From positions 62,001 to 126,000 of the forward strand of contig PLCA01000003.1 in the NCBI GenBank assembly GCA_003134685.1: a DNA stretch of 64,000 nucleotides, given 5' to 3'. A program made the translations under genes and the position numbers. The notes beneath the pieces were generated by a model. The model was given only the letters and a program-made list of their open reading frames with translations. It ran no database searches and was not told the DNA's origin. Within the stretch, counting starts at the first letter, position 1. Each line of letters begins with the position of its first letter. Source of the DNA: Gemmatimonadota bacterium. Lineage in GTDB: Bacteria; Gemmatimonadota; Gemmatimonadetes; Gemmatimonadales; Gemmatimonadaceae. This document shows positions 1 to 64,000 of the stretch, piece by piece.

Positions 1-1200
1 CTCATCGAGGGAGCCCAGCCGGCGGACGTTCCAGAGCTCGGCCAATTCTGGGGCGGAATCGTCGGATATTTCAGTTACGACATTGTGCGTCTCATCGAGA
101 ATCTCCCCAACCGACCCGAAAACGGTCTCGGAGCTCCCGATGCCGTCTTCGTATTCACTCGCTCGCTCGTGATACTCGACAACCTTTATGGGCGCGCTCG
201 CGTGGTGGTGTCGGTTCCCGTTAACAAAGGCGCGCGCGAAGACGAGCTGCGGTCGCTGTACGAGAGCGCCGCCGCCGAGCTGAACGAGGTTCTCGCGCGC
301 CTGCGGAAACCCGCGCGCCTGGAGGCGATGTCGCCGGACTCGAATGCCAATGCTGTCGAGGGCCACTCCAGCTACGACCGCGCCGACTTCATGAAGCACG
401 TCGAGCGCATCAAGGAGTACATCCGGGCCGGCGACTGCTTTCAGGCGCTGTTGTCACGCCGAATCGATGTCCCGCTCGACTTCGATCCCGCCGACCTGTA
501 TCGCGCGCTCCGGGCAATCAATCCGTCGCCCTACATGTACCATCTCGTGCTCGATGGAGTCGAGATCGTGGGCAGCTCTCCGGAGCTGCTGGTACGAGTA
601 TCGGACAATCACATCACTCTTCGTCCAATCGCGGGCACGCGGCCGCGCGGCAAGACACCGGAGGAGGACAAGCAGCTCTCAGCCGAGCTTCTCGCCGACG
701 AAAAAGAGCGGGCCGAGCACGTGATGCTTGTTGATCTCGGGCGAAACGACGTCGGCCGCGTGGCGAGGTACGGGACGGTGAAAGTCACCGAGCTGATGAA
801 GATCGAGAAGTACTCACACGTGCTGCACATCGTGAGTCAGGTGGAGGGCGAGCTGAAGGATGGACTCTCTGCCCTCGACGTGTTTCGCGCCACTTTCCCC
901 GCCGGTACGATGACGGGCGCGCCGAAGGTTCGGGCGATGCAAATCATCGACGAGCTGGAGCCGGTGTCGCGCGGACCGTACGCGGGGGCGATCGGCTACA
1001 TTGGCGCCGGCGGCAAGCGAATGGATCTGGCGATCACGATCCGTACGTGCGTCATCGCGAACGGCGCGGCATCGGTCCAGGCTGGCGCTGGCATCGTTGC
1101 CGATTCTGTTCCCGAGCGCGAATGGGACGAGACACGGAGCAAGGCCCAGGCACTCCTGAATGCCATTGCATCGGTGCGACGACAACAGAAGACGCAATGA
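1..1200 (+). CDS. trpE: Anthranilate synthase component I (5' end outside window)
   Basis: The frame is open from base 1, so the N-terminus lies outside the window. Anthranilate synthase component I converts chorismate to anthranilate with ammonia from TrpG, the first step of tryptophan synthesis. Visible chorismate-binding landmarks are GGIVGYFSYD at the left edge, PSPYMY, IAGTRPRG, the LGRNDVGRV stretch, FPAGTMTGAPKVRAM and GPYAGAIGYIG near the end. These match TrpE rather than isochorismate or aminodeoxychorismate synthases, though PabB cannot be excluded absolutely. No trpG or other trp gene follows. The next gene starts inside the stop codon (ATGA), so it is co-transcribed with LPS-type genes rather than trp genes. 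Confidence 0.93.
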   Translation, partial: LIEGAQPADVPELGQFWGGIVGYFSYDIVRLIENLPNRPENGLGAPDAVFVFTRSLVILDNLYGRARVVVSVPVNKGAREDELRSLYESAAAELNEVLARLRKPARLEAMSPDSNANAVEGHSSYDRADFMKHVERIKEYIRAGDCFQALLSRRIDVPLDFDPADLYRALRAINPSPYMYHLVLDGVEIVGSSPELLVRVSDNHITLRPIAGTRPRGKTPEEDKQLSAELLADEKERAEHVMLVDLGRNDVGRVARYGTVKVTELMKIEKYSHVLHIVSQVEGELKDGLSALDVFRATFPAGTMTGAPKVRAMQIIDELEPVSRGPYAGAIGYIGAGGKRMDLAITIRTCVIANGAASVQAGAGIVADSVPEREWDETRSKAQALLNAIASVRRQQKTQ

Positions 1201-1955
1201 TCGTCGGCCTGACTATCCCCTCGTACGAGCGCTTCCAGGTTGGCGGCGCGCGCGTCGTCGCGGCGCAAGCCTGCGCGCCGAGCATCCGCGGAGTGCTGGA
1301 GAAGGAAAGGCTTTACGAGTTCGCCTCGCGTCAGCCAGACACCATTCCACTCGTCGGACGCGCGCCCGTCTTCGCGGTGAATCTTCCTGGTGGCTGCGGC
1401 AGGGTGGTGGTGCGCCACAACATGCGCGGCGGCTGGATGGCCAAGTTCAACAACGACCTCTTCGTCCTGCCAACGCGGGGGTACCGAGAGCTGCTCGCGT
1501 CGCTGCGTCTGCGAGCGAGCGGGGTGAGCACGCCCGAGGTGCTCGCCTACGTGACGTATCCGAAGAATCTCCTGCTGCGCCGCTCCGATGTCGCGACGCG
1601 TGAGATCCCCAACGGCCACGATCTTTCCGTCGCTCTGGCCAAGATCACAGATCACGACCACAGGGTCATGGTACTGGATGCCATAGTAAAGCTGCTGCGA
1701 TCCCTGACCCATGCCGGGGCGCACCACCGGGATCTCAATCTGAAGAACGTGTTGCTCACCGCCGGCGAAGGTCCGGGACTCGACGCGCATGTGCTCGATG
1801 TCGATCGCGTTCGGTTCAGCTCACCGGGATCGCCGCTCGTGGCGAAAGCAAATCTCGACCGGCTCATTCGCTCGCTACGCAAATGGCGCGATCTTCACTC
1901 CCTTCCCTATTCGGCAGAAGACGAAGAGTACCTGCGTTTGAAGAGCGTGGAGTGA
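1197..1955 (+). CDS. Kdo/WaaP-family lipopolysaccharide kinase
   Basis: A 252-residue protein with the protein-kinase-like catalytic loop HRDLNLKNVLL and a following DVDRVRF in the place of the DFG-type metal-binding motif. This is the pattern of Kdo kinase and WaaP/InaA proteins, which phosphorylate Kdo or heptose in the LPS inner core at the cytoplasmic face of the membrane. The ATG at 1197 overlaps the trpE stop by 4 bp; a longer upstream reading would lie wholly within trpE. The following gene is a heptosyltransferase-type enzyme, which supports an LPS-core role. The exact sugar phosphorylated cannot be read from the sequence. Confidence 0.82.
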   Translation: MIVGLTIPSYERFQVGGARVVAAQACAPSIRGVLEKERLYEFASRQPDTIPLVGRAPVFAVNLPGGCGRVVVRHNMRGGWMAKFNNDLFVLPTRGYRELLASLRLRASGVSTPEVLAYVTYPKNLLLRRSDVATREIPNGHDLSVALAKITDHDHRVMVLDAIVKLLRSLTHAGAHHRDLNLKNVLLTAGEGPGLDAHVLDVDRVRFSSPGSPLVAKANLDRLIRSLRKWRDLHSLPYSAEDEEYLRLKSVE

Positions 1956-3004
1956 GCGCTGCAATCGTGCCCGGAGTACCGGACAAGGTCTGCATTGTGA
2001 TGATGAGCGCCGTCGGCGACGCGGTGCACGTCCTGCCGGTAATCAATGCGCTCAAACGGGCGAATCCAGCGACGCGCATCACGTGGGTTCTCCAGCCGGG
2101 TCCCGCGGCGCTCGTGCGGGGCCACCGTTCGGTCGATGAGATAGTCGTCTTCGAACGCGCCCGTGGCTTGATGGCGTTCGCGGATGTCTCACGGGAGCTG
2201 GCGAAGAGGCGCTTCGACCTGGTGATCAATCTCCAGGTTTATTTCAAGGCGGGGATCGTCACCGGCGCGACACACGCTCCCATCAAGCTCGGGTTCGACC
2301 GCTCGCGGGCGCGCGATCTGAACTGGCTCTTCACCAACAGGAAGATTCCGCCGCATTCCATACAGCACGTGCAGGATCAGTATTTCGAGTTTCTCACAGC
2401 GCTCGGGGTTTCACCCAAGCCGGTGGAATGGCATCTCGGGCCGTGGCCGGTCGAGCGGGGATGGCAACGCGAGTTCATTGCGTCGATCGATCGTCCGATC
2501 GCGTCGATCGTCGTCGCGACCAGCAAACCCGAGAAAGATTGGATGCCGGAGCGTTGGGCCGAGGTGAGCGACGCCCTCCACGAGAGGTTTGGAATGGGGG
2601 TGGTTCTCGTCGGTGGTCGTTCAGAGCGCGAACTGTCGGCGGAGCGAATCGTCATGGAGCGCGCGAAGCACAGGCCCCGCTCCGAGCTGGGGAGCGGCTT
2701 GAGGAATCTGGTCTCGATTCTCGACGCTTCGGCCCTGGTGCTCTCGCCCGACACAGGCCCGTTGCATATGAGCGTGGCGCTCAACCGTCCGGTAATCAGT
2801 CTCATGGGCTACACCAATCCAAAGCGCACCGGGCCCTACCGCCGATTCCAGGATCTCGTCATCGACGCGTACGGCGAACCCGGAGAGGATTACCCGATCT
2901 CCATGCAGAATCGCCCGGGACGAATGAAGCGAATCGAGACGCGTCACGTGCTGGAGAAGGTGCAGCTGTGGCGCGATCGCTACGCCGACCGAGCTGGAAG
3001 ATGA
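1952..3004 (+). CDS. Glycosyltransferase family 9 (heptosyltransferase-like)
   Basis: A 350-residue GT9 protein, the family that transfers ADP-heptose to the LPS inner core. It shows the N-terminal nucleotide-fold start VCIVMMSAVGDAVHVLPV and the C-terminal nucleotide-sugar motif SPDTGPLHMSVALNRPVI followed by MGYTNPKRTGPYRRF. I chose the GTG at 1952 because it overlaps the kinase TGA by 4 bp (GTGA); an in-frame ATG at 1883 lies well inside the kinase gene, and a GTG at 1967 is another option. The neighbouring LPS-type kinase supports core-oligosaccharide assembly. Donor and acceptor are inferred from the family only. Confidence 0.87.
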   Translation: MSAAIVPGVPDKVCIVMMSAVGDAVHVLPVINALKRANPATRITWVLQPGPAALVRGHRSVDEIVVFERARGLMAFADVSRELAKRRFDLVINLQVYFKAGIVTGATHAPIKLGFDRSRARDLNWLFTNRKIPPHSIQHVQDQYFEFLTALGVSPKPVEWHLGPWPVERGWQREFIASIDRPIASIVVATSKPEKDWMPERWAEVSDALHERFGMGVVLVGGRSERELSAERIVMERAKHRPRSELGSGLRNLVSILDASALVLSPDTGPLHMSVALNRPVISLMGYTNPKRTGPYRRFQDLVIDAYGEPGEDYPISMQNRPGRMKRIETRHVLEKVQLWRDRYADRAGR

Positions 3005-3483
3005 CGCCGCGAAAATCCAGTGGATCCACTCCGAACAGCTCGCTGCGCATCAAGGTGCCCGTCAAGGAGCAGGTATCGGCCGGCGGCGTGGTGTTTCGCG
3101 GCGACAAGGGCCGCGTGGAGGTGGTGATCGTCTCTGTTGGCGGACAGAACAGGTGGCAGCTGCCCAAAGGGCTGGTCGAGGCGGGAGAGAAACCCGAGAT
3201 AACGGCGGTGCGGGAAGCGCATGAGGAAGGAGGAGTGTCGAGCGATGTCGTGCAGCCCATCGAGACGATCGAATACTGGTACGCGGGGCTCGACAACGGG
3301 ATCAAGGTGCGCTTCCACAAGCGCGTTCACTTCTATCTTCTTCGCTATGTGTCTGGCGACACCGGAGACCACGACTGGGAAGTGAACGAGGCGCGCTGGG
3401 TGCCGATCGAGGACGCGACGAGCCAGCTTGCTTTTGACAACGAGAAGCGGGTGATGGAGAGGGCGCGCGAGCTAGTCGGCTGA
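3001..3483 (+). CDS. Nudix hydrolase
   Basis: A 160-residue protein with an intact Nudix box: G, five residues, E, seven residues, then REAHEEGG (positions about 57-79). Nudix enzymes cleave nucleoside diphosphates linked to another group, and the REx2EE glutamates bind the catalytic metal. WQLPKGLVEAGE just before the box resembles the diadenosine-polyphosphate/ADP-sugar type. The ATG overlaps the GT9 stop by 4 bp, so the gene closes the trpE-kinase-GT9 transcription unit. Its 3' end overlaps the convergent maf gene by 12 bp. The substrate cannot be deduced. Confidence 0.9.
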   Translation: MTPRKSSGSTPNSSLRIKVPVKEQVSAGGVVFRGDKGRVEVVIVSVGGQNRWQLPKGLVEAGEKPEITAVREAHEEGGVSSDVVQPIETIEYWYAGLDNGIKVRFHKRVHFYLLRYVSGDTGDHDWEVNEARWVPIEDATSQLAFDNEKRVMERARELVG

Positions 3484-4074
3484 CGTCCCCAGCTCGCCGA
3501 ACCTGTATTTGACCCCGACGTCTCGCATCAATCCCACCAGGCGCACCAGTGGCAGTCCCATGACGGCGAAGTAGTCCCCTTCGATGCGCTCGACGATCGT
3601 CGCACCAAATCCCTGGATTCCGTAAGCGCCCGCCTTGTCCATCGGCTCTCCAGTCGCAATGTACGACTCGATCTCGTCGTCGCGCAGCCGCCGGAACTTC
3701 ACGCGCACTTCTTCGACCGCCGAGCGGAGCTTCCTTCCTCGTGAGACCGCGACGGCGGTGACTACCGTGTGCTCGCGGCCACTCAGCATACCCAGCATCC
3801 GAGCTGCGTCGGCGGCGTTGGCCGGCTTGCCGAGTACTTTGCGATTGACGACGACGACAGTGTCGGCGCCGATGACGATGAGATCGGGATCACGCACGGC
3901 GATGGCGCTCGCCTTCTCGCGGGCAAGTCGCTCCGCGTGGCGGCGCGGAGCTTCGCGCGGACGCATCGTCTCGTCGATATTGGCCGGACGCACCTCGTGC
4001 TGGATGCCGATCAGGTTGAGCAGCTCCCGCCGTCTCGGGGAGGCTGACGCGAGAACGACACGACACTCACTCAC
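3472..4074 (-). CDS. maf: Maf-family nucleotide pyrophosphatase
   Basis: A 200-residue Maf/HAM1-like protein that hydrolyses non-canonical or methylated nucleoside triphosphates to monophosphates. The signature LASASPRRRELL lies at the N-terminus, followed by the VIGADTVVVVN segment with the catalytic aspartate and GKPANAADAARML. The C-terminal YGIQGFGATIVERIEGDYF and VMGLPL segments are also family-typical. GTG at 4074 forms a GTGA overlap with the dtd stop and gives the expected Maf N-terminus; an in-frame ATG at 4086 would add four residues. It is the last gene of the glmM-glmS-dtd-maf unit. Confidence 0.93.
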   Translation of the reverse strand: MSECRVVLASASPRRRELLNLIGIQHEVRPANIDETMRPREAPRRHAERLAREKASAIAVRDPDLIVIGADTVVVVNRKVLGKPANAADAARMLGMLSGREHTVVTAVAVSRGRKLRSAVEEVRVKFRRLRDDEIESYIATGEPMDKAGAYGIQGFGATIVERIEGDYFAVMGLPLVRLVGLMRDVGVKYRFGELGTSAD

Positions 4075-4508
4075 CGCTCGAGCCATAGCGTGACGGGTCC
4101 GTCGTTCACGAGCTCGACATCCATCATCTCGCCGAATTCGCCGCTCTCGACGTGGAGTCCGCGCTCGCGCAATGCCGCCAGGAAACGCTCGTACAAGGGG
4201 ATGGCTTCCCCGGGGCGCGCGGCGTCGATGAAACTCGGCCGCTTTCCCTTCTCCGCGTTCCCATAGAGAGTGAACTGCGACACCACCAGCATCGCACCGC
4301 CGACTTCCGAGAGCGCGAGATTCATTTTTCCATCGGCGTCGCTGAAGAGGCGGAGGCCGGAAGTCTTCTCGGCCATCCAGTCGACTTTCTCGGGCGTGTC
4401 GCCGTGCGTGAAGCCGACGAGAAGGAGAAATCCCTTCCCAATGCTTCCCGCCCTTCGCTCTCCAATGCGGACTTCCGCCCGCGAGACCCGCTGAAGCAGG
4501 ACTCTCAG
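4071..4508 (-). CDS. dtd: D-aminoacyl-tRNA deacylase, apparent CTG start
   Basis: DTD hydrolyses D-amino acids (and glycine from tRNA-Ala) from mischarged tRNA. The frame reads LRVLLQRVSRAEV, then GSIGKGFLLLVGFTHGDT, the catalytic SQFTLYG motif, KGKRPSF and the C-terminal NDGPVT motif. The first in-frame ATG (4376) would remove the first 44 residues, which are clearly conserved DTD sequence. No ATG, GTG or TTG exists between the in-frame region and the glmS stop. CTG at 4508 gives exactly 145 residues, the E. coli length, and has GGTGGAG about 5 nt upstream. The gene lies 2 bp after glmS and overlaps maf by 4 bp. Confidence 0.9.
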   Translation of the reverse strand: MRVLLQRVSRAEVRIGERRAGSIGKGFLLLVGFTHGDTPEKVDWMAEKTSGLRLFSDADGKMNLALSEVGGAMLVVSQFTLYGNAEKGKRPSFIDAARPGEAIPLYERFLAALRERGLHVESGEFGEMMDVELVNDGPVTLWLER

Positions 4509-4510
4509 TA

Positions 4511-6337
4511 CTACTCCACCGTGACGGACTTGGCGAGGTTGCGCGGCTGATCGACGTTCGCGCCCCGCTTGACGGCGATGTAGTACGCAAGGAGCTGCAG
4601 CGGTACCGACGCAAGCACGGGCGTGAGCATGTCCTTCGTCTCGGGAATCCGGAACTCGTAGTCCAGCTTTCCCGCCAGCATCTCTTCATCTCGAGTGGTG
4701 ATTGCGATCACGCGTCCACCCCTCGCTTTCACTTCCTGCACGTTCGAGACGACCTTTTCGAACACCGAGTCGTGCGGTGTGATGAACACGACGGGCATTT
4801 TCTCATCGATAAGCGCGATCGGGCCGTGCTTCATCTCCGCCGCAGGGTAGCCCTCCGCGTGGATGTAGCTGATCTCCTTCAGCTTGAGCGCTCCCTCGAG
4901 CGCGGTCGGGAAGCTGTACCCTCGGCCCAGGTAGAGGAAGTTCTGCGCATTCTTGAACTCCTCGGCGATCTTCTCGATCTCGGGGGCCCGGTCGAGAATG
5001 TTCTGAATCTTGGAGGGAAGGCTCAGCATCTCTTCGATGATCTCCTTCCCATCCACCATCGACAGGTTGCGCAGACGGGCGAGCTTGAGCGTAAAGAGCA
5101 GCAGTGCGATCACCTGACTCGTGAACGCCTTGGTGGAGGCGACGCCGATTTCCGGTCCGGCGTGCACGTAGATGCCGCCATCGCTCTCGCGCGCTATGGT
5201 CGAGCCGACCACGTTCACGATTCCGTACGTTCGCGCGCCGCGGGATTTTGCCTCGCGCATCGCGGCCAGCGTGTCCGCCGTCTCACCCGACTGAGAGATG
5301 ACGATGCACAGAGTCTTGTCCGTGACGATGGGGTTCCGGTAGCGAAACTCGGACGCGTACTCGACTTCAACGGGAATGCGCGCCAGGCTTTCCAGCATGT
5401 GCTCGCCGATCAGCGCCGAGTGCCAGCTCGTACCGCAGGCCGTGATGAGGATGTTGTCGAACTTGAGAAGCTCCTCGTCGGTCATGTTGAGGCCGCCGAG
5501 CTTGGACGTTCCCTGATCCGGCAGCAATCGTCCGCGCATGCAGTTCTCGACCGTCGCCGGCTGCTCGAAGATCTCCTTGAGCATGAAATGGGCGAACCCG
5601 CCGCGCTCGATCTGGTCGAGGTCCCAATCAATCTTGCTGACGCGGCGATCCAGCTGCTGCGCGCGCTGATTGAGAATCGTGTAGCCATCGCGCGTGAGGA
5701 CCGCGACATCGCCATCGTCGAGGTAGACGACTTCGCGCGTCTGCGCCAGAATAGCCGAGACGTCGCTGGCGACGTAATACTCGCCGTCGCCGAGTCCGAT
5801 GAGGAGCGGGCTGCCCTTCCTCGCCGCGACAATCTTGTTCTTATCCTGGCTCGAGACGACCGCAATTCCGTACGTGCCTTCGATCTGCCAGAGGGCTTCG
5901 ATTACGGCATCCTCGAGATTTCCGTCGAACGCCTCCTCGATCAAATGGGCAATGACCTCGGTATCGGTGTCGGACACGAAAGTATGGCCGTGCGCGATGA
6001 GCTCCTTCTTGAGCGTCCCGGAATTCTCGATGATCCCGTTGTGTACGACGGCGATGTTCCCCTTGCAGTCGATGTGGGGATGAGCGTTGCACTCGTTGGG
6101 GACGCCGTGCGTCGCCCAACGGGTGTGTCCTATTCCCATGTCGCCGGCGACCGGGCTGGCGGCGAGAGCGCGCTCAAGCTCCGAGATTTTTCCAGCAGCT
6201 TTGCGGGTCTCGACCCCACCGCCATTCATGACGGCGACACCGGCGGAGTCGTAGCCGCGATACTCCATGCGCTTGAGCCCCTCGAGCAGGAGGGGTGTCG
6301 CGCCACGCATTCCGATGTAGCCGATTATTCCGCACAT
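4511..6337 (-). CDS. glmS: Glutamine-fructose-6-phosphate aminotransferase (isomerizing)
   Basis: A 608-residue GlmS that makes glucosamine-6-phosphate from fructose-6-phosphate and glutamine, the entry to peptidoglycan and LPS amino sugars. The N-terminus MCGIIGYIG exposes Cys2, the amidotransferase nucleophile. GHTRWATHG and HNGIIEN belong to the glutaminase domain. Two SIS domains follow (SQSGETADTLAAM and the TALEGALKLKEISYIHAEG region), and the protein ends in the family-typical PRNLAKSVTVE. It follows glmM by 24 bp and is followed 2 bp later by dtd. No glmS ribozyme is expected in this short upstream gap. Confidence 0.98.
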   Translation of the reverse strand: MCGIIGYIGMRGATPLLLEGLKRMEYRGYDSAGVAVMNGGGVETRKAAGKISELERALAASPVAGDMGIGHTRWATHGVPNECNAHPHIDCKGNIAVVHNGIIENSGTLKKELIAHGHTFVSDTDTEVIAHLIEEAFDGNLEDAVIEALWQIEGTYGIAVVSSQDKNKIVAARKGSPLLIGLGDGEYYVASDVSAILAQTREVVYLDDGDVAVLTRDGYTILNQRAQQLDRRVSKIDWDLDQIERGGFAHFMLKEIFEQPATVENCMRGRLLPDQGTSKLGGLNMTDEELLKFDNILITACGTSWHSALIGEHMLESLARIPVEVEYASEFRYRNPIVTDKTLCIVISQSGETADTLAAMREAKSRGARTYGIVNVVGSTIARESDGGIYVHAGPEIGVASTKAFTSQVIALLLFTLKLARLRNLSMVDGKEIIEEMLSLPSKIQNILDRAPEIEKIAEEFKNAQNFLYLGRGYSFPTALEGALKLKEISYIHAEGYPAAEMKHGPIALIDEKMPVVFITPHDSVFEKVVSNVQEVKARGGRVIAITTRDEEMLAGKLDYEFRIPETKDMLTPVLASVPLQLLAYYIAVKRGANVDQPRNLAKSVTVE

Positions 6338-6361
6338 AAAGATTTCTCGTTGACTGTATTC

Positions 6362-7735
6362 TTACCGGCCCAGCGCCTCGACTGGCTTTCTGCAATCGCG
6401 GACCAGCTCCTGCGCTGCTCCGGTTGTCGGGGCTTCTGCAATTACTCGCACGATTGGTTCCGTTCCCGAGGGGCGGATGTGCACCCAACGATCCGGCCAA
6501 GTCAGCCTCAGCCCGTCCTGGGTGTCGACCTCGGCGTCGGGGAAGGCCCGCTTGAGGGCTTCGTATACTGCGTCGAGAGGTGCGTTCGGTCGGTCCAGCT
6601 TGTCCTTAACGATAACGTATCTCGGGTACGCCGCGATGATTTTCGAGAGGGGCTTCCCCTCCTCCAGGAGAAGCTGGAGCATGAGAGCGGCCCCCACCGG
6701 CGCGTCCCTGCCCAAGTGGAGCTCTGAAAGAATTACACCGCCGTTTCCCTCGCCCCCAATGGGCGCCTTCTCGGAGCGCATTCTGGTGGCGACGTTGACC
6801 TCACCGACGGCGGCCCGGATCACGCGGGTTCCGGCCTCCCTGGCGATGTCGTCCAGGATGCGGCTGGTCGACAGATTCGTAACGATTACGCCCTTTCGGT
6901 GCCTCAGGACCACCTTGGCCGCTAGCGCGAGCGTGTAATCCTCTCCGATAGCGATTCCTTCCTCCGACACGAGCGCCAGACGGTCCACGTCGGGATCCAC
7001 CGCCATTCCGATTTCGCAGTGAGAATCCACGACCAGCTTCTCTAGCTCTCCCAGGTTTTCGGCGATGGGCTCGGGGGGATGCGGGAAGCGCCCGTCGGGC
7101 TCCATGTTGATCGTCGCCAGCTTGCAACCGAGCAGCTCGAGCAGCACCGGCATGAACACCCCGCCCGCGCCACGGACGCAGTCGAGGGCCACTCTGAATT
7201 CCTTCTTCCTGATCCCATCGACGTCGAGAAAGGGGAGGGCCAGAATTTTCTCGATGTGCTCCCGCGCCGCGTCCTTGTCCTGAGCGACGGTTCCGAGCTT
7301 GTCCCAGGTCGCTCGTGGGATGCTTCCATCCACGACCTGTCGCATCAGCGCCCCCTCTTCGGCGTCGAGAAACAGCCCGGACGGACCGATGAACTTGAGC
7401 GCGTTCCACTCGATCGGATTGTGGCTGGCGGTGATGGCGAGGCCGCCGGCGGCGTGGTGGTGCTCGACCGCCAGCTGCACGGTCGGGGTCGGAACCATGC
7501 CGATGTCGAGCACGTCGCAGCCAACCGACTGAAGAGCGGCATGGACGACCGGCTGGAACATCGGGCCTGACACCCTGCTGTCACGACCAACGACGATGAG
7601 CGCTTTCGGACCGGAGCGCGCCAGCGCCCAGGCGCCGAAGCCGGCCGCGAATTTAGCGATGATCTCGGGTGTCAACGCCTCTCCGACGCGACCGCGCACG
7701 CCGGAGACACCCACCATCAAGCCCTCATAAGCCAT
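6362..7735 (-). CDS. glmM: Phosphoglucosamine mutase
   Basis: A 457-residue alpha-D-phosphohexomutase. TASHNPIEWNALKF carries the phosphoserine loop, DPDVDRLALV the metal-binding loop, GEGNGGV the sugar-binding loop and RPSGTEPIVRV the phosphate-binding loop. Converting glucosamine-6-phosphate to glucosamine-1-phosphate is the most likely reaction because the next gene is glmS; phosphomannomutase/phosphoglucomutase activity cannot be excluded from sequence alone. The start SGVRGRVGE replaces the usual FGTDGIRG-type motif, which leans towards the broader archaeal-like GlmM/PMM group. It is the first gene of the minus-strand unit. Confidence 0.9.
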   Translation of the reverse strand: MAYEGLMVGVSGVRGRVGEALTPEIIAKFAAGFGAWALARSGPKALIVVGRDSRVSGPMFQPVVHAALQSVGCDVLDIGMVPTPTVQLAVEHHHAAGGLAITASHNPIEWNALKFIGPSGLFLDAEEGALMRQVVDGSIPRATWDKLGTVAQDKDAAREHIEKILALPFLDVDGIRKKEFRVALDCVRGAGGVFMPVLLELLGCKLATINMEPDGRFPHPPEPIAENLGELEKLVVDSHCEIGMAVDPDVDRLALVSEEGIAIGEDYTLALAAKVVLRHRKGVIVTNLSTSRILDDIAREAGTRVIRAAVGEVNVATRMRSEKAPIGGEGNGGVILSELHLGRDAPVGAALMLQLLLEEGKPLSKIIAAYPRYVIVKDKLDRPNAPLDAVYEALKRAFPDAEVDTQDGLRLTWPDRWVHIRPSGTEPIVRVIAEAPTTGAAQELVRDCRKPVEALGR

Positions 7736-7763
7736 TCGTGTTCTGTCCTCTCGTTTCCTGCTG

Positions 7764-7805
7764 GGCCGGCTGAGTAGCGGGTAATTTACTCGGCACGAGC
7801 CGGCC
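7764..7805. promoter_or_regulatory. Two-tier inverted repeat between glmM and metB-like genes
   Basis: The outer arms GGCCGGCT (7764-7771) and AGCCGGCC (7798-7805) are perfect complements. Directly inside lie GAGTA (7772-7776) and TACTC (7787-7791), also complementary, with a 10-nt loop and a 6-nt bulge on one side. The element sits in the 146-bp divergent gap, so it could be an operator or an RNA leader for either gene. It matches no riboswitch class that I can recognise. Confidence 0.4.
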
Positions 7806-7881
7806 GGACGACGAAAATGCGCGCTCGATTGGTTAACTTCTCAGGCATCATCCATACCTCTCCTTCCAGTGTGAAAGGCGC

Positions 7882-9045
7882 ATGACCCGCATCTTTGACG
7901 AAGATCTGAAAGTTTCATTCGGCACCCGCGCGATTCACGCCGGGCAGCGCCCCGATCTTCTCTCGGGCGCGATAATGACGCCGATCTACACGACGTCAAC
8001 CTACGTTCAGGAAGGCCTCGGCCAGAACAAGGGATATGAGTATGCGCGCGGCAAGAATCCAACGCGCGAGGCGCTGGAACGGAATGTCGCGGCGTTGGAG
8101 GGTGGCACCCACGGCTTTGCGTTCAGCAGCGGCATGGGCGCGACCGATTCCATCATGAAGCTGTTCAAGTCAGGGGACCATATCGTCGCCGGCGAGAGCA
8201 GCTACGGCGGGACCTTCAGGCTGTTCGACAAGATCCTAAGGAATTTCGGCTTGTGCTTCTCCTACGTCGACAGCCGCGATCCGCAAAATGTCGAGGACGC
8301 GTGCAACGAGCACACGGTCGCGATCATGATGGAGACACCGACCAATCCGATGATGCGAATCACAGATCTTGCTGCAGTGGGGGAGATTGCAAAGCGTAAG
8401 AATGCTCTTTTCATCGTCGACAACACCTTCGCTTCGCCCTATTTCCAGCGCCCGTTCGATCACGGCGCGGACATCGTCTATCACTCGAGCACGAAGTATC
8501 TGAATGGACACAGCGACATGGTCGGCGGAATCGCGGTGGTCCGTGACGACGATCTCGCCGTGCGGATGCAGTTCATTCTCAACACGGCTGGCGCGGTGCC
8601 CGGCCCATTCGATGCGTGGCTGGTGCTGCGCGGCACCAAGACGTTGCACCTGCGGATGCCTCGCCACGACGAGAACGGCCGCCGGATTGCGGCGTGGCTC
8701 GCGGAGAGGCTCGGCGCCGAGAATGTGATCTATCCCGGGCTGCCGTCGCATCCACAGCACGAGCTGGCGAAACGTCAGATGAAGGGATTCGGTGGAATGA
8801 TCTCGGTACTCACGGGGAGCAAGGAGAAGGCGGCGAAAATCCTCGGCAAGGTACGCGTTTTTTCTCTCGCCGAGTCACTCGGCGGCGTCGAGAGCCTGAT
8901 CAGCCACCCCGCTTCCATGACCCATGCGTCGGTTCCGCCCGAGCGGAGAGCGGCGCTGGGGCTGAGTGATGATCTGCTTCGCCTCTCGTGCGGTGTCGAA
9001 GACATCGCCGATCTTCTCTCCGACCTCGAGCAAGCGTTCGCATGA
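7882..9045 (+). CDS. metB: Cys/Met-metabolism PLP enzyme, cystathionine gamma-synthase-like
   Basis: A 387-residue fold-type I PLP enzyme that most likely condenses an activated homoserine with cysteine to cystathionine; a gamma-lyase or O-acetylhomoserine sulfhydrylase role is possible. Family landmarks are YEYARGKNPTREALE, the FSSGMGATDS cofactor-binding region, ETPTNPMMRI, DNTFASPYFQRP and the PLP lysine in HSSTKYLNGHSD. The C-terminal SLGGVESLISHP motif is also present. The ATG at 7882 is 18 nt after GTGTGAAAGG. It begins a plus-strand unit and its stop overlaps purD (ATGA). Confidence 0.88.
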   Translation: MTRIFDEDLKVSFGTRAIHAGQRPDLLSGAIMTPIYTTSTYVQEGLGQNKGYEYARGKNPTREALERNVAALEGGTHGFAFSSGMGATDSIMKLFKSGDHIVAGESSYGGTFRLFDKILRNFGLCFSYVDSRDPQNVEDACNEHTVAIMMETPTNPMMRITDLAAVGEIAKRKNALFIVDNTFASPYFQRPFDHGADIVYHSSTKYLNGHSDMVGGIAVVRDDDLAVRMQFILNTAGAVPGPFDAWLVLRGTKTLHLRMPRHDENGRRIAAWLAERLGAENVIYPGLPSHPQHELAKRQMKGFGGMISVLTGSKEKAAKILGKVRVFSLAESLGGVESLISHPASMTHASVPPERRAALGLSDDLLRLSCGVEDIADLLSDLEQAFA

Positions 9046-10331
9046 AGGTGATGATCGTCGGCGGCGGCGGGAGGGAGCATGCCCTCGCCTGGAAGCTGTG
9101 CCGGGATGATCCGAACATCAATCTGATCGTCGCTCCAGGAAATCCGGGGATCGCGTCGATCGCCCGATGCGTCCCGATCGGTGTCGACAGACTCGATGAT
9201 CTGGCTAACCTGGCCGAGGAAGAGATGGTCGACCTGACTATCGTCGGACCCGAGGCCCCGCTGGAAGCGGGAATCGCGAATCTCTTTCAATCGCGGGGCC
9301 TCCCGATATTCGGTCCGACGCGCGAGGCGGCGCGCATCGAGACCTCGAAGCGCTTCGCCAAGGAGCTGATGATCCGGGCCGGAATACCGACGGCGCGTTC
9401 AGTGCAGCACACTGACGCCAAGGAGGCAAAGGCAGCGCTCGCCGATTTCACGACGCCGGTCGTGATAAAGGCGTCTGGCCTTGCCGGCGGAAAGGGCGTG
9501 ATCGTCGCGCAGAGCGCGGTCGAAGCGGAACGCGCGATCAACGCGATGCTTAGCGACCGGATGTTCGGCGCGGCAGGACGAGAGATACTCATCGAAGAGT
9601 TCATGGAAGGGGAAGAGATCTCGCTTTTCGCCATCACGGATGGAGAGCAGGCTCTCCCGTTGTTGGCGGCGCAGGATCACAAGCGGCTGCATGAGGGCGA
9701 TTTCGGGCCCAACACCGGCGGAATGGGCGCCTATGCTCCGACATCGCGCGCCAAGCCGGAGCTCCTCGCGCGCGTGATGTCGGAAATCATCAGGCCCACG
9801 CTGGCAGCGATGCGGGACGCGGGCTCTCCATTCACAGGCCTACTCTACGCCGGACTGATGATCACCGACGACGGACCCAAGGTCGTGGAATTCAACAGCC
9901 GGTTCGGCGATCCCGAAACCCAGGCTTTGATGCCGCTCATGGATTCGTCGCTGCTCGAATTGATCGCGGCGGTGGCCGGGGGCGGCTCGCTCAGCCGCTC
10001 GCGCCCTCCAGATTGGAAACCGCTCTCCGCGGTTACGACGGTAGTGGCCGCGGCTGGCTATCCGCACGAGCCCCGGACTGGCGATGTCATCCAGCTCCCA
10101 CCGCCCGAAGAAGGTGTGGAGGTGTTTCATGCGGGAACGGCGCTGAATCCATCGACGAATGAGCTCGTGACCGCCGGAGGACGCGTGCTCGCCGTGACCG
10201 CGGTAGCCTCCAGTCTCATCGAGGCCGCGGAGATCTCGCGATCCTACGCCGAGCAGGTGTCGTTCAAAGGAAAGCAGCTGCGACGCGACATCGGATGGCG
10301 GGAGGTCATGCGCGGTGCCCGAACTACCTGA
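9042..10331 (+). CDS. purD: Phosphoribosylamine-glycine ligase
   Basis: PurD joins glycine to 5-phosphoribosylamine with ATP in de novo purine synthesis. At 429 residues it matches the E. coli length. MKVMIVGGGGREHALAWKL is the N-terminal domain start, GPEAPLEAGI is conserved, and KASGLAGGKGVIVA is the ATP-grasp nucleotide-binding loop. NTGGMGAYAP and VEFNSRFGDPETQ are strongly diagnostic. ATG at 9042 overlaps the upstream stop by 4 bp and gives the canonical N-terminus. Its 3' end overlaps mutM by 17 bp, so metB, purD, mutM and the next nuclease gene are probably one transcript. Confidence 0.97.
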   Translation: MKVMIVGGGGREHALAWKLCRDDPNINLIVAPGNPGIASIARCVPIGVDRLDDLANLAEEEMVDLTIVGPEAPLEAGIANLFQSRGLPIFGPTREAARIETSKRFAKELMIRAGIPTARSVQHTDAKEAKAALADFTTPVVIKASGLAGGKGVIVAQSAVEAERAINAMLSDRMFGAAGREILIEEFMEGEEISLFAITDGEQALPLLAAQDHKRLHEGDFGPNTGGMGAYAPTSRAKPELLARVMSEIIRPTLAAMRDAGSPFTGLLYAGLMITDDGPKVVEFNSRFGDPETQALMPLMDSSLLELIAAVAGGGSLSRSRPPDWKPLSAVTTVVAAAGYPHEPRTGDVIQLPPPEEGVEVFHAGTALNPSTNELVTAGGRVLAVTAVASSLIEAAEISRSYAEQVSFKGKQLRRDIGWREVMRGARTT

Positions 10332-11142
10332 GACCGAGACGATCGCGCGGGATCTCGACGGCGCGATCCGAGGGCGGAAGATAAAAAAGGTTTCCGTTCG
10401 CAAAGCCGATGTGCTGCGCGAAGTGAGCGCGCGCTCGATCGCGAAGCGCCTCCGCGACGCCACGATCCTTCGCAGCTGGCGCCGGGCCAAGCTCGTGGTG
10501 ATCGATCTCGACACTGGCGACCGAATCGTCGTGCAGCCGCGCTTCACGGGCGCCCTGCTGATCGACGACGGCACTTTCACTGGATCCGAGCTCGACTATT
10601 CGACACTGCGACTCGACCTGGACGACGGCAGAGCTCTGCACTACGCCGACGTCCGCCGACTAGGAACGGTTGCGCTGATGGATGCGGATCGTTTCGAAGA
10701 GTACTCGGGCAAACTCGGCATCGAGCCACTTGACCGTGCATTTACGGCCGAGCATCTATCGACGGTTCTTCGGGCCACGAGTCAGCCCATCAAGAAAGTC
10801 CTAATGGAGCAGCGAAAAATCGCAGGCATCGGCAACATCTACGCGAACGAGGCGCTCTGGAGAGCGCGCATCGACCCATCGCGCCCGGGGGCGTCGGTGA
10901 CATTCGAGCAGGCACAGCTGCTCCACGATTCGATCGTCGCCGTGCTGGGTGAAGCGATCGAGGCACGGGGCACGAGCTTTCGCGACTACCGCGACGCGCG
11001 GGGAAAGCGCGGCTCGTTCTCGGAAAAGCTCGAGGCCTATGGGCGGGGCGGGCTTCCCTGCCGGCGATGCGGCGCGAAGCTTGTCTCCACCCACGCCATC
11101 GATGGCCGCGCGACGACGTTGTGCGTGAAGTGCCAGCACTAA
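10315..11142 (+). CDS. mutM: Formamidopyrimidine-DNA glycosylase
   Basis: Fpg/MutM excises 8-oxoguanine and formamidopyrimidines and nicks the abasic site. The processed N-terminus PELPETE supplies the catalytic Pro2 and Glu3. The helix-two-turn-helix region includes QRKIAGIGNIYANE, and the C-terminus has the four-cysteine zinc finger CRRCG...CVKC. It is 275 residues, normal for the family. The GTG start at 10315 is fixed by the required PELPE start and lies inside purD. The neighbour downstream is another DNA-repair-type nuclease. Confidence 0.96.
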   Translation: MPELPETETIARDLDGAIRGRKIKKVSVRKADVLREVSARSIAKRLRDATILRSWRRAKLVVIDLDTGDRIVVQPRFTGALLIDDGTFTGSELDYSTLRLDLDDGRALHYADVRRLGTVALMDADRFEEYSGKLGIEPLDRAFTAEHLSTVLRATSQPIKKVLMEQRKIAGIGNIYANEALWRARIDPSRPGASVTFEQAQLLHDSIVAVLGEAIEARGTSFRDYRDARGKRGSFSEKLEAYGRGGLPCRRCGAKLVSTHAIDGRATTLCVKCQH

Positions 11143-11144
11143 CC

Positions 11145-12248
11145 ATGGTTGGCGGTGCTCTCAGGCGCGAGAAGCAGCCCACGAGCGATGTGCAGCTCGC
11201 AGTCATGAAATCGAACGTCCGGGAAACCGCGGCCGACAGGCCGGGCGTCTATCGAATGCTCTCGAGCGAAGGCGAGGTGCTGTACGTCGGCAAGTCGAAG
11301 CGCGTTCGCTCGCGGCTGATGAGCTACTTTCGCTGCGAGTACCCGGAGGACAAAGGCGCGCGAATCCTCCGCTCCGCCGATTCCATCGAATGGGACTACA
11401 CGCCCAGCGAATTCGCGGCGCTGCTGCAGGAGCTGAGACTGATCAAGCGCTTCCGCCCGCGCTACAACGTGGCGATGATGCGCGACGCGCGGCACTACTC
11501 GTTCATCAAGCTGACGAAGGGAACGGCGCCCAAGATGCTGGTCGTGCGTGGGGCGTCGGGTGAGGAAGCCGGCATTTACTACGGTCCGTTCGTGGGCGCG
11601 CAGCGCGTGGGCGAAGCGGTGCGCGAGCTGAATGACGCGCTGATGCTCCGCGATTGCCGCGCCGACCTGAAGATGTTCTACAGCGACCAGGTGGAGCTGT
11701 TTCAGCTCACGCCGCGCACACCGGGCTGCATCCGACACGAGATCTCCAAGTGCCTCGGCCCCTGCGTCGGGGGATGCTCGGCCGCGCAATATGACGAGCG
11801 CGTCGGGCTCGCCCGCGCGTTTCTGGAGGGGTCGGATGACGGTCCGATCAACACGCTGCGCGGGGAAATGGAGCGTCTGAGCGCACAGCTGGAGTTCGAG
11901 AGAGCCGCGGTGTACCGCGACAAGCTGGAGCGACTGGAGGCGCTGCGCGCGCAGTTCGGTCGGCTGCGCTTCGCGGTGGAGAACCTCTCCTTCGTGTACA
12001 CGGTGCCGGGCCACGAGGGGGAGGACAAGGTCTATCTCATTCGGCGTGGTGTCGTGCGCGCCGAGGTGATGAAACCGAAGTCACAAAAAGATCGCCGCAC
12101 GATGAAGCATTTGGTGGAGGACATCTTCTCTCCCGACGATAAGCCGCCGGCGCAGGTGCCGACCCACGAGATCGACGAGCTGCTCCTGCTATCGTCCTGG
12201 TTCCGGAGATTCCCCAAGGAAATGAAAAGGACGAAGCAGGTCTGCTGA
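11145..12248 (+). CDS. UvrC/Cho-like GIY-YIG endonuclease lacking the UvrC C-terminal half
   Basis: A 367-residue protein with an N-terminal GIY-YIG nuclease domain (PGVYRML at 33-39, YVGKSKRVRSRL at 47-58, LRLIKRFRPRYN) and a UVR helical hairpin (LSAQLEFERAAVYRDKLERL). The C-terminal RNase H-like nuclease and helix-hairpin-helix domains of full UvrC are missing. It therefore resembles E. coli Cho, which makes the 3' incision in nucleotide excision repair. About 110 residues after the UVR domain match nothing I recognise. ATG at 11145 lies 2 bp after mutM. Whether a full uvrC exists elsewhere is not visible. Confidence 0.83.
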   Translation: MVGGALRREKQPTSDVQLAVMKSNVRETAADRPGVYRMLSSEGEVLYVGKSKRVRSRLMSYFRCEYPEDKGARILRSADSIEWDYTPSEFAALLQELRLIKRFRPRYNVAMMRDARHYSFIKLTKGTAPKMLVVRGASGEEAGIYYGPFVGAQRVGEAVRELNDALMLRDCRADLKMFYSDQVELFQLTPRTPGCIRHEISKCLGPCVGGCSAAQYDERVGLARAFLEGSDDGPINTLRGEMERLSAQLEFERAAVYRDKLERLEALRAQFGRLRFAVENLSFVYTVPGHEGEDKVYLIRRGVVRAEVMKPKSQKDRRTMKHLVEDIFSPDDKPPAQVPTHEIDELLLLSSWFRRFPKEMKRTKQVC

Positions 12249-12259
12249 CCTGCTTCGTC
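12230..12259. terminator. Strong hairpin over the stop codon of the UvrC/Cho-like gene
   Basis: GACGAAGCAGGT (12230-12241) and ACCTGCTTCGTC (12248-12259) are perfect 12-bp complements around the 6-nt loop CTGCTG. The TGA stop codon straddles the loop and the right arm. There is no strong T-tract, so it may terminate with Rho, protect the 3' end or act in both directions between convergent genes. Confidence 0.55.
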
Positions 12260-12311
12260 AGGTAGTCACGCGGATGCGCGCACGGCTGCGCTACCCCTGG
12301 TCGACCGCGAG

Positions 12312-12716
12312 TTACTGAACAACCACACTCGCGGTAAGAGGATCGACTCCGGCTGGCTGCACCGCAACTAGATTGAAGCTGGCCGGGAACGGCGCCGCGA
12401 CCTCAATCGTCTTCACAAAAGGCAGAGGGAAAGCGCATGGCAACGCCCCCAAAAGATGGATGCCGAACGCGGTGAGCCGTATCTCCGACGCTGCTCGCTG
12501 GACTGCGATGCGGTCGAAGCTCGTGCACCCGCCGGGACTGAGCGTGAGGAGAACGGTCAGCGTCGTCGCGGGAGCAATGGTCGATGGTGCCTCCAGCTTC
12601 ACGGCCTCGAGAATCACTGATTCCGATACGTTCGAGACATCGACCGAATTGCTACACCCGAAACCCAGGCTCGTCGCGAGCAGTCCGACGGTAAGACCTA
12701 ACGAAACAATCCTCAT
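12312..12716 (-). CDS. Small exported protein, probable lipoprotein, unknown function
   Basis: A 134-residue protein that I do not recognise. MRIVSLGLTVGLLATSLGFGC is a clear secretion signal ending in Cys21; glycine at -3 is an imperfect lipobox, so it may be either a lipoprotein or cleaved by signal peptidase I. The mature part is rich in Ser, Thr, Ala and Val and looks like an all-beta domain, with two further cysteines (in GGCTSF and LPCAF). It stands alone between a convergent repair gene and the ubiX unit. Confidence 0.7.
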   Translation of the reverse strand: MRIVSLGLTVGLLATSLGFGCSNSVDVSNVSESVILEAVKLEAPSTIAPATTLTVLLTLSPGGCTSFDRIAVQRAASEIRLTAFGIHLLGALPCAFPLPFVKTIEVAAPFPASFNLVAVQPAGVDPLTASVVVQ

Positions 12717-12798
12717 ACGCGCCTCCGCGTTGGTTGTGGCCTACCCACCCAACATTCAGCAGAGAGCACGCCAGCGCAAGCAAGTGCTGAGCTTGCGG

Positions 12799-13401
12799 CT
12801 ATTTCGTCTCGCCTTCCCATCGTTTGACGAGGCTTTGCTCAACTCCGAGGTGATCGAGCATCCTCGCCACCACGAAGTCGACCAAATCTGACACCTGCTT
12901 CGGCCGGTGATAAAACCCGGGTGACGCAGGCATCACCACAGCGCCCGCCCGCGTCAGCCGCAGCATGTTACCGAGGTGAATCGCACTAAGCGGAGTCTCG
13001 CGCGGGACAAGAACGAGCTTTCGCCGCTCCTTCAACGTGACATCAGCCGCCCGCTCGATCAGCGAGCGTGATGCACCGACCGCAATCGCCGATAAGGTCC
13101 CCATCGAACACGGGCACACGATCATCCCCGCTGTGAGCGCCGAGCCGGAAGCTGGTCGCGCGCCTCTGTCTTCGTTGGAGAAAGTCTCAATGCACGAATC
13201 CCAGTCATGCTTTCCAACAAAGTCGCGGAGCGCGTCGATCGAGTCGATTCCGGATTCGGTCTCGAGCAGTCGCATTCCGTACTTCGACACGATCAGCGAT
13301 ACCGGCCGGTGCGCAGCGACCAGCTGCTGCAACAGTCTCACCGCATAGGGCGCTCCCGATGCGCCGGTTATTCCCACCACGATCGGCGGAGTACCACTCA
13401 T
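12799..13401 (-). CDS. ubiX: UbiX-family flavin prenyltransferase
   Basis: A 200-residue flavoprotein. UbiX attaches a dimethylallyl unit to FMN to make the prenylated cofactor used by UbiD decarboxylases. The motif VVGITGASGAPYAVRLL begins the protein. CPCSMGTLSAIAVGAS, LVLVPRETPLSAIHL and the MPASPGFYHRP segment are family hallmarks. The ATG overlaps the ubiA stop by 4 bp. Being in one unit with ubiD supports the cofactor-enzyme partnership. In futalosine-pathway bacteria this gene corresponds to mqnM, and the sequence cannot separate the two uses. Confidence 0.93.
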   Translation of the reverse strand: MSGTPPIVVGITGASGAPYAVRLLQQLVAAHRPVSLIVSKYGMRLLETESGIDSIDALRDFVGKHDWDSCIETFSNEDRGARPASGSALTAGMIVCPCSMGTLSAIAVGASRSLIERAADVTLKERRKLVLVPRETPLSAIHLGNMLRLTRAGAVVMPASPGFYHRPKQVSDLVDFVVARMLDHLGVEQSLVKRWEGETK

Positions 13402-14324
13402 CTCAGCAGCCGCTCGGCGAACACAAATCCGAGGAATACGATGCTGATGACGCCGTTCATGGTGAAGAACGCGGCATCGAGGCGCGAGAAATCATTCGGT
13501 TTGACCAGCGAGTGCTCGTACAGCAGCAGTAGCCCAGCTACAACAACGCCCGCGTAATAAAGGATTCCGGCTCCGGCGCCCAATCCCCCGACGGCCAGAG
13601 CGGCAACCGTCACAAAGTGCAGTATGCGCGCGATGCCGAGCGCGTTCGCTTCCCCGAAAGAAACCGGGACCGAATAGAGCCCGTTCTCACGATCAAAGGA
13701 GACGTCCTGTAGGGCGTATAAGATGTCGAAGCCGCCCACCCAGGTCGCGACGGCGATCGCCAGCGCGATGAGCATCCACCATGGATCACTCCAGTGGCCC
13801 GTGATCGCGAGATACCCGCCGACTGGAGCGATCGACAAACCGACGCCAAGCACCAGATGCGACCAGCGCGTGAACCGCTTGGTGTAGCTATAGAACAGCA
13901 CCCACGTGAGCGCGAGCGGGGAGAGAATGAGGCAGAGCATGTTGAGCTGCCACGCAGCCACGAAGAACACGACGGACGCGATCGCAACCGCAACGCTTGC
14001 CTCCCGCACGCCCATCGTTCCCGAGGGAATCTCGCGCGACCGCGTGCGGGGATTGCGCGCGTCGATCTCGCGATCGACGATCCTGTTGAATCCCATCGCC
14101 GCGAATCGCGCCGTCGTGAAGGCGACGACTACCCAGATCACATCATTCGGCGTAATCGGCGCTATGTAGCTCGCCAGCACCACTCCGACGAGCGCGAACG
14201 GCAGCGCGAATATCGTGTGCGGCAGGCGCACGAGATTCGCGTGACGGAGCAGCAGTCCCTGGCCGCGGAACGTTTGCCCTTCGCGCACGGTCGCCGACGT
14301 CAACGGATCCTTACCGCGCATCAT
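13398..14324 (-). CDS. ubiA: UbiA-family prenyltransferase (UbiA/MqnP-like)
   Basis: A 308-residue integral membrane enzyme that attaches a polyprenyl chain to an aromatic acid in quinone synthesis. The two Asp-rich motifs NRIVDREIDARN and DILYALQDVSFDRENG bind Mg-diphosphate, and about eight hydrophobic helices lie between and after them. ATG at 14324 overlaps the ubiD stop; a second ATG follows immediately. Given the neighbouring ubiD, ubiX and ubiE genes, it serves either ubiquinone or, more likely for a Gemmatimonadota-like host, menaquinone through the futalosine branch (MqnP). Confidence 0.91.
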   Translation of the reverse strand: MMRGKDPLTSATVREGQTFRGQGLLLRHANLVRLPHTIFALPFALVGVVLASYIAPITPNDVIWVVVAFTTARFAAMGFNRIVDREIDARNPRTRSREIPSGTMGVREASVAVAIASVVFFVAAWQLNMLCLILSPLALTWVLFYSYTKRFTRWSHLVLGVGLSIAPVGGYLAITGHWSDPWWMLIALAIAVATWVGGFDILYALQDVSFDRENGLYSVPVSFGEANALGIARILHFVTVAALAVGGLGAGAGILYYAGVVVAGLLLLYEHSLVKPNDFSRLDAAFFTMNGVISIVFLGFVFAERLLR

Positions 14325-15829
14325 TGGCCTTCTCTTTTTGTCGGTTTCTCGTTCGAACCGAGGCCAAGCTTCGCCCACATCTCATCGACCTGCTTCTTCG
14401 TCTCGACGTCCATCTCGATCAGCTTCGGCCAGTTGCGCGTGAATCCCTCCTCCGGCCACTTCCGCGTGGCGTCAATTCCCATCTTGGACCCGTACGTGAA
14501 CGCCCTGCTGGAGTGATCGAGCACATCGATCGGACCCATCGAGAATCTGACATCCCGCTCGGGATCGATGTGGTTGAGCGCAACCCACCACGCCTCCTGA
14601 ACGTTCCGGACATCGACCTCCTTGTCCAACACGACGATCACCTTCGCCAGCGACATGAGCCCCTGTCCCCACATTGCGTTCATCACCTTGTACGCCTGAC
14701 CGGGATACTGCTTGTCGATCGACACGAACACGAGGTTGTGAAAAATCCCCTCGGCTGGCATGTGATAGTCAACGATCTCCGGGATCGTCAGCTTGAGCAG
14801 CGGCAGGAAGATCCGCTCCGTCGCGTGTCCGAGGTAGTAGTCCTCCATCGGGGGCCGTCCGACAATCGTGGTGGCATAGACGGGCGAACGCCGCATCGTC
14901 AGCGCCGTCACGTGCACCTGAGGATATAAGTCGGCCTCGGAATAGAATCCGGTGTGATCTCCGAACGGCCCCTCGACTACGAGCGGCTCCGAGGGATCGA
15001 TGTAACCCTCGATCACGAACTCGGCTTCGGCAGGGACTTCCAGATCACATGTGACCGCCTTCGCGAGACTCACGGGACGCTTGCGCAGAAATCCCGCGAA
15101 CAGGAATTCGTCGATCGTCGGTGGCAGCGGTGCCGATGCCGAATAGACCGACGCCGGATCCGCCCCGATTGCGATGACCACCGGCATCCGTTCTCCCTTT
15201 TCAGCCATCTCGCGCCAGTGCGCCGCGCCAACCTTGTGCCGCTGCCAGTGCATCGCCAGAGTGCGCGGGCCCAGCACCTGCACGCGGTACATGCCGACGT
15301 TGCGGATGCCGCGCTTGGGATCCTTCGAGATCACCATCGGCAGCGTGATGTACGGTCCGCCGTCTTCGGGCCAGCAGGTGATGATCGGCAGCTTCGACAG
15401 ATCCACCTCGTCGCCCTTCAACACCACTTCCTGGCACGCCGGCTTGCCGCTCCGAACGCGTGGCGGAAACTTTCCGAGCTCGAGCAGCCGCGGAAGCATC
15501 GAGAGCTTGCCCATGATGCCCTCTGGCACCTTGAGATCGAGCATTTCGGTGATGCGCGAGCCGATCTCGTCGAGATCGTCCACGCCGAGCGAGAGGGACA
15601 TCCTCCGCATCGAGCCGAAGAGGTTGATGACGACGGGATACTGCGACCGCTCGCCAGAATCGAGAATGACGTTTTCGAAGTAAAGAGCACTGCCCCCGCG
15701 GGGCTGTTTCATTACGCGATCCGCGATCTCGCACAGCTCGAGACGCGCTTTCACGGGCTCGCGAACACGCGCCATCTCTCCGGCGCGATCTATGGCGGAC
15801 AGGAACTGCGAGATGTTATCGAGGCTCAC
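14321..15829 (-). CDS. ubiD: UbiD-family prenyl-FMN decarboxylase
   Basis: A 502-residue UbiD-type enzyme that removes the carboxylate from a prenylated aromatic acid using prenylated FMN. NVGMYRVQVLGPRTLAMHWQ, the EFVIEGYIDPSEP stretch with the conserved catalytic-type Glu, GPFGDHTGFYSEADLYP and HNLVFVSIDKQYPGQA are typical. I selected GTG at 15829 because it overlaps the ubiE stop by 4 bp (GTGA); the longer reading frame runs into ubiE. It is third-to-last in the ubiE-ubiD-ubiA-ubiX unit. MqnL is the equivalent name in the futalosine pathway. Confidence 0.93.
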   Translation of the reverse strand: MSLDNISQFLSAIDRAGEMARVREPVKARLELCEIADRVMKQPRGGSALYFENVILDSGERSQYPVVINLFGSMRRMSLSLGVDDLDEIGSRITEMLDLKVPEGIMGKLSMLPRLLELGKFPPRVRSGKPACQEVVLKGDEVDLSKLPIITCWPEDGGPYITLPMVISKDPKRGIRNVGMYRVQVLGPRTLAMHWQRHKVGAAHWREMAEKGERMPVVIAIGADPASVYSASAPLPPTIDEFLFAGFLRKRPVSLAKAVTCDLEVPAEAEFVIEGYIDPSEPLVVEGPFGDHTGFYSEADLYPQVHVTALTMRRSPVYATTIVGRPPMEDYYLGHATERIFLPLLKLTIPEIVDYHMPAEGIFHNLVFVSIDKQYPGQAYKVMNAMWGQGLMSLAKVIVVLDKEVDVRNVQEAWWVALNHIDPERDVRFSMGPIDVLDHSSRAFTYGSKMGIDATRKWPEEGFTRNWPKLIEMDVETKKQVDEMWAKLGLGSNEKPTKREGQ

Positions 15830-16596
15830 CTGGCTCCAATGGAACTGTTGGGACGTTCTCCGACGTGGATCGCCGCGACTCCAAACGACAGGCTCGACCA
15901 CGTCACTCTCTTGAATCCGGCATTCTCCAACTTCTTCGCGAGCTCCTCTTCGACGGGAAAATTCGCAACCGATCGCGGGAGGTAGTGATACGCCGTGCGG
16001 TGTCCGCTGACCAAACCGCCGATCACGGGCAGCACGTGGTGAAAGTACGCCTGGTAGAGCGCGCGCACGACGCGAAGGCGCGGCGTCGAGAACTCGAGTA
16101 TCACGAAACGCCCGCCCGGAGCAATCACTCGAAAGACTTCCTTCAGAGCTGCTTCGAGACCGGCAACGTTCCTGATCCCGAACGCCACGATCGCGCCCGC
16201 GAGCTGCCCCGACGGTAGTGGAAGCTGAATCGCATCGGCGGTCACGGGCGCAATTCGGGCGCTCTTCACCTTGGCCGCTCCTGCCTTCAGCATTGGCTCC
16301 GCGAAGTCAGCGCCTATGACCAGACCGCGGAAGCCGGGCAAATTCGAAATCTCCGAGGCGACATCCATCGTTCCCGCGCACAGGTCGAGATATCGTCCCG
16401 CTTGATCCCGTTCGACGCCAAGCGAGGCGATAGCCATGCGACGCCATCGGCGATCGATGTTGAGGCTCAGTACGTGATTGAGGAGATCGTAGCGCGGGGC
16501 GATCTCGGAGAAGATCCGCTGCACGTACGCGCGCTTCTCAGCGCCACCGGCAGCGGCGGCACTGGCAGTCGCCCTGTCTATGTCGGTGGCCAGCAT
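15826..16596 (-). CDS. ubiE: Demethylmenaquinone/ubiquinone C-methyltransferase
   Basis: A class I SAM methyltransferase that methylates the quinone ring as the last step of menaquinone synthesis. YVQRIFSEIAPRYDLLNHVLS is the UbiE/MenG signature region, YLDLCAGTMDVA is SAM motif I, and GIRNVAGLEAALKEVFRVI with the GRFVILEFS stretch is the second signature. ATG at 16596 gives 256 residues; an upstream ATG at 16659 would overlap the start of the divergent sigma gene and is less likely. It heads the quinone unit. Confidence 0.92.
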   Translation of the reverse strand: MLATDIDRATASAAAAGGAEKRAYVQRIFSEIAPRYDLLNHVLSLNIDRRWRRMAIASLGVERDQAGRYLDLCAGTMDVASEISNLPGFRGLVIGADFAEPMLKAGAAKVKSARIAPVTADAIQLPLPSGQLAGAIVAFGIRNVAGLEAALKEVFRVIAPGGRFVILEFSTPRLRVVRALYQAYFHHVLPVIGGLVSGHRTAYHYLPRSVANFPVEEELAKKLENAGFKRVTWSSLSFGVAAIHVGERPNSSIGAR

Positions 16597-16605
16597 CCTT
16601 CGAAA

Positions 16606-16618
16606 GTTGCCCGGCAAC
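16606..16618. promoter_or_regulatory. Inverted repeat GTTGCC-C-GGCAAC in the ubiE/sigma gap
   Basis: A perfect 13-bp odd-centred palindrome sits in the 61-bp divergent space between ubiE and the sigma-factor gene. It is well placed for an operator acting on either promoter. It is short enough that chance cannot be excluded at this GC content. Confidence 0.3.
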
Positions 16619-16657
16619 GGTGCGCGGGGCAAGCTATCTTTCCCGCGCCTCCCAAAC

Positions 16658-17254
16658 ATGCCATCAAGGTCCTACACCGACGTATCCGACCAGCAGGTGG
16701 TCGTCTTCGCCCAGGAAGGGCGCGAGGACGCCTATCGCGAGCTGATCAAGCGCTATGAGCGACCCGTGTTCTCGCTCATATACCGCATGGTGCGCGACAA
16801 TGAGACCGCCGAGGACCTCGCGCAGGAAACCTTCATCAAGGTATTGAACCACATCGACCGATACCGGCCCGAGTTCAAATTCTCGAGCTGGCTGTTCAAG
16901 ATCGCGAACAACATCACGATCGATCATCTCCGCCGCCGTCAGCTCGACACTATCAGCATTGAAGGATCTCCAGACGCGGTAACAGCCGAGCGTGCGCGCG
17001 CGACCTCGGTGACGGTGACGAGCGGGGGCGAATCCCCACTCGAGGAGCTCGAATCGAAGGAGTTGGGCGCATCCATCGAAAAGGCAATCGCGCGGCTGCG
17101 GCCCGAGTATCGCGCGTGCATCATCCTGCGGCACGTAGAGGACTATTCGTACGACGAGATCGCGGAAATTGTGAAGCTGCCGCTCGGAACCGTGAAGACC
17201 TACATCCACCGGGCACGGCAGGAGCTGAGGGAGTATCTGGGGGACCTGAGATGA
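16658..17254 (+). CDS. ECF-family RNA polymerase sigma factor (RpoE-like)
   Basis: A 198-residue extracytoplasmic-function sigma factor. Region 2 contains LIKRYERPVFSLIYRMV and AEDLAQETFIKVLNHI, with WLFKIANNITIDHLRRR, for -10 recognition and core binding. Region 4 contains the helix-turn-helix YDEIAEIVKLPLGTVKTYI for -35 recognition. A Ser/Thr/Glu-rich linker joins them. ATG at 16658 is chosen over an upstream reading that would begin inside ubiE. The next gene encodes a small membrane protein suited to an anti-sigma role, and a secreted bactofilin-like protein follows, suggesting envelope-stress control. Confidence 0.93.
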   Translation: MPSRSYTDVSDQQVVVFAQEGREDAYRELIKRYERPVFSLIYRMVRDNETAEDLAQETFIKVLNHIDRYRPEFKFSSWLFKIANNITIDHLRRRQLDTISIEGSPDAVTAERARATSVTVTSGGESPLEELESKELGASIEKAIARLRPEYRACIILRHVEDYSYDEIAEIVKLPLGTVKTYIHRARQELREYLGDLR

Positions 17255-17280
17255 CCCTGGAACCAGTGGTTTTCGACCCG

Positions 17281-17327
17281 AAAAATGGCCCAAAAAATAC
17301 CCGAAAAAAACCTGAAAAAAGCTGAAA
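17281..17327. promoter_or_regulatory. Five helically phased A-tracts (predicted curved DNA)
   Basis: A-runs of 5, 6, 7, 6 and 3 begin at 17281, 17292, 17304, 17315 and 17325, that is every 10-12 bp. Phased A-tracts bend DNA. The element lies just after the sigma gene and 43 bp before the next start, in otherwise GC-rich DNA, so it may form an internal promoter (UP-like) or a binding site for a DNA-bending protein. Confidence 0.6.
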
Positions 17328-17369
17328 CCTGACCCGTAGCGAACCCGTAGGTCATCACGTGAGGAACCC

Positions 17370-17888
17370 ATGATAGAGCACGATTTCCCCGAAGACTTTG
17401 TTCCCATTGCGGCGGAGCTACAGCGACTGCCGTATTTGTCGCCATCCCGGGGTTTCGCCGATCGCGTTGTCTCCAGGATAGACCGCCTGCAGCCAGCCGA
17501 AGTTGTGGCCCCCCTGAGAGCCTCCAGGCATCTGGAGCTGCAACAGGGTGGACAGCAGGCGGTTGTCCGGCGTCGCTCTATGGGCGTCGTGAGGGCAACA
17601 GGCACGGCCGTGACCGGCGTCGCCCTCATCGCCGCCGCCGCATTCATGTTCTTCGAGATCGACATCCTAACCGCGATCCTGAGCGCCGCTTCGGCTCAAT
17701 ACGCTTTCGCTATCGCGGCGGTTGGTTCAGAGATCGGCGCCATGGTGCTCGGACCCTCGACAATCGCTTACCTCCAGGCCGGCTCGCTTCAGGCCTTCGC
17801 TCTCTACCTGACGCTAGCGATAGGATTGTCCGGCGGGTATGCCGTGATCCGCACCGCGGCTCAAATCGCCAAACGCAAGGCAGCGTAA
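17370..17888 (+). CDS. Small membrane protein after ECF sigma, candidate anti-sigma factor
   Basis: A 172-residue protein with no family that I recognise. Residues 1-70 are hydrophilic (HDFPEDFVPIAAELQRLP, FADRVVSRIDRL), and two or three hydrophobic spans follow (GTAVTGVALIAAAAFMFFEI; AFALYLTLAIGLSGGYAVI). A cytoplasmic N-terminus plus membrane anchor directly downstream of an ECF sigma gene is the usual anti-sigma layout. No zinc-binding HxxxCxxC motif is present, so it is not a classic ZAS-type anti-sigma. The next gene starts at the base after its stop. Confidence 0.8.
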   Translation: MIEHDFPEDFVPIAAELQRLPYLSPSRGFADRVVSRIDRLQPAEVVAPLRASRHLELQQGGQQAVVRRRSMGVVRATGTAVTGVALIAAAAFMFFEIDILTAILSAASAQYAFAIAAVGSEIGAMVLGPSTIAYLQAGSLQAFALYLTLAIGLSGGYAVIRTAAQIAKRKAA

Positions 17889-18836
17889 ATGAAATCAATC
17901 CTGCTCGGTATCTCGCTAGTGGTTGCGGCCGTGGCCGCGCAGGATGCGCACGCTCAGCGAAGTGATGGCGTAAGATTTTCCGGATTCAGAGGGTACGCTC
18001 AGGTGACGACTGGTGACCTCACCATCCCTGCTGGCACCACGACATCCGGCTCGGTGATGGTTGTCCGCGGAAGCCTCGACGTCTATGGAAACGTGGATGG
18101 CGCGGCAACCGCGATTCTGGGCGACGTCATCGTGCACGAGGGCGGAAGGGTTCGCGGCGGAGCGGTTGCGTTGATGGGACACGTCCGCAACGAGGGCGGT
18201 TCCATCCTTGGCGTCATCAAGGACGTCGGCGCTACACACAATCGGTCGACTGTAAGCTTCGGTGGGCGGCCGCGGACTACACTTGGCTCGCTCGTCACGG
18301 CGTTTCTCTGGCTCGTGGTTCTGCTTCTCGTCGGAACGTTCGTCCTCTTCTTCATGCGTGACTACTTCAAGCGCGCCGTCGAGGTCGTGACCAACGAGAC
18401 CGGCCGTTCCCTCCTCACCGGTGTGGTCGGCGGACTCGCATCGATTCCGGCTCTCGTCGCGCTCGTCGTCGCCATGGCCATCACGATCATCGGAGTCTTC
18501 TTCATCCCGATCGGCGTCGCGGCCTTCCTCGTCGCCGTCTCCGGAATCGGGATACTCGGCTTCCTCGCGGTCGCGCAGGTGACCGGAATTGCGATTGCGG
18601 GAAAGAGAGATGCGGAGACTCCCGCCGGGCAGGAGCTGCAGTTCCTCTTCACCGGCATTCTTGCCTTCAGCACCCTGTGGATCGTCGCCGCGGCCTTTAC
18701 GTGGTTTCCGATTCTCGGCTCGATACTTCGAATGCTCGCGTTCTCGGTGACGTTCGTCGCGGTCGCTACCGGGTTCGGCGCGGTGATCCTCTCCTGGTGG
18801 CGCTCCAGGCCCAGGAAGAACGCAGTAGCTGTCTAG
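17889..18836 (+). CDS. Exported bactofilin-like beta-repeat protein with C-terminal membrane helices
   Basis: A 315-residue protein. Residues 1-23 form a signal peptide ending in AHAQ. Residues about 30-115 consist of short glycine/valine-rich beta repeats (GDLTIPAGTTTSGSVMVVRG, GDVIVHEGGRVRGGAV), the pattern of polymer-forming bactofilin domains. Five or so hydrophobic helices follow (LVTAFLWLVVLLLVGTFVLF onwards). Bactofilins are normally cytoplasmic, so a signal peptide that would place the repeats in the periplasm is unusual. It starts directly at the end of the candidate anti-sigma gene, and the two stop codons of this gene and mrp overlap in CTAG. Confidence 0.82.
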   Translation: MKSILLGISLVVAAVAAQDAHAQRSDGVRFSGFRGYAQVTTGDLTIPAGTTTSGSVMVVRGSLDVYGNVDGAATAILGDVIVHEGGRVRGGAVALMGHVRNEGGSILGVIKDVGATHNRSTVSFGGRPRTTLGSLVTAFLWLVVLLLVGTFVLFFMRDYFKRAVEVVTNETGRSLLTGVVGGLASIPALVALVVAMAITIIGVFFIPIGVAAFLVAVSGIGILGFLAVAQVTGIAIAGKRDAETPAGQELQFLFTGILAFSTLWIVAAAFTWFPILGSILRMLAFSVTFVAVATGFGAVILSWWRSRPRKNAVAV

Positions 18837-20005
18837 AGCAGTCCTTTCAGCTGTGCGGCAAGCTCGAATAGCGCCTCTGCCGCGGGCGTCTGCGGCTCGC
18901 TGACAACGATCGGCTCTCCGCGATCGCCGCCTTCCAGAACTCCCCCGAAAAAAGGAATCTCGCCAAGTAGCGGGACGTCGAGCTCGTCGGCGAGCCGCTT
19001 CCCTCCTCCGCTGCCGAAGATCCTGTGCTTCGTACTGCAGTGTGGACAGATGAAGTAGCTCATGTTCTCGACGACGCCGAGGACCGGGACTGCCACGCGC
19101 TGGAACATCTTGGCGCCTCGCAGCGCGTCGCCTGACGCGACCTCCTGCGGCGTGGTCACGATGATGGCGCCGTGCACCATCGTCGCCTGCACGAGCGAGA
19201 GCTGCGCGTCGCCGGTGCCGGGCGGCATGTCGACCAGGAAATAATCCAGCTCGCCCCACTGCACATCGCGCAGAAACTGGGTGATGATTTTCATGATGAT
19301 CGGCCCGCGCCAGATCGCCGGCTGGTCGCGCTCAATCATGAAGCCGAGGCTCATGATTTTGACGCCGTGCGCCTGGAGCGGAATGATCTTCTCGTTCTCC
19401 ACCGGCGGCGGGGCGTTGACGCCCATCATGCGCGGGATGTTCGGTCCGTAGATATCCGCGTCCATGAGGCCGACGCGCGCGCCCTGCTTGACGAGGGCGA
19501 TGGCAAGGTTGGAAGCGACGGTGGATTTTCCGACGCCTCCCTTGCCGCTCGAGATGGCGATGACCTTGCCGAGGTGCGGATACGCGATAGGAGTGGGCGC
19601 GGGGACCGCCGCCCGCTGTGACTGCGTTTCCTGTCCCATGACGGGGAGCGTACGCGATGCGGCGCTCTTCGGAGAGGGAGGAGCCATAGACGCGGATGGC
19701 GCGGTCGCGGCTCCGGAGGGCGCTGCGACTGCGCCCACCTGCGCCGGCTGCTTGCTCACCTGCGAGGCGTCCTTCACATCGACGCGAACGTCGGTCACAC
19801 CCGGCACCTGCTGGAGCGTCTGTCTAACTTCGCGTACGACGGTGGCGTCGTCGTCAGGCGTGAGGAAAAGACTCAGCCGTACCTTGCCATCGGTGGTGGT
19901 CGCGATGTCGCGAATCATCTCTGCTTCGAGCACGTTGGTGCCGACGCGGTTGTTCCGGATGCGCGAAAGAGCATCCGTTACGCGCTCCTGAAGATTGCGG
20001 GTCAC
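18833..20005 (-). CDS. mrp: Mrp/ApbC-type iron-sulfur cluster carrier ATPase
   Basis: A 390-residue P-loop ATPase of the Mrp/ApbC/Nbp35 group, which carries Fe-S clusters to target proteins. An N-terminal MIP18/DUF59-like domain (about residues 1-80) is joined by an Ala/Pro/Ser-rich linker of about 60 residues to the ParA-like domain. The deviant Walker A is SSGKGGVGKST, with MDADIYGPNIPRMMG and VDMPPGTGDAQLSL following. CPHC supplies the cluster-binding cysteines. GTG at 20005 overlaps the NifU-like stop by 4 bp, linking cluster scaffold and carrier in one unit. Confidence 0.95.
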   Translation of the reverse strand: MTRNLQERVTDALSRIRNNRVGTNVLEAEMIRDIATTTDGKVRLSLFLTPDDDATVVREVRQTLQQVPGVTDVRVDVKDASQVSKQPAQVGAVAAPSGAATAPSASMAPPSPKSAASRTLPVMGQETQSQRAAVPAPTPIAYPHLGKVIAISSGKGGVGKSTVASNLAIALVKQGARVGLMDADIYGPNIPRMMGVNAPPPVENEKIIPLQAHGVKIMSLGFMIERDQPAIWRGPIIMKIITQFLRDVQWGELDYFLVDMPPGTGDAQLSLVQATMVHGAIIVTTPQEVASGDALRGAKMFQRVAVPVLGVVENMSYFICPHCSTKHRIFGSGGGKRLADELDVPLLGEIPFFGGVLEGGDRGEPIVVSEPQTPAAEALFELAAQLKGLL

Positions 20006-20283
20006 CCGCTCGACTCCTCCGTGGCGAGGACGGCCATCAGCTCGGAGACCTTGAGCTTTAGCTGCGTCTCGATCCCCTGAATGAAGGTGGCGGGCGAGCA
20101 ATCGCATTCCGCGCATCCGCCCCTGATCAACAGCACGGCGGTGCCTGTCGCCGGATCGAATGACTGCAGCTCGATCGCGCATTGCTCGATTCTCAGAATC
20201 GGCAGAATCTCGACGAGCTCGAGACGGATGTGGTCCTCGACATCTTTCTGCGGGCGGGATCGTTTGCGGCGGAGAACGCTCAT
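20002..20283 (-). CDS. NifU C-terminal-domain Fe-S scaffold-like protein
   Basis: A 93-residue protein of the NifU C-terminal (Nfu) family. The typical GGCxxC motif appears as GGCAECDCSPATFIQGIE, with a third cysteine close by. RIEQCAIELQSF and LKLKVSEL fit the rest of the small domain. The charged N-terminal extension RRKRSRPQKDVED is additional. Nfu proteins hold or transfer a 4Fe-4S cluster. The 4-bp overlap with mrp suggests that the pair cooperates in Fe-S maturation, for example for the ETF-QO encoded later in the window. Confidence 0.87.
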   Translation of the reverse strand: MSVLRRKRSRPQKDVEDHIRLELVEILPILRIEQCAIELQSFDPATGTAVLLIRGGCAECDCSPATFIQGIETQLKLKVSELMAVLATEESSG

Positions 20284-20329
20284 GAGCGCAAGTTAGAGGG
20301 CGCGCGGCGCGGTTGCTACGGGCTTGCGC

Positions 20330-21364
20330 TCAGGCGACCCCCGCCTTGTCCTCCGCGCGCAGGAATTCGCGGGCGGCGGCGATGACTTTGCGGCGCACGA
20401 CCTCGAGATTCCCTTCGATGAGAGCGCCAGCCGCCCGCGCGTGACCGCCGCCTGCGAATTGTTTGGCAAACTTGTTCACGTCGACATCGCCGGTGCTCCG
20501 AAAGGAGACTTTCACCTTATCGTGGCCGAGATCCCGGAAGAAGACCGCGAGCCGCGTTCCGCCAATGGAGCGCGGGTGCTCCGCAATACCCTCCAGATCC
20601 TCCGACCGGAGCCCGTATTGCTCGGCAGCGCCGGCGGCGACGGAGATCCAGGAGATTCCGTACTCCGGATCGACTTCCAGGGTCGCCAGGGCATCACGCA
20701 GCAGGTGCAGCCTTCCCACCGGCATCGATGCGTAAAGCCGCCCGTACATCTCCTCCGGCTCGACGCCCGACGCGATCAGCTGCCCCGCGATGCTCAAGCA
20801 ACGCGCCGTGGTGTTGCTGAACCGGAATCCGCCGGTGTCAGTGAGCAGCGCGACGTACAACGCCCGCGCGATGTCCGGCGTCACCTTGAGACCCAGAACG
20901 GTCGCGAAATCGTAGATCAGCTCGCCCGTCGCGCACGCCGTCGTGTCGGCCACCATCAAGGTGCTGGGCGGCTCGTCGCTCGGCAGGTGGTGATCGATCA
21001 CGAGCTTGGGAATCGTGAGCCTGCGCACCGCCTCGGCCAGAACGCCGAGCCGCTTCACGTCGGAGATATCGAGCACTACGAGAACATCGGCTTCCTTGAG
21101 CCCCTTCGCGCCCTGATCGCTCGCGTCCTTAACGTCAACGCCGAGGAGGAACTTGTACATCTCCGGCCAGGGCGTGGGGTTGACGATCTTCGACCGGATT
21201 CCCATCTGACCGAGCAGCCGCGACAGCGCCGTCTCGGAACCGCAGCCGTCGCCGTCCGCATTGATGTGAGTAGACATTGCGACAGAGCGTCCCGCGCGAA
21301 GCTCCTGCGCGAGACGCTCGATCGACTCCCGTCGCTGCTGGGGGACGCTTAGAAGGTCAAGCAC
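20330..21364 (-). CDS. nrnA: DHH/DHHA1 phosphoesterase, NrnA-type
   Basis: A 344-residue DHH-family protein. The metal motifs [21 protein letters not shown] and VIDHHLP are in order, followed by the C-terminal DHHA1 motif [12 protein letters not shown]. These are the features of NrnA, which degrades nanoRNA and pAp or c-di-nucleotide products. The GTG at 21364 begins 8 bp before the end of the permease frame. The gene is 46 bp upstream of the nifU-like gene. A c-di-AMP-related role is possible because a KimA-like transporter is present, but nothing here proves it. Confidence 0.9.
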
Positions 21365-22859
21365 TGCCTTCCGCGCGGGCCAGCTTCGAGTGCGATCTGC
21401 TGTAGAGGAAGTAGATCACGAGCCCGATGATCATCCAGACGATCAGCCGCTCCCACGTTGCCCACGGCAGACTCGCCATCATGTAGCCGCAAATCAGGAT
21501 TCCGAGAATCGGGACCAGCGGGACGAGCGGCGTACGGAATGGGCGCGCGAGGTTCGGCGACTTGTAGCGGAGCATGATGATGCCGCCGCAGACGATTACG
21601 AACGCCAGCAACGTGCCGATCGACACCAACTCGCCGAGCAATCCGATTGGGAACAGTCCAGCTACGACGGCGGCAACGATGCCTGTGAGGATCGTCGTCA
21701 CGTATGGCGTCTTGAAGCGCGGATGAACCTTTCCGAACACGGGCGGGAGCAATCCGTCGCGAGCCATCGAATAGAAGATTCGCGGCTGCGCCATCAGCAT
21801 CACGAGCACGACGGACGCAAGACCGGCGATTGCGCCGATGTTGATGATCCCTCCAAGCCAGTGGAGCGCGGGACCTGCCTTCTCGATTGCGACGAACACC
21901 GGGTGCGGAACATCCAGGTCGGTGTAGTGCGCCAATCCGGTCATGACGAGCGACATCAGGATGTAAAGCACCGTGCATATCGCGAGAGATCCGAGAATTC
22001 CTATCGGCATGTCTCGCTGCGGATTTTTTGCCTCTTGCGCCGCGGTAGACACCGCGTCGAATCCTATATAGGCGAAGAACACGACGGCCGCGCCACGCAC
22101 GATTCCGCTCCAGCCATAGTGACCGTATTCACCGGTATTGGGGGGAATGAACGGATGCCAGTTGGCCTGGTTCACGTACATGAACCCGAATCCGATCACC
22201 AGCAGCACGATCGCGATCTTGAGAATCACTATGAAGTTATTGAAGCTCGCCGACTCCTTGATTCCGATGACGAGCAGCGTAGACATGAGCGCGATGAGCA
22301 CGATCGCAGGCAGGTTGACGATGGCGCCGGTGTGAGAGAGCCCTGCCGGGTGAAGGAGAACTTTCGTAATCGGATCGAATTCGTTCGCGTCGGCGTAATA
22401 GAACGGCGCGCTCGTGAACGCTGTAGGCAGATGTATGTGGAGTTGCTCCATGAACGCCGAGAAGTATCCCGACCAGCCTACCGCAACAGTGGAAGCGCCG
22501 AACAGATATTCGAGGATCAGGTCCCAGCCGATGATCCAGGCGATGAACTCGCCGAGCGTCGCGTAGCCATAGGTGTATGCGCTCCCGGCGATCGGAATCA
22601 TGCTCGCGAACTCGGCGTAGCAGAGGCCGGCGAAAAGGCATCCAAATCCGGACACAATAAACGAGAGGACGATTGCCGGTCCCGCGTACCTCGCCGCGGC
22701 GGTGCCGGTCAGCACGAAAATGCCGGCGCCGATGATCGCGCCGATGCCCAGCGTCGTGAGGTTCAGCGCGCCGAGCGCGCGTCGGAGAGAATGCTCCGTG
22801 GATTCGCCCGCCGCCTCAGCCTGCAGGACAGCGATGCTCTTCTTCGTCCATAAGCCCAT
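21357..22859 (-). CDS. APC-family amino acid permease (cationic amino acid transporter-like)
   Basis: A 500-residue membrane transporter with about 12 helices. [18 protein letters not shown] in helix 1 is the conserved unwound substrate-binding helix of the APC superfamily. [20 protein letters not shown] corresponds to helix 6 and is typical of the CAT/YfnA subgroup. ATG at 22859 is chosen because GGAG lies 8 nt upstream and it gives [15 protein letters not shown], a usual cytoplasmic N-terminus. The substrate is not readable from the sequence. It overlaps the nrnA start by 8 bp. Confidence 0.92.
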
Positions 22860-22931
22860 TAGAGAAACTCCGAAAGCGTGGGTAGTGTGACGCCGGGACT
22901 CTGAAACATTCGACACTGCAGGGGCGCCAGA

Positions 22932-22960
22932 AGTTGTGTTGACGCGTGAAGCAATGTCAA
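22932..22960 (-). promoter_or_regulatory. Possible sigma-70-type promoter upstream of the permease gene
   Basis: On the minus strand a consensus -35 TTGACA (22960-22955) is followed after 17 nt by ACAACT (22937-22932), a weak -10. It lies in the 107-bp gap between guaB and the permease and would start transcription about 70 nt before the permease ATG. Confidence 0.35.
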
Positions 22961-22966
22961 GGAAAC

Positions 22967-24520
22967 CTACAGCGAGTAGTTGGGCGACTCACGCGTTATA
23001 GTGACGTCGTGGGGATGGGATTCGCGGAGTCCGGCGGCGGTGATCCGGACGAACTCTGATTCGGTACGGAGCTGTTCGATGTCGGCGCACCCGACGTATC
23101 CCATGCCGCTGCGGAGGCCGCCCACCATCTGGAACAGCACGTCGCTCACAGCGCCCTTGTATGGAACGCGTCCCTCGATTCCCTCGGGTACGAGCTTCTT
23201 GGCCGACATCTCGCCTTCCTGAAAATACCGGTCGGCGCTTCCATCCTGCATCGCGGACAAACTGCCCATGCCGCGAATCATCTTGAAGCGGCGCCCCTCG
23301 AGTAGAAGCGATTCACCGGGACTCTCCTCGGTGCCAGCGAGCATCGACCCCATCATCACACTGGAGGCGCCCGCCGCCAGCGCTTTCACGATGTCGCCCG
23401 AGTATTTGATTCCGCCATCCGCGATCACCGGAATGTCACCCGCGCCCTCGACCGCATCGAAGATTGCGGTGAGCTGGGGAACTCCGACGCCGGTGACGAT
23501 GCGCGTCGTGCAAATGGAGCCGGGTCCAACGCCAACCTTGACCGCATCGACGCCTCGCTCCACCAGCGCGCGGGCGCCGGCGCGGGTCGCGATGTTGCCG
23601 GCAACGAGCTGCACATCCGGAAACAGCTCGCGAACCACCGATGTCGCTTCGAGTACTCCCTCGGAGTGCCCGTGCGCCGTGTCCACGATCAGAACATCCA
23701 CACCTGCGTCTACCAGCGCTCGCGCTCTGTCGCGATAATTCGCGGCGCCGATCGCTGCGGCGACGCGAAGACGCCCGTGCTGATCCTTGTTGGCATTCGG
23801 GAAATCCCTTCGCTTGTGGATGTCCTTGACCGTGATCAGCCCGCGCAGAATTCCCCGCTCGTCGACGACGGGAAGCTTTTCGATGCGGTGCTTCCCGAGT
23901 ATTGCTTCGGCCTCGTCGAGCGTGGTGCCGACGGGTGCGGTGACGAGATTCTTCGACGTCATTGCTTCGCGAAGCGGACGATCGAGATTGCGCTCGAACT
24001 GCAGGTCGCGATTGGTGATGATTCCAACGAGCCTGTCGTCGCGATCGACGATGGGAACGCCGGAAATCTTGAAGCGCCTCATCAGCGCGACCGCTTCGCG
24101 GAGCGTTCCATCGGGCGAGAGCGTGATCGGATTCAGGATCATTCCGCTCTCCGACCGCTTTACGCGGTCAACCTCGGCGGCCTGCCGATCGATCGACATG
24201 TTCTTGTGAATGACGCCGATTCCGCCCGCCCTGGCCATCGCCATTGCCATGTCGGACTCGGTAACCGTGTCCATGGCGGCGGACGCGAGTGGGACGTTGA
24301 GCGGGATGCCGCGTGTGAAAAGCGAAGTCGTGCTCACGTCCTTCGGGTGGACAAGTGAATGACGAGGCGTCAGCAGCACGTCATCGAAGGTCAGAACGAC
24401 ATCGTTTCTGACCCGGGGTAGTCCTTCTTCGGCGGCCGCCGAGGCCTTGATGCGCGAAAGCCCGCTTCCGGCTTTTGCCGGAGAGGCGGGCTTACTCGAT
24501 GGCCGAGTTGTGGTTGCCAT
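22967..24520 (-). CDS. guaB: Inosine-5'-monophosphate dehydrogenase
   Basis: IMPDH oxidises IMP to XMP with NAD, the committed step to GMP. The 517-residue protein carries [11 protein letters not shown], an intact tandem CBS pair (around residues 120-235: [20 protein letters not shown] and [19 protein letters not shown]), the active-site loop [17 protein letters not shown] with the catalytic Cys, and RGMGSLSAM. The N-terminus has about 38 extra Ala/Ser/Lys-rich residues relative to the usual start. ATG at 24520 is preferred; the longer frame reads into the terminator of the gene upstream. Confidence 0.97.
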
Positions 24521-24602
24521 AGCTAAATGTATGGCAATGTGCTGGTTGCGTCCAGAGGCGGAGGCATTCCGGCCCGACGAACGCAAACCGTGGCCGGGAT
24601 GC

Positions 24603-24640
24603 AAAAGGTCGCAGCCAGACGTAATACCTGGCTGCGACTT
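24603..24640 (-). terminator. Intrinsic terminator downstream of the TonB-type receptor
   Basis: GTCGCAGCCAG (24608-24618) and CTGGCTGCGAC (24628-24638) form a perfect 11-bp stem with a 9-nt loop. Read on the minus strand, the stem is followed by CTTTTGC. It lies about 33 bp after the receptor stop and before guaB, so it separates the two transcripts. Confidence 0.75.
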
Positions 24641-24670
24641 TCGTTACTGCTGGTTCTGAATTCTACCCGA

Positions 24671-27148
24671 CTACGGGAACACCGACGGCGGAGGCTGGTC
24701 CTGGGGGGGCAGTCGAATCTTCGGCGGCTTTCCATAGTTCCATTGGAACGTCACGTACGTCGCCTTTACACCGAAGTGCCTGTCCGTGATCTGCTGCAGA
24801 TTGCTATCGCCGGCCGTGATCCGGAAATGCATCGTGTCGAACGGATCCGCGAAGCGCACCGCGACGCTCATGTTATCCCCATCGATCTTCTTGCGCAGCG
24901 TGATGTTGGTCATCTGCATCGAGGAGAAGCGTCCCTTCTCGATATTGACCGGCGCGCGGTAGAAGTAGTTCGCCTGGAGTGTCACCGTAGGACTCAACTG
25001 TGTGGTGGCGTTGAGGCGATAGGACCAGGTCACTGCGTTCGATTGGAGTGCCGACTGCGAGCCGCCGTCGGTCACCATCTTGAAGATGTTGAATCCCGCC
25101 AACGCACTGAGTTTGGGGCCAAGCCGCAGGTTGCCGTTAAGATCGGTGCCCCACGAATTCGCCTTGTCGAGATTCTGGAAGTTTACCGATGTCACTTCAC
25201 GCCCGTCGACGGTGTCGGCGGTGTTGATGTTGACGCGAATGACGTCCGTCGTGTGACGGTAGAACGGTGACAGCTGCAGCGATCCGAGCTGTCCCGACTT
25301 GCTCATACTGAACTCGAACGCGTCCGTGTATTCTGGATTCAGGCGTGGATTCCCGATCAACACGTTCTGCTGGTCGAAGAACACGGGGAATGGATTCAGT
25401 TCCTGGGTTCCCGGTCTCCGAATCCGCCGCGAGTAACTGAACTTTATCTGACTCTGTTCCCCCGGCTTGTACATGATGACGCCGCTCGGGAACAGGCTGT
25501 GGTAGTTGTACGGAATGCTCTGCGCGCCGGAGAGATCGAAGTTCCGGTTCGCCCATTCAGCGCGCAGTCCGGCTTGCAGGTCGAACTTGCCGACGCTCTG
25601 GCTGAGCACGCCGTAGCCCGCGTGCACGTGTTCGTCGAACTGGAACTTGTTGCTCAGATTGCTCTCGACCCAATTGCCGGTTCCCAGATCGTCCTTTAAC
25701 ACGAGGAAATCGCGGTCGAGCCAGCGGCCCGTTTCCTTGAGACCACTCTCCAGCTTCGTGCTAGCGGTAAGCGGGCGGGTGTAATCCGTTTGCATTGTGA
25801 GCTGACGTGTCAGCGCACTCGTCCCGTCAATCTCGCCCTGCGTCGCTGGACCCGAGCTCGTGCCGTCGGGGTTCTGTGGCTCCTGCCACAGCAGGGTGTT
25901 GTCTTCGTCTCTCGAGCGGTTGAAGCGCACCTCCGCCGAGAGCTCGTGCTTGCGCGGCTCGATCGTGTGCTTGATCGAAAGTGAATTGTCGAACACGAGC
26001 CCTCTTGCCTTGTCGTTGCGATCAATCACGTATCGGTCGAGGAACGCCTGGGTCGCATCGAGCTCAGTGTAGCCGGCGAGGGCGCCGTCGTTGGAATGTC
26101 TGCGGTTGAGCGTCAGCGAATTGGAGATGACATCCTTGTCGGTCAGCTTGTAGTCGATGTTGCCCGTAAAATTGTGACCGGCGTTGATGGTTCTGCCATC
26201 GATATCCTGATTCGTGTACGACAACGGCGAGCCAACTGGATCGTAGCGAAGCCGGTCGTTGATGCCGACTATCGCGCGATCGTCGGCATTGAAACCGTAA
26301 GTGCCGAACAGCGTCACGGGACCGCTCTGGTAGCCGAGGTTCGTGCCGGTATTGAAGCGGCTCGGCGTGGCAAATCCAGTATTGAGTCCGGCGCTCAAGC
26401 CGAGATCGGTGTTCGCCTTGAGGACGATATTGATGATGCCCGCCATCCCTTCCGGGTCGTACTTGGCGGATGGATTCGGCACCACTTCGATGCGCTCGAC
26501 GATGTTCGCCGGAATCTGCTTGAGGTAGGCGGAGAGCTGGGCGCCGGTAATCGGGGTCGGACGCCCGTTGATCTGCACGGCCACGTTCTCGTTCCCACGC
26601 AGACTGACCTTGCCATCGCCATCGACTTCGACCGAGGGAGTCGCCGCCAGGACCTCGCTCGCGTTCGATGCGGCCGGCGCGATTTCTTTCGCGCGATAGG
26701 TGTTGCGATCGGGCTCGATCACGACTGCTGGTTTCTCGCCCTGCACCTGGACGCTTTGCAACGTCACGGAAATGCGTGTGAGCTGAATCGGGTCGAGGGC
26801 GGCACGCGGCACGGAATCGGTGATTGTGAACGCGACGTTGCGCGGCCCGTAACCGATGGAAGCTGCGCGCAGGTAATACTTGCCGGGCCGGAGCCCCTGA
26901 ATTCGAAATCCGCCGTCCGTGGCCGCCAGCGCTCCGGCTACGAGGGCCGAGTCCTTCGCGTTGCGGACGGTGATGGAGGCGCGGGCAAGCGGAGTCTTGG
27001 CAGCTGTATCCACAACGGTGCCCTGCACTTCGCCATTGCCTGACGGAGGTGGTCCCGCTGGTCGGGCCTGGGTTGGGTTCTGTGCCGGGAGTGAGACCGC
27101 GGCGAGGTTTACGAGGAGAGCGAGTAACGCGAACAGGATGCGCTTCAT
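24671..27148 (-). CDS. TonB-dependent receptor-like outer-membrane protein with carboxypeptidase-regulatory domain
   Basis: An 825-residue outer-membrane protein. Residues 1-22 are a signal peptide. Residues about 40-125 form a carboxypeptidase-regulatory-like beta-sandwich (VQGTVVDTAAKTPLARASIT, GGFRIQGLRPGKYYLRA). A plug domain follows (ASEVLAATPSVEVDGDGKVS, RGNENVAVQINGRPTPI, NIVERIEVVPNPSAKYDPEG), then a beta-barrel of the large OMP_b-brl_3 type. No classical TonB box is obvious. The substrate is unknown. It has its own terminator and is probably monocistronic, with a palindrome upstream at 27194. Confidence 0.92.
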   Translation of the reverse strand: MKRILFALLALLVNLAAVSLPAQNPTQARPAGPPPSGNGEVQGTVVDTAAKTPLARASITVRNAKDSALVAGALAATDGGFRIQGLRPGKYYLRAASIGYGPRNVAFTITDSVPRAALDPIQLTRISVTLQSVQVQGEKPAVVIEPDRNTYRAKEIAPAASNASEVLAATPSVEVDGDGKVSLRGNENVAVQINGRPTPITGAQLSAYLKQIPANIVERIEVVPNPSAKYDPEGMAGIINIVLKANTDLGLSAGLNTGFATPSRFNTGTNLGYQSGPVTLFGTYGFNADDRAIVGINDRLRYDPVGSPLSYTNQDIDGRTINAGHNFTGNIDYKLTDKDVISNSLTLNRRHSNDGALAGYTELDATQAFLDRYVIDRNDKARGLVFDNSLSIKHTIEPRKHELSAEVRFNRSRDEDNTLLWQEPQNPDGTSSGPATQGEIDGTSALTRQLTMQTDYTRPLTASTKLESGLKETGRWLDRDFLVLKDDLGTGNWVESNLSNKFQFDEHVHAGYGVLSQSVGKFDLQAGLRAEWANRNFDLSGAQSIPYNYHSLFPSGVIMYKPGEQSQIKFSYSRRIRRPGTQELNPFPVFFDQQNVLIGNPRLNPEYTDAFEFSMSKSGQLGSLQLSPFYRHTTDVIRVNINTADTVDGREVTSVNFQNLDKANSWGTDLNGNLRLGPKLSALAGFNIFKMVTDGGSQSALQSNAVTWSYRLNATTQLSPTVTLQANYFYRAPVNIEKGRFSSMQMTNITLRKKIDGDNMSVAVRFADPFDTMHFRITAGDSNLQQITDRHFGVKATYVTFQWNYGKPPKIRLPPQDQPPPSVFP

Positions 27149-27193
27149 GGGGCCAGCTCTCAGAGAAAAGTGGGGCGTCGAGAATATCGGTCC

Positions 27194-27211
27194 GTAGGGA
27201 GAAAACCCTAC
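27194..27211. promoter_or_regulatory. Palindrome GTAGGG-N6-CCCTAC upstream of the TonB-type receptor
   Basis: Six-base arms separated by AGAAAA lie 46 bp before the receptor start codon. Spacing and symmetry suit a dimeric regulator, possibly of the LuxR/NarL type, acting on the receptor gene. The rest of the 163-bp gap shows nothing definite. Confidence 0.35.
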
Positions 27212-27311
27212 CTATGTCTCCGCACTACGACTTTGACGCTCCCGGGTTTCAAAAGGTTGTTCCGGGACCTCCTAGTTCAAAAGGGTTGTCATGGCAGGAA
27301 AAGGTCATGCC

Positions 27312-27713
27312 TCAGGGGAAATTCGCGAGCACATAGTCGAGTTCGTACGAATGTTTGCCGGCGTTGATGTCGATTTTCATCGTGCCCTTGAGCCCCTCCA
27401 ACTGATCAGTTCCGGAATCGGGGACAACGGTGATGACCAGAGATGGCTCGCCGCGATTCATCGCCCCCGTGTGCTGAAGGATGAACGACCCCTTCCGGCC
27501 CTTGAGCGATCCGGTCACCAATTCAATGGCGACGTAGCCCGCGGAATTCTTGATGATCGTGCCGCCGGTAAGCATTTGACCCTTGCTGGCGCCATTCAGG
27601 TCGCCGTGGAATTGCTTGTCGATCGACATCCTCCCCAGCAGCTGCGTACCGGGGTCGTTGTCCATCGGCAACGGCTTTAGCGATACGTCGAAGAGTCCGG
27701 TAGCGCGAGGCAT
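27312..27713 (-). CDS. DUF3224-family protein
   Basis: A 133-residue protein that fits the DUF3224 family of small single-domain beta-barrels. It begins ATGLFDVSLKPLP, has FHGDLNGASKGQML, SLKGRKGSFILQHTG and VVPDSGTDQLEGLKGTM, the usual order of conserved blocks. The family's biochemical function is unknown. The ATG overlaps the upstream phosphatase stop by 1 bp (TAATG), so it is the last gene of a three-gene unit with DinB-like and phosphatase-like proteins. Confidence 0.83.
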   Translation of the reverse strand: MPRATGLFDVSLKPLPMDNDPGTQLLGRMSIDKQFHGDLNGASKGQMLTGGTIIKNSAGYVAIELVTGSLKGRKGSFILQHTGAMNRGEPSLVITVVPDSGTDQLEGLKGTMKIDINAGKHSYELDYVLANFP

Positions 27714-28195
27714 TATGTCGATCTCCGGGGATTGGTGTTTGTGGTCGTTTTGTTCATCACACCGCGCACCAGCCGGTTCCAGCCGGGATGCGATCTCTCG
27801 AGTGCCGCCGTCGCCCAGCCGCGCGCATCGGAGAGTCCGAGGGCCACTCCCGGCGACCGGCTCACGCCCATGTTGCAGTGCACCATCACTCGCTCGGCGT
27901 CGGGCCATTTGTCGAGAAATTCGGTGATTGCGCGCGCGTGGTCCGCCGCGAAGAGAATGTCGGATTGCTCGTTGCGCTCCGTGATGTCGTCGAAATGGAG
28001 CCTCAACACTGCCACGAATTGCGCTGAGACCCCGGCGGGCTCGGCGTCCGGATCCGAGATCGAGATGCAGATCTCTTTCAGGCCCGGCTCGTAGCGCTCG
28101 GCCTCCTCGCGCGACATCACGAGGAGGTCAGGGGCCGATTTTGCCGTCGGTGACCGTTGTGTCGGTGCGCGTTCAGGCCTCGCCTTTCTGCGCAC
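27713..28195 (-). CDS. Dual-specificity/tyrosine-phosphatase-like protein
   Basis: A 160-residue protein with the Cys-based phosphatase loop HCNMGVSRSPGVALGL, which contains the catalytic Cys and the Arg of the CX5R motif. An aspartate-rich segment (SDPDAEPAG) may hold the general acid. It resembles small bacterial tyrosine or dual-specificity phosphatases, and the substrate is unknown. GTG at 28195 directly follows the DinB-like stop. An internal Met at the MSREEAERY segment is an alternative start that would still keep the catalytic loop. Confidence 0.8.
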   Translation of the reverse strand: MRRKARPERAPTQRSPTAKSAPDLLVMSREEAERYEPGLKEICISISDPDAEPAGVSAQFVAVLRLHFDDITERNEQSDILFAADHARAITEFLDKWPDAERVMVHCNMGVSRSPGVALGLSDARGWATAALERSHPGWNRLVRGVMNKTTTNTNPRRST

Positions 28196-28690
28196 CTACT
28201 TGGCCTTGGGCGGCGGCCATGCTCCGAGAAGTTGTCGGACGGTGATGATCTGCGCGAGATGGTAGGAAGCGTGGGTGACGGCGACGAGGACCGTTCGCAG
28301 ATAGGTCTGTCCAGTTCCGCGGGGGATCTTCGTCGTGAGATCCAGCTTGCTCTCGGTGGTGAAGCGCTCGAGCGCCATTCGATCCTTCTTCCATCCGGAG
28401 ACGCTCTCGTTCCACGCCTTCTCGGTCGTCGGCGCAGCCGCGGGTGGCCAATAGCCGTCCGGCCATGTGAGTTTTTCCTCGTAGTCCGGATTCACGACGA
28501 AATCGAGCAGGTCGTGCTGGGTTATTCGAATGTGCTCGAGAAGCTCCCACACCGAGTGCGGGAAACCGGTCGGTCGCCTACCGCGGAGCTCGGGGGGAAG
28601 TCCCCTGATCGCGTTCTCCAGTGAGGAGTGCGCCTGCTCCCAATTCAGCGACGAGGCGACGATCGCGCGCCAATCTTCCTTGTTACTCAA
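28196..28690 (-). CDS. DinB-superfamily protein
   Basis: A 164-residue four-helix-bundle protein of the DinB/YfiT group, whose members use a His triad to bind metal and often act as thiol-dependent transferases. Histidines occur in LLEHIRITQHDLLDF and VTHASYHLAQII, matching the expected spacing. The TTG start at 28690 is supported by GGGAG 7 nt upstream. It is first in a three-gene unit with the phosphatase-like and DUF3224 genes. Confidence 0.82.
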   Translation of the reverse strand: MSNKEDWRAIVASSLNWEQAHSSLENAIRGLPPELRGRRPTGFPHSVWELLEHIRITQHDLLDFVVNPDYEEKLTWPDGYWPPAAAPTTEKAWNESVSGWKKDRMALERFTTESKLDLTTKIPRGTGQTYLRTVLVAVTHASYHLAQIITVRQLLGAWPPPKAK

Positions 28691-28788
28691 TGGAGCTCCC
28701 TGAATGATGGTGGCGATTCAATGTGATCGGCTCTTGCGCGATGGCGCCAGTCCTGGCCAGTATTGCCCGCCGACCGCCAAGGAGACCA

Positions 28789-28914
28789 ATGAGCGACAAT
28801 CGCCGCGAGCAGCGCTCGGGTAGCTGGCTGGGCCTGGTGCTGCGTGACGTGCAATTCTGGGTTCCGGTGGCGGTGCTCGCCGCCGGACTTCTCGTGCTGC
28901 GGTGGATTTCTTGA
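28789..28914 (+). CDS. 41-residue single-pass membrane microprotein
   Basis: MSDNRREQRSGSWLGLVLRD begins a 41-residue protein with one hydrophobic span (WVPVAVLAAGLLVL). AAGGAGACC lies immediately upstream of the ATG, which is among the best ribosome-binding sites in the window. The stop codon overlaps the TTG start of the transporter gene in the TTGA form, so the two are probably translationally coupled. I do not recognise a family; a transporter-associated small subunit is an inference from position. Confidence 0.65.
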   Translation: MSDNRREQRSGSWLGLVLRDVQFWVPVAVLAAGLLVLRWIS

Positions 28915-30227
28915 GCACGATCAGGTCCGAGGAGTCTCCCGTCGCCGCGGAAGCGGGCGCGCTGGATGCTCGTCGTCTCCGCACTCTTCAGAGCGTGGGA
29001 ATGCTCTGTGGACTTACAGCCGGAGCGTGGCTCGGCGCCGCCGAGGCGCCGACCAAGCTGGTGACGCTCGGACTCTCGCCGGTTGTGATCTCGCTCAGCA
29101 TGGTGATTGGTGTTTTTCTGGCGCGGTGGACGCTGCCGGCCCTGATCCAGGGAACGTCGTACGTCGCGGCGGACATGCGCCAGGCGCCGCACCTCATCGT
29201 GTGGGCGGTGCTCGCGGGCTGTCTCTGGGCGGTCGCGAATACTCTTACAATATTTGCCGTCCGTGATGTCGGACTCAGCATCGCTTTCCCCCTGTGGAAC
29301 AGCAACAGCCTGCTCGGAATCTTCTGGGGCATTTTGTTCTTCCAGGAACTGCGGGGCGCGGATTGGCGCCGCTGGGTCGGCGTACTCGGGGGCGCCGCGC
29401 TCATGTTCGCGGGGGCGACCGCGCTCGCAATTGCCTCCGCCGCGCAGGTACCGGCGCGCGATGCGGTTCGTGGAGTCGCCGCCGCGCTGGCCGCGGGGGT
29501 GCTGTGGGGAACGATGTATATCCCCTATCGCAAAGCCTATCTCACAGGGATGAGCCCGCTCTCATTCATCACGTTCTTCACAGTTGGAGAGCTGGGCATG
29601 ATGACGGCGCTTGCCGTCACATACTCGGGCGGGGTGAGTCCGCTCTGGAGCCAGCTGTCAGGCGCGCGCCACGTGCTATTCTGGCTTCTGGCCGGCGGTT
29701 TCGTATGGGTGGTCGGAGATCTGTTTCAACAGTACGCCGTCAAATACGCGGGGATCACGCGCGGGATCCCTCTCTCGAACACGAATCAGTTGTGGGGATT
29801 ATTGTGGGGGATTCTCGTTTTCGGCGAGCTGCGCGGAGCTTCCCATTCGGTGTTGGCCCAAGTCATCGGCGGCTCACTCGTGATGGCGGTCGGCGCCGGG
29901 GTCATCGCGCTTTCGTCGGTTAGTGGGAGCGAGCACGCGCGCTGGCAAAAGGCGGCGGCGAGCGAGGGTGAGCGTTACGGAGTCGATCCCGAGTATACGC
30001 GATCGCGAATCGCTGGCAAGGACGCGAGCTCGATCGTTCGCGGGCGGACGTGGATAGACTGGCTGGTGGTGAGCGTGGCGACGGCGACGATCGTTGGTTT
30101 TGCGCTGATGGCCCGCGCGCCCCAGCTCGCGGTCGCGTGGGGGTGGGCTGCCGGGCTGGTGATGGTGACGCTCGGAATGTTGGCGGCGGCTGGTGTGCGG
30201 CTCTGGAGGGCGACGCGATTTAACTGA
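28911..30227 (+). CDS. DMT-superfamily sugar transporter (GRP/RhaT-like)
   Basis: A 438-residue membrane protein with 10-12 helices in two homologous halves. The repeated motif appears as WNSNSLLGIFWGILFFQEL and LSNTNQLWGLLWGILVFGEL, as in the glucose/ribose porter and RhaT groups. YIPYRKAYLTGMSP is also typical. A C-terminal extension of about 100 residues holds a charged loop and two more helices, longer than usual. The TTG at 28911 overlaps the upstream stop; a GTG at 28902 is an alternative. The substrate is unknown. Confidence 0.8.
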   Translation: MSTIRSEESPVAAEAGALDARRLRTLQSVGMLCGLTAGAWLGAAEAPTKLVTLGLSPVVISLSMVIGVFLARWTLPALIQGTSYVAADMRQAPHLIVWAVLAGCLWAVANTLTIFAVRDVGLSIAFPLWNSNSLLGIFWGILFFQELRGADWRRWVGVLGGAALMFAGATALAIASAAQVPARDAVRGVAAALAAGVLWGTMYIPYRKAYLTGMSPLSFITFFTVGELGMMTALAVTYSGGVSPLWSQLSGARHVLFWLLAGGFVWVVGDLFQQYAVKYAGITRGIPLSNTNQLWGLLWGILVFGELRGASHSVLAQVIGGSLVMAVGAGVIALSSVSGSEHARWQKAAASEGERYGVDPEYTRSRIAGKDASSIVRGRTWIDWLVVSVATATIVGFALMARAPQLAVAWGWAAGLVMVTLGMLAAAGVRLWRATRFN

Positions 30228-30262
30228 GCCGCATCTCGCCCGTCGTTATTCTGAGCAGCGCA

Positions 30263-31021
30263 CTATCGTTTGACGCGCAGCGCTTCAGCGATTGCACGTT
30301 CCGCGAGCGGGGCCATGATCCGGTATCCTGCTTCGTTCGGGTGGACGCCGTCGGACGCGAGCTCACTGCGCATTCCCCCGCGTGCGTCGGCCATGGCGGA
30401 GTGGTAGTCGAGATACACTGCGCCGTGCGTGCGAGCGTAGTCCTTCATCCACTTGTTGAGCGCGATGATCTTCGGGGCCGGCTCCAAGCCCGGCTTCCAC
30501 GGATAATCGTAGACGGGAAGCACCGAGGAGAGCACTGGGCGAATTCCGTTCGCGTTCGCCAGCTCGGCCATCGAGGCGAGGTTGGCCTCGATCATCTCGA
30601 TCGTCGAGGGTCCGGTGTTGCCCGCGATGTCGTTGGTGCCGGCCAGGATCACAACGGCTTTGGGCTTGAGGTCGATCACGTCCTGCCGGAAGCGGACGAG
30701 CATCTGGGGCGTCGTCTGTCCGCTGATGCCGCGGCCGATGTAAGGCTTGCCCGGGAACATGGTGGGGAAGTAGCGCGCCCAACCCTCGGTGATCGAGTTG
30801 CCGAAAAACACTACGCGGTTTTCGTCATTCACGGGCGGGGAGAGTTTGGCGTTCGCTTCGCGGTATTTCTGGAGGTTCGCCCAATCGTTGTGGAGTTGCT
30901 CCTCCTGCGCCAATCGCTGGGCAATTTGCTCCGCGGTCGGTGGAGTGGGCTGCGTGGACTGCGCACCGGCGACAGCCGACATGAACAGAACTAGAACGAC
31001 TGCGCGCGAGTGATTCTTCAC
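30263..31021 (-). CDS. Secreted SGNH/GDSL-family hydrolase
   Basis: A 252-residue exported esterase-like protein. Residues 1-20 form a signal peptide (LVLFMSAVAGAQ). The SGNH blocks are complete: FFGNSITEG (nucleophile Ser), GRGISG, LAGTNDIAGN (Asn) and DGVHPNEAGY (Asp and His). Such enzymes cleave acyl or acetyl esters, often on carbohydrates. The sequence SGQTTPQMLVRFRQDV between blocks fits platelet-activating-factor-acetylhydrolase-like members. GTG at 31021 is chosen because it gives a proper signal peptide. The gene converges with the DMT transporter. Confidence 0.88.
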   Translation of the reverse strand: MKNHSRAVVLVLFMSAVAGAQSTQPTPPTAEQIAQRLAQEEQLHNDWANLQKYREANAKLSPPVNDENRVVFFGNSITEGWARYFPTMFPGKPYIGRGISGQTTPQMLVRFRQDVIDLKPKAVVILAGTNDIAGNTGPSTIEMIEANLASMAELANANGIRPVLSSVLPVYDYPWKPGLEPAPKIIALNKWMKDYARTHGAVYLDYHSAMADARGGMRSELASDGVHPNEAGYRIMAPLAERAIAEALRVKR

Positions 31022-31124
31022 GTTGCATCTCTCCGAGAAGGCGGGAAAGCGATCGGCGAGCAATTCAAAAAGTTATCGTCAAACTACGGAGCAGCGCATC
31101 AAGGCGCTCGCGGGTGCATTACTA

Positions 31125-31388
31125 CTACTGCCAGTTACAGTACACGAGAGTGTGAACGGCGGTGTCCCGAAACCGATCCGCCGGGACTCGACAAATGGTG
31201 CCGTCGTCGGCGAGAAACGTGTCCGGCTCTTTCTTGGTGAGGACCGACTTGGTGTACAAGCCGGTGCGAGCGGTGCGAACTACGGCACCATTCGGCGTGG
31301 CCTCGATAATCGGAGGGCGCGCGCTGCAACCGCTTAACAAGAGAGCCATTCCTATATTCACAAACCAGAAACCCGCTAAGCGCCTCAG
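31125..31388 (-). CDS. Small lipoprotein, apparent CTG start
   Basis: An 87-residue protein with no family that I recognise. The lipobox LLSGC is perfect and puts the lipidated Cys at residue 21 if translation starts at CTG 31388. That CTG follows GGAGG by 5 nt, a consensus ribosome-binding site. The only other start, GTG 31361, leaves 11 residues before the Cys, no basic residue and no ribosome-binding site. The mature protein is short and polar, with two more cysteines (TICRV, YCNW). Confidence 0.65.
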   Translation of the reverse strand: MRRLAGFWFVNIGMALLLSGCSARPPIIEATPNGAVVRTARTGLYTKSVLTKKEPDTFLADDGTICRVPADRFRDTAVHTLVYCNWQ

Positions 31389-31445
31389 GAAAACCTCCGG
31401 GCGAAAAGTCGGCGCATACCCGCGTTCAACCGCTACGGCGATGGC

Positions 31446-31901
31446 TCAGATCTGCTCCTCCAGGAGCGCGATGCACTTCGCTGCGAGGGAAGCAGTATCG
31501 TATTCAGTTCCGTCGGCCGCGCGCCACACGTAATCGGTAGACGGCGCCTCGATCGGGAGCAACACCAGCTCCTTGAGGATCTTGGCGCCCTCCGGGTTCG
31601 CAGCCCTGCCCCGCCGAGAGACGGTGCCGCTCCACACGATGACGTGCAGCTCCCCCAGAGGCGTATCCTTTCCCGTCTTGGAGAACCACGACACGCTTAC
31701 CGCGGCCGTCGGTGCCTGCAGCACGCATCCATTTGGCGTCCGGTGCTGTTCGACTGTGAGCTGAAGCTGATCACCGCGCTTGAGAACCCGTTCGGGGGCG
31801 AGCTGATCCAGCAAAGCAGTGACGGCGCGTTGCACGACGTTTTTCTCTTTCGCGCTCCGTGAGGCGGTCCAGGGGGCAAGGGGCTTGTTTTGGTCGTCCA
31901 T
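31446..31901 (-). CDS. Conserved-looking hypothetical protein
   Basis: A 151-residue soluble protein without signal peptide or membrane segment. I cannot place it in a family. It has a helical N-terminal third (ALLDQLAPERVLKRGDQLQL) and a beta-rich middle (VSVSWFSKTGKDTPLGELHV). There are two cysteines (NGCVL, KCIALL). ATG at 31901 is the first available. Composition matches its neighbours, so it is likely real. Confidence 0.6.
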   Translation of the reverse strand: MDDQNKPLAPWTASRSAKEKNVVQRAVTALLDQLAPERVLKRGDQLQLTVEQHRTPNGCVLQAPTAAVSVSWFSKTGKDTPLGELHVIVWSGTVSRRGRAANPEGAKILKELVLLPIEAPSTDYVWRAADGTEYDTASLAAKCIALLEEQI

Positions 31902-32133
31902 AGGTCAGTGCGATAATAAATGGGGCGAAGCAGGGGCGAAGCTGCACTCGAAATTTGGTCGTCAGCCGCGACCTACGTTAGGTGCGACGGCCGACCCGCT
32001 AGCTATAGGTGTGGGGCTTGGGCGATGAAACTGGGCGGCCCGGCTCCGTGCCCGGCACAACTTCATCTAAAGCTAACGGACAGCGGCGCAAATCGGTTCC
32101 TGGGCAAACCCTCGGTCCAGACGCTAAAGGGGC
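31902..32133. other. 232-bp intergenic space
   Basis: No credible reading frame, tRNA or known RNA element is visible. It separates two minus-strand genes and presumably holds the promoter of the 31446-31901 gene. A short ACCTA-CGT-TAGGT inverted repeat near 31971 is too weak to annotate. Confidence 0.5.
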
Positions 32134-32580
32134 CTAGCGGACGCACTCAAAGAACTGAGGCGACAAATTCACCGTATCGACCCGTCCAGCCGCGACCTCG
32201 ATCTCGGTTGAATCGGGACGATGCGCGAAGGCGCGGACGAACAGCCGGTATTGCCCCGGAGGAAGAGCGTCGAACACAAATCCTCCGACGCTGTCCGCGG
32301 TCGCGGAAGCGTGCGGTGAGTCGGGAGCGTCGCCAGGAGTGGTGGCGAGAATGGGATAGTGCGGGAGCGCGCCACCTGAATCCGCGAGAGTACCGACGAC
32401 CGCGCCGAAACCCGGTTTGAGCGAAGGACTCCGAGGCAGCCGCGGCGTCGGCCCTTTGGCGCGCACCTGCGTCGTGCACCCTCCCGTCATCCTCACCACA
32501 TCTTTTGGGTTGGCGCTGCGGCAAGCGCTCAGGGCGAGCGATGCCAGGACGAGAACGACTGGTCTAGAAATCCCGCCCAA
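32134..32580 (-). CDS. Lipoprotein with carboxypeptidase-regulatory-like beta domain
   Basis: A 148-residue lipoprotein. From TTG 32580 the N-terminus reads GGISRPVVLVLASLALSAC, a good signal with lipobox LSAC and Cys20. The mature part contains GFGAVVGTLADSGG, then GFVFDALPPGQYRLFVRA, the pattern of a single carboxypeptidase-regulatory-like (beta-sandwich) domain. The longer frame up to 32631 would add a basic, cysteine-rich extension and hide the signal peptide. It overlaps the end of the DUF1232 gene by 17 bp. Confidence 0.72.
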   Translation of the reverse strand: MGGISRPVVLVLASLALSACRSANPKDVVRMTGGCTTQVRAKGPTPRLPRSPSLKPGFGAVVGTLADSGGALPHYPILATTPGDAPDSPHASATADSVGGFVFDALPPGQYRLFVRAFAHRPDSTEIEVAAGRVDTVNLSPQFFECVR

Positions 32581-33094
32581 GGGTCCGCAACCGCCGTCTG
32601 ATCCTGCGCGGCAGGAAAAACGCCGCCGCAACCAATATTCGCTCGAGATCCAGCTCTTTGAGCTCGCTCGGATCGCCCATCCAGTGATCCTGGATCACCG
32701 TCCGTCCCGCATTTGCGATCAGTCGCTGCAGGGCCAGAACGAGCACGAACAAATCGTCTATTTCGCCGAGGAAGGGGATGTAATCCGGAATGAAATCCAT
32801 CGGCATCGCGATGTAAGCGATCGCGCCCGCGACGAGGAGCTTGTCGGTGTTCGAGACGCGCCGATCCGTCAGCAATCCGCCGAGCAGCCTGAGAAAATTC
32901 GGCAGATCCTTGACCGTCGACATCAGCGTGCGCTTGGCACCCGCCCTCGGCGAAGAGACCGGTGGCTCATCGTCATCCCGCGCCTCGCGCGCACGCGCCT
33001 GCGCGCGCGAGGCCGCAGCGGCAGCCGTGGCACTCCCTGTCGGGCGACGCTTTCGCGCCGAGGCCGTGCTGGAACGCGAGGGTTGACTCTTCAC
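32564..33094 (-). CDS. DUF1232 (YkvA-like) membrane protein
   Basis: A 176-residue protein with a low-complexity basic N-terminus (about 55 residues rich in Ala, Ser and Arg) and a C-terminal DUF1232 domain: RVSNTDKLLVAGAIAYIAMP, MDFIPDYIPFLGEIDDLFVL. This helix is typical of YkvA-like proteins, whose function is unknown. GTG at 33094 overlaps the upstream stop by 4 bp (GTGA). The family-typical part starts near residue 58. Confidence 0.84.
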   Translation of the reverse strand: MKSQPSRSSTASARKRRPTGSATAAAAASRAQARAREARDDDEPPVSSPRAGAKRTLMSTVKDLPNFLRLLGGLLTDRRVSNTDKLLVAGAIAYIAMPMDFIPDYIPFLGEIDDLFVLVLALQRLIANAGRTVIQDHWMGDPSELKELDLERILVAAAFFLPRRIRRRLRTLGRDF

Positions 33095-33507
33095 TTACGC
33101 TGATCTCCCGGTGGTGGTGGTGGCGGATTCTGGACGGGCGGTGATGCTGGTGGCGTTGTCGTCGCGGCCGGACCGGCCTGCGTTGCCGCCTTCGAAGAAG
33201 TCACCGACGACACCACCCCGGCAATCTCCGTTGCAACTGACTTGCCAGCGTTCGCCACATCGGTCACCACGCCAACGGCTTTGTTCATCACATTCATCGT
33301 TCCGCCGATCACGCCGGCGGACATTCTTCCGGCGCGCAGCGTGTCCTCCACGCCCTCGGCGAACCGCTTCAGCGGATTGGTCGCGGTCGACAGCTTCGGA
33401 GCGTACTTCGACTCCAGAAAGTCGATGTAGTCGAGGATCTGATAAATCTTTTCCTCGGGCAGCGTATCGAGCTTGCGAATGAGCCGCTCACGCAGAATGT
33501 CGTTCAT
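33091..33507 (-). CDS. Small protein with DUF2281-like N-terminus and proline-rich tail
   Basis: A 138-residue protein. Residues about 5-35 (ERLIRKLDTLPEEKIYQILD, YIDFLESKY) resemble DUF2281, a short helical domain found in many small bacterial proteins. The middle (GVIGGTMNVMNKAVGVVTDV) looks like an amphipathic helix, and the tail ends in a poly-proline run (PPPPPPGD). The stop overlaps the DUF1232 start, so the two are co-translated. No function can be given. Confidence 0.72.
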   Translation of the reverse strand: MNDILRERLIRKLDTLPEEKIYQILDYIDFLESKYAPKLSTATNPLKRFAEGVEDTLRAGRMSAGVIGGTMNVMNKAVGVVTDVANAGKSVATEIAGVVSSVTSSKAATQAGPAATTTPPASPPVQNPPPPPPGDQRK

Positions 33508-33625
33508 TGTTTGTTGTTCCTTTTTCGCCGTGCGATGAACGCCACGTAGTAACGTCGCGTGTCCTTACTAACGCCTGGCACCTGCGCTTCTGAGATCTCG
33601 GATCCCGTTCAGTTGCAGTTGCCCT

Positions 33626-34705
33626 TCACCCACCACCCCGCCACCTCGCCCGTCTCCCTCTCACATCAATATGTACGTAATTCGTGCTCGAATGGCCTGT
33701 CGTGTAGATGCCAAGGCCCCCAACCAGATCAGGATGCTTCAACTCGACGATCTCCACCGCCAAACCTACCATGCGGCTGTCGATCGCGGTGATTTTTCCG
33801 TCACCATTGGCGTCTATCGCCACATCGGCGGCGTCGCCGTATTGGTGCTGACTGTCGCTCGCCGCGCGCCGGACCCTTTGGTTGTGTTCGGGGGCGCGAA
33901 ATCCGGAGTGTACATCGATCTCGATGTCGGCAATTGCCTTGTCGCCGTGCCAGCGAGCTATCTCCTGAATCACCAGCTCCAGCTTGTCCAGCAGCTTCGG
34001 ATTCACCGCCGCGAAACTCGGCCACACGCCCTTCTGGTCGTGGTTCAGAAAGTCACCGACTTTCAGGTGCTTGGTGATAGGAATGTCGACGTCGGCGGGG
34101 GTGATCTGGAGAAATCCCGTCGGCGGCGGCGTTTTCCCACGCGCGCGCTCTGCCAGATACGTCCCGATGCGATAGCCGTGGAGCATCGCGCCCTCTTTCT
34201 CCTCGAACGGAACCAGGACCGCGAGGGTCAGACCTTCGACAGCGCGCTTCTGGCCGGCCTTCATCAGCGCCAGCCTGTAGAAGCCAGCATTGGGGGGCGC
34301 GGAGACTTTGTCTCCAGTGAGAGGTTGCGCCTCGGTCGCCAGCGTCGAATCGCCATTTCGAATCCACGCGTATTGCAGCGCGGTTGGATCGCCGTGGACG
34401 TCGAGCGGATACGAGATCTCCTCCGACGGCATCGCGAAGGCGAGCTTCAGCTCCCCGCTCGCTCCGAACGCGCTGGCGGACGGCTCCGCCATGGGGACAA
34501 CGGATCGGACGAATGTCCCGATCGGCTTGTCGGTGGCGTCGCTCGCGGCTTGCAGGAACTGGAACGCGCCGACAAGGGCGACGACCGCCGCCGTGATCCA
34601 GACGATCCGCGCGGTATGGCGCTTTCGAACCGGGAGATCATCGGGAAGCTCGAGCTCTTCGCCGGTCGGATGATCCCGTCTCTCCCCTACGACTCCAGAC
34701 TCCAA
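33626..34705 (-). CDS. Membrane-anchored M15-type peptidoglycan peptidase
   Basis: A 359-residue protein with a single N-terminal membrane anchor (about 32-52) and a C-terminal M15/DUF882-like peptidase. SGFRAPEHNQ, SQHQYGDAADVAIDANGDGK and YVHIDVRG carry the zinc ligands and catalytic residues of D,D-/L,D-carboxypeptidases of the peptidase M15 group. The middle 150 residues form a beta-rich region of unknown role. The TTG at 34705 lies 10 bp after the L,D-transpeptidase gene, so they form one unit. It probably trims peptide stems in the periplasm. Confidence 0.85.
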   Translation of the reverse strand: MESGVVGERRDHPTGEELELPDDLPVRKRHTARIVWITAAVVALVGAFQFLQAASDATDKPIGTFVRSVVPMAEPSASAFGASGELKLAFAMPSEEISYPLDVHGDPTALQYAWIRNGDSTLATEAQPLTGDKVSAPPNAGFYRLALMKAGQKRAVEGLTLAVLVPFEEKEGAMLHGYRIGTYLAERARGKTPPPTGFLQITPADVDIPITKHLKVGDFLNHDQKGVWPSFAAVNPKLLDKLELVIQEIARWHGDKAIADIEIDVHSGFRAPEHNQRVRRAASDSQHQYGDAADVAIDANGDGKITAIDSRMVGLAVEIVELKHPDLVGGLGIYTTGHSSTNYVHIDVRGRRARWRGGG

Positions 34706-34714
34706 GCGGCGTTC

Positions 34715-35569
34715 TTAATAGATGTAGACTGGAGTACCGACCGCGACCATCGGGTACAGGCGCTCGATGTCCTCGTTCCGCATCCGGACGCAGCCATGAC
34801 TCACGGACTGCCCGATCGATTCGGGGTGATCGGTCCCGTGAATTCCGTAGCCGTCGCCGAGCTCCAGTCGGCGCGTTCCAAGCACGCCCATGTACCTGCG
34901 GGCGGTAGTGCCGTAGGGCGGAATGACGATGTTCCCATTTGCGACGATCTCCTTTCCTTCGACGCCTCCACCTAAAGACACCGTACTGCCATTGTTATAA
35001 CGCTTCACGACTTCGCCGTTCTGAGTGGTGAGGACTCCATCGCCAGTCGAAATCCTTTCACCCTGATCGAGGCGCACGATTCCAAGTCCTTTTTTGTGCG
35101 CCTGCTCGACGTAGTGCCAGTCGGGGGGAACCCACGCCGGATCCTCATCCTTGCCCTTAACTGTGAGCCGACCGCGGGGCGTCTCGAAGCGCCACTGTCC
35201 GGCCGATCCGCCCACCAGCTCCTTGCCGCTGCCGGTCGCCACCGGTGCCTCGAACAGAACGTCCTTTCCCTGCTTGTACCAGAGGCGGTGGTCTGCCATG
35301 CTCACGACGATGTATGGCTGGTTCGTCGCCTCCCCCGCCGTTTCGTTGAGAAGCGCCTTGAGGCTGTCGCCGGTCATGCCGAGCTTCGACTTCACCTCGT
35401 TGAGAACACCGAGGTTGTCGTTGTAGACCATGCGGTTGACGTCGCGCTGGTAGCGGAGCTCGGCCGTTTTCGTGAGCAACATGACGCTGAGGATCGCCGC
35501 GACGATGAAGCCGGTGATCAGCAACCAGACCGTCTTGCCGCCGTACGAAAAGATTCTGCTCACTCCCAT
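34715..35569 (-). CDS. Membrane-anchored L,D-transpeptidase (YkuD domain)
   Basis: A 284-residue protein with one N-terminal anchor (about 13-33) and a periplasmic YkuD catalytic domain. YIVVSMADHRLWYKQG starts the domain, GYGIHGTDHPESIG holds the first His, and SHGCVRMRNEDIERL carries the catalytic Cys260 and His258. These enzymes make 3-3 peptidoglycan cross-links or attach proteins to the wall. The gene is second in a three-gene unit between a degenerate paralogue and an M15 peptidase, so the set seems devoted to cell-wall remodelling. Confidence 0.93.
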   Translation of the reverse strand: MGVSRIFSYGGKTVWLLITGFIVAAILSVMLLTKTAELRYQRDVNRMVYNDNLGVLNEVKSKLGMTGDSLKALLNETAGEATNQPYIVVSMADHRLWYKQGKDVLFEAPVATGSGKELVGGSAGQWRFETPRGRLTVKGKDEDPAWVPPDWHYVEQAHKKGLGIVRLDQGERISTGDGVLTTQNGEVVKRYNNGSTVSLGGGVEGKEIVANGNIVIPPYGTTARRYMGVLGTRRLELGDGYGIHGTDHPESIGQSVSHGCVRMRNEDIERLYPMVAVGTPVYIY

Positions 35570-35609
35570 TTGCTTCCTCGTTTGCGCTGTTGACTGAGGG
35601 GTGCGTTGC

Positions 35610-36281
35610 TCAGTAGAAGTATACCTTCATACCGGCATTAAGGTTCGGCTTTATCGCCTTCATGTCTACGATGCTGATGCGTAGTGATCCGGGTGGGATC
35701 GCGGTCGAATCGTTGGCGAGCTGAGCGCTCTCCGAGGACAGTATCTGGGTCCCACCGTCGAGCGTGATCTTCGTCTCGGAGAGATCCGCGACAGTGCGCT
35801 CTCCGCGCGGAATCGCCGCCGGCAGGGAGTCCGACGATTCGGACGGCGAACGCTCCGGTCCGAATTGCACCGGCATCTCGCGCAGCACCGCGCCTTCGCG
35901 CGTGAGGTACATCCGCGAGCTGTCGACCGACACGTTCAGATGAAGCTTCTTGTCGAACTTCGCCTGCCGCTTGGCCAACTCGATCGCGATCCGAAGCTTG
36001 TTCTGCTCCGACTGCACGATCAAATCCGACCGCTGTCGCTCGGCCTGCGACATGTGATCCCGGAGCGACTTCACGTCCTGGTTGTATTTCACCCGCTTGA
36101 CGAGGAGCCAGCCGTCGACGGCGATCATCGCGAACAGACCGAGTCCGAGAACGAAAACGAATCCCGGATAGGCGCGCCTGAAATCGCGCCAGGTGCCACG
36201 GCGCCGGTCGCCTTCTCCGGAGCGGCCGGGGCTGCGGCGTGTTTCCGGGCCGGTCTCCTGTTTAGGTCTGAAGATTTCCAT
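35610..36281 (-). CDS. Degenerate L,D-transpeptidase paralogue (catalytic Cys to Ser)
   Basis: A 223-residue protein with one membrane anchor (about 40-62), a coiled-coil-like segment and a C-terminal domain that parallels the next gene's product. SRMYLTREGAVLREMPVQFG matches HRLWYKQGKDVLFEAPVATG. The last 28 residues align without gaps to the last 28 of the active enzyme (G, R, D, P, G, V, Y and Y identical), but the active site SHGC is replaced by PPGS (Pro197, Ser199). It should therefore be inactive and may serve as a partner or regulator. It starts the three-gene unit. Confidence 0.78.
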   Translation of the reverse strand: MEIFRPKQETGPETRRSPGRSGEGDRRRGTWRDFRRAYPGFVFVLGLGLFAMIAVDGWLLVKRVKYNQDVKSLRDHMSQAERQRSDLIVQSEQNKLRIAIELAKRQAKFDKKLHLNVSVDSSRMYLTREGAVLREMPVQFGPERSPSESSDSLPAAIPRGERTVADLSETKITLDGGTQILSSESAQLANDSTAIPPGSLRISIVDMKAIKPNLNAGMKVYFY

Positions 36282-36329
36282 CGTTTCTCTTCGCGCCTCT
36301 CGTCGGGGTAGGATTACATTACAGATATA

Positions 36330-37880
36330 ATGGTCAAGTCACCGCGCGCGCGGCCAGTCGCGCTCATCGTACTCGATGGATGGGGCTACCGCCCCGAAAC
36401 TGCGGGCAATGCAATCGCACTCGCCAACACTCCGACCTGGGACTCGCTCTGGAGCCGCGGCTCGCGCACGCTGCTCGAAGCATCCGGACTTCGCGTCGGC
36501 CTGCCTGAAGGCCAGATGGGCAACAGCGAGGTCGGACACCTGAATCTAGGCGCCGGACGCGTGGTGATGCAGGATCTGGTACGCATCTCTTCGGCCATTG
36601 CCGACGGAAGCTTCTACTCCAATCCCGCCCTCCTGGGCGCATGCAGGCACGTGAAGAGACTTCGCGGCACGTTGCATCTCATGGGATTGATCGGCTCGGG
36701 CGGTGTTCACGCAATCGACAAGCACCTTCTAGCGCTGCTCGAACTGGCGAAGCGAGAGGGCGTTGAGCGCGTTGCGATTCATGCTTTCCTCGACGGACGC
36801 GACACCCTCCCCAAATCCGCGCTTGGCTTCATGCAGGAGCTGATCGGTCAGATCCGAAAAATCGGCTCGCCCGCGAAGATCGCGAGCGTCTCGGGCCGCT
36901 ACTACGCGATGGACCGCGACCAGAGATGGGACCGCACGGAGCTCGCGTATCGCGCCATTGTACTCGGCGAGGGAACGACCGTCACCGATCCGCTCGACGC
37001 CATTCGCAAGGCGTACGAGTCCGGCAAGACCGACGAGTTCATGCTGCCGGTGGTCGTCACCGAGAATGGAAACCCGGTGGCGCCGATGAAGGACGGCGAC
37101 TCGGTGATCGGCTTCAACTACCGCTCGGACAGAATGCGGCAGATCGTTCGCGCGCTGATCGATCCGGCCTTCGACGGCTTTAACGCCTCGCGGCGCCCCA
37201 AAGTCCTTGTTACGACGCTCACGAATTACGACAAGACGTTCGACGTTCCGGTCGCGTTCGCGCCCACGTCGATGGCGCGGATTCTCGCCGAGGTGTTGTC
37301 GTCGCGCGGGCTCGACATGCTGAAGACGGCAGAAACCGAGAAGTACCCGCATGTGACTTACTTCTTCAACGGCGGCGTTGAAGCCCCGTTTCCCCGCGAG
37401 CACCGCGTGATGGTGCCGAGCCCCAAGGTGGCGACGTACGACCTCAAGCCGGAGATGAGCGCCGCGGGGGTAACTGACGCGCTGGTGACGGGCATCTCGT
37501 CGGGAGAGCACGATTTCATTCTCTGCAACTACGCGAATGCGGACATGGTGGGTCACAGCGGATCGATTCCGGCTACGATCAAGGCGGTGGAAACCGTCGA
37601 TCAATGCCTGGCGCGCGTTCTGAAGGCCGCCGAGAGCGCGGGGATCAGGTTGATCGTAACCGCCGATCACGGTAACGCGGAAATGCTGATCGATCCGGAA
37701 ACGGGCGGTCCGCACACCGCTCACACGACGAATCCGGTTCCGCTCGTCGTCGTCGACTGGGAGCAGGAGCAGCGGGTGCGCTCGGGCGGCGCTCTCTGCG
37801 ATGTCGCGCCAACTATATTATCAATGCTCGGTATCGAGCAGCCGGCGGAGATGACCGGCGTCAATCTTGGAGTGGATTAG
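36330..37880 (+). CDS. gpmI: 2,3-bisphosphoglycerate-independent phosphoglycerate mutase
   Basis: A 516-residue alkaline-phosphatase-superfamily enzyme that interconverts 3- and 2-phosphoglycerate through a phosphoserine. LIVLDGWGYRPE, EGQMGNSEVGHLNLGAGR (catalytic Ser), DGRDT, SGRYYAMDRDQRWDRTE and TADHGNAEML supply the metal and substrate residues. Length is normal. It starts 48 bp from the divergent transpeptidase-paralogue gene, and its stop overlaps the following GTG start. Confidence 0.97.
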   Translation: MVKSPRARPVALIVLDGWGYRPETAGNAIALANTPTWDSLWSRGSRTLLEASGLRVGLPEGQMGNSEVGHLNLGAGRVVMQDLVRISSAIADGSFYSNPALLGACRHVKRLRGTLHLMGLIGSGGVHAIDKHLLALLELAKREGVERVAIHAFLDGRDTLPKSALGFMQELIGQIRKIGSPAKIASVSGRYYAMDRDQRWDRTELAYRAIVLGEGTTVTDPLDAIRKAYESGKTDEFMLPVVVTENGNPVAPMKDGDSVIGFNYRSDRMRQIVRALIDPAFDGFNASRRPKVLVTTLTNYDKTFDVPVAFAPTSMARILAEVLSSRGLDMLKTAETEKYPHVTYFFNGGVEAPFPREHRVMVPSPKVATYDLKPEMSAAGVTDALVTGISSGEHDFILCNYANADMVGHSGSIPATIKAVETVDQCLARVLKAAESAGIRLIVTADHGNAEMLIDPETGGPHTAHTTNPVPLVVVDWEQEQRVRSGGALCDVAPTILSMLGIEQPAEMTGVNLGVD

Positions 37881-38566
37881 TGAAGCAGCTATTGAGCGCT
37901 CTGGCGCTTGCTTGTATTGCGACGACCGCACGGGCGCAGGTCGGACATCTTCCTGAAAGCAGTCCCTACAGGGATCTGGAGACCAGCCAGGAGTTCACGT
38001 TCTTCGGCGGTCATTACAAGGCCGGCAAGGATCCCATCGGAATCGCGCCCGGCGACGGTCAAATGTTCGGAATCCGCTATCAGGTTCACGTTGGCGGCCC
38101 CGCGTTCCTGGTGGGGCGCTGGTCGCACGTCAACACTGAGCGCTTTGCGATCGATCCCACCAGGACCGGAACCGCGCGCCAGCTCGGAAAGCAGAACGTC
38201 TCGGTCAACCTCTTTGACATCGATCTCGCTCTGAATCTCACGGGGGAAAAAAGCTTTCACCACATCGTGCCGGTCATAGACCTTGGCGCCGGAATAGCGA
38301 CGTGCGGCTGCGCGGTCGCGTCCGACCCGTACACCTTCGGCACCCCGTTTGCATTTTCATTTGGCGGTGGGCTCAGGTATGTCCCGGGCGGGCGTTTTCA
38401 GCTGACATTTGATTGGAACGACTACCTATATCAGCTAAAATATCCGACCGCGTATTACGTGAATCCCGTTGGCGGGACCGCTGCCGTAACCGGCAACCAG
38501 GCCCGTTCATTCTGGAAAACCAGTCGCGCTCTGACTCTCGGCGCATCGCTGCTGTTCTTCCGGTAA
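37880..38566 (+). CDS. Outer-membrane beta-barrel-like protein
   Basis: A 228-residue exported protein: signal peptide of 19 residues (LLSALALACIATTARAQ), then amphipathic beta strands such as FTFFGGHYKAGKD, AFLVGRWSHVNTE, FDIDLALNLTGE and FSFGGGLRYVPGG. It ends in ASLLFFR, with an aromatic near the C-terminus as outer-membrane barrels have. It looks like a small eight-stranded barrel. It has no specific family assignment. GTG at 37880 overlaps the gpmI TAG by one base. Confidence 0.75.
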   Translation: MKQLLSALALACIATTARAQVGHLPESSPYRDLETSQEFTFFGGHYKAGKDPIGIAPGDGQMFGIRYQVHVGGPAFLVGRWSHVNTERFAIDPTRTGTARQLGKQNVSVNLFDIDLALNLTGEKSFHHIVPVIDLGAGIATCGCAVASDPYTFGTPFAFSFGGGLRYVPGGRFQLTFDWNDYLYQLKYPTAYYVNPVGGTAAVTGNQARSFWKTSRALTLGASLLFFR

Positions 38567-38603
38567 CCTGAACCGCTCCTCCGGGGGCGGACACGGAGAC
38601 AGT

Positions 38604-39101
38604 GTGGAAAAGGACTACGAGGACATCAGAGATACCGACGACCTGAGCGACAACGAGCTGCGCGCGCTCATCCGCGACACGTTCGACCAACAGCTCCTGT
38701 TCGATCCGGATGATGTCGAGGTGTCGGTTCGCGACCGGGTCGTCACTCTCTCAGGGCGCGTCGGGACCGAGGAAGAGGCTCGCGTTGCAGAGCACGTGGT
38801 CACCGATCTGATTGGCCTCGAAAATCTCCGGAACAACATTGTCGTCGATCCCATCAGACGCGCCGAGAGTCCCGAAGCCGTCGACGAGCACCTGGTTGAC
38901 GAAGAGCTGCACGAAGGACTGTTGCTCGGGGGTCGTGCACGTACCGAGGACCCGGAAGCCCAGCACTTGCACGAGGACCTCCGTTCGGAGCTATTCGGAA
39001 CAACCGACGTGCGGGAAGCGATCGAGGGAGGGATTCCGTGGAATCCACCCGATGGCCCGACGCCAGAAGGCCTCAGTGGGTCTGACGCAACCCAGACGTG
39101 A
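38604..39101 (+). CDS. BON-domain protein
   Basis: A 165-residue acidic protein with a BON domain at about 18-85 (LRALIRDTFDQQLLFDPDDV, TLSGRVGTEEEARVAEHVV, GLENLRNNIVVDP). BON domains bind phospholipid or act in envelope integrity proteins such as OsmY. No signal peptide is seen, so it may be cytoplasmic or exported by another route. The C-terminal half is acidic and Gly/Pro-rich and matches nothing that I know. The GTG start has GGAGA close upstream. Confidence 0.82.
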   Translation: MEKDYEDIRDTDDLSDNELRALIRDTFDQQLLFDPDDVEVSVRDRVVTLSGRVGTEEEARVAEHVVTDLIGLENLRNNIVVDPIRRAESPEAVDEHLVDEELHEGLLLGGRARTEDPEAQHLHEDLRSELFGTTDVREAIEGGIPWNPPDGPTPEGLSGSDATQT

Positions 39102-39150
39102 TGAACGACGATCACTAGGCACCAGCGCTGGGCATTGCGCAAATTAAAGG

Positions 39151-39573
39151 ATGCCGAGCGCTTCTCTTACCAGACGAATCTCCTTCTCAGCCGCGCATCG
39201 CTACAGCCGCCCCGAGTGGAGCGATGAGAAGAACGCCAGCACCTTCGGCGCTTGCGCGTGGCCGAACTTTCATGGGCACAGCTACGTGTGCGACATCACC
39301 GTCAGCGGCCCGATCGACGACAAGACGGGATTCGTCGTTGATCTCGGCGTCCTCGACCGGATCCTCAGGGAGCAGGTGAAGGACCGCTTCGACCACCGCA
39401 ACATCAATCTCGACGTAGCGGAATTCGCCGACGGCAAGCTCGTGCCAACCGGGGAGAATCTCGCGCGCTACGTGTTCGAGCGCGTCGAGAAGGAGCTCCC
39501 GAAGCCGGCCAGAGTGATGCGCGTCACCGTCGGGGAAGACGACAGTCTAAGCGCTACCTACAGCAGGGAGTAA
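39151..39573 (+). CDS. 6-pyruvoyl-tetrahydropterin synthase / QueD-family protein
   Basis: A 140-residue PTPS-family enzyme acting on dihydroneopterin triphosphate. The zinc ligands are His16 (SAAHR) and His41/His43 (HGHSY), the catalytic cysteine is Cys35 and PTGENLAR is the conserved substrate-binding Glu region. The Cys-x5-HGH spacing is that of true PTPS (tetrahydrobiopterin-type), whereas QueD normally has Cys-x3-HGH, so a queuosine role should not be assumed. No other queuosine or pterin gene is nearby. Confidence 0.85.
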   Translation: MPSASLTRRISFSAAHRYSRPEWSDEKNASTFGACAWPNFHGHSYVCDITVSGPIDDKTGFVVDLGVLDRILREQVKDRFDHRNINLDVAEFADGKLVPTGENLARYVFERVEKELPKPARVMRVTVGEDDSLSATYSRE

Positions 39574-39582
39574 CTCACAATC

Positions 39583-40920
39583 GTGTCGGACTTTTTCAAA
39601 CGCCGGTTCGCGCGCGCGCTTGTAAGCACAGTCGCGCCGTTCGCTCTCTCTGCCTGCGTGACGGTGATGAGAAGCGTTCACCCCGGATCACAGCGGGCCG
39701 AGCTCGGGCACGTGATCGACTCGCTGACTTCCCAGGCAGTGTTCAGAAACGCGAACTGGGGCGTGCTGATCGTCAACCCGCGCACCGGCGACACGCTTTA
39801 CTCGAAGAACGCGGGCAAGTTGTTCATGCCGGCCTCCAACATGAAGATCATCACCACCGCGGCGGCGCTCACCCTGCTCGGCCCGGACTACACCTACAAG
39901 ACGACTTTTCTCGCCAGCGGAGAGGTGCGCGACTCTCTCCTCGACGGAGACTTGCTGGTGATCGGGCGGGGCGATCCGACCGTGAGCGACAACATGAGGG
40001 GAATCGCGACAACCGTAATGGACGCGCTCGCCGACTCGATTCGCGCTCATGGAATCAGACAGATCACGGGGTCGCTCGCGCGGATCGGCAACGCTTTCCC
40101 CGACTCCATCCACGGCTACGGCTGGGAGTGGGACGACCTCGGCGAATACTACGGCGCCGGTGTGGACGAGCTCATCTTCAACGAGGGAATGGCGCCGACG
40201 ACACCACGTCCCCCGCCTGACACCGTGCGAGACAGTCTCTACTCGGGCCCCGCAAAGGATCCAGCGACGGGATACCTCAACGCGCTCAACGACGCACTGG
40301 TGCGGAAGCACATCACAGTTGAAGCGGGGGTCGTCGACAGCATTGTGCCGACGCCCTTCAAGATGGACACGCTGTTCACGTTCGTCTCCCTTCCAATGCG
40401 AAACATCATCCCGGCGCTGATGAAGCCGTCGCAGAACCAGATCGCGGAGATTCTGTTCAAGACGATTGGGCTGGAGCGAGGAGGAATGGGGACATCCGAC
40501 AGCGCGCGGAAGATAGTTGGACAACAGCTGCTCGCCTGGGGCGCGCAGCCCGACGGCTTCGTGATCCGCGACGGCAGCGGACTTTCGCGCCACGATCTCG
40601 TTTCTCCGGAGACGATCGTGAAAGTGCTCGACAAGATTCAGCAGGACACCGCGTTCGCCGTTTACTACAATGCGATGCCGATTGCCGGCGTCGACGGCAC
40701 TCTCAAGGACAGAATGAAAGGCACGCCGGCCGAGGGAAACGTGCATGCGAAAACCGGCTCGATCGCGGCGGCGCGCTCCCTTTCCGGGTACGTCACGACT
40801 GCCGACGGCGAACGCCTCATTTTCAGCATCCTGGCCAACAATTGGACGACGCCGAGCTCCGCGGTCACAGACGTGGCGGACCAGATCGCTTCCTCGCTCG
40901 CCGCCTACCGCGCGCATTAA
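39583..40920 (+). CDS. dacB: D-alanyl-D-alanine carboxypeptidase/endopeptidase (PBP4 family)
   Basis: A 445-residue S13-family penicillin-binding protein that trims D-Ala or cleaves cross-links. Active-site motifs are in order: S85xxK88 in PASNMK, SxN in PSQNQIAE and KTG in HAKTGS. The N-terminus has basic residues, a short hydrophobic stretch and the lipobox LSAC (Cys25), so it may be lipid-anchored, which is not usual for PBP4. GTG at 39583 is 9 bp after the PTPS gene. Confidence 0.92.
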   Translation: MSDFFKRRFARALVSTVAPFALSACVTVMRSVHPGSQRAELGHVIDSLTSQAVFRNANWGVLIVNPRTGDTLYSKNAGKLFMPASNMKIITTAAALTLLGPDYTYKTTFLASGEVRDSLLDGDLLVIGRGDPTVSDNMRGIATTVMDALADSIRAHGIRQITGSLARIGNAFPDSIHGYGWEWDDLGEYYGAGVDELIFNEGMAPTTPRPPPDTVRDSLYSGPAKDPATGYLNALNDALVRKHITVEAGVVDSIVPTPFKMDTLFTFVSLPMRNIIPALMKPSQNQIAEILFKTIGLERGGMGTSDSARKIVGQQLLAWGAQPDGFVIRDGSGLSRHDLVSPETIVKVLDKIQQDTAFAVYYNAMPIAGVDGTLKDRMKGTPAEGNVHAKTGSIAAARSLSGYVTTADGERLIFSILANNWTTPSSAVTDVADQIASSLAAYRAH

Positions 40921-40926
40921 CGTCTT

Positions 40927-42213
40927 GTGTCCACTTCCAAGCGCCGCCGCTATGATCAGCCCGTGCTGACGGTCGCGGAAGCCAGCGAGAGCATCATGGC
41001 CGAAATCAGGCAGCTCGATGTCGAATCGGTTCCGCTGCGTCGGGCTCTCGGGCGAGTTTGCTCCGAAGACATCTCGGCGACGGTGACGATGCCTCCGTGG
41101 AGCAACTCGTCGATGGATGGCTACGCGGTTCGCTCGGCGGACATCACTCCGGTCATGAGCGGTGAGCCGGTGAAGCTGCGGGTGGTGGCGACGATAGCAG
41201 CAGGCGAGTTTGCCCCGAGGCCGTTGAAGCGCGGCGAGGCGATGCGGATCATGACGGGCGCGCCGGTGCCGGAGGGCGCGGACTCGGTCATTCGAACAGA
41301 GCACACCGACGGCGGAAGCGCGAAGGTGGAGATTCGCCAAGCCGCTGACGTGTGGAAGAACATCCGGGAGGCGGGCGAGGACTATCAGCGCGGCGATGTG
41401 CTGGCGAGGCGAGGAACTCCGGTCAGGCCGGCGCTGATGGGCGTGCTTGCATCAAGCGGCGTGGCGCAGGTGAAGGCGTTCAAGCGGCCGCGGGTCGCGA
41501 TCATCAGCTCCGGGAACGAGCTGGTCGACATCGACGATTTCGACGAAGTGATCGCGCAGCGCAGAATCGTCTCGTCGAACAGCTACACACTCGACGCACT
41601 GACCCGTGTCGCCGGCGGAGAACCCGTCGACCTTGGAATCGCCGCCGACACCAAAGCGTCGCTGAAGAGAAAACTCGAGAGCGCGAGCGACTGTGATCTC
41701 ATCCTCACATCGGCGGGCGTCTCGGTCGGCGATCTCGACCACACGCGAAGCGTCTTCGCGGCGTTGGGAGGAAAGCTGAAGTTCTGGAAGGTGAAAATGC
41801 GACCGGGCGCGCCGCTGGCCTTTGGAATGCTTAATGATGTCCCGTGGCTCGGAGTCTCGGGCAATCCGGTGTCGGCGATGGTGAGCTTCGAGCTGTTCGT
41901 CCGGCCTGCGCTGAGGAAGATGCAGGGCCATTCGGCGATGTTCCGCCGGACTATGACGGTGACCGTGGAGGAAGACGTGAAGATCAGCGCCAAGCTCACC
42001 CATTTTCTGCGCGCGATCGTGACGAGAAATCACGATGGAGCGCTCGTCGCGCGTCTGACGGGGCAGCAGAGCTCGGGTGCGCTGACGTCGATGGCGAGGG
42101 CGAACGCGCTGCTGATCGTGCCTGCAACTTCGCCGAAGGTCGCGAAGGGATCACAGCTGAACGCGCTGATGCTCGATCAGAGCCTCGAAGAGACGTCGGC
42201 GTTCTCGCTGTGA
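40927..42213 (+). CDS. moeA: Molybdopterin molybdenumtransferase
   Basis: A 428-residue MoeA that inserts molybdate into adenylated molybdopterin. PPWSNSSMDGYAVR, RIMTGAPVPEGADSVIRTEH and the SSGNELVD and TSAGVSVGDLDHT motifs are all diagnostic. PWLGVSGNPVSAMVSFELFV and the C-terminal beta domain complete it. GTG at 40927 is 6 bp after dacB. Its stop overlaps the methyltransferase start. No molybdoenzyme is seen nearby. Confidence 0.96.
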   Translation: MSTSKRRRYDQPVLTVAEASESIMAEIRQLDVESVPLRRALGRVCSEDISATVTMPPWSNSSMDGYAVRSADITPVMSGEPVKLRVVATIAAGEFAPRPLKRGEAMRIMTGAPVPEGADSVIRTEHTDGGSAKVEIRQAADVWKNIREAGEDYQRGDVLARRGTPVRPALMGVLASSGVAQVKAFKRPRVAIISSGNELVDIDDFDEVIAQRRIVSSNSYTLDALTRVAGGEPVDLGIAADTKASLKRKLESASDCDLILTSAGVSVGDLDHTRSVFAALGGKLKFWKVKMRPGAPLAFGMLNDVPWLGVSGNPVSAMVSFELFVRPALRKMQGHSAMFRRTMTVTVEEDVKISAKLTHFLRAIVTRNHDGALVARLTGQQSSGALTSMARANALLIVPATSPKVAKGSQLNALMLDQSLEETSAFSL

Positions 42214-42923
42214 TCGACACTGGAGATCTCTCGAACCTCGGCAAGACCGCCATTCTCGACGGTGACGCGCTCGTCGTGGCGCTCACTCGGCGTTTCCGAA
42301 CTTCGATCGAAGATGCGACCATAGACGAGCGCACCTTCAGCATCCTCAAGCCCGCGAACGCGGACGATCTCATTCGCGAAGAGGATTTCGTCCTGGACGA
42401 GCGGCTTCCCTATTGGGCCGATGTGTGGCCGTCGTCCATTGTCCTCGCGGAAAAGCTGCTGGAGCTCACGGGCGCGGGACGCATGGCGCTCGAGCTGGGT
42501 TGTGGAGTTGGCCTGAGCACGTTGGCCGCGACGAGCGCCGGATTCGACGTCCTGTCAACGGACTACTACGAGGACGCGCTCGATGTCACGCGCGCGAATG
42601 TCTTTCGGAATCTCGGAACGACGGCACGCACGCGCATGGTGGATTGGAGGCATTTCCCCGAGGATCTAGGGACGTTCGATCTCGTATTCGCGTCTGATGT
42701 GCTGTACGAGAAGGAGTACGCCGAGCTGTTGCCTGTGCTTCTTTTGCGGCTGCTGGCGCCGGGCGGGGTCGCGCTGATCGCCGATCCGGGACGAGTTGCC
42801 GCGCCAGTGTTCGTCGAGGCGTGCGCCATCCACAGGCTCGAGATCCAGAAAAAAGAAACCCGGCCGTTCGAGGCAGGGGAGATCAAGCAGAAGATCGACA
42901 TATACGAGATTGGACGCGGTTAG
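42210..42923 (+). CDS. METTL20/MTF16-type lysine methyltransferase, candidate ETF-beta methyltransferase
   Basis: A 237-residue seven-beta-strand SAM methyltransferase. PYWADVWPSSIVLAEKLL, ALELGCGVGLSTLAAT (SAM motif I, residues 93-108) and FASDVLYEKEY with the DxxY post-II motif (163-166) are typical of the methyltransferase-16 group. That group includes METTL20, which methylates lysines in the ETF-beta recognition loop, and bacterial homologues are known. This gene converges on the etfB-etfA-ETF-QO unit with 4 bp between stops. GTG at 42210 overlaps the moeA stop. The substrate is inferred, and other proteins could be targets. Confidence 0.75.
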   Translation: MIDTGDLSNLGKTAILDGDALVVALTRRFRTSIEDATIDERTFSILKPANADDLIREEDFVLDERLPYWADVWPSSIVLAEKLLELTGAGRMALELGCGVGLSTLAATSAGFDVLSTDYYEDALDVTRANVFRNLGTTARTRMVDWRHFPEDLGTFDLVFASDVLYEKEYAELLPVLLLRLLAPGGVALIADPGRVAAPVFVEACAIHRLEIQKKETRPFEAGEIKQKIDIYEIGRG

Positions 42924-42927
42924 TCGA

Positions 42928-44598
42928 TCACATCTGCCGGTACTTGGGCCCGCTCCCGCCTTCCCTAGGCGTCCATCTCGGCCCGATCACATCCGTCGCC
43001 TTACAGTCGATACAGTTAGCGGGGCTGACGACCAGCCGCTCACCGTCCAGCTCGTAAACGCCCGCCGGACACATGTGCGTATACAGCTCCGCGACTTCGG
43101 GCGTGATGTCGGATCCGAGGATGAGGTGCGATGGAATGTCGTCCCTCGTCGCGTTGGCAGACTTGAAAACCGCATCGAGCTTGCTGAAGGTGAGCTTCCC
43201 ATCTGGAACGAATGGCTCCGGCTGCTCCACCTCGCGCGGCATCTCCGCGTCGCTGTGTGACTCGATTTTGCCACCGGGTAACGCACCACCCGTCACCGTC
43301 ATGAGACCGGCCTTGAAACCCGCGACGTAGAAGTTGCTCTCCTGAAATGCGAGGCGCATGTTGCGACGGCGGTAGAGATCCTTCGCGATGAAGCTCCCAT
43401 CCACCATCGCATCGTACGCCTTGAGCGATGCGGACGAAGTGTCTTTTCTTTTCAGCGCATCGAACGCAGCCTGTGCGGCGAAGATGCCCGACTGCATCGC
43501 GTAGTGGATTCCTTTGAGCGACGCGACTTCGACGAAGCCGGCTGAATCACCGACGATCATGAGTCCGTCGCCGTGGCGGCGCTTTGGAATCGCGTAGTAG
43601 CCGCCCTCTGGAATCGTCTTCGCTCCCCACTCAATCATCTCGCCGCTCTCGAGGAGATCGCGGAAAAGCGGATGCAACTTCATCCGCTGCAACATCTCGT
43701 GAACGTCGTCGGACGTGCGCTTGTAGTCGAGCCCGACGACGAGTCCCAGCGCGACGAGATTCCGGCTGAGCGGATACATGAAGCTGCCGCCAAAACAATC
43801 CCTCGGGAGTGGCCAGCCGAGGGTGTGCACGACAGCGTCGAGCGGCTTGAGCGTTTCCCATATCTCCTTCACGCCGAGCGCGAAGATCTGCGGGTTGTCG
43901 GACGAGATCTTCTGCCACTCGAGATACGCCTGCGAGAGAGTTCCGCGCGTTCCCTCCGCCAGCACCGTGATCTGCGCCGTGATGTCGGTCGGTGGGGCGT
44001 AGCCGCTGCCGGGGTCACCACTCCTCGCCAGACCCGAGGGGGCAGTGCGAACGCCAATTACGCGCTGGCCTTCGGCAAAGAGCGACGCCGCCGGGAACCC
44101 GGTGAAAATGTTGACGCCAAGGCCTTCCGCTCTTTCGCCCAGCCAGCGCACGATCTCGCAGATGGACCCGATCTGGTAGCCATGATTCTGCATCGTCGGC
44201 GGCGTCGGGATCCTCACCGCGCGGCTTCCAGTCAGGAAATAGACCCGCTCTCCATCCACCGGCGCGCGGAAGGGAAAATCCTTGTCCTTGAGCTCTGGGA
44301 AGAGCGCTCGAAAGGCGATCGGATTGACGACGGCGCCGGACAGCGAGTGTTCGCCGAGCGCGCCGGCTTTCTCGAGCACGCCGATCTGGACGTCGCCGAG
44401 ATCTCCGCCGGCATCGTTGTCGGCCTTCACCAACCGGGCGAGCGCGATCGCTCCGGCCATACCCGCAGGTCCGCCCCCAACGAAGAGAACATCCATCGGC
44501 ACCGCCTCAGTGTCGGGCGGCTCCGTCAGGATCAGCCGCTCAAGTGGGAGCGGTGCCTGATGCGCGCTTGGGAGAACTTTTCCGGCGCGGGCGGCCAT
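42928..44598 (-). CDS. Electron transfer flavoprotein-quinone oxidoreductase
   Basis: A 556-residue ETF-QO that passes electrons from ETF to the membrane quinone pool. VLFVGGGPAGMAGAIALARL binds FAD, GEHSLSGAVVNP and SGEMIEWGAKTIPEGGYYA are characteristic, GDSAGFVEVASLKGIHYAM forms the C-terminal FAD part, and the ferredoxin-like end has CPAGVYE and NCIDCKATD. Cysteines 510, 529 and 532 are present but residue 535, normally the fourth cluster ligand, is Thr. The ATG overlaps the etfA stop (TGATG). It is the last gene of the etf unit. Confidence 0.95.
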   Translation of the reverse strand: MAARAGKVLPSAHQAPLPLERLILTEPPDTEAVPMDVLFVGGGPAGMAGAIALARLVKADNDAGGDLGDVQIGVLEKAGALGEHSLSGAVVNPIAFRALFPELKDKDFPFRAPVDGERVYFLTGSRAVRIPTPPTMQNHGYQIGSICEIVRWLGERAEGLGVNIFTGFPAASLFAEGQRVIGVRTAPSGLARSGDPGSGYAPPTDITAQITVLAEGTRGTLSQAYLEWQKISSDNPQIFALGVKEIWETLKPLDAVVHTLGWPLPRDCFGGSFMYPLSRNLVALGLVVGLDYKRTSDDVHEMLQRMKLHPLFRDLLESGEMIEWGAKTIPEGGYYAIPKRRHGDGLMIVGDSAGFVEVASLKGIHYAMQSGIFAAQAAFDALKRKDTSSASLKAYDAMVDGSFIAKDLYRRRNMRLAFQESNFYVAGFKAGLMTVTGGALPGGKIESHSDAEMPREVEQPEPFVPDGKLTFSKLDAVFKSANATRDDIPSHLILGSDITPEVAELYTHMCPAGVYELDGERLVVSPANCIDCKATDVIGPRWTPREGGSGPKYRQM

Positions 44599-45587
44599 CA
44601 GTGGTGCTTCTTCGCCTCGCGCACCGCTTCGGTGAGCGCCGGAATCACCTCGAACACGTCGCCGACGATACCGTAGTCGGCAACCTTGAAGATCGGCGCG
44701 TCCTTGTCCCTGTTGACGGCGACGATGGTATTCGAGGTTCGCATGCCCGCCAGGTGCTGCACCGCGCCGGAGATTCCGACCGCGATGTAGAGCTGTGGAC
44801 TCACCAATCGACCCGTTTGTCCGATCTGATCGCTATGCGGCCGCCAGCCGTCGTCGGTGACGGCGCGCGTGGCACCGACCGCCGCATTTCCGAAGGCCGC
44901 GGCGAGGTCTTCGACCATCTTGAAATTCTCCGCCGCCTTGAGACCACGTCCACCGGCGATAACGACCGGAGCCTCGGCGAGATCGAGCTTGCCGCCACCG
45001 CCCTGGCGCGTCTCGATCACTTTCACGCGCGCGGACGCAGGATCGATTGCCGGCTGCGCGTTTTCCACGCGTCCCGCTTTCGCATTCTGGGCCGGAGCGA
45101 TGACGTTTGGACGCATCGCGATCACCGCGGGTTTGGCGGCAATCGCGATCGTCGCAATCACCTTCCCGATGTTCATCGGATGACGGACGACGAGCGAGTC
45201 ACCTTCGATCTCGAACGAGAGAACGTCGGTGACGATGCTGACGCCGAGACGCGCCGCTACTCGCGGCGCGAGATCACGCCCCTGTGCCGACGTGCTGAAT
45301 ATGGCGGCGCGATAGCCGCCCGATTTCATCCGATCCGCGACGGTCGCAGTCGCGACCTCGGGACTGTAGTTGGCGAGACCGGCGTGCTCGACGACAATGA
45401 TTACGTCGGCGCCGTACTGCCCGATCTGCGACGCCTTCGCGGCGATTCCCGGTGGCCCGAGAAGGAGCGCGTGCACTTCCCCGCCGCCCAATTTGTCAGC
45501 GAGCATCCGGGCCGCGGTGACCGCCTCGAGTCCAACTTTTCGCACGTCGGTGCCGCGCGTCTCGACAAAAGCGAAGACGTTCGACAT
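44598..45587 (-). CDS. etfA: Electron transfer flavoprotein alpha subunit
   Basis: A 329-residue EtfA. The C-terminal FAD-binding domain has [50 protein letters not shown] and GAVQHLAGM followed by the [20 protein letters not shown] stretch; these residues hold the redox FAD. ATG at 45587 overlaps the etfB stop by one base (TGATG) and gives the usual MSNVFAFVE start. It forms a heterodimer with EtfB and accepts electrons from acyl-CoA dehydrogenases such as that encoded at 50095-51267. Confidence 0.97.
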
Positions 45588-46339
45588 CAGAGAACCTTCG
45601 CCTCGGTCTGCAGGAGCCTGACCAGCTCCGGCACCGCCGCCGCACCCTCGCCGACAATCCTCCCAGCCTTTCGCTCGGCGGGGAGCTCGAGCTTCCTTAC
45701 AGTGATTTGTGGCTCTGCGAGCAGAGCAGGTTTGATTTGGAGCGGCTTCTTCTTGGCCGCCATTATTCCCTTGAGCGACGGCAGGCGCGCGGCATTGAGA
45801 CCTTCGTCGACTGTGAGGACCGCGGGGAGCGGGAATTCGACGATTTCCTGCGCGCCTTCCAGCTCCCGCTTCGCCGTGCCCTTGCCATTCGCGATCTCGA
45901 GCGAAGAGATGGCGGTGACGCACGGAAGTCCGAGCAGCTCGGCCGCCATGGGGCCGACGACTCCGTTGGACGAATCGGGAGACATTTTTCCGAAGAGAAT
46001 CAGATCGTAGCCGCCGGTTTTGAGCTCCGCCGACAGCGCCTTAGCGATCGCGAGTCCATCGAACGGGACCTTGTCGGCCTTGATCTGAATTCCCCGGTCG
46101 GCGCCCATGCTCAGCGCCTTCCGGATGGTCTCCTGTACCACATCCGGGCCGAGGGAGATCACCGTAACCTCGCTCCCGGCATTCTTATCCTTCAACTGCA
46201 GCGCGGCTTCCACCGCCCACGCGTCGAAATCGTTGATATCGAACTTGAGGCCGCCCTGATCTACCGAAATGTTGTCCGCACCGATTCGGAAGCGGACATC
46301 CATGTCGGGAACCCGCTTGACGCACACGGCAATCTTCAC
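45587..46339 (-). CDS. etfB: Electron transfer flavoprotein beta subunit
   Basis: A 250-residue EtfB. MKIAVCVKRVPDMDVRFRI starts the nucleotide-binding fold, FDINDFDAWAVEAALQLKD follows, and LTVDEGLNAARLPSLKGIM leads into the recognition-loop cluster AAKKKPL, whose lysines (196-198) correspond to those methylated by METTL20 in mitochondria. The subunit contacts partner dehydrogenases and binds AMP. It heads the etfB-etfA-ETF-QO unit and has a TGTGA-N6-TCACA palindrome just upstream. Confidence 0.97.
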   Translation of the reverse strand: MKIAVCVKRVPDMDVRFRIGADNISVDQGGLKFDINDFDAWAVEAALQLKDKNAGSEVTVISLGPDVVQETIRKALSMGADRGIQIKADKVPFDGLAIAKALSAELKTGGYDLILFGKMSPDSSNGVVGPMAAELLGLPCVTAISSLEIANGKGTAKRELEGAQEIVEFPLPAVLTVDEGLNAARLPSLKGIMAAKKKPLQIKPALLAEPQITVRKLELPAERKAGRIVGEGAAAVPELVRLLQTEAKVL

Positions 46340-46352
46340 CGCGGAATCTCCA

Positions 46353-46368
46353 TGTGAATGATTTCACA
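46353..46368. promoter_or_regulatory. CRP/FNR-like palindrome TGTGA-N6-TCACA before etfB
   Basis: The site ATGTGA-ATGATT-TCACAT has perfect six-base arms (46352-46369), identical in form to the CRP-family consensus. It ends 14 bp before the etfB start codon, which is downstream of where a promoter -10 would lie, so repression is the more natural reading. A TAGTAT/TATCTT stretch just upstream could be the -10. Confidence 0.6.
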
Positions 46369-46456
46369 TAAAGATACTACTAGCCATTGTGCGCGTCCTC
46401 TAATTGTGCGCGTCCTCAGGACCTCTGGCGGAACGGGCCGCGGGCTATAACAAGTA

Positions 46457-46557
46457 GGGTTCGGACGCCTCTCGCGTCCGAACCCCTTCGCTCCGCTTCG
46501 ACTGCAGTCGACGAAGAGTATACAACCCGGCGCTCAGACTTGCGTCAGACTGGGTTC
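46457..46557. repeat. Intergenic structured repeat, copy 1
   Basis: About 100 bp related to the element at 49994-50092. It contains a 12-bp stem (46457-46468 with 46474-46485, loop CTCTC), a 14-bp palindrome (46498-46511) and a GCGTCAGAC block (46542-46550). The last codons and stop of the large CPBP gene fall inside it. It may act as a terminator or REP-like element. Confidence 0.7.
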
Positions 46558-49500
46558 GGTCGCTCCGCGCTTTCGCGCCGTTTGATGCGCGATCACCGCG
46601 ACGAGCGCTGAGGCGACGAGGACCGCGAGCGCGCCCGCGCCGCGTGTCTGCCCCACCGGCCCATAGGCGGCGTTGCGCAGACCGCCCAACCCCTGGAATG
46701 CCAGCGCCGCGACGATCCAGGACCAGCCGGACAGCGAGCCCCAGACAACGAGCGCGGTCGACACTACGGCCAGGCCGACAATGGCCATCGCCACGCCCGC
46801 GGGATCGATGTCGACGTCGCTGACTGGGCCGGACGTCCACGCCAACACACCCACCATCACCGCGACCGCCAGGACAAGGAGCGCTCGCAGGCTCCAGCGC
46901 GGCGTGAGTCCCGCGACGACGAGTAACGGGATGCCGGCCAGCGCAACCATCATCAGCGCATTCGCTGGTATGTCGGCGATGCCCGCAAATAATGGCGACA
47001 CCTCATTGAGCATCGTCATCGGTGGGCGAGGCATGCCGGTTCGGGGGATGAGCGCATCCAGGTGTGTCATCGCGTAGGTGATGCCGCCTAGTCCGAGCCC
47101 AGTGATCAGCATGTCATTGCTAGTCGACCTGGATGGCTCGCCCGGAAACATCGGAATTCCTACGCGTCGTCTCATGGCGCTGAGAGCGAGCCACAGGCCG
47201 AGGATAAACAGTATCAACGGGATCGACAGGATGAACCCGAGCGCGGTAGTTCCGATGAAGTTGCCCCAGGTCTGCGTCGTGTCGTACGAGAAGAGCCGCG
47301 ACGGCAGGGAGTTGAGGCCGCTCAGTGTCGTGAGCAGGACGAGCCCGCCCAGGGAAATGAGAGTGTCCTTTCGACTGAGCGTCCCGTCGTCCAGCACGAT
47401 CGGGCGGCGGCGCTTGACGACGATCGCGCCTGTCACCACCAGTCCCAATAGGAGCAGAATGGTCACGCCCCCGCTCAACATCCGATTTGTCTGTCGCGCA
47501 CGGTCAGCGCGGAGAAATGCTTCCGGCAATTCCACGCCGCGTCGCGCCACGAGGGGCTCGTCCCCGGCGATCTGCACCCACGCATGCGCGGCCGCACCGT
47601 CCGGCAGCTTCACAGCCGTGTCCGTGTAAGTGATCGTGGCGTCGCGTCTCGCGGGGCGTGCTGTCTCCTTGACCTCCGATTCCTTGAGCTTGGATGTGTC
47701 TCTCCCTTCACGCGCGAGAGATGCGAGCGCGATACGGCGAAGGGCCGCGGAATCGGCCGAACCGCGGGGCGCGGAATCCGGAACGAGATGGCGTGTGTCG
47801 AGCGGCCTGCCGTCCGGCCACAGCCTGACGCGCCATTCCTCGGTGCGCTGCGCCGCGCTGCCCTTCGTGTGGACGTAGCGGACCGTCCACCACGTGGGCG
47901 GCTCATATGTGGACGCGAACCGCTGCGCCTCGGGCACCAGCTTGTGTTGGCGCAGAAACCGCGGCCACGCGTCGAGCGTGTCCGCCCCTGTCCCGGTGAG
48001 GCGCGTCCAGCCGGCCGGATTTCCACCGTGCGAGAGCAGCATCGAGTCGGCCGCGACAAGGACACGGTGGCGGTCGGCCGTGAACTGCGGGCCAAGTGTG
48101 GGCTTGGGCGGACGAGCTATAGCGACGATGACGCCGGCAACGGCGGCCGCCACCGCGAGCCGGCGTGCCCGCGCCGCGATTACGCCCGGCTGTCTCGCGG
48201 TGATCGGAGTCCGCGGTTCCTCCACGGCGACACGCGTCCACGCCCCGAACCGGGCGTCCTCCGGAGCCGTTGTGAAGCCACGCTGCCGCGCCCATCGCCA
48301 CAACACCACGAGGGCCGGGGCCAGCAGCACGAGCAGGATGATCGCAGCCGAGACCCGGTATTCGACGGAGCTTCCCGTCGCGGCGAATATCCCGAACAAC
48401 ACGAGATCGTACACGAAATGCGCGATCACGGTGACGATAAGCCCGAAGTTGATGAACAGCACAGCCCAGAAGCAGGCGTCGAGAAAGAGCTCCACGCCAC
48501 GCGAATACGGAGGCCACGATTCGTAGTTCGCGTGCGCGAAGCCGAAGATGAGCGCCGTCGCGACGACTCCCGCCGCCAACCACCACCGGCGCCCGGCACG
48601 TCGCCCAATCCAGAGCGAGAGCAGGGAGAGCGGGAGCGCGCGGAAGAGCGACTCTTCCCACACCCCGGCATTTACCGACGCCGCGATGCCCGATATCCAT
48701 GGCATCGGCGACGCGATCTGGTTTGGATCGTCGAGCAGCTCGCTCGGCACCCACCAACCGAACAACGTTCGCGTCACCAAATAGAAAATCGCGACGTAGG
48801 CGAACCCGATCGCGGCCACGGCGTAGCCGCATCCAACACGGGACGCGACCTCCCTCGTGCCACGGTACCGCCACAGCTTCCACCAATCGAGATGCCGCGG
48901 GAACCCATGCCGGGTGGATGCCTCTGCCGCGGCAAGCGTGAAGCCGACGAGCAGCGCGGTCGAGAGGCCAGCCAACAACGCAAAAAGGAGCTGCGTCGCC
49001 TGGAAGGTGGCGGGCAACATCGCGGTATCGTACGAGAACCAGCTCCCCGGCATCTCGTTGATCCCCGCGGCGAGCGCGAGCGCGCCGATCACCGCGCCCA
49101 CCACCATCGGCTCGCGCCAGCGGACGCTGGTCTCGCGCGCAAATCGGCTGAGGACGACGATGCCGACGATAGCTATTCCGAGAAACCCCAGAGTGGCCAG
49201 CAGCGCGAGCAGCTCATTCCACGACCGCATCTCGGCGTACCGCCGGCGAAACGACTCGGGAATCTCGACAAACGGCCGGACGCGAGCCGGGGTGTCGCCG
49301 GCGATTCCGACTTCCGCGCGGATAGGCGCGCCGCCAATGCGTCGGTCGACACGCTCGAACGTATAAGTGCGGTCGATCCGGCCGCTGGTCTTCTTCGTTT
49401 CGTACGATGCGGTGACAAGCTTCCAGCGGTTCGCGCTACCGTCGATCCAGGTATTCAGCGCAATCTCCGCCAGGCGTTGGCCGGAGTCAGCGCTCACGGT

Positions 49501-49914
49501 CGGCCGACGATCCGCGTCGGAGAGCTTTCGCTCGAACCCGATAATGCGGCCGTCGGGCGCGAATTGGACGCGCGCTTCCCGTGGGTCGCCCGGAACGAAC
49601 GCGCGGACCGACCAGGTAAAGGGCGCGACGTCTTTGCCGCGAACCAGAGCGTTCAGAGAATCGTGACCGCCGCCGGCCAGCTCGACAAACGTGCGGAGCG
49701 AGTCGTTCCCTTCAAAGCGAACCGCGGTTCGCGCCCCTGCGGGCGCGAGGGAGTGAACGCGAAAAAAAGAATCGGCGCGAGCGAGCGCGACGTCTCTGGT
49801 GAGGGACTGCTGGAGCGCGACGATCGGAAGGGCGCGCGGAAAGAGCCACGCCGCGGTGGCCGCCGCGACGACGGCGATCGACACTACCAGGATCGCAACT
49901 CTGGAACGGGTCAG
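46534..49914 (-). CDS. Tandem-duplicated CPBP-family intramembrane protease-like protein
   Basis: About 1126 residues in two homologous halves, offset by about 578 residues. Each half has a soluble domain (AGDTP and PESFRRR near 205-225; AGDEP and PEAFLRA near 783-803), then a membrane domain with FSYD (293-296; 875-878). The first membrane domain holds the CPBP motifs EESLFR (420-425), FGFAH and HFVYD. The second has MVALAG at the equivalent place, so it should be inactive. CTG at 49914 follows AGGAG by 7 nt and gives an N-terminal helix with basic residues; GTG at 49884 is the conventional alternative. Substrate unknown. Confidence 0.85.
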   Translation of the reverse strand: MTRSRVAILVVSIAVVAAATAAWLFPRALPIVALQQSLTRDVALARADSFFRVHSLAPAGARTAVRFEGNDSLRTFVELAGGGHDSLNALVRGKDVAPFTWSVRAFVPGDPREARVQFAPDGRIIGFERKLSDADRRPTVSADSGQRLAEIALNTWIDGSANRWKLVTASYETKKTSGRIDRTYTFERVDRRIGGAPIRAEVGIAGDTPARVRPFVEIPESFRRRYAEMRSWNELLALLATLGFLGIAIVGIVVLSRFARETSVRWREPMVVGAVIGALALAAGINEMPGSWFSYDTAMLPATFQATQLLFALLAGLSTALLVGFTLAAAEASTRHGFPRHLDWWKLWRYRGTREVASRVGCGYAVAAIGFAYVAIFYLVTRTLFGWWVPSELLDDPNQIASPMPWISGIAASVNAGVWEESLFRALPLSLLSLWIGRRAGRRWWLAAGVVATALIFGFAHANYESWPPYSRGVELFLDACFWAVLFINFGLIVTVIAHFVYDLVLFGIFAATGSSVEYRVSAAIILLVLLAPALVVLWRWARQRGFTTAPEDARFGAWTRVAVEEPRTPITARQPGVIAARARRLAVAAAVAGVIVAIARPPKPTLGPQFTADRHRVLVAADSMLLSHGGNPAGWTRLTGTGADTLDAWPRFLRQHKLVPEAQRFASTYEPPTWWTVRYVHTKGSAAQRTEEWRVRLWPDGRPLDTRHLVPDSAPRGSADSAALRRIALASLAREGRDTSKLKESEVKETARPARRDATITYTDTAVKLPDGAAAHAWVQIAGDEPLVARRGVELPEAFLRADRARQTNRMLSGGVTILLLLGLVVTGAIVVKRRRPIVLDDGTLSRKDTLISLGGLVLLTTLSGLNSLPSRLFSYDTTQTWGNFIGTTALGFILSIPLILFILGLWLALSAMRRRVGIPMFPGEPSRSTSNDMLITGLGLGGITYAMTHLDALIPRTGMPRPPMTMLNEVSPLFAGIADIPANALMMVALAGIPLLVVAGLTPRWSLRALLVLAVAVMVGVLAWTSGPVSDVDIDPAGVAMAIVGLAVVSTALVVWGSLSGWSWIVAALAFQGLGGLRNAAYGPVGQTRGAGALAVLVASALVAVIAHQTARKRGATEPSLTQV

Positions 49915-49993
49915 GCTAGGGCTCCTCAGGGGTTAGGGGATGTGGCAGGACACGCCATGAGATGCTAGGCCCGCAACCGACTAAGGCGGAGAA

Positions 49994-50092
49994 GGGTCCG
50001 AACGCCTCTCGCGTCCGGACCCTTTCGCTCCGCTCGACAGCTGTCGGCGAATACTACAATCCCACCGTCAGATGTGCGTCAGACACGCTTCG
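49994..50092. repeat. Intergenic structured repeat, copy 2
   Basis: The second copy of the element at 46457-46557, same orientation. Stem 49994-50005 with 50011-50022 (one A-C mismatch), loop CTCTC, palindrome CGACAGCTGTCG at 50035-50046 and GCGTCAGAC at 50076-50084. Compared with copy 1, one base pair changes in each hairpin on both arms. It directly follows the acyl-CoA dehydrogenase stop. Confidence 0.7.
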
Positions 50093-50094
50093 TT

Positions 50095-51267
50095 TCACTC
50101 GAATGCGCTCAATCCGGTCACTGCTTGCCCCAATATCAGAGTATGAATGTCGTGGGTGCCCTCGTACGTGTACACACTCTCCAGGTTAGCCATGTGCCGC
50201 ATCGACGAGTATTCAGCAAGTATGCCATTTGCGCCCAGTAGCCGGCGCGCTTCACGAGCGATATCGGTGGCCGCGCTCACATTGTTGCGCTTGGCCAGTG
50301 ACACCTGCTGCGGGGTGAAGGTCCCAGCATCCTTGAGCCGCCCAAGATGAAGACAGAGTAGCTCGCCCTTTACGAGCTCCGTCAGCATTTCGGCCAGCCG
50401 CTGCTGCTGCAGCTGGAAGCCTCCGATCGGCTTACCGAACATCACTCTGTTGCCGGCGTAAGCGAGCGCTTCCTCGTAGCACGCCTGCGCCGCTCCCATG
50501 GCACCCCATGCGATGCCGTAACGAGCCTGCGTGAGGCACATGAGGGGACTCTTGATGCCGCCCGTCTTGGGCAGCAGCGCCGTGGCCGGCACTTTCACAT
50601 CCTGGAGCACCAGCTCGCTCGTGTCCGAGGCGCGCAGCGACAGCTTTCCCTTCTGGTCCTTCGCCGTGAACCCCGGCGCGTCGGTCGGAACTATGAACCC
50701 GCGGATCGACTTGTCGCTTTTGTCGTCTCCCGTCTTGGCCCAGATGATCGCGACCTGAGCGGTGGATCCATTCGTGATCCACATCTTGGCGCCGTTGATG
50801 ACCCAGCTTCCGTCCTTCTGCTCGCGGGCGCGGGTGATCATCCCCGACGGGTTCGACCCATAATCGGGCTCGGTCAATCCGAAGCATCCAATTATCTCGC
50901 CGCTAGCCATTTTCGGGAGATAGTGGCGCTTTTGCTCCTCGGAACCGAAGGCGTAAACCGGATACATCACCAGAGCGCCCTGCACGGAAGCGAAAGAGCG
51001 CACGCCCGAATCGCCTCGCTCCAGCTCGTGCATGATCAGCCCATACGCGACGTTGTTGAGGCCGGCGCACCCGTACTCCTCGGGCAAGTTTGCCCCGAAC
51101 ATACCCAGCTTTGCCATCTCCGGCACCAGCTCCTTCGGGAATCTTCCTTCTATGTAGCAGTCGCCGATGATGGGCAGAACTTTTTCATCGACGAACGCGC
51201 GAATCGTGTCACGGACGGCGCGCTCCTCTTCGGAGAGCACGGAATCGAGATTGTAGAAATCGGTCAT
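50095..51267 (-). CDS. Acyl-CoA dehydrogenase, glutaryl-CoA dehydrogenase-like
   Basis: A 390-residue flavoenzyme. CFGLTEPDYGSNPSGMITRA and WVINGAKMWITNGSTA bind FAD and substrate, YGIAWGAMGAAQACYEEAL is in the C-terminal domain, and YEGTHDIHTLILGQAVTGLS contains the catalytic Glu of the glutaryl-CoA dehydrogenase subgroup. It oxidises an acyl-CoA and hands electrons to EtfAB. The exact substrate is uncertain; decarboxylating glutaryl-CoA dehydrogenase is the best guess. It starts 51 bp from the SprT-like gene. Confidence 0.92.
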   Translation of the reverse strand: MTDFYNLDSVLSEEERAVRDTIRAFVDEKVLPIIGDCYIEGRFPKELVPEMAKLGMFGANLPEEYGCAGLNNVAYGLIMHELERGDSGVRSFASVQGALVMYPVYAFGSEEQKRHYLPKMASGEIIGCFGLTEPDYGSNPSGMITRAREQKDGSWVINGAKMWITNGSTAQVAIIWAKTGDDKSDKSIRGFIVPTDAPGFTAKDQKGKLSLRASDTSELVLQDVKVPATALLPKTGGIKSPLMCLTQARYGIAWGAMGAAQACYEEALAYAGNRVMFGKPIGGFQLQQQRLAEMLTELVKGELLCLHLGRLKDAGTFTPQQVSLAKRNNVSAATDIAREARRLLGANGILAEYSSMRHMANLESVYTYEGTHDIHTLILGQAVTGLSAFE

Positions 51268-51318
51268 GGCAGAAAGTTAGCTCCGATAAGAGCGGAAGAC
51301 CCACTCTGAGGTTGCCTA

Positions 51319-52008
51319 TCAGGCGACTGCGCGGCACGCGAGAGGAGTTATCCCCACCGCCCGCGCCCTGGCCCGGAAGCTCGATCCATGATCAACGACG
51401 AGCCCCTGCTCGTCCTGCCACTGATGCACCATCTCGTGCAGCAGCGTGTGCAGCGCCTCATCCCACCCGTCGCGGCGGATATGCCGCCTGCTGATCACAA
51501 CCTCCGGCTCGCATCCGTGAGCGGCCGGACTGTAGTGGCCAAGCCGGCTTTTCATCCGGCGCGAGATGCGGATGGGAATCGTCCGCAGCGCTCCACCGAA
51601 TCGCTCGTCGTTGTACGCGGCATGCCAGCGTGACAGCTCGCGAATGAGCGGCAGGTCCGCGGGGTTCGTGCGCTCCGGCGACCGCCTCCGGCGCGGCGGG
51701 TCAGTCGATCGCGCCACGGGGAACTCGAGGATCGTTTTTCGCGCCTCGTTTCGCACGACGCGCGTCCGCCCGTGCACGAACGTAATAATCGCCCTCCACA
51801 CTTCCTCGCCGGCGCCAAGAAAGCTGTGATGAATCCGTAGCTCGCCGCCGCTGTAGCTGACGACGACCGTCCGGTTCGTCGTCAGCCTCACCAGGTACTT
51901 CGTACCGAGCCCGATGCGCCGGAGCCGGTCCCTCAGCTCTTCCGCGTTTTTTGGCGGCGCGTCATCCAGATCCAGCGCGAGCTGATCGCGATTAAACAGC
52001 CGCCACAT
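51319..52008 (-). CDS. SprT-like zinc metallopeptidase-domain protein
   Basis: A 229-residue protein with a SprT-like domain in its second half. WHAAYNDERFGGAL starts the domain, LLHEMVHQWQDEQGLVVDHG contains HExxH and the third ligand, and SFRARARAVG ends it. The C-terminal zinc ribbon of many SprT proteins is absent. The N-terminal 100 residues (GELRIHHSFLGAGEEVWRAI) resemble the beta-strand region that often precedes bacterial SprT domains. It overlaps the phosphoesterase gene by 17 bp. Confidence 0.85.
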   Translation of the reverse strand: MWRLFNRDQLALDLDDAPPKNAEELRDRLRRIGLGTKYLVRLTTNRTVVVSYSGGELRIHHSFLGAGEEVWRAIITFVHGRTRVVRNEARKTILEFPVARSTDPPRRRRSPERTNPADLPLIRELSRWHAAYNDERFGGALRTIPIRISRRMKSRLGHYSPAAHGCEPEVVISRRHIRRDGWDEALHTLLHEMVHQWQDEQGLVVDHGSSFRARARAVGITPLACRAVA

Positions 52009-52834
52009 ACTCCGACCGCTTGAAGCGTTTGTGGGAACCTTTCACGAAAGTGCGATGCTCCTTGGACCACACGTGCGTCGTGACATCGATCGTATCCAGC
52101 CCCACATCAATGACGTTGACCGAAGAAGGCCGCCCTCCGCGCGATCTGTTGGAGACGGTGCCAGCCGTCGAGATCACGGTGCCCTTCCTCGTGTGCTCGA
52201 TGTAGTGCACCGATTCCTGATGGTCATGACCAGAACACACTAAATCGACGCCCATTTCGGCGAAAGCCCCGAGAATCTTCTGCGTATTCTTGAGCCCGTG
52301 ACGCTGCGACAGCTCGCCGCGCACCGGGTTGTGGTGCATCACGATGACCCTAGCATCCGTTGGTGGTGACTTCTCGAAGAGATCCTTCGCCTTGTCGAGC
52401 TGCTTCTTGTGGATGTCGCCGATGATCGAGATGTCGCGCAGGTTCCAGGTCAGCGTGCGGCGCGTGACGCCGTGCGCCGTATTGATCCCGACGAAGGTCG
52501 CGCCGGGCACGTGGAGCACCGGCTCCAGATTCTTTTCGATGAATCTGCGATAGTTCTCGTAGATCTTCGACTTGTCGCCGAAGCCGAGTGGTGCCTTCCA
52601 CCACGCTACATCGTGGTTGCCGGGGACGGTGATGACCTTGCTCACTCTCCTGGCGTCACGAATGAACGCCGCCGCTCTCTGAAACTCACCCGCCCTCGCG
52701 CGCTGACTGAGATCGCCCGAAATCGCCACGACGTCGTACTTCTTCATCTGGATGATCTGCTCGATGGCTTCGATCTGCTCGGGAACCGCAGGCCAGCCAA
52801 AGTGCAGATCGGAGACGTGGAAGACGGTCGTCAC
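51992..52834 (-). CDS. Calcineurin-like metallophosphoesterase
   Basis: A 280-residue phosphoesterase. All five metal motifs appear in order: VSDLHFG, ISGDLSQRA, VPGNHDVAW, MHHNPVRG and SGHDHQE. The group includes cyclic-nucleotide phosphodiesterases (CpdA-like) and other phosphoesterases. GTG at 52834. The gene is followed, overlapping, by the SprT-like gene. The substrate cannot be told from sequence. Confidence 0.93.
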   Translation of the reverse strand: MTTVFHVSDLHFGWPAVPEQIEAIEQIIQMKKYDVVAISGDLSQRARAGEFQRAAAFIRDARRVSKVITVPGNHDVAWWKAPLGFGDKSKIYENYRRFIEKNLEPVLHVPGATFVGINTAHGVTRRTLTWNLRDISIIGDIHKKQLDKAKDLFEKSPPTDARVIVMHHNPVRGELSQRHGLKNTQKILGAFAEMGVDLVCSGHDHQESVHYIEHTRKGTVISTAGTVSNRSRGGRPSSVNVIDVGLDTIDVTTHVWSKEHRTFVKGSHKRFKRSEYVAAV

Positions 52835-52861
52835 GGCACCCGCGTCGAGATCGCGGTCAGA

Positions 52862-53497
52862 TCAGGGCGAGATGACGAGATCGGCGAAATGCGTCGCGAC
52901 ACTCGCCGTGAGCGCGGGAGACAGCGTCCTCATCGGGTCGCTTACCACCTCGCCCACCCACCGGATCAGAGCCATGCGCGAATCGATCATCACGACGCGT
53001 AAAATCGCAACGCCCGTACCATTACCACGGTTCTCCAGCCTGAGCTCGACGGGCAGCAGGGCGTAGCGCGAGCCCTTCAGACCGACGAGTCCACGCACCT
53101 GCTGCGCCAGCGGATCGCGCACCGTGGCCTCGGGTAGAACGCGTCCACGCAGCCAGTCGGCGGAGAGTGAGCGCGCGTCAGTCATCAGTATGCTGTTCTT
53201 TTTCGACGCGCGCTCGACCTCGCGCCCAAACGTCCATGCCCGGCCAAGGCCCCGCGCGTTCATCGCGGCTTCGATCTGATCGTCGAGGTCGGCGAGAAAC
53301 GCGGCGCGATCAGGAATCTTTGCCTGCCAGCCGAGGGTGTCGTTACCGGTGAGATACTGGACCGGAAGGACGAGGATCTCCTGTCCCGCCATCCGCTCGA
53401 GCGGACGATACGTGACGGGAGGAGCGTCGGTCTCGGGCGGTTTGGACGCGCACGCCAGCGAGAGCGCGGCGGCAGCAATGAGGAAAATGGGTCGCAA
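52862..53497 (-). CDS. Exported lipoprotein, unknown function
   Basis: A 211-residue protein with signal MRPIFLIAAAALSLAC, with Cys16 in a near-consensus lipobox. The mature domain has IEAAMNARGLGRAWTFGREV and a beta-rich end (YALLPVELRLENRG, VAILRVVMIDSRMALIRWVG). It resembles small envelope lipoproteins that are related to nucleotide-binding-like folds, but I cannot name a family. TTG at 53497 is the only start giving a signal peptide. It is divergent from cstA. Confidence 0.7.
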   Translation of the reverse strand: MRPIFLIAAAALSLACASKPPETDAPPVTYRPLERMAGQEILVLPVQYLTGNDTLGWQAKIPDRAAFLADLDDQIEAAMNARGLGRAWTFGREVERASKKNSILMTDARSLSADWLRGRVLPEATVRDPLAQQVRGLVGLKGSRYALLPVELRLENRGNGTGVAILRVVMIDSRMALIRWVGEVVSDPMRTLSPALTASVATHFADLVISP

Positions 53498-53567
53498 CTG
53501 GTCGGGTTCGGATTGCGGGGAAAGTTAACGCATACTCAATTTCATCGCACACGTGGGCAACGCTCTG

Positions 53568-55631
53568 ATGCGACGACTCCTCACCATCCTCATCTGGTCC
53601 TTCGTCTCGGCTGCCGGCGCCGCCAGCTTTGCGTGGCTGGGGCTGTCGCGCGGCGAGCCGGTCAATGCCGCGTGGCTGCTGGTGGCGGCGCTCTGCACCT
53701 ACGCCGTGTCGTACCGGTTCTACAGCAAGTTCATCGCGAGCAGGATCTTCGCGCTCGACCCCGCGCGTCCGACACCGGCGGTGCGTCTCAACGACGGTCG
53801 CGACTTCATGCCGACCAATCGGTGGATCGTGTTTGGCCACCATTTCGCGGCGATCGCGGGACCTGGTCCGCTCGTCGGGCCAACGCTAGCGGCCCAATTC
53901 GGATTCCTTCCCGGCGCGATCTGGATAATCGTCGGTGTCGCTCTGGGCGGGGCGGTACAGGATTTCGTGATCCTCTGCGCGTCGGTGCGCCGCGACGGGA
54001 AATCGCTGGGCCAGATGGCCAAGGAAGAGATCGGCCCCATTGCCGGCTTCACCGCGCTGGTCGCGGTACTCGGCATCATGATCATTCTGATCGCCGTGCT
54101 GGCGCTCGTCGTCGTGAACGCTCTCAAGGCGAGTCCATGGGGCGTCGTGACGATCGGCCTGACGATTCCGACCGCGTTGATAATGGGTGTCTACATGCGC
54201 TGGATTCGCCCGCACCATGTACTGGAAGCGAGCGCGATCGGTCTCGTCCTCCTGCTCGTCGCGCTGTTCGCTGGGAGATGGGTCGCGTCCAATCCCTCGC
54301 TCGCGCCGGCGTTCACACTCACCGGAAAAACTCTCGCGATGCTGATAATGGCGTACAGCTTCTTCGCGTCGGTGCTTCCGGTGTGGCTGCTCCTCGCGCC
54401 ACGCGATTATCTCTCCGCCTTCGTAAAGATCGGCGTGGTGCTGGCGCTGGCGCTGGGAATCGTGATTGTGCTTCCACCGCTACAGATGCCCGCGCTCACT
54501 CAGTTCACCGATGGGACAGGCCCCGTCTTCGCCGGAAAGGTTTTTCCATTTGCCTTCATCACCATCGCCTGTGGCGCAATCAGCGGCTTTCATTCGCTCA
54601 TCGCGTCGGGAACGACACCCAAGCTCCTCACGAACGAGGCCGATGCGCGGCCCGTTGGGTACGGTGCGATGCTCACCGAGTCACTGGTGGCGGTGATGGC
54701 ACTTATTGCTGCGTGTGTGCTGACGCCGGGCGTCTACTTTGCGATCAACGCTCCAGCGAGTGCAATCGGGACTACCGCAGCAAGTGCCGCCGCGGCGGTG
54801 CAGCACTGGGGCTTTACGCTCGATCCGGCGCAGATGCAGATCCTGGCGCGTGACGTCGGAGAGAAATCGCTGCTCTCACGCACCGGTGGCGCGCCGAGTC
54901 TGGCCGTGGGGATGGCGCACATCTTCTCGCGGGTACTCGGCGGGTCGACCGCGATGGCGCTCTGGTACCACTTCGCCATCATGTTCGAGGCGTTGTTCAT
55001 CCTCACGACTGTTGACGCGGGCACGCGCGTCGGACGATTCATGCTTCAGGATCTGCTCAAGCACGTCTGGGCGCCGATCGGACGCGTGTCGTGGTACCCC
55101 GCAGTGGTGATGGCCAGCGGCCTCGTGGTCTCGATGTGGGGCTATTTCCTCTATCAGGGAGTGATGGACCCGCTTGGCGGCATCAACTCGCTCTGGCCGC
55201 TGTTCGGAATCTCCAACCAACTGCTTGCCGCGGTAGCATTGTGCGTCGGCACTACCGTGATCATCAAGATGGGAAAGGCGCGCTACGCGTGGGTGACGAT
55301 TCTCCCGCTCGCCTGGCTGGCGACGGTGACGTTGACGGCGGGCTGGGAAAAGATCTTCTCCGCCGATCCCAGGCTTGGCTTCCTTTCGCACGCACGAACG
55401 CTGGCGGAGACGCTCGCGACCGGGGCGCTGCCGAACGGCGTTCAGACGCTGGCAGATGCGAAGCGCCTGATCCTCAACGACCACATCGATGCTGCGGTGG
55501 CGGCGTTTTTCCTTATCTCAGTGGTCGTCATTCTGGTCGCGTCGGTGCACGAATGGTTCAGTGTACTGTCGGGCCGCAAGGCCGTGATTACCAGCGAGAC
55601 CCCCTTCGTGCCAGCTACGCGCGCGGCGTAA
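53568..55631 (+). CDS. cstA: Carbon starvation protein CstA (peptide/pyruvate transporter family)
   Basis: A 687-residue membrane protein with about 16-18 helices. GHHFAAIAGPGPLVGPTLAA is the CstA signature, SYRFYSKFIASRIFALD and NDGRDFMPTNRWIVFGHHF precede it, and GGINSLWPLFGISNQLLA and TTVIIKMGKARYAWV lie in the conserved C-terminal part. CstA-family proteins import peptides or pyruvate on carbon starvation. ATG at 53568 gives the usual MRRLLTILIWS start; GTG at 53553 adds five residues. Confidence 0.95.
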   Translation: MRRLLTILIWSFVSAAGAASFAWLGLSRGEPVNAAWLLVAALCTYAVSYRFYSKFIASRIFALDPARPTPAVRLNDGRDFMPTNRWIVFGHHFAAIAGPGPLVGPTLAAQFGFLPGAIWIIVGVALGGAVQDFVILCASVRRDGKSLGQMAKEEIGPIAGFTALVAVLGIMIILIAVLALVVVNALKASPWGVVTIGLTIPTALIMGVYMRWIRPHHVLEASAIGLVLLLVALFAGRWVASNPSLAPAFTLTGKTLAMLIMAYSFFASVLPVWLLLAPRDYLSAFVKIGVVLALALGIVIVLPPLQMPALTQFTDGTGPVFAGKVFPFAFITIACGAISGFHSLIASGTTPKLLTNEADARPVGYGAMLTESLVAVMALIAACVLTPGVYFAINAPASAIGTTAASAAAAVQHWGFTLDPAQMQILARDVGEKSLLSRTGGAPSLAVGMAHIFSRVLGGSTAMALWYHFAIMFEALFILTTVDAGTRVGRFMLQDLLKHVWAPIGRVSWYPAVVMASGLVVSMWGYFLYQGVMDPLGGINSLWPLFGISNQLLAAVALCVGTTVIIKMGKARYAWVTILPLAWLATVTLTAGWEKIFSADPRLGFLSHARTLAETLATGALPNGVQTLADAKRLILNDHIDAAVAAFFLISVVVILVASVHEWFSVLSGRKAVITSETPFVPATRAA

Positions 55632-55707
55632 GCAGCGGCCTTCATCGCGCGGGTCGTCGCCGTTGTGACAGTCATTGCCATCGCGAAGTCGACCGGGTGA
55701 ACCAGTC

Positions 55708-57051
55708 TTACGGCAGTGCGAACATCGCGAAGGCCGCCCCGAACATCACCAAAGTCGTCAACGCGACGACAAATCGCCCGAGTGGGGAACTCGGCTGGCC
55801 TTGCATTAGCGTACGGTCGGATGCGGTTATGAGGATGCCGAGGAGAAGGAATGGAGCTAGAAGGCCATTGAGTATCGCTGTCCAATAGAGCGCCTTTACT
55901 GGGTTCACATTGGCGAAGTCCAGAGCGACACCAACCAGCATTGCGACAATGACCACTATGTAATAAGCCCGTGCGCGCCCAAAGCGCTCGTCGATCCCCT
56001 GATTCCAGCCGAACGTCTCAGCGAACGCGTAAGCTGCGGAGCCGGAGAGCGTCGGGATGGCGAGTGTACCTACGCCTAGGATGCCCACGGTATAGAGAAG
56101 GGTGGCGAGATTGCCGGCAAGTGGGCGCAATGCCGACGCGACTTCACGACTCGTCTGGGGATTTGTAATCCCCGCGCGGTGCAGCGTGAGCGCGGTCGTC
56201 AGGATAATAAAGAACATCGCGACATTGGAGAACAGAGTTCCAAGGCCGACATCCCACTTTCGCGTCTGGATTTCCTCTCGAGTTGCGCCCCTCCGGGCAA
56301 GAATCGAATGCCGGCCCATCGCCTTCTCTTCCTCGACCTCCTGGGATGCCTGCCAGAAAAACAGATAAGGACTGATGGTGGTACCCAGAATCGCGACCAC
56401 CATCGCCCATGCGCCTGGTTCTCGCGGCATGCTGGGGACAAAGGTGTCGTGCGCGACCAGCCTCCACTGCGGTCCGATAATGAAGGCCGCTATGACGTAC
56501 GCAAACAGGACTAGCGCCAACCACTTGAGAACGTTCGCGAGCATCACATAGCGGAGTCGAACGGTCGCGTAAGCTATAAGCACACCGAAGACAACAACCC
56601 AGATGTGCGAGCTGACGCGTGTAAGCAGCTCGGCAGCGTCGGCCATTCCCGCAAGGTCAGACCCTATGTTGATAGTGTTCGCAATGAACAAAGCGCCACA
56701 GGCAGCGAGCAGCAGCGGCCTAGGGAATTTGCTCCGCAGCGCACCCATGAGGCCGCGTCCAGTCACCATGCCGATACGCGCGCACATGGTCTGAACGGCG
56801 GCCATGAGCGGCCAGCTCAGGAGCGCCATCCAAAGGAGTCCGGTCCCGAATTGGGCGCCCGCAATCGAGTATGTCGCGATCCCCGACGGATCGTCGTCCG
56901 CCGCGCCGGTGATGATGCCCGGTCCCAGCGCCCGCCAGAACCGTCGGGCGGCGGCGAATGCTCCCCCGCTTATCCCGGTGCGCGGATCATCCCGGCCCGA
57001 TGTTCCCACCGGCAACTGCCCTGGGTCAACCGGCATTGTCGCTGGCTCCAT
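55708..57051 (-). CDS. NRAMP-family divalent metal transporter with divergent metal-site motifs
   Basis: A 447-residue membrane transporter with about 11 helices. The helix 1 signature reads GIITGAADDDPSGIATY, so the canonical DPGN is DPSG. Helix 6 reads GTTISPYLFFWQASQEVEE where Mn/Fe NRAMPs have the MPH motif. This places it in a divergent NRAMP-related clade whose metal may differ (Mg, or transition metal). It is divergent from the RcnR-like repressor and could share its operator region. Confidence 0.9.
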   Translation of the reverse strand: MEPATMPVDPGQLPVGTSGRDDPRTGISGGAFAAARRFWRALGPGIITGAADDDPSGIATYSIAGAQFGTGLLWMALLSWPLMAAVQTMCARIGMVTGRGLMGALRSKFPRPLLLAACGALFIANTINIGSDLAGMADAAELLTRVSSHIWVVVFGVLIAYATVRLRYVMLANVLKWLALVLFAYVIAAFIIGPQWRLVAHDTFVPSMPREPGAWAMVVAILGTTISPYLFFWQASQEVEEEKAMGRHSILARRGATREEIQTRKWDVGLGTLFSNVAMFFIILTTALTLHRAGITNPQTSREVASALRPLAGNLATLLYTVGILGVGTLAIPTLSGSAAYAFAETFGWNQGIDERFGRARAYYIVVIVAMLVGVALDFANVNPVKALYWTAILNGLLAPFLLLGILITASDRTLMQGQPSSPLGRFVVALTTLVMFGAAFAMFALP

Positions 57052-57121
57052 GAGGATTCATTGACCTTCTGCGCAGTTATCTTAAGCAAATGGGCACTGT
57101 CAGAGTAGCCTGCCATGGCTT

Positions 57122-57148
57122 ATAGTATATCCTACCGGGGTATACTAT
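57122..57148. promoter_or_regulatory. CsoR/RcnR-type operator
   Basis: Perfect inverted repeat ATAGTATA (57122-57129) and TATACTAT (57141-57148) around TCCTACCGGGG, with an inner TACC-GG-GGTA palindrome (57133-57142). GC-rich centre and AT-rich arms are the form of CsoR/RcnR/FrmR operators. It lies 20 bp before the repressor ATG and overlaps likely -10 sequence, so autorepression is expected. Confidence 0.8.
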
Positions 57149-57168
57149 TATCTGCAGCGACAGCCGCC

Positions 57169-57435
57169 ATGTCTCACACGATCCGAAACAAGAAAAAGCT
57201 TCAGGCCCGCGTTAGCCGGATTCGCGGCCAGGTGGAAGCTGTACATCGCGCACTCGAAAGCGAGAGCGAGTGTGGTGAGGTATTGAGACTGATAGCCTCC
57301 GCTCGCGGGGCTATGAACAGCCTGATGGCGGAAGTGGTTGAAGATCATATCCGGACGCATGCGTTCCCCTCCGGTGGGACCGGTGGAGATGCGGCGGACG
57401 AATTGGTTGACGTGGTCCGCTCGTACCTGACGTAG
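57169..57435 (+). CDS. RcnR-like metal-sensing repressor (CsoR/RcnR family)
   Basis: An 88-residue all-helical repressor. It starts MSHTIRNKKKLQARVSRIRG as RcnR does, and carries His3, Cys35, His60 and His64, the four positions that bind Ni/Co in E. coli RcnR. CsoR copper ligands and FrmR formaldehyde-type residues are not matched as a set. ATG at 57169 is chosen over an upstream ATG (57115) because it gives the MSHT start and leaves the operator non-coding. Its TAG is directly followed by the ATPase ATG. Confidence 0.9.
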   Translation: MSHTIRNKKKLQARVSRIRGQVEAVHRALESESECGEVLRLIASARGAMNSLMAEVVEDHIRTHAFPSGGTGGDAADELVDVVRSYLT

Positions 57436-59370
57436 ATGTCGACCAGCCCAAGTCTCGAGGACCGACATCAGGGGTTCGCCCTGGCAAAAGTTGGTGATCG
57501 CGTTCACGAGGATTCCGACGAAGGGGATCATCAGCACTCGGTGGCGTGGGTCGATGTCGTTCGCATCGCCGTTGTTGCCTTCGGAGCTACGCTGGTCTGG
57601 TTCCACGTTTGGGAGCCTTTCGCTCGAGTAAGCGTCATCGGGATCACGGCGGCAATTGTCGGTGGCTGGCCGATCTTCCGCGAAGCCTACGAAAACATCG
57701 TCGAACGCCGAATGACGATGGAACTGTCAATGAGCCTCGCGCTCTTTGCGGCCCTCGCGATCGGTGAGTTCTTTACGGCGCTAGTCATCACGCTGTTCGT
57801 ACTCGTGGCCGAGATCCTGGAAGGGCTGACTGTCGCGCGTGGTCGGGGCGCGATTCAGGATCTACTCAACTACCTGCCCCCAACCGCGTCCGTCCGACGC
57901 TCCGGTGAAGTAAAGGAGACGCCGCTCAAAGAATTGGCCGTGGGGGACTTTGTACTGGTCAATCCAGGTGGGCGTGTGCCGGTAGATGGTACTGTCATCG
58001 CCGGACACTCGTACGTAGACCAGGCGACGATCACGGGCGAGTCGATGCCGGTCGAGAAGACAGTCGACACGCAGGTTTTTGCTGGAACCATCAACCAATC
58101 CGGCGCGCTCGAAGTGAGGGCCGACCGGCTTGGGCACGACACGAGCTTCGGCAAGATCGTCGACGCGGTCGAAAGCGCCGAACGGTCCCGGGCTCCGGTG
58201 CAGAAACTGGCAGACCGTCTCGCAGGGTATCTCGTCTACTTCGCGATCGGAGCAGCCGTGCTCACCTTCCTCATTACGAGAGATGCGCGTTCGACAATCT
58301 CCGTCATCATAGTTGCCGGAGCGTGCGGAATCGCCGCGGGTACTCCGCTCGCGATTCTGGGTGGTATCGGGCGCGCTGCGCGCCAGGGAGCGATCATCAA
58401 AGGCGGTCTTTACCTCGAGGCGCTTGCCACGATCGACACCGTGGTGCTCGACAAGACGGGGACTCTGACTTTCGGGAGACCCGAGGTGCGCAAGGTGGTA
58501 ACCGCCCGCGGTATTGGCAAATCCGAACTGCTCGAAGCAGCAGCAATTGCAGAACGGAGATCGGAGCACCCAATGGGCAAGGCAATTGTCGCTCATGCCC
58601 AGACGCTCGGGTTGCCTCGTATCGAGCCCCAGGAGTTTGTCTCTACACCTGGGCGTGGCGTTGCCGCCGTATACATGGGTGAGGAGATCCTCGTGGGCAG
58701 TCGCTCTTTTCTTCGTCAACGGGGTTTCGGCTCGAATTCGTTGACGGAGCTTTCAGGAATTGAGGGTGACACCGACAGCGAAGTGCTGGTTAGTCGCGCG
58801 GGCAAGCTGCTCGGCGCAATACACGTTGCTGATGCCGTGAGGCCCGAGGCTAAGAAAGCAATATCGGCCCTCAAAGCGATGAGGATGAGAGTCATTCTCC
58901 TCACGGGAGATCAGCGGTCGGTGGCCGTCGCGGTCGCGCGCGAGCTGGGAGTGGACGACGTCGGAGCGGAACTCCTACCCGACGCCAAGCTCAAACGTGT
59001 GGAAGCGCTTGTCTCCGACGATCGGAAGGTGGCGATGGTGGGGGACGGTGTGAACGACGCGCCAGCATTGGCGGCAGCTACAGTCGGGGTCGCGATGGGT
59101 TCGGGAACGGATGTGGCTCGGGAGAGCGCGGATGTTGTCCTGTTGGGAAACGATCTGCTCAAGTTCGTCGAGACGCTTCAGCTCGCACGGCGCACGCGGC
59201 GAATCATCATGACCAACTTCAGTGGCACGCTCGTCGTCGACGGCATCGGAATCGCGCTCGCGGCTGCGGGCTACCTGAATCCCCTTCTGGCAGCATTCAT
59301 TCACGTGACCTCTGAGCTGGTCTTCATCCTTAATTCGGCTCGCCTGCTACCACCTCGCCAGACAGCGTGA
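57436..59370 (+). CDS. P1B-like metal P-type ATPase with atypical M4 motif
   Basis: A 644-residue heavy-metal-type P-type ATPase without an HMA domain. TGES (200-203), DKTGTLT (339-345), the SEHPMGKA HP motif and GDGVNDAPAL are intact, so it should be able to phosphorylate. Transmembrane segment M4 reads VAGACGIAAGTPLAI, so the usual CPC is GAC (295-297) and the invariant proline is missing. The N-terminus has a His/Asp-rich stretch, HEDSDEGDHQH, that may bind metal. It follows the RcnR-like gene with no gap, so Ni/Co export is the likely but unproven role. Confidence 0.93.
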   Translation: MSTSPSLEDRHQGFALAKVGDRVHEDSDEGDHQHSVAWVDVVRIAVVAFGATLVWFHVWEPFARVSVIGITAAIVGGWPIFREAYENIVERRMTMELSMSLALFAALAIGEFFTALVITLFVLVAEILEGLTVARGRGAIQDLLNYLPPTASVRRSGEVKETPLKELAVGDFVLVNPGGRVPVDGTVIAGHSYVDQATITGESMPVEKTVDTQVFAGTINQSGALEVRADRLGHDTSFGKIVDAVESAERSRAPVQKLADRLAGYLVYFAIGAAVLTFLITRDARSTISVIIVAGACGIAAGTPLAILGGIGRAARQGAIIKGGLYLEALATIDTVVLDKTGTLTFGRPEVRKVVTARGIGKSELLEAAAIAERRSEHPMGKAIVAHAQTLGLPRIEPQEFVSTPGRGVAAVYMGEEILVGSRSFLRQRGFGSNSLTELSGIEGDTDSEVLVSRAGKLLGAIHVADAVRPEAKKAISALKAMRMRVILLTGDQRSVAVAVARELGVDDVGAELLPDAKLKRVEALVSDDRKVAMVGDGVNDAPALAAATVGVAMGSGTDVARESADVVLLGNDLLKFVETLQLARRTRRIIMTNFSGTLVVDGIGIALAAAGYLNPLLAAFIHVTSELVFILNSARLLPPRQTA

Positions 59371-59428
59371 ACGATCTGCGTCGCCGTAGAGCTGTCGTTT
59401 TACCCTAGGCAGGGGTTTGCATCACGCG

Positions 59429-61423
59429 CTATGCGGCATCTGAGGAAAACTGCGGCATTTCGATCGGCTCGAGCACGCGAACCGACAACACCATCGCGTT
59501 CAATCCGGCGAACTGAAGGCGTCGCTGAAGTTGATAAGCCGTTTCGTTGTGCAGTATCCGGTGGAAGAAACGCTCACGCTCGAAAATCAGCTTTCCGAGA
59601 AAGAAGAGCGCCCTTGGGAACTCAGCTGCAATAGCCGAGCAGAGCTCCTCACCCTCATCGAGGACGTCAGTGCCTATGGCCATTCTCGACTCGGCGGCTA
59701 GACCAAATCTGTGAGCCAGATCGACGTAGCTCCTGAGAGATGCCTGCGTTTGTTCGCGTAGCCTGTCTACTTCCTGCACTCCCTTCATCGTGGCCGCGTC
59801 GATGACCCCGATCGAAACGAAAATGATGTTGGCGAAGTGACCCGGGAATAGCCTCTGGATCGTCAGCAGCGCGTGGACGCCCATGCCACCGTAGCCTCCG
59901 ACCAGCAGAACGGCGGTGGGTCGCTTCGGATTGATACGGGGTGGCGTCGCCGCTGCGGTGGTTGGGAGCGCTTCCATGATGCTGTTCAGCCTTTCCAGGT
60001 TGCGTTGCACCTGTTGGTAGTGCCCTCTGATCATGAAGCATCCAATCACCACGGCGCTGGTTACCGCGACTGTTACCCATCCCCCGAGCGCGAACTTCTC
60101 GTAGATGATGCCGGTCAGAATTCCGGCGCAGAGTGCGAGCGCCAAACCGTGCACGCCCAGCCCACGACGGCGCCCCTCGCCCCGCTGGCGAAGCCACATC
60201 CGAAACATTCCGAGTTGGGAAAGTGAGAACGTCACGAAGACGTTGATAGAATACATCGTGACGAGCGCCACCAGATTTCCGCGCGTGTACAGGAGAGTCG
60301 CGATTGCCGCGCCTCCCATGAGGAACACGCCGTTGCTGATGGTGAGCCGGCTCGAGAGCTGAGCGAAGCGGTGCGGAAGCCAGGAGTCCGTCGCCATGCT
60401 GGACATGACCCGGGGGCCATCGATGAACCCGGCTTGCGCGGCCACGAATAGAAGGGCGGCCTCAGCCGCCAACGTCAGCACCACGTAGCCGTACCCGATA
60501 TGGTACCGTCCAATCGTCCATCTGCCGGCGAAGGCATCGAGCAGGACCGCGTTCATGGTCTTCCCAACGACGGGACGCGCGTCGAAGAGAAGGTAGAGTA
60601 CGAGCAGCCCTCCCGCCGTCACGGCGAGAGAAATCGCCATCAATGTCATTGTGCGTCTTGCAGTCTGAACCTTCGGCTCTCTCATGATCTGCAGCCCATT
60701 GGAGACGGCCTCGATTCCCGTGTACGTCCCGGCGCCCATCGAGTATGCCCTCAGAAAAACGCCGAACATTCCCACCAACCCGAGGGTACTCAGCCCGCTC
60801 TGAAACCCATGCTGCACTCCACTCGCGACGGCGGGGATCTGGTGAACGTGCATACCGATTCCGCCGACGAGGAGCACGGCATGTGTGAGAAGGAACAGAC
60901 CGAAGATCGGCGCGAGGACAGTGACGGATTCCTTTACGCCGCGAAGATTGAGCAGAATCAGAATGAAGATTACCGCTCCTTCGAGTATCAGCTTGAGGCG
61001 CGCTGCCTCCAGTGGGAGAACGCTGAAGACCTGGTCGGCACCGCTGGCGATCGAGACCGAAATAGTCAGAACGTAGTCAACGAGGAGCGCTGATCCTGAC
61101 ACAACTCCCCAGCGCGGTCCGAGTAGCTCGCTCGCGACGATGTATCCACCGCCCCCGAACGGGAACCGCTTGATGATCTGAGAGTAGGCGATAGAGATGA
61201 CGACGACCGTAATCGTCGTGGCGACGGCGAGCGCAATCGCCAGATATGTGTGCTGACCGAGGGCTCGAAATGCCTCGTCTGGTCCGTACGCCGATGACGA
61301 AAGGCCGTCAGCTCCCAGTCCAACCCAGGCGAGGAGAGCGATGAGCGAGATGGAGTGATAGGTGCTCGGCGACTCCACATCGCGTGGTCTTCCGTACAGG
61401 ATCCGCTTAAGTCTGGGCAGCAT
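59429..61423 (-). CDS. KimA-like potassium transporter (APC superfamily)
   Basis: A 664-residue membrane protein with about 12 helices and a cytoplasmic C-terminal domain of 170 residues. GVGADGL-type opening (WVGLGADGLSSSAYGPDEAF), FPFGGGGYIVASELLG and YTGIEAVSNGLQIMREPK match the KimA/KUP-like group, and the tail (VLLVGGYGGMGVHALLTIQR) resembles the universal-stress-like domain of KimA. KimA is a high-affinity K+/H+ symporter controlled by c-di-AMP in Bacillus. It is divergent from a KdpE/KdpD-like pair. Confidence 0.82.
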   Translation of the reverse strand: MLPRLKRILYGRPRDVESPSTYHSISLIALLAWVGLGADGLSSSAYGPDEAFRALGQHTYLAIALAVATTITVVVISIAYSQIIKRFPFGGGGYIVASELLGPRWGVVSGSALLVDYVLTISVSIASGADQVFSVLPLEAARLKLILEGAVIFILILLNLRGVKESVTVLAPIFGLFLLTHAVLLVGGIGMHVHQIPAVASGVQHGFQSGLSTLGLVGMFGVFLRAYSMGAGTYTGIEAVSNGLQIMREPKVQTARRTMTLMAISLAVTAGGLLVLYLLFDARPVVGKTMNAVLLDAFAGRWTIGRYHIGYGYVVLTLAAEAALLFVAAQAGFIDGPRVMSSMATDSWLPHRFAQLSSRLTISNGVFLMGGAAIATLLYTRGNLVALVTMYSINVFVTFSLSQLGMFRMWLRQRGEGRRRGLGVHGLALALCAGILTGIIYEKFALGGWVTVAVTSAVVIGCFMIRGHYQQVQRNLERLNSIMEALPTTAAATPPRINPKRPTAVLLVGGYGGMGVHALLTIQRLFPGHFANIIFVSIGVIDAATMKGVQEVDRLREQTQASLRSYVDLAHRFGLAAESRMAIGTDVLDEGEELCSAIAAEFPRALFFLGKLIFERERFFHRILHNETAYQLQRRLQFAGLNAMVLSVRVLEPIEMPQFSSDAA

Positions 61424-61467
61424 CGTCGGGGGTAACTATCACTCGCGGACTGGCGCACGGAAAGCCC

Positions 61468-61485
61468 TTGCGAAGTCTTTGCGAA
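61468..61485. promoter_or_regulatory. Direct repeat TTGCGAA-N4-TTGCGAA between transporter and regulator
   Basis: TTGCGAA occurs at 61468-61474 and 61479-61485, an exact 11-bp period. OmpR/KdpE-family regulators bind such direct repeats. The 216-bp divergent gap otherwise shows no known riboswitch. Confidence 0.45.
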
Positions 61486-61639
61486 CGCTTTTGTACGGTC
61501 GTAACCCCTTCGGAGGTGAGTGATCCGAATCACGACGTGCAGTGTCGACTCTTTCTCAAAGTCGCCGCCCTCGGCGCCGCGGGCGCGGCCCTCAACGAGC
61601 CCAGGGCTCTCGGCACAACGTAAGAAGTGCGATAATAGT

Positions 61640-62338
61640 ATGATGGCCGCTCGCACCGCTCTCGTCATCGATGACGAGGCTCAGATCCGTCGCGTTGTGC
61701 GGCACGCTTTGACGGAAGACTTCGGCCGAATCCTCGAAGCGGAAAGCGGGAGCAAAGGGATCGACCTGGCGGCTGCCGAGCGTCCAGCGCTGATCGTGCT
61801 CGATCTCGGGTTGCCGGACATCAGCGGATCCCAGGTCTGCACCGAGATCCGCAAGTGGTCGGACGCAGCAATCCTCGTCCTGTCGGCACGCCACTCGGAT
61901 CAGGAGAAGGTCGCCTTGCTCGATGCCGGTGCCGACGACTATGTCACGAAGCCCTTCAGCACCATCGAGTTCAAGGCTCGTGTGCGTGCACTGCTTCGGA
62001 GGTCAGCCGCACGCGAATCGAATGGAGCTACCACGATCCAGTGCGGCGACCTAAAGCTGGATCTCGACGCCCGGGCGCTTACCCGCAGCGGTGCCCTGGT
62101 ACACCTGACGCCCACTGAGTGGGAGCTCCTGCGCGTCCTCATGACGCACGCCGGCAAGACGATGACGCACAGGCAGCTTTTTTCCGCGGTCTGGGCGGGG
62201 CGGGCTTACGGCGACGCCCAGCAGTATCTTCGCGTCCACATTGCCAACCTTCGTCGGAAGATCGAACCCGATCCTCTGAGTCCCTGCTACATCTTCACCG
62301 AGCCGGGAGTAGGGTATCGGTTCGCTTCGTGCGAGTGA
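61640..62338 (+). CDS. KdpE-like OmpR-family response regulator
   Basis: A 232-residue regulator. The receiver has acidic residues (DDEAQ), phosphoacceptor Asp55 in VLDLGLPD, and the switch Lys in TKPF. The winged-helix DNA-binding domain has LTPTEWELLRVLMTHAGKTM and HIANLRRKIEPDP. The ADDYVTKPFSTIEFKARVRA stretch and LLDAGADD are typical of KdpE. ATG at 61640, with a second ATG directly behind it. Its stop overlaps the sensor-kinase start. No kdpFABC is in the window, so the neighbouring KimA-like transporter is the likely target. Confidence 0.9.
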   Translation: MMAARTALVIDDEAQIRRVVRHALTEDFGRILEAESGSKGIDLAAAERPALIVLDLGLPDISGSQVCTEIRKWSDAAILVLSARHSDQEKVALLDAGADDYVTKPFSTIEFKARVRALLRRSAARESNGATTIQCGDLKLDLDARALTRSGALVHLTPTEWELLRVLMTHAGKTMTHRQLFSAVWAGRAYGDAQQYLRVHIANLRRKIEPDPLSPCYIFTEPGVGYRFASCE

Positions 62339-63417
62339 TCCATGACGAATCGGGTTCCGTCATGAGCAGAGTCGCTGGTGGCTGGATTCGCTCCCGGAAC
62401 GTGGTATGGATTCTGGCCTTCTCCAGCCTCGCGGTCGCGGCTTTGATCCTATTCGTGTTCCGGCGAGACCTCGATAAGGCGCACGTCGCGCTGGTTTTTC
62501 TCCTCGTCGTCCTCGCGTCCAGTGCATCGGGCGGCCGCGTACTGGGAGTGGCGATTGCACTAACGGCATTCCTCCTATTTGACTGGTTCTTCCTTCCGCC
62601 CTACAACACCCTACTGGTTCGCAATCCGCTCGACTGGGTGGTCCTCGTCGCGTTTCTCATAACAAGCTTTGTCGCCGCCGAGCTTCTTTATCGCGCGCGC
62701 GCCGAGCGTGCGGCGGTCGAGAGAGCGGAAGCGCTGCGCGAAGCCGATAAGCTCAAGGACGCGCTTCTCGCTTCCCTCTCACACGATCTGAGAACGCCGC
62801 TGACTACGATCAAAGCTCTCGCCCACGAGCTCCAGCCGCTGGGTGACGAGCGGACACTCATCATCGAAGAGCAGGCGGATCGGCTGAATCGGCTCGTCAC
62901 GGACTTGCTCGATGTCGCGCGCCTCGACGGCGGCGCGCTGCCGCTGGATATCCAGGTCAATGCCGCCGACGATCTGCTCGGTGCCGTCGGGCAGCACGTG
63001 TCCGGCCGGCCAGATCGGAACCGATTGAATGTCGCTCTCGACGATCCTGCCGCGCTTTCGCTAGGTCGCTTCGATTTTGTTCACTCGCTGCGAATTCTCA
63101 CGAACCTGGTAGATAACGCGCTCAAGTATGCCCCCGTCGACACGCCCGTCGAAGTGACGGGCGGTCTCGATAACGGCGAGATCGTGTTTCGCGTGGCCGA
63201 TCGCGGCGCTGGGATTCCCGCGACCGAGCGTGATCGACTCTTCACGCCGTTTTACCGTGCTTCAGGGCGAGTTCCCGACGCGGGCTCGGTCGGCCTCGGG
63301 CTTTCGATCGCGCGCCGGCTGGCGGAAGCTCAACGCGGGACTCTCGGATATAGCGACCGGCCAGGCGGCGGATCGGTGTTCGAGCTCCGGCTTCCGGCCG
63401 CGGACACGTCGCCCTAG
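62335..63417 (+). CDS. KdpD-like sensor histidine kinase lacking the KdpD N-terminal domains
   Basis: A 360-residue kinase. A DUF4118 membrane domain with four helices (LLFDWFFLPPYNTLLVRNPL is typical) is followed by HisKA with His150 in SLSHDLRTPLTTIKALAHEL, then HATPase_c with NLVDNALKYAP, VADRGAGIP, FTPFYRA and GLGLSIARRL. KdpD proteins usually have about 400 more N-terminal residues (KdpD ATP-binding and Usp domains) that are missing. GTG at 62335 overlaps the kdpE-like stop (GTGA); ATG at 62362 is an alternative. Confidence 0.9.
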   Translation: MIHDESGSVMSRVAGGWIRSRNVVWILAFSSLAVAALILFVFRRDLDKAHVALVFLLVVLASSASGGRVLGVAIALTAFLLFDWFFLPPYNTLLVRNPLDWVVLVAFLITSFVAAELLYRARAERAAVERAEALREADKLKDALLASLSHDLRTPLTTIKALAHELQPLGDERTLIIEEQADRLNRLVTDLLDVARLDGGALPLDIQVNAADDLLGAVGQHVSGRPDRNRLNVALDDPAALSLGRFDFVHSLRILTNLVDNALKYAPVDTPVEVTGGLDNGEIVFRVADRGAGIPATERDRLFTPFYRASGRVPDAGSVGLGLSIARRLAEAQRGTLGYSDRPGGGSVFELRLPAADTSP

Positions 63418-63571
63418 TGTCAGACCTAGCCATATTCGAGCAATCGACGTGAGGGTCGCGCAGACATTGCGCCTTTTTTTTCGCCCCATTCCAGGACTGC
63501 GCTCAAACCCGCGTTTTCCCCACACGCCACGCCGCGTTATGTTCTTCCAGCCACTACGGAGCGCACACCCC

Positions 63572-64000
63572 ATGGAACTGAAGATCGGACTCCTCGTCGG
63601 CCGGGAGTGGTCCTTTCCACCGGCGTTCATCGAGGAAGTGAACCGCCGCAAGGCCGGGGTCACCGCCGAGTACGTGTCGCTGGACATCACACGCATGGGC
63701 GTGCCGGGTGAATACGCCGTGATCATCGATCGCATCTCGCATGAAGTCGGCTTCTACCGCGCGTATCTCAAGCACGCGTCGCTCATGGGGACCAAGGTCG
63801 TGAACAATCCGTTCATGTGGTCGGCCGACGACAAGTTCTTCGACGCGTCGCTCGCGACCGTGCTTGGCGTGGCGAGTCCCAAAACCGTCGTGCTCCCCAA
63901 CAAGAAGTACATCCCCGCCATCTCGCACTCGGAGAGCCTCCGCAATCTCAAGTACCCGATGGACTGGAAGGGCGCGATCGAGTACGTAGGGCTCCCATGC
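63572..64000 (+). CDS. Probable ATP-grasp-type protein (3' end outside window)
   Basis: The frame is open to the right edge; 143 residues are visible. MELKIGLLVGREWSFPPAFI and ISHEVGFYRAYLKHASLMGT, followed by NNPFMWSADDKFFDASLATV, resemble the pre-ATP-grasp domain of RimK/glutathione-synthetase-like ligases (the substrate-binding N-terminal region). The nucleotide-binding half lies outside. It does not overlap the kinase gene and has its own 154-bp upstream gap containing a T-run. Confidence 0.68.
   Translation, partial: MELKIGLLVGREWSFPPAFIEEVNRRKAGVTAEYVSLDITRMGVPGEYAVIIDRISHEVGFYRAYLKHASLMGTKVVNNPFMWSADDKFFDASLATVLGVASPKTVVLPNKKYIPAISHSESLRNLKYPMDWKGAIEYVGLPC

Follow-up and report, generated by a model that had tools for sequence, protein, structure and literature searches.

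What is the role of a protein that resembles a disabled enzyme and is encoded directly before a working copy of that enzyme? The question is raised by two neighbouring genes, here called P and Y, in a 64,000-nucleotide stretch of Gemmatimonadaceae DNA (the window). Y has the sequence of an intact YkuD L,D-transpeptidase (LDT) and may form 3-3 cross-links. A preliminary description of the locus had proposed that P is a degenerate LDT and a paralogue of the active Y, and had suggested that it may be a regulatory or scaffold subunit of a 3-3 cross-linking complex. Little is known of how LDTs are activated and positioned, and the P-Y pair, with only two genes, is a simple setting for direct tests of LDT control.

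The P-Y locus

The features of the locus are collected in Table 1. On the minus strand P is followed by Y and then by an M15_2 peptidase gene, with spacings of 40 bp and 9 bp respectively, and from this spacing the three may form an operon; neither a promoter nor a terminator was recognised on the minus strand of the P locus. The best named relative of the third gene product is the L,D-endopeptidase MepK (NCBIfam PtglEndpepMepK, E 3.2e-4), at a score far below the cutoff for that model (20.6 bits against 185), and the Pfam M15_2 cutoff is just reached (27.8 against 27). MepK itself is an LD-specific endopeptidase that E. coli needs when its cross-links are mainly those made by LDTs (PMC12729407). 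It is plausible that P, Y and the peptidase constitute a module for making and cutting cross-links, and the presence of a MepK-like gene downstream suggests that those handled are of the 3-3 type. There are more peptidoglycan genes near P, since an ORF at window positions 39583-40920 on the plus strand, about 3.3 kb away, reads as a D-Ala-D-Ala carboxypeptidase/PBP4-like protein (DacB).

Table 1. Positions of the P-Y locus features in the window
Feature	Position	Strand	Evidence
P, membrane-anchored pseudo-L,D-transpeptidase, 223 aa, ATG start	35610..36281	minus	ORF, profiles, model
P residues 39-61, single transmembrane helix	36099..36167	minus	sequence; helix 39-75 in model
P residues 62-113, conserved helical arm, predicted periplasmic (LRxxMTxxERxxxD...ELxRRQAK)	35943..36098	minus	alignment, model
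P residues 114-223, degenerate and shortened YkuD domain	35613..35942	minus	VIA-align
P residues 196-199, PPGS, where catalytic SHGC would stand	35685..35696	minus	alignments
Y, active-type YkuD L,D-transpeptidase, 284 aa, one N-terminal transmembrane helix	34715..35569	minus	Pfam YkuD E 4.5e-26; catalytic residues complete
Y residues 257-260, catalytic SHGC	34790..34801	minus	invariant in 24/24 Y homologues
Third gene, M15_2/M15_3 peptidase	33626..34705	minus	Pfam Peptidase_M15_2 E 2.5e-6
gpmI, divergent, conserved flank of the P-Y pair; synteny marker outside the system	36330..37880	plus	

P is a YkuD protein by descent

The proposed paralogy rested on the C-terminal 28 residues of P and Y, said to align without gaps and with 8 identities, on a parallel strand upstream of them (SRMYLTREGAVLREMPVQFG in one protein, HRLWYKQGKDVLFEAPVATG in the other) and on the single N-terminal anchor of each protein. 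All of these hold. The C-terminal alignment is exactly as described, with the SHGC of Y opposite the PPGS of P, so that His258 is replaced by Pro197 and Cys260 by Ser199; the upstream strand pair is recovered by profile-profile alignment; and one anchor in each protein is supported. In P the transmembrane helix is preceded by a basic tail, DRRRGTWRDFRR, from which, by the positive-inside rule, the N-terminus would be cytoplasmic and the C-terminus periplasmic. At least 8 identities in the C-terminal 28 residues arose in a fraction of 5e-5 of shuffling trials, none of 20,000 shuffles attained the BLOSUM62 score of 36, and the next best 28-residue stretch of P scored 4 against the Y C-terminus.

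Comparison of whole families points the same way. P homologues were collected from whole genomes. When profiles of 25 P and 24 Y proteins were compared with hhalign, the probability was 95.2% (E 2.8e-8), and for the domain alone, the comparison that had been called for, P matched the YkuD family of Y at 91.8%, with reversed and column-shuffled controls at no more than 0.8%. HMM matches were reciprocal, the P profile finding Y proteins (E to 3.7e-8) and the Y profile finding P proteins of a second family of the class (E down to 1e-13). The N-terminal parts alone are weakly similar (19.8%), and we do not extend the shared ancestry to the anchor. Chance alignment of P with Y is rejected by the shuffles and the profile controls. 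The relationship is thus confirmed as a real one that lies below ordinary detection: BLASTP of P against Y gave E 0.46, single-sequence Pfam and NCBIfam searches did not call YkuD in the window P, Pfam YkuD appeared in only 3 of 25 P members and there below threshold, and a profile search of PDB sequences with P returned no related entry.

The predicted structure agrees in fold. The AlphaFold2 model of P (pLDDT 75.9, pTM 0.52) consists of a long helix comprising membrane segment and arm, and a beta domain. A different fold would have spoken against kinship with the LDTs, and among the matches listed all 50 from Foldseek and all 50 from VIA-align are YkuD-family structures, the latter headed by LdtMt1 (5e51_D; Z 14.4, 1.8 A over 93 residues) and including B. 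subtilis YkuD (4a1i; Z 14.1, 2.0 A over 97 residues). By homology and by fold, P is a YkuD L,D-transpeptidase in descent. P and Y were also modelled jointly, as the read-through chain of a same-genus locus in which the stop codon TGA was read as Trp; this chain (pLDDT 84.5, pTM 0.58), which comes without an interface score, has an intact YkuD domain in its Y half (Z 19.7 to 1y7m).

Loss of the active site

The catalytic Cys (position 199) and the motif His (197) are kept in none of 78 P homologues. Position 199 is occupied by Ser, Ala, Asn, Gly, Thr and others, and position 197 by Pro in 62 of the 78. The other active-site histidine of Y, His244, stands opposite Leu181 of P, at a position that is mostly Tyr in the family. 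With the Cys and His of the [ST]HGC motif gone, P would not be expected to act as an LDT. The window P is also short, missing between core strands about 24 residues that the long P forms retain and about 70 that are present in Y; many homologues are longer and retain more of the LDT core (e.g. VPEWVY...GALGxxxxxLxGGTxIY).

Pairing of P with Y across genomes

The preliminary description had suggested that co-occurrence of the two genes be examined across genomes, and had regarded P homologues with no tie to an LDT as evidence against the proposal; the distribution found does not refute it. In Gemmatimonadaceae, Y lies directly 3' of P on the same strand at 91 of 98 P match places, and the gap between them, usually about 130 bp or less, never exceeds 284 bp. 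Both genes are found in 94 of 148 genomes, neither in 49, and 5 are discordant, a count that leaves out G102, whose match is an LDT paralogue. Three of the discordant cases (G074, G129 and G153) are at contig ends and one (G141) has a truncated P match. In the fifth, G170, an 88-residue remnant of P stands directly before an intact Y and scores 30 bits to the P profile of its own genus; it is possible that this represents late reduction of the pseudoenzyme or a frameshift in the assembly. The remnant (L079, about 1145-1411, minus strand) is an open frame without anchor. A further irregularity occurs in G014 (L008/L028), where an ambiguous base and a frameshift split a P that is otherwise about 95% identical; this is probably an assembly error.

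The same pair, in the same order and on the same strand, is present in the second family (f8), where Y adjoins P in every locus read. The single match in f7 is an ordinary active LDT, and neither P nor Y is present in the 15 genomes tested from two further families within the same order. Several Gemmatimonadaceae carry a second active LDT paralogue (L082 in G102, L117 in G030 and L097 in G033), which matches the Y profile at E of roughly 1e-57 to 1e-66; some of these genomes lack the P-Y pair.

Selection and evolutionary history

Pairwise omega values for P are 0.08-0.20 among seven same-genus species, which indicates purifying selection; those for Y in six of the seven are 0.045-0.086. P is therefore a pseudoenzyme on which selection has been maintained after its catalytic residues were lost. 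A frame error or a pseudogene was considered and rejected on the omega values, the intact frame and the 78-sequence alignment.

In a tree of 62 domains, the P sequences of the two families group together (support 100/98), as do the Y sequences of the two (97/99); with the root placed only at the midpoint, the tree alone does not establish the direction. The simplest account is that a single LDT duplication preceded the split of the two carrier families, after which P evolved faster than Y and was repeatedly shortened. Distances within P and within Y remain correlated after removal of gpmI, for which a partial-length control was used (partial r 0.80, 0 of 2000 permutations). This covariation of rates fits joint evolution and does not prove contact, as co-inheritance of neighbours and correlated rates can occur without P and Y touching.

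What P may do

Since P almost always occurs with Y and is under selection, the dead protein probably belongs to the working enzyme as an integral partner and is not a product of decay. The reading we favour, and hold with some confidence, is that P is a YkuD pseudoenzyme dedicated to Y, which it binds, positions, activates or restrains. After the duplication, the P copy would have shed its catalytic residues together with a portion of the domain. A single helix would hold each of P and Y in the inner membrane, their domains lying in the periplasm, and the two could pair by the helical arms close to the membrane, by the YkuD domain or by both; P might then activate, position or restrain Y on the peptidoglycan, as degenerate LytM proteins do with amidases. 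With the MepK-like protein the pair may deal with 3-3 cross-links. A more specific form of this proposal, which we advance tentatively, is that Y depends obligatorily on the trans-encoded pseudo-LDT as its activator or positioning subunit and that LDT activity here belongs to a heteromeric membrane complex. If true, this would be a regulatory principle that we did not find described for LDTs in the literature searched.

P could instead be an LDT-derived peptidoglycan-binding module which tethers or concentrates the local machinery without direct contact with Y. Such a role has been proposed for the inactive LdtPae1 domain (PMC10434034), and it would suit a protein that has kept the YkuD fold and, in its former active-site loop, G198 in 69 and R201 in 61 of 78 sequences. 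Many P members, however, lack a stretch between core strands, and the motif positions vary, so we consider this explanation rather unlikely. There is a smaller chance, which we would put as slight, that the protein served by P is not Y but some other product of the locus, for instance the MepK-like peptidase. In every same-genus genome whose sequence extends far enough, the peptidase gene is found 3' of Y, but in more distant genomes its match is weaker or none was seen within the stretch examined, whereas P and Y stay adjacent across two families.

It is very improbable that P has acquired a new chemistry with other residues. H114, D120, S121, R134 and D206 are invariant in a 25-member alignment and might be thought of in this way, yet several of these positions lie in fold-defining strands, no nucleophile is conserved at the old site, and most P members have no Cys at all. 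Neutral decay of a P carried along by linkage to Y, which the faster evolution and repeated shortening of P might suggest, is hardly credible and largely refuted by the purifying selection on a frame that is intact in two families, even if strong shrinkage in some lineages (e.g. the 88 residues in G170) could be read as decay there.

Comparison with known systems

P resembles the YkuD / ErfK-YbiS-YcfS-YnhG LDTs (1y7m/4a1i; LdtMt1 5e51, 4lpq) in its fold (Z about 14), the order of its C-terminal strands and a G-x-[VIL]-R loop, and differs from them in having neither catalytic Cys nor His and in its shortened domain. The closest precedent is LdtPae1 of Pseudomonas aeruginosa, in which the second YkuD domain is dead and has been described as unique to that protein (PMC10434034). 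In both cases a duplicate YkuD domain without catalytic Cys (QLGKIR in LdtPae1) lies beside an active one; in LdtPae1, however, the two are joined in cis in one polypeptide, whereas P is separate, membrane-anchored and conserved across two families. LdtPae1 was the only LDT pseudoenzyme that we found in the open-access literature, where such an absence is weak evidence, and a separate, clade-wide pseudo-LDT tied to an active paralogue was not found there.

Functional parallels are offered by other proteins of the cell wall. EnvC and NlpD are degenerate LytM activators. ActS, likewise a LytM protein, has no hydrolytic activity that could be detected (PMC9238320), and it activates amidases (PMC8360153). 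As proposed for P, a non-catalytic relative of a peptidoglycan enzyme controls a peptidoglycan enzyme, although these three are of a different fold and control amidases rather than their own active paralogue. The P-Y pair would extend this theme of pseudoenzyme control from cell-wall hydrolases to a cross-linking enzyme. Co-expression of LdtF raises 3-3 cross-linking by LdtD/LdtE (PMC6428754), and LdtF was thus an LDT paralogue proposed to stimulate other LDTs; it was later identified as DpaA, an E. coli amidase that hydrolyses the Lpp-peptidoglycan bond (PMC8263019). Unlike P, LdtF/DpaA has its Cys intact and detaches Lpp, and the parallel is therefore a loose one. For a group of unannotated Gemmatimonadaceae proteins, the present analysis provides a fold and a likely role.

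The N-terminal tails show a further resemblance. Residues 1-38 of P (window 36168-36281) include a conserved basic motif, DRRRxGWRDFRRAYP, in the predicted cytoplasmic tail, and a comparable basic tail, ERR-x-x-x-PxGRxRRI, is found in Y of the second family. It is possible that the two represent a shared signal for the membrane or for a partner.

Follow-up and report, generated by a model that had tools for sequence, protein, structure and literature searches.

The window analysed here, a 64,000-nt stretch of contig PLCA01000003.1 (GCA_003134685.1, Gemmatimonadota; contig positions 62,001–126,000, forward strand), carries on its reverse strand, at 46534..49914, a gene delimited by its open reading frame and by comparison with relatives, coding for a two-copy PepSY-CPBP membrane protein (PepSY as a predicted fold). 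Translation from the CTG at 49914 gives a product of 1126 aa, and translation from the GTG at 49884, the first ATG, GTG or TTG, one of 1116 aa. A GAGGAG ends 7 nt before CTG 49914, the relative L024 has the identical GAGGAG and CTG at its gene start, and the relative L027 has an ATG one codon past the matching position; because these agree, and because GTG 49884 would halve the first membrane helix, a start at or adjoining 49914 appears the better choice. That helix (residues 1–23; 49846..49914, reverse strand) has a positively charged start, spans residues 2–24 in a low-confidence model, and by its charges probably runs from the cytoplasm to the outside. Copy 1 is separated from copy 2 by a variable basic linker and the start helix of copy 2 (residues 549–599; 48118..48270, reverse strand; dN/dS=0.21–0.45), the helix lying at residues 577–600 in the low-confidence full-length model. 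This full-length model, computed from an alignment of 10 sequences, was otherwise too poor to use (pLDDT 40.8). Whole-protein sequence searches of solved structures returned nothing useful (best 5wuc_A, e-value 0.59), a viral fold library gave no match with an e-value below 0.001, NCBIfam gave one meaningless match (e-value 4.3), and a plasmid search with copy 1 gave no match.

A first-pass annotation had read the 1126-residue product as a soluble domain plus a membrane domain repeated in tandem, and comparisons of the two halves strongly support this: composition-adjusted BLASTP aligned 336 columns (e-value 8 × 10–13), the Smith-Waterman score was 208, whereas 500 shuffles of one half reached at most 80, and hhalign of the two profiles gave 99.9% (e-value 6 × 10–34). 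On the strength of the BLASTP, shuffling and profile results we rejected a chance repeat. The spacing of 578 residues given in that annotation was likewise recovered, with IAGDTP/IAGDEP at residues 204/782 and PESFRRR/PEAFLRA at 219/797, and NEMPGSWFSYDT/NSLPSRLFSYDT start at residues 286/868, a spacing of 582. The statistical case for the repeat is strong in the soluble domain (hhalign of copy 2 vs copy 1, e-value 5 × 10–25) and over the entire membrane part; for the last six helices alone it is not.

The membrane domain of copy 1 (residues 226–548; 48271..49239, reverse strand), assigned from Pfam, motifs and loop charges, looks like an intact CPBP/Rce1-type glutamic intramembrane protease. 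Its residues 404–505 match PF02517 with an e-value of 4.1 × 10–9 (37 bits; curated cut-off 22.4). All 19 members of sequence set A2 match PF02517 too, the nine itemised all lying above the cut-off. The catalytic signatures comprise EESLFR (EExxxR; residues 420–425; 48640..48657), FGFAH (FxxxH; residues 457–461; 48532..48546) and HFVYD (HxxxN/D; residues 499–503; 48406..48420), all on the reverse strand and placed by motif alignment. In rows chosen for alignment, a subset of the genomes with a two-copy frame, the three motifs occur in order in 27/27 copy 1 and 11/11 single-copy sequences vs 0/25 copy 2 sequences. The catalytic positions are invariant in every copy 1 row, the residue four beyond H499 being D or N, and dN/dS of the copy 1 core is 0.05–0.16. 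The confinement of EESLFR, FGFAH and HFVYD to copy 1, starting at residues 420, 457 and 499, thus holds as first described, and the pairing of a live with a dead copy proves to be a conserved feature and not a peculiarity of this protein.

The membrane domain of copy 2 (residues 807–1126; 46537..47496, reverse strand) shows nine hydrophobic peaks and lacks the catalytic series, as judged by motif scans, peak counts and profiles. A shifted catalytic motif, named at the outset as the observation that would speak against a dead copy, was looked for and rejected: EExxxR occurs in none of the 25 copy 2 membrane parts, FxxxH-like matches in five (the window protein included), an HxxxH-like match in one and the series in none. 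MVALAG (residue 989) does stand opposite EESLFR in the alignment, as had been reported; nonetheless, since the last six helices of copy 2 by themselves lack a significant match, the exact partner of EESLFR is uncertain. In hhalign profile tests from which two divergent single-copy proteins, L023 and L095, were excluded, the whole membrane part of copy 2 matched the single-copy relatives with an e-value of 2 × 10–11, a score to which TM2–4 contribute much, while the last six helices alone gave no significant CPBP homology to copy 1 or to single copies. The charges of the loops fit an ectodomain on the outside, their alternation being clean in copy 2 and broad in copy 1. The dead core is the least conserved part of the protein (dN/dS=0.19–0.44), and with a core so diverged its role as a scaffold in the membrane could be minimal.

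Each membrane domain is preceded by a predicted extracytoplasmic domain, that of copy 1 (residues 24–225; 49240..49845, reverse strand) being a predicted YpeB-like tandem PepSY unit and that of copy 2 (residues 600–806; 47497..48117, reverse strand) its homolog by the hhalign comparison given above. A structure model of the copy 1 ectodomain (pLDDT 79.9, pTM 0.77) has a helix-strand order that fits PepSY-type α + β units in tandem; its best match among solved structures is YpeB (5boi; Z 12.4 over 146 residues, 3.7 Å, 13% identity), the next-ranked match having a Z of 7.1, and Foldseek also places YpeB at the top (e-value 5.4 × 10–3). The tandem PepSY fold is thus a prediction from the model. 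Pfam PepSY-type profiles found no match in the window protein, and a sequence-profile search of solved structures with the ectodomain recovered no PepSY protein. PF16244 (YcdB/YcdC repeat) was seen below its cut-off in 4/11 single-copy relatives (best e-value 3.7 × 10–4; 20.2 bits against a cut-off of 27 in one of them), and had no match in the window protein's own genome. The copy 2 ectodomain is under strong purifying selection (dN/dS=0.11–0.19), and within copy 2 its conservation exceeds that of the core in all 276 pairs (mean 0.37 vs 0.21), the corresponding figure for copy 1 being only 34 of 276. The initial proposal that the large extracytoplasmic domain may sense a substrate or an inhibitor receives indirect support from the modeled fold. 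A recent, decaying pseudo-copy was rejected given the old split between the copies and dN/dS values far under 1 in almost every segment; the exception is TM2–4 of copy 2 between the window protein and L024 (dN/dS=0.99), which differ by very few changes (dS=0.021).

The first-pass annotation knew of no counterpart to this layout and suggested a search for it in related genomes. The layout is not unique: dozens of Gemmatimonadota genomes share it, 46 of 394 class-level genomes containing a copy 1 match within an open frame of 1,118 aa or more, and single-copy PepSY-CPBP relatives exist. The search for relatives comprised an all-genome scan that detects close relatives only and profile searches confined to the phylum Gemmatimonadota. 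An assembly error or local oddity was rejected on the same ground, the two-copy frame being present in many genomes. The two-copy protein is absent from most of these 394 genomes, and hence is non-essential to the group; nor was the architecture found in the literature searched, a search that did not extend to the fusions in the survey of Pei et al., 2011. In the tree the copy 1 sequences make up one group (support 100/99) and the copy 2 sequences another (100/100), which points to a single old duplication-fusion. Many inner splits match between the two subtrees, with differing placements for L097, L096 and L015/L044. All single copies fell on one side in a first tree (90), and did not in a tree with two more rows (S needs two changes).

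Considering these results together, we regard it as about an even proposition that this is a single-chain PepSY-CPBP protein combining an active copy 1 protease and PepSY ectodomains with a dead copy 2 as partner. Copy 1 would be an active glutamic intramembrane protease with its catalytic core in the membrane and its tandem-PepSY ectodomain facing the periplasm; copy 2 would go back to one old duplication-fusion, have lost catalysis thereafter, and now present another PepSY ectodomain on a relaxed scaffold of several helices parallel to copy 1. Of this, the sequence comparisons establish the duplication itself, the disappearance of the catalytic motifs from copy 2, the distribution of conservation and purifying selection, and the PepSY fold and the topology are predictions. 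Copy 1 may cleave membrane-anchored envelope proteins, with both ectodomains jointly binding the extracytoplasmic part of the substrate and copy 2 acting as a non-catalytic partner; alternatively, the ectodomains may cap access to the site until displaced by a ligand or substrate. The early description of copy 2 as a pseudoprotease partner accordingly stands as far as the dead copy goes, with the weight shifting to its ectodomain, since conservation is lowest in the dead membrane core. A bolder reading, in which the chain is a built-in live/dead pair whose two tandem-PepSY ectodomains gate the protease and open its active site upon a periplasmic signal, is possible but rather doubtful.

Several other readings of the protein have to be weighed against this. 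For the PepSY propeptides of M4 peptidases an inhibitory role is assumed, and the active site of CPBP proteases is expected within the membrane. The PepSY domains could by analogy be propeptide-like inhibitors of their own protease, removed or moved for its activation, a mode of same-chain peptidase inhibition that the considered part of an earlier account proposes for PepSY domains (PMC2954215); vibriolysin MCP-02 chains do appear, weakly, among the structural matches (Z 3.8 and 3.7). We consider this unlikely: a soluble domain could obstruct the way to an intramembrane site but not fill it, the vibriolysin match is far weaker than that to YpeB, and two ectodomains per active site exceed what an inhibitor needs. 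A role resembling that of myxosortase, described in the sections consulted as a CPBP protease that cuts the C-terminal membrane tags of exported proteins (PMC11980579), would make the ectodomains receptors for the exported part of C-terminally tagged surface proteins. An ectodomain on the outside would suit exported substrates, but no widely recurring neighbor emerged from the 45 loci compared (no neighbor cluster in more than five of them, and none common across the clade), and we hold this reading to be decidedly improbable. Some of these loci are overlapping pieces of the same genome, and the neighbor genes are crude GC-frame calls that include questionable antisense frames and, in L096 and L123, leave even the CPBP gene unflagged.

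The two remaining readings concern the membrane cores. That the last six helices of copy 2 are an unrelated or replaced segment, with only the ectodomain and TM2–4 duplicated, would fit their hhalign results (with copy 1, e-value 0.04 and score 19.1 vs a maximum of 17.0 in 30 shuffles; with single copies, e-value 0.09 and score 16.4 vs 15.3) and their weak, scattered Pfam matches, each in one of 15 members. The copy 2 profile nevertheless runs collinear to its positions 489–510 with seven of the nine single-copy proteins scanned, the whole membrane part retains its match despite the large share of TM2–4, and the helix count and charge alternation are compatible with CPBP; on balance a replacement seems very unlikely. 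Least probable of all is that copy 1 too has ceased to be a protease and that the whole protein is a membrane receptor or assembly factor which, in the manner of SpdC or LnsB, makes use of a CPBP fold. CPBP folds have apparently been reused without catalysis, going by the portion of the source considered (PMC7387801), but the catalytic positions invariant throughout copy 1 and missing throughout copy 2, together with the low dN/dS of the copy 1 core, argue against it here.

The preferred reading, an active copy 1 with a dead partner, sets the protein apart from known systems in several ways. Copy 1 resembles type II CAAX proteases (Rce1-like, PF02517) in its three motifs and in scoring above the Pfam cut-off; at about 1,130 aa, however, the protein far exceeds the four other CPBP genes of its genome, which lie in frames of 252–333 aa, and in addition has the predicted tandem-PepSY ectodomain and a dead copy 2. 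YpeB, the closest solved fold, belongs to the spore and, in the parts of its description considered, has a signal sequence and PepSY domains and may keep the spore lytic enzyme SleB inactive; as described there it is not fused to a CPBP domain, whereas the partner enzyme in the window protein would share the chain. LnsB, SpdC/LyrA and APH-1 of γ-secretase have lost the CPBP catalytic residues and have a proposed non-catalytic role, according to the consulted sections of PMC7387801, and appear there as separate proteins, unlike the present dead copy, which is joined in one chain to the live copy. With APH-1 as a dead CPBP partner beside a working protease, the live/dead pair would be a one-gene counterpart of γ-secretase. 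The iRhom pseudoproteases of the rhomboid family, as far as the material consulted describes them, are similarly inactive relatives of intramembrane proteases retained for regulation, but belong to another protease family, are encoded by separate genes and occur in animals. Myxosortase MrtX, a CPBP protease of bacteria whose targets are exported proteins, is comparable to copy 1 as read here and differs in that the consulted part of its description mentions no second copy or PepSY ectodomain (PMC11980579).

To our knowledge, the control and substrate choice of bacterial CPBP intramembrane proteases are largely unexplained. A live and a dead copy kept on one chain across several families offer a ready-made test of the role of the dead half, and the protein brings a membrane protease together with PepSY domains, which have been proposed to inhibit secreted peptidases. 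As regards the flanks, a promoter scan around the two-copy gene found none, and the adjoining acyl-CoA dehydrogenase and ETF genes were found to accompany it in close congeneric relatives alone, in a comparison where many loci extend just about 1.5 kb per side. A terminator-like hairpin lies downstream of the gene (46456..46486, reverse strand; 4 such sites in the terminator scan against 2.5 expected in shuffles), and a similar hairpin, not terminator-like in that scan, lies between the acyl-CoA dehydrogenase gene and the two-copy gene (49992..50024, reverse strand).

By sequence comparison, the two halves of the membrane protein encoded at window 46534-49914 (minus strand) are homologous, each copy comprising a soluble ectodomain followed by a membrane part, the core of which is CPBP-like in copy 1. 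Composition-adjusted BLASTP of half against half gave an e-value of 8 × 10–13 over 336 columns, Smith-Waterman a score of 208 (500 controls made by local shuffling averaged 47 and peaked at 80), and profile-profile comparison with hhalign an e-value of 6 × 10–34 over 384 columns. These comparisons uphold the tandem repeat proposed in the first-pass annotation, whose motif pairs IAGDTP/IAGDEP and PESFRRR/PEAFLRA are correctly spaced at 578 residues each and whose FSYDT pair is also correct, at 582 residues. We then compared regions separately using enlarged sets (27 N-terminal copy 1, 25 C-terminal copy 2, and nine rows from single-copy relatives with one such unit). Copy 2 matched the single-copy relatives over its whole length (e-value 10–41), its soluble domain (7 × 10–28), and its entire membrane part (2 × 10–11, with a score of 83 where 30 shuffles reached at most 18). 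Its last six helices alone fell below significance (e-value 0.04 to copy 1 and 0.09 to single copies), their scores of 19.1 and 16.4 barely exceeding the respective shuffled maxima of 17.0 and 15.3; hence, the CPBP descent of the copy 2 core is supported by collinearity (the copy 2 profile extending to positions 489–510 in 7/9 single-copy proteins) and by a compatible helix count and charge pattern rather than by its own sequence signal.

The tested sequence features identify copy 1, the only one with a Pfam Rce1-like match, as a CPBP protease with putative catalysis. E420, E421, R425, H461, and H499 (counted from CTG 49914) are kept in 27/27 copy 1, 11/11 single-copy, and 0/25 copy 2 rows of the alignment; in an earlier whole-protein alignment they were present in all rows reaching that region (30/31). 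As the alignment of the copy 2 core is uncertain, we added an alignment-free motif search over the membrane part of the 25 copy 2 sequences, none of which has EExxxR anywhere in it. The three catalytic motifs occur in order in all 27 copy 1 and all 11 single-copy sequences and in none of the 25 from copy 2; the earlier reading of a live and a dead copy thus stands, with no intact series at a shifted position.

The predicted fold points to the ectodomain being a PepSY module. A model of residues 24-225 (pLDDT 79.9, pTM 0.77), based on 17 rows drawn from copy 1 and copy 2 (ectodomain alignment A4), displays two units, each pairing a helix with a four-stranded sheet; the first unit carries two additional helices. 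The YcdB/YcdC repeat (PF16244), which we take to belong with PepSY, matches 4/11 single-copy relatives (best e-value 3.7 × 10–4). Among solved structures, the YpeB C-terminal domain, described as made up of PepSY domains (PMC13393411), ranked first both in Foldseek (e-value 5.4 × 10–3, probability 1.00; no match under 0.001) and in VIA-align (Z 12.4, 146 residues, 3.7 Å; next row Z 7.1). A sequence search of solved structures with the ectodomain matched no PepSY protein.

Across the 24 rows that carry copy 1 together with copy 2, pairwise identity averages 0.42 in the ectodomain and 0.49 in the core of copy 1, and 0.37 and 0.21, respectively, in copy 2; ectodomain identity exceeds core identity in 276/276 copy 2 and 34/276 copy 1 pairs, which are not independent. 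dN/dS of the window protein against relatives (Nei-Gojobori, purpose-written script) is 0.07–0.11 for the copy 1 ectodomain (four relatives), 0.05–0.16 for its core (five), and 0.11–0.19 and 0.19–0.44 for the copy 2 ectodomain and core (five each). Both measures indicate that copy 2 is under selection, mainly at its ectodomain. Copy 2 has nine hydrophobic peaks with cleanly alternating average loop charges; copy 1 shows broad alternation and seven clear peaks, reaching nine helices only by eye, if the glutamate-bearing helix and a double peak at 481-505 are counted. Since charges and peaks fit, we propose that the copies lie parallel in the membrane, each with its ectodomain in the periplasm and its end on the inside, with about 20 helices in total.

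The nine relatives from named records are all from Gemmatimonadota, and the window's genome most likely belongs to Gemmatimonadaceae. In genome draws, which overlap and are not additive, matches were recovered in 16/61 near relatives (own genome included), 35/179 family genomes (G176 and G034 over a short CPBP stretch only), 95/394 class genomes with the copy 1 profile (many being short matches to ordinary CPBP proteins), and 59/395 genomes of the phylum draw (e-value limit 10–20), where the only match outside the class is a single-copy protein of 563 aa (G464). The search for the two-copy architecture suggested by the first-pass annotation found a copy 1 match within a stop-to-stop frame no shorter than 1,118 aa in 46/394 class genomes (counted from that match list); 12/394 have a single-copy protein (frames 558–628 aa, one of 784; one starting at a contig edge), and additional class-level matches are broken by contig ends. 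Presence is patchy, with 8/19 genomes of the own genus matching in the near-relative set; the gene was gained or lost within the genus, since in its member G011 the acyl-CoA dehydrogenase gene directly adjoins etfB and the CPBP gene is missing from this place. Another single-copy PepSY-CPBP-like type, which has diverged strongly (L023, L095, L130), occurs in three genomes of the window's family f1 (G035, G033, G032), which also carry the two-copy protein.

A careful tree built on 65 domain rows places all copy 1 rows in one group (support 100/99) and all copy 2 rows in another (100/100), and both groups recur in 100% of 200 bootstrap trees. Many inner splits are common to both subtrees, such as that of f1 from rows of families f2/f5/f7, as are the pairs L017/L040, L037/L038, L035/L039, and L098/L099. 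The simplest reading of these sequences is a single duplication-fusion predating the split of these families. By eye, L097, L096, and L015/L044 are placed differently in the two subtrees. Transfer between families may have occurred, and the two-copy protein of L030, probably from an f7 genome, groups with f1, which would reflect either such a transfer or a misplaced contig. L030 is probably the same record as G372:C222, given their common frame length of 1,674. The single copies form one group in a quick tree and not in the careful tree.

Most likely, copy 1 would be an active intramembrane protease and, by analogy, the ectodomains would bind or guard while copy 2 would be a non-catalytic partner. 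The precedents come from other systems, the present protein being known from sequence and predicted fold: PepSY domains are proposed inhibitors on their own or another chain (PMC2954215, section 3.3), SleB may be kept inactive by YpeB (PMC13393411), and a non-catalytic role is discussed for LnsB, SpdC, and APH-1, which are dead CPBP-like proteins (PMC7387801). As far as seen, the PepSY-CPBP combination and the live/dead fusion are new: in the literature searched, which did not cover the family survey of Pei et al. 2011, we recognized no report of either, nor any work on Gemmatimonadota CAAX proteases. Neighboring genes across the compared loci offered no functional lead. Window 40927-46339 is an ordinary electron-transfer cluster, presumably a moeA-like gene, a methyltransferase, ETF-ubiquinone oxidoreductase, etfA, and etfB, beside the acyl-CoA dehydrogenase; its order is kept in L024, and L026-L028 have portions of it.

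The product has 1126 residues from CTG 49914 and 1116 from GTG 49884. CTG 49914 or a codon adjoining it is probably the start, given a GAGGAG ending 7 nt upstream, the retention of both elements in the 95% identical relative L024, the CTG of L025 (with a weaker GACGAG), and the ATG of L027 one codon past the corresponding CTG. A terminator-like hairpin lies 3′ of the gene (window 46456-46486) and a similar one 5′ (49992-50024); as the latter failed a terminator scan, the hairpins do no more than suggest that the gene is transcribed separately. The two hairpins are alike, and in its strict form the 21-base hairpin pattern has a single occurrence in the window's genome. A related stretch lies between the dehydrogenase gene and etfB of G011 (L106, 3-2236), where the two genes adjoin and etfB reads in two frames.
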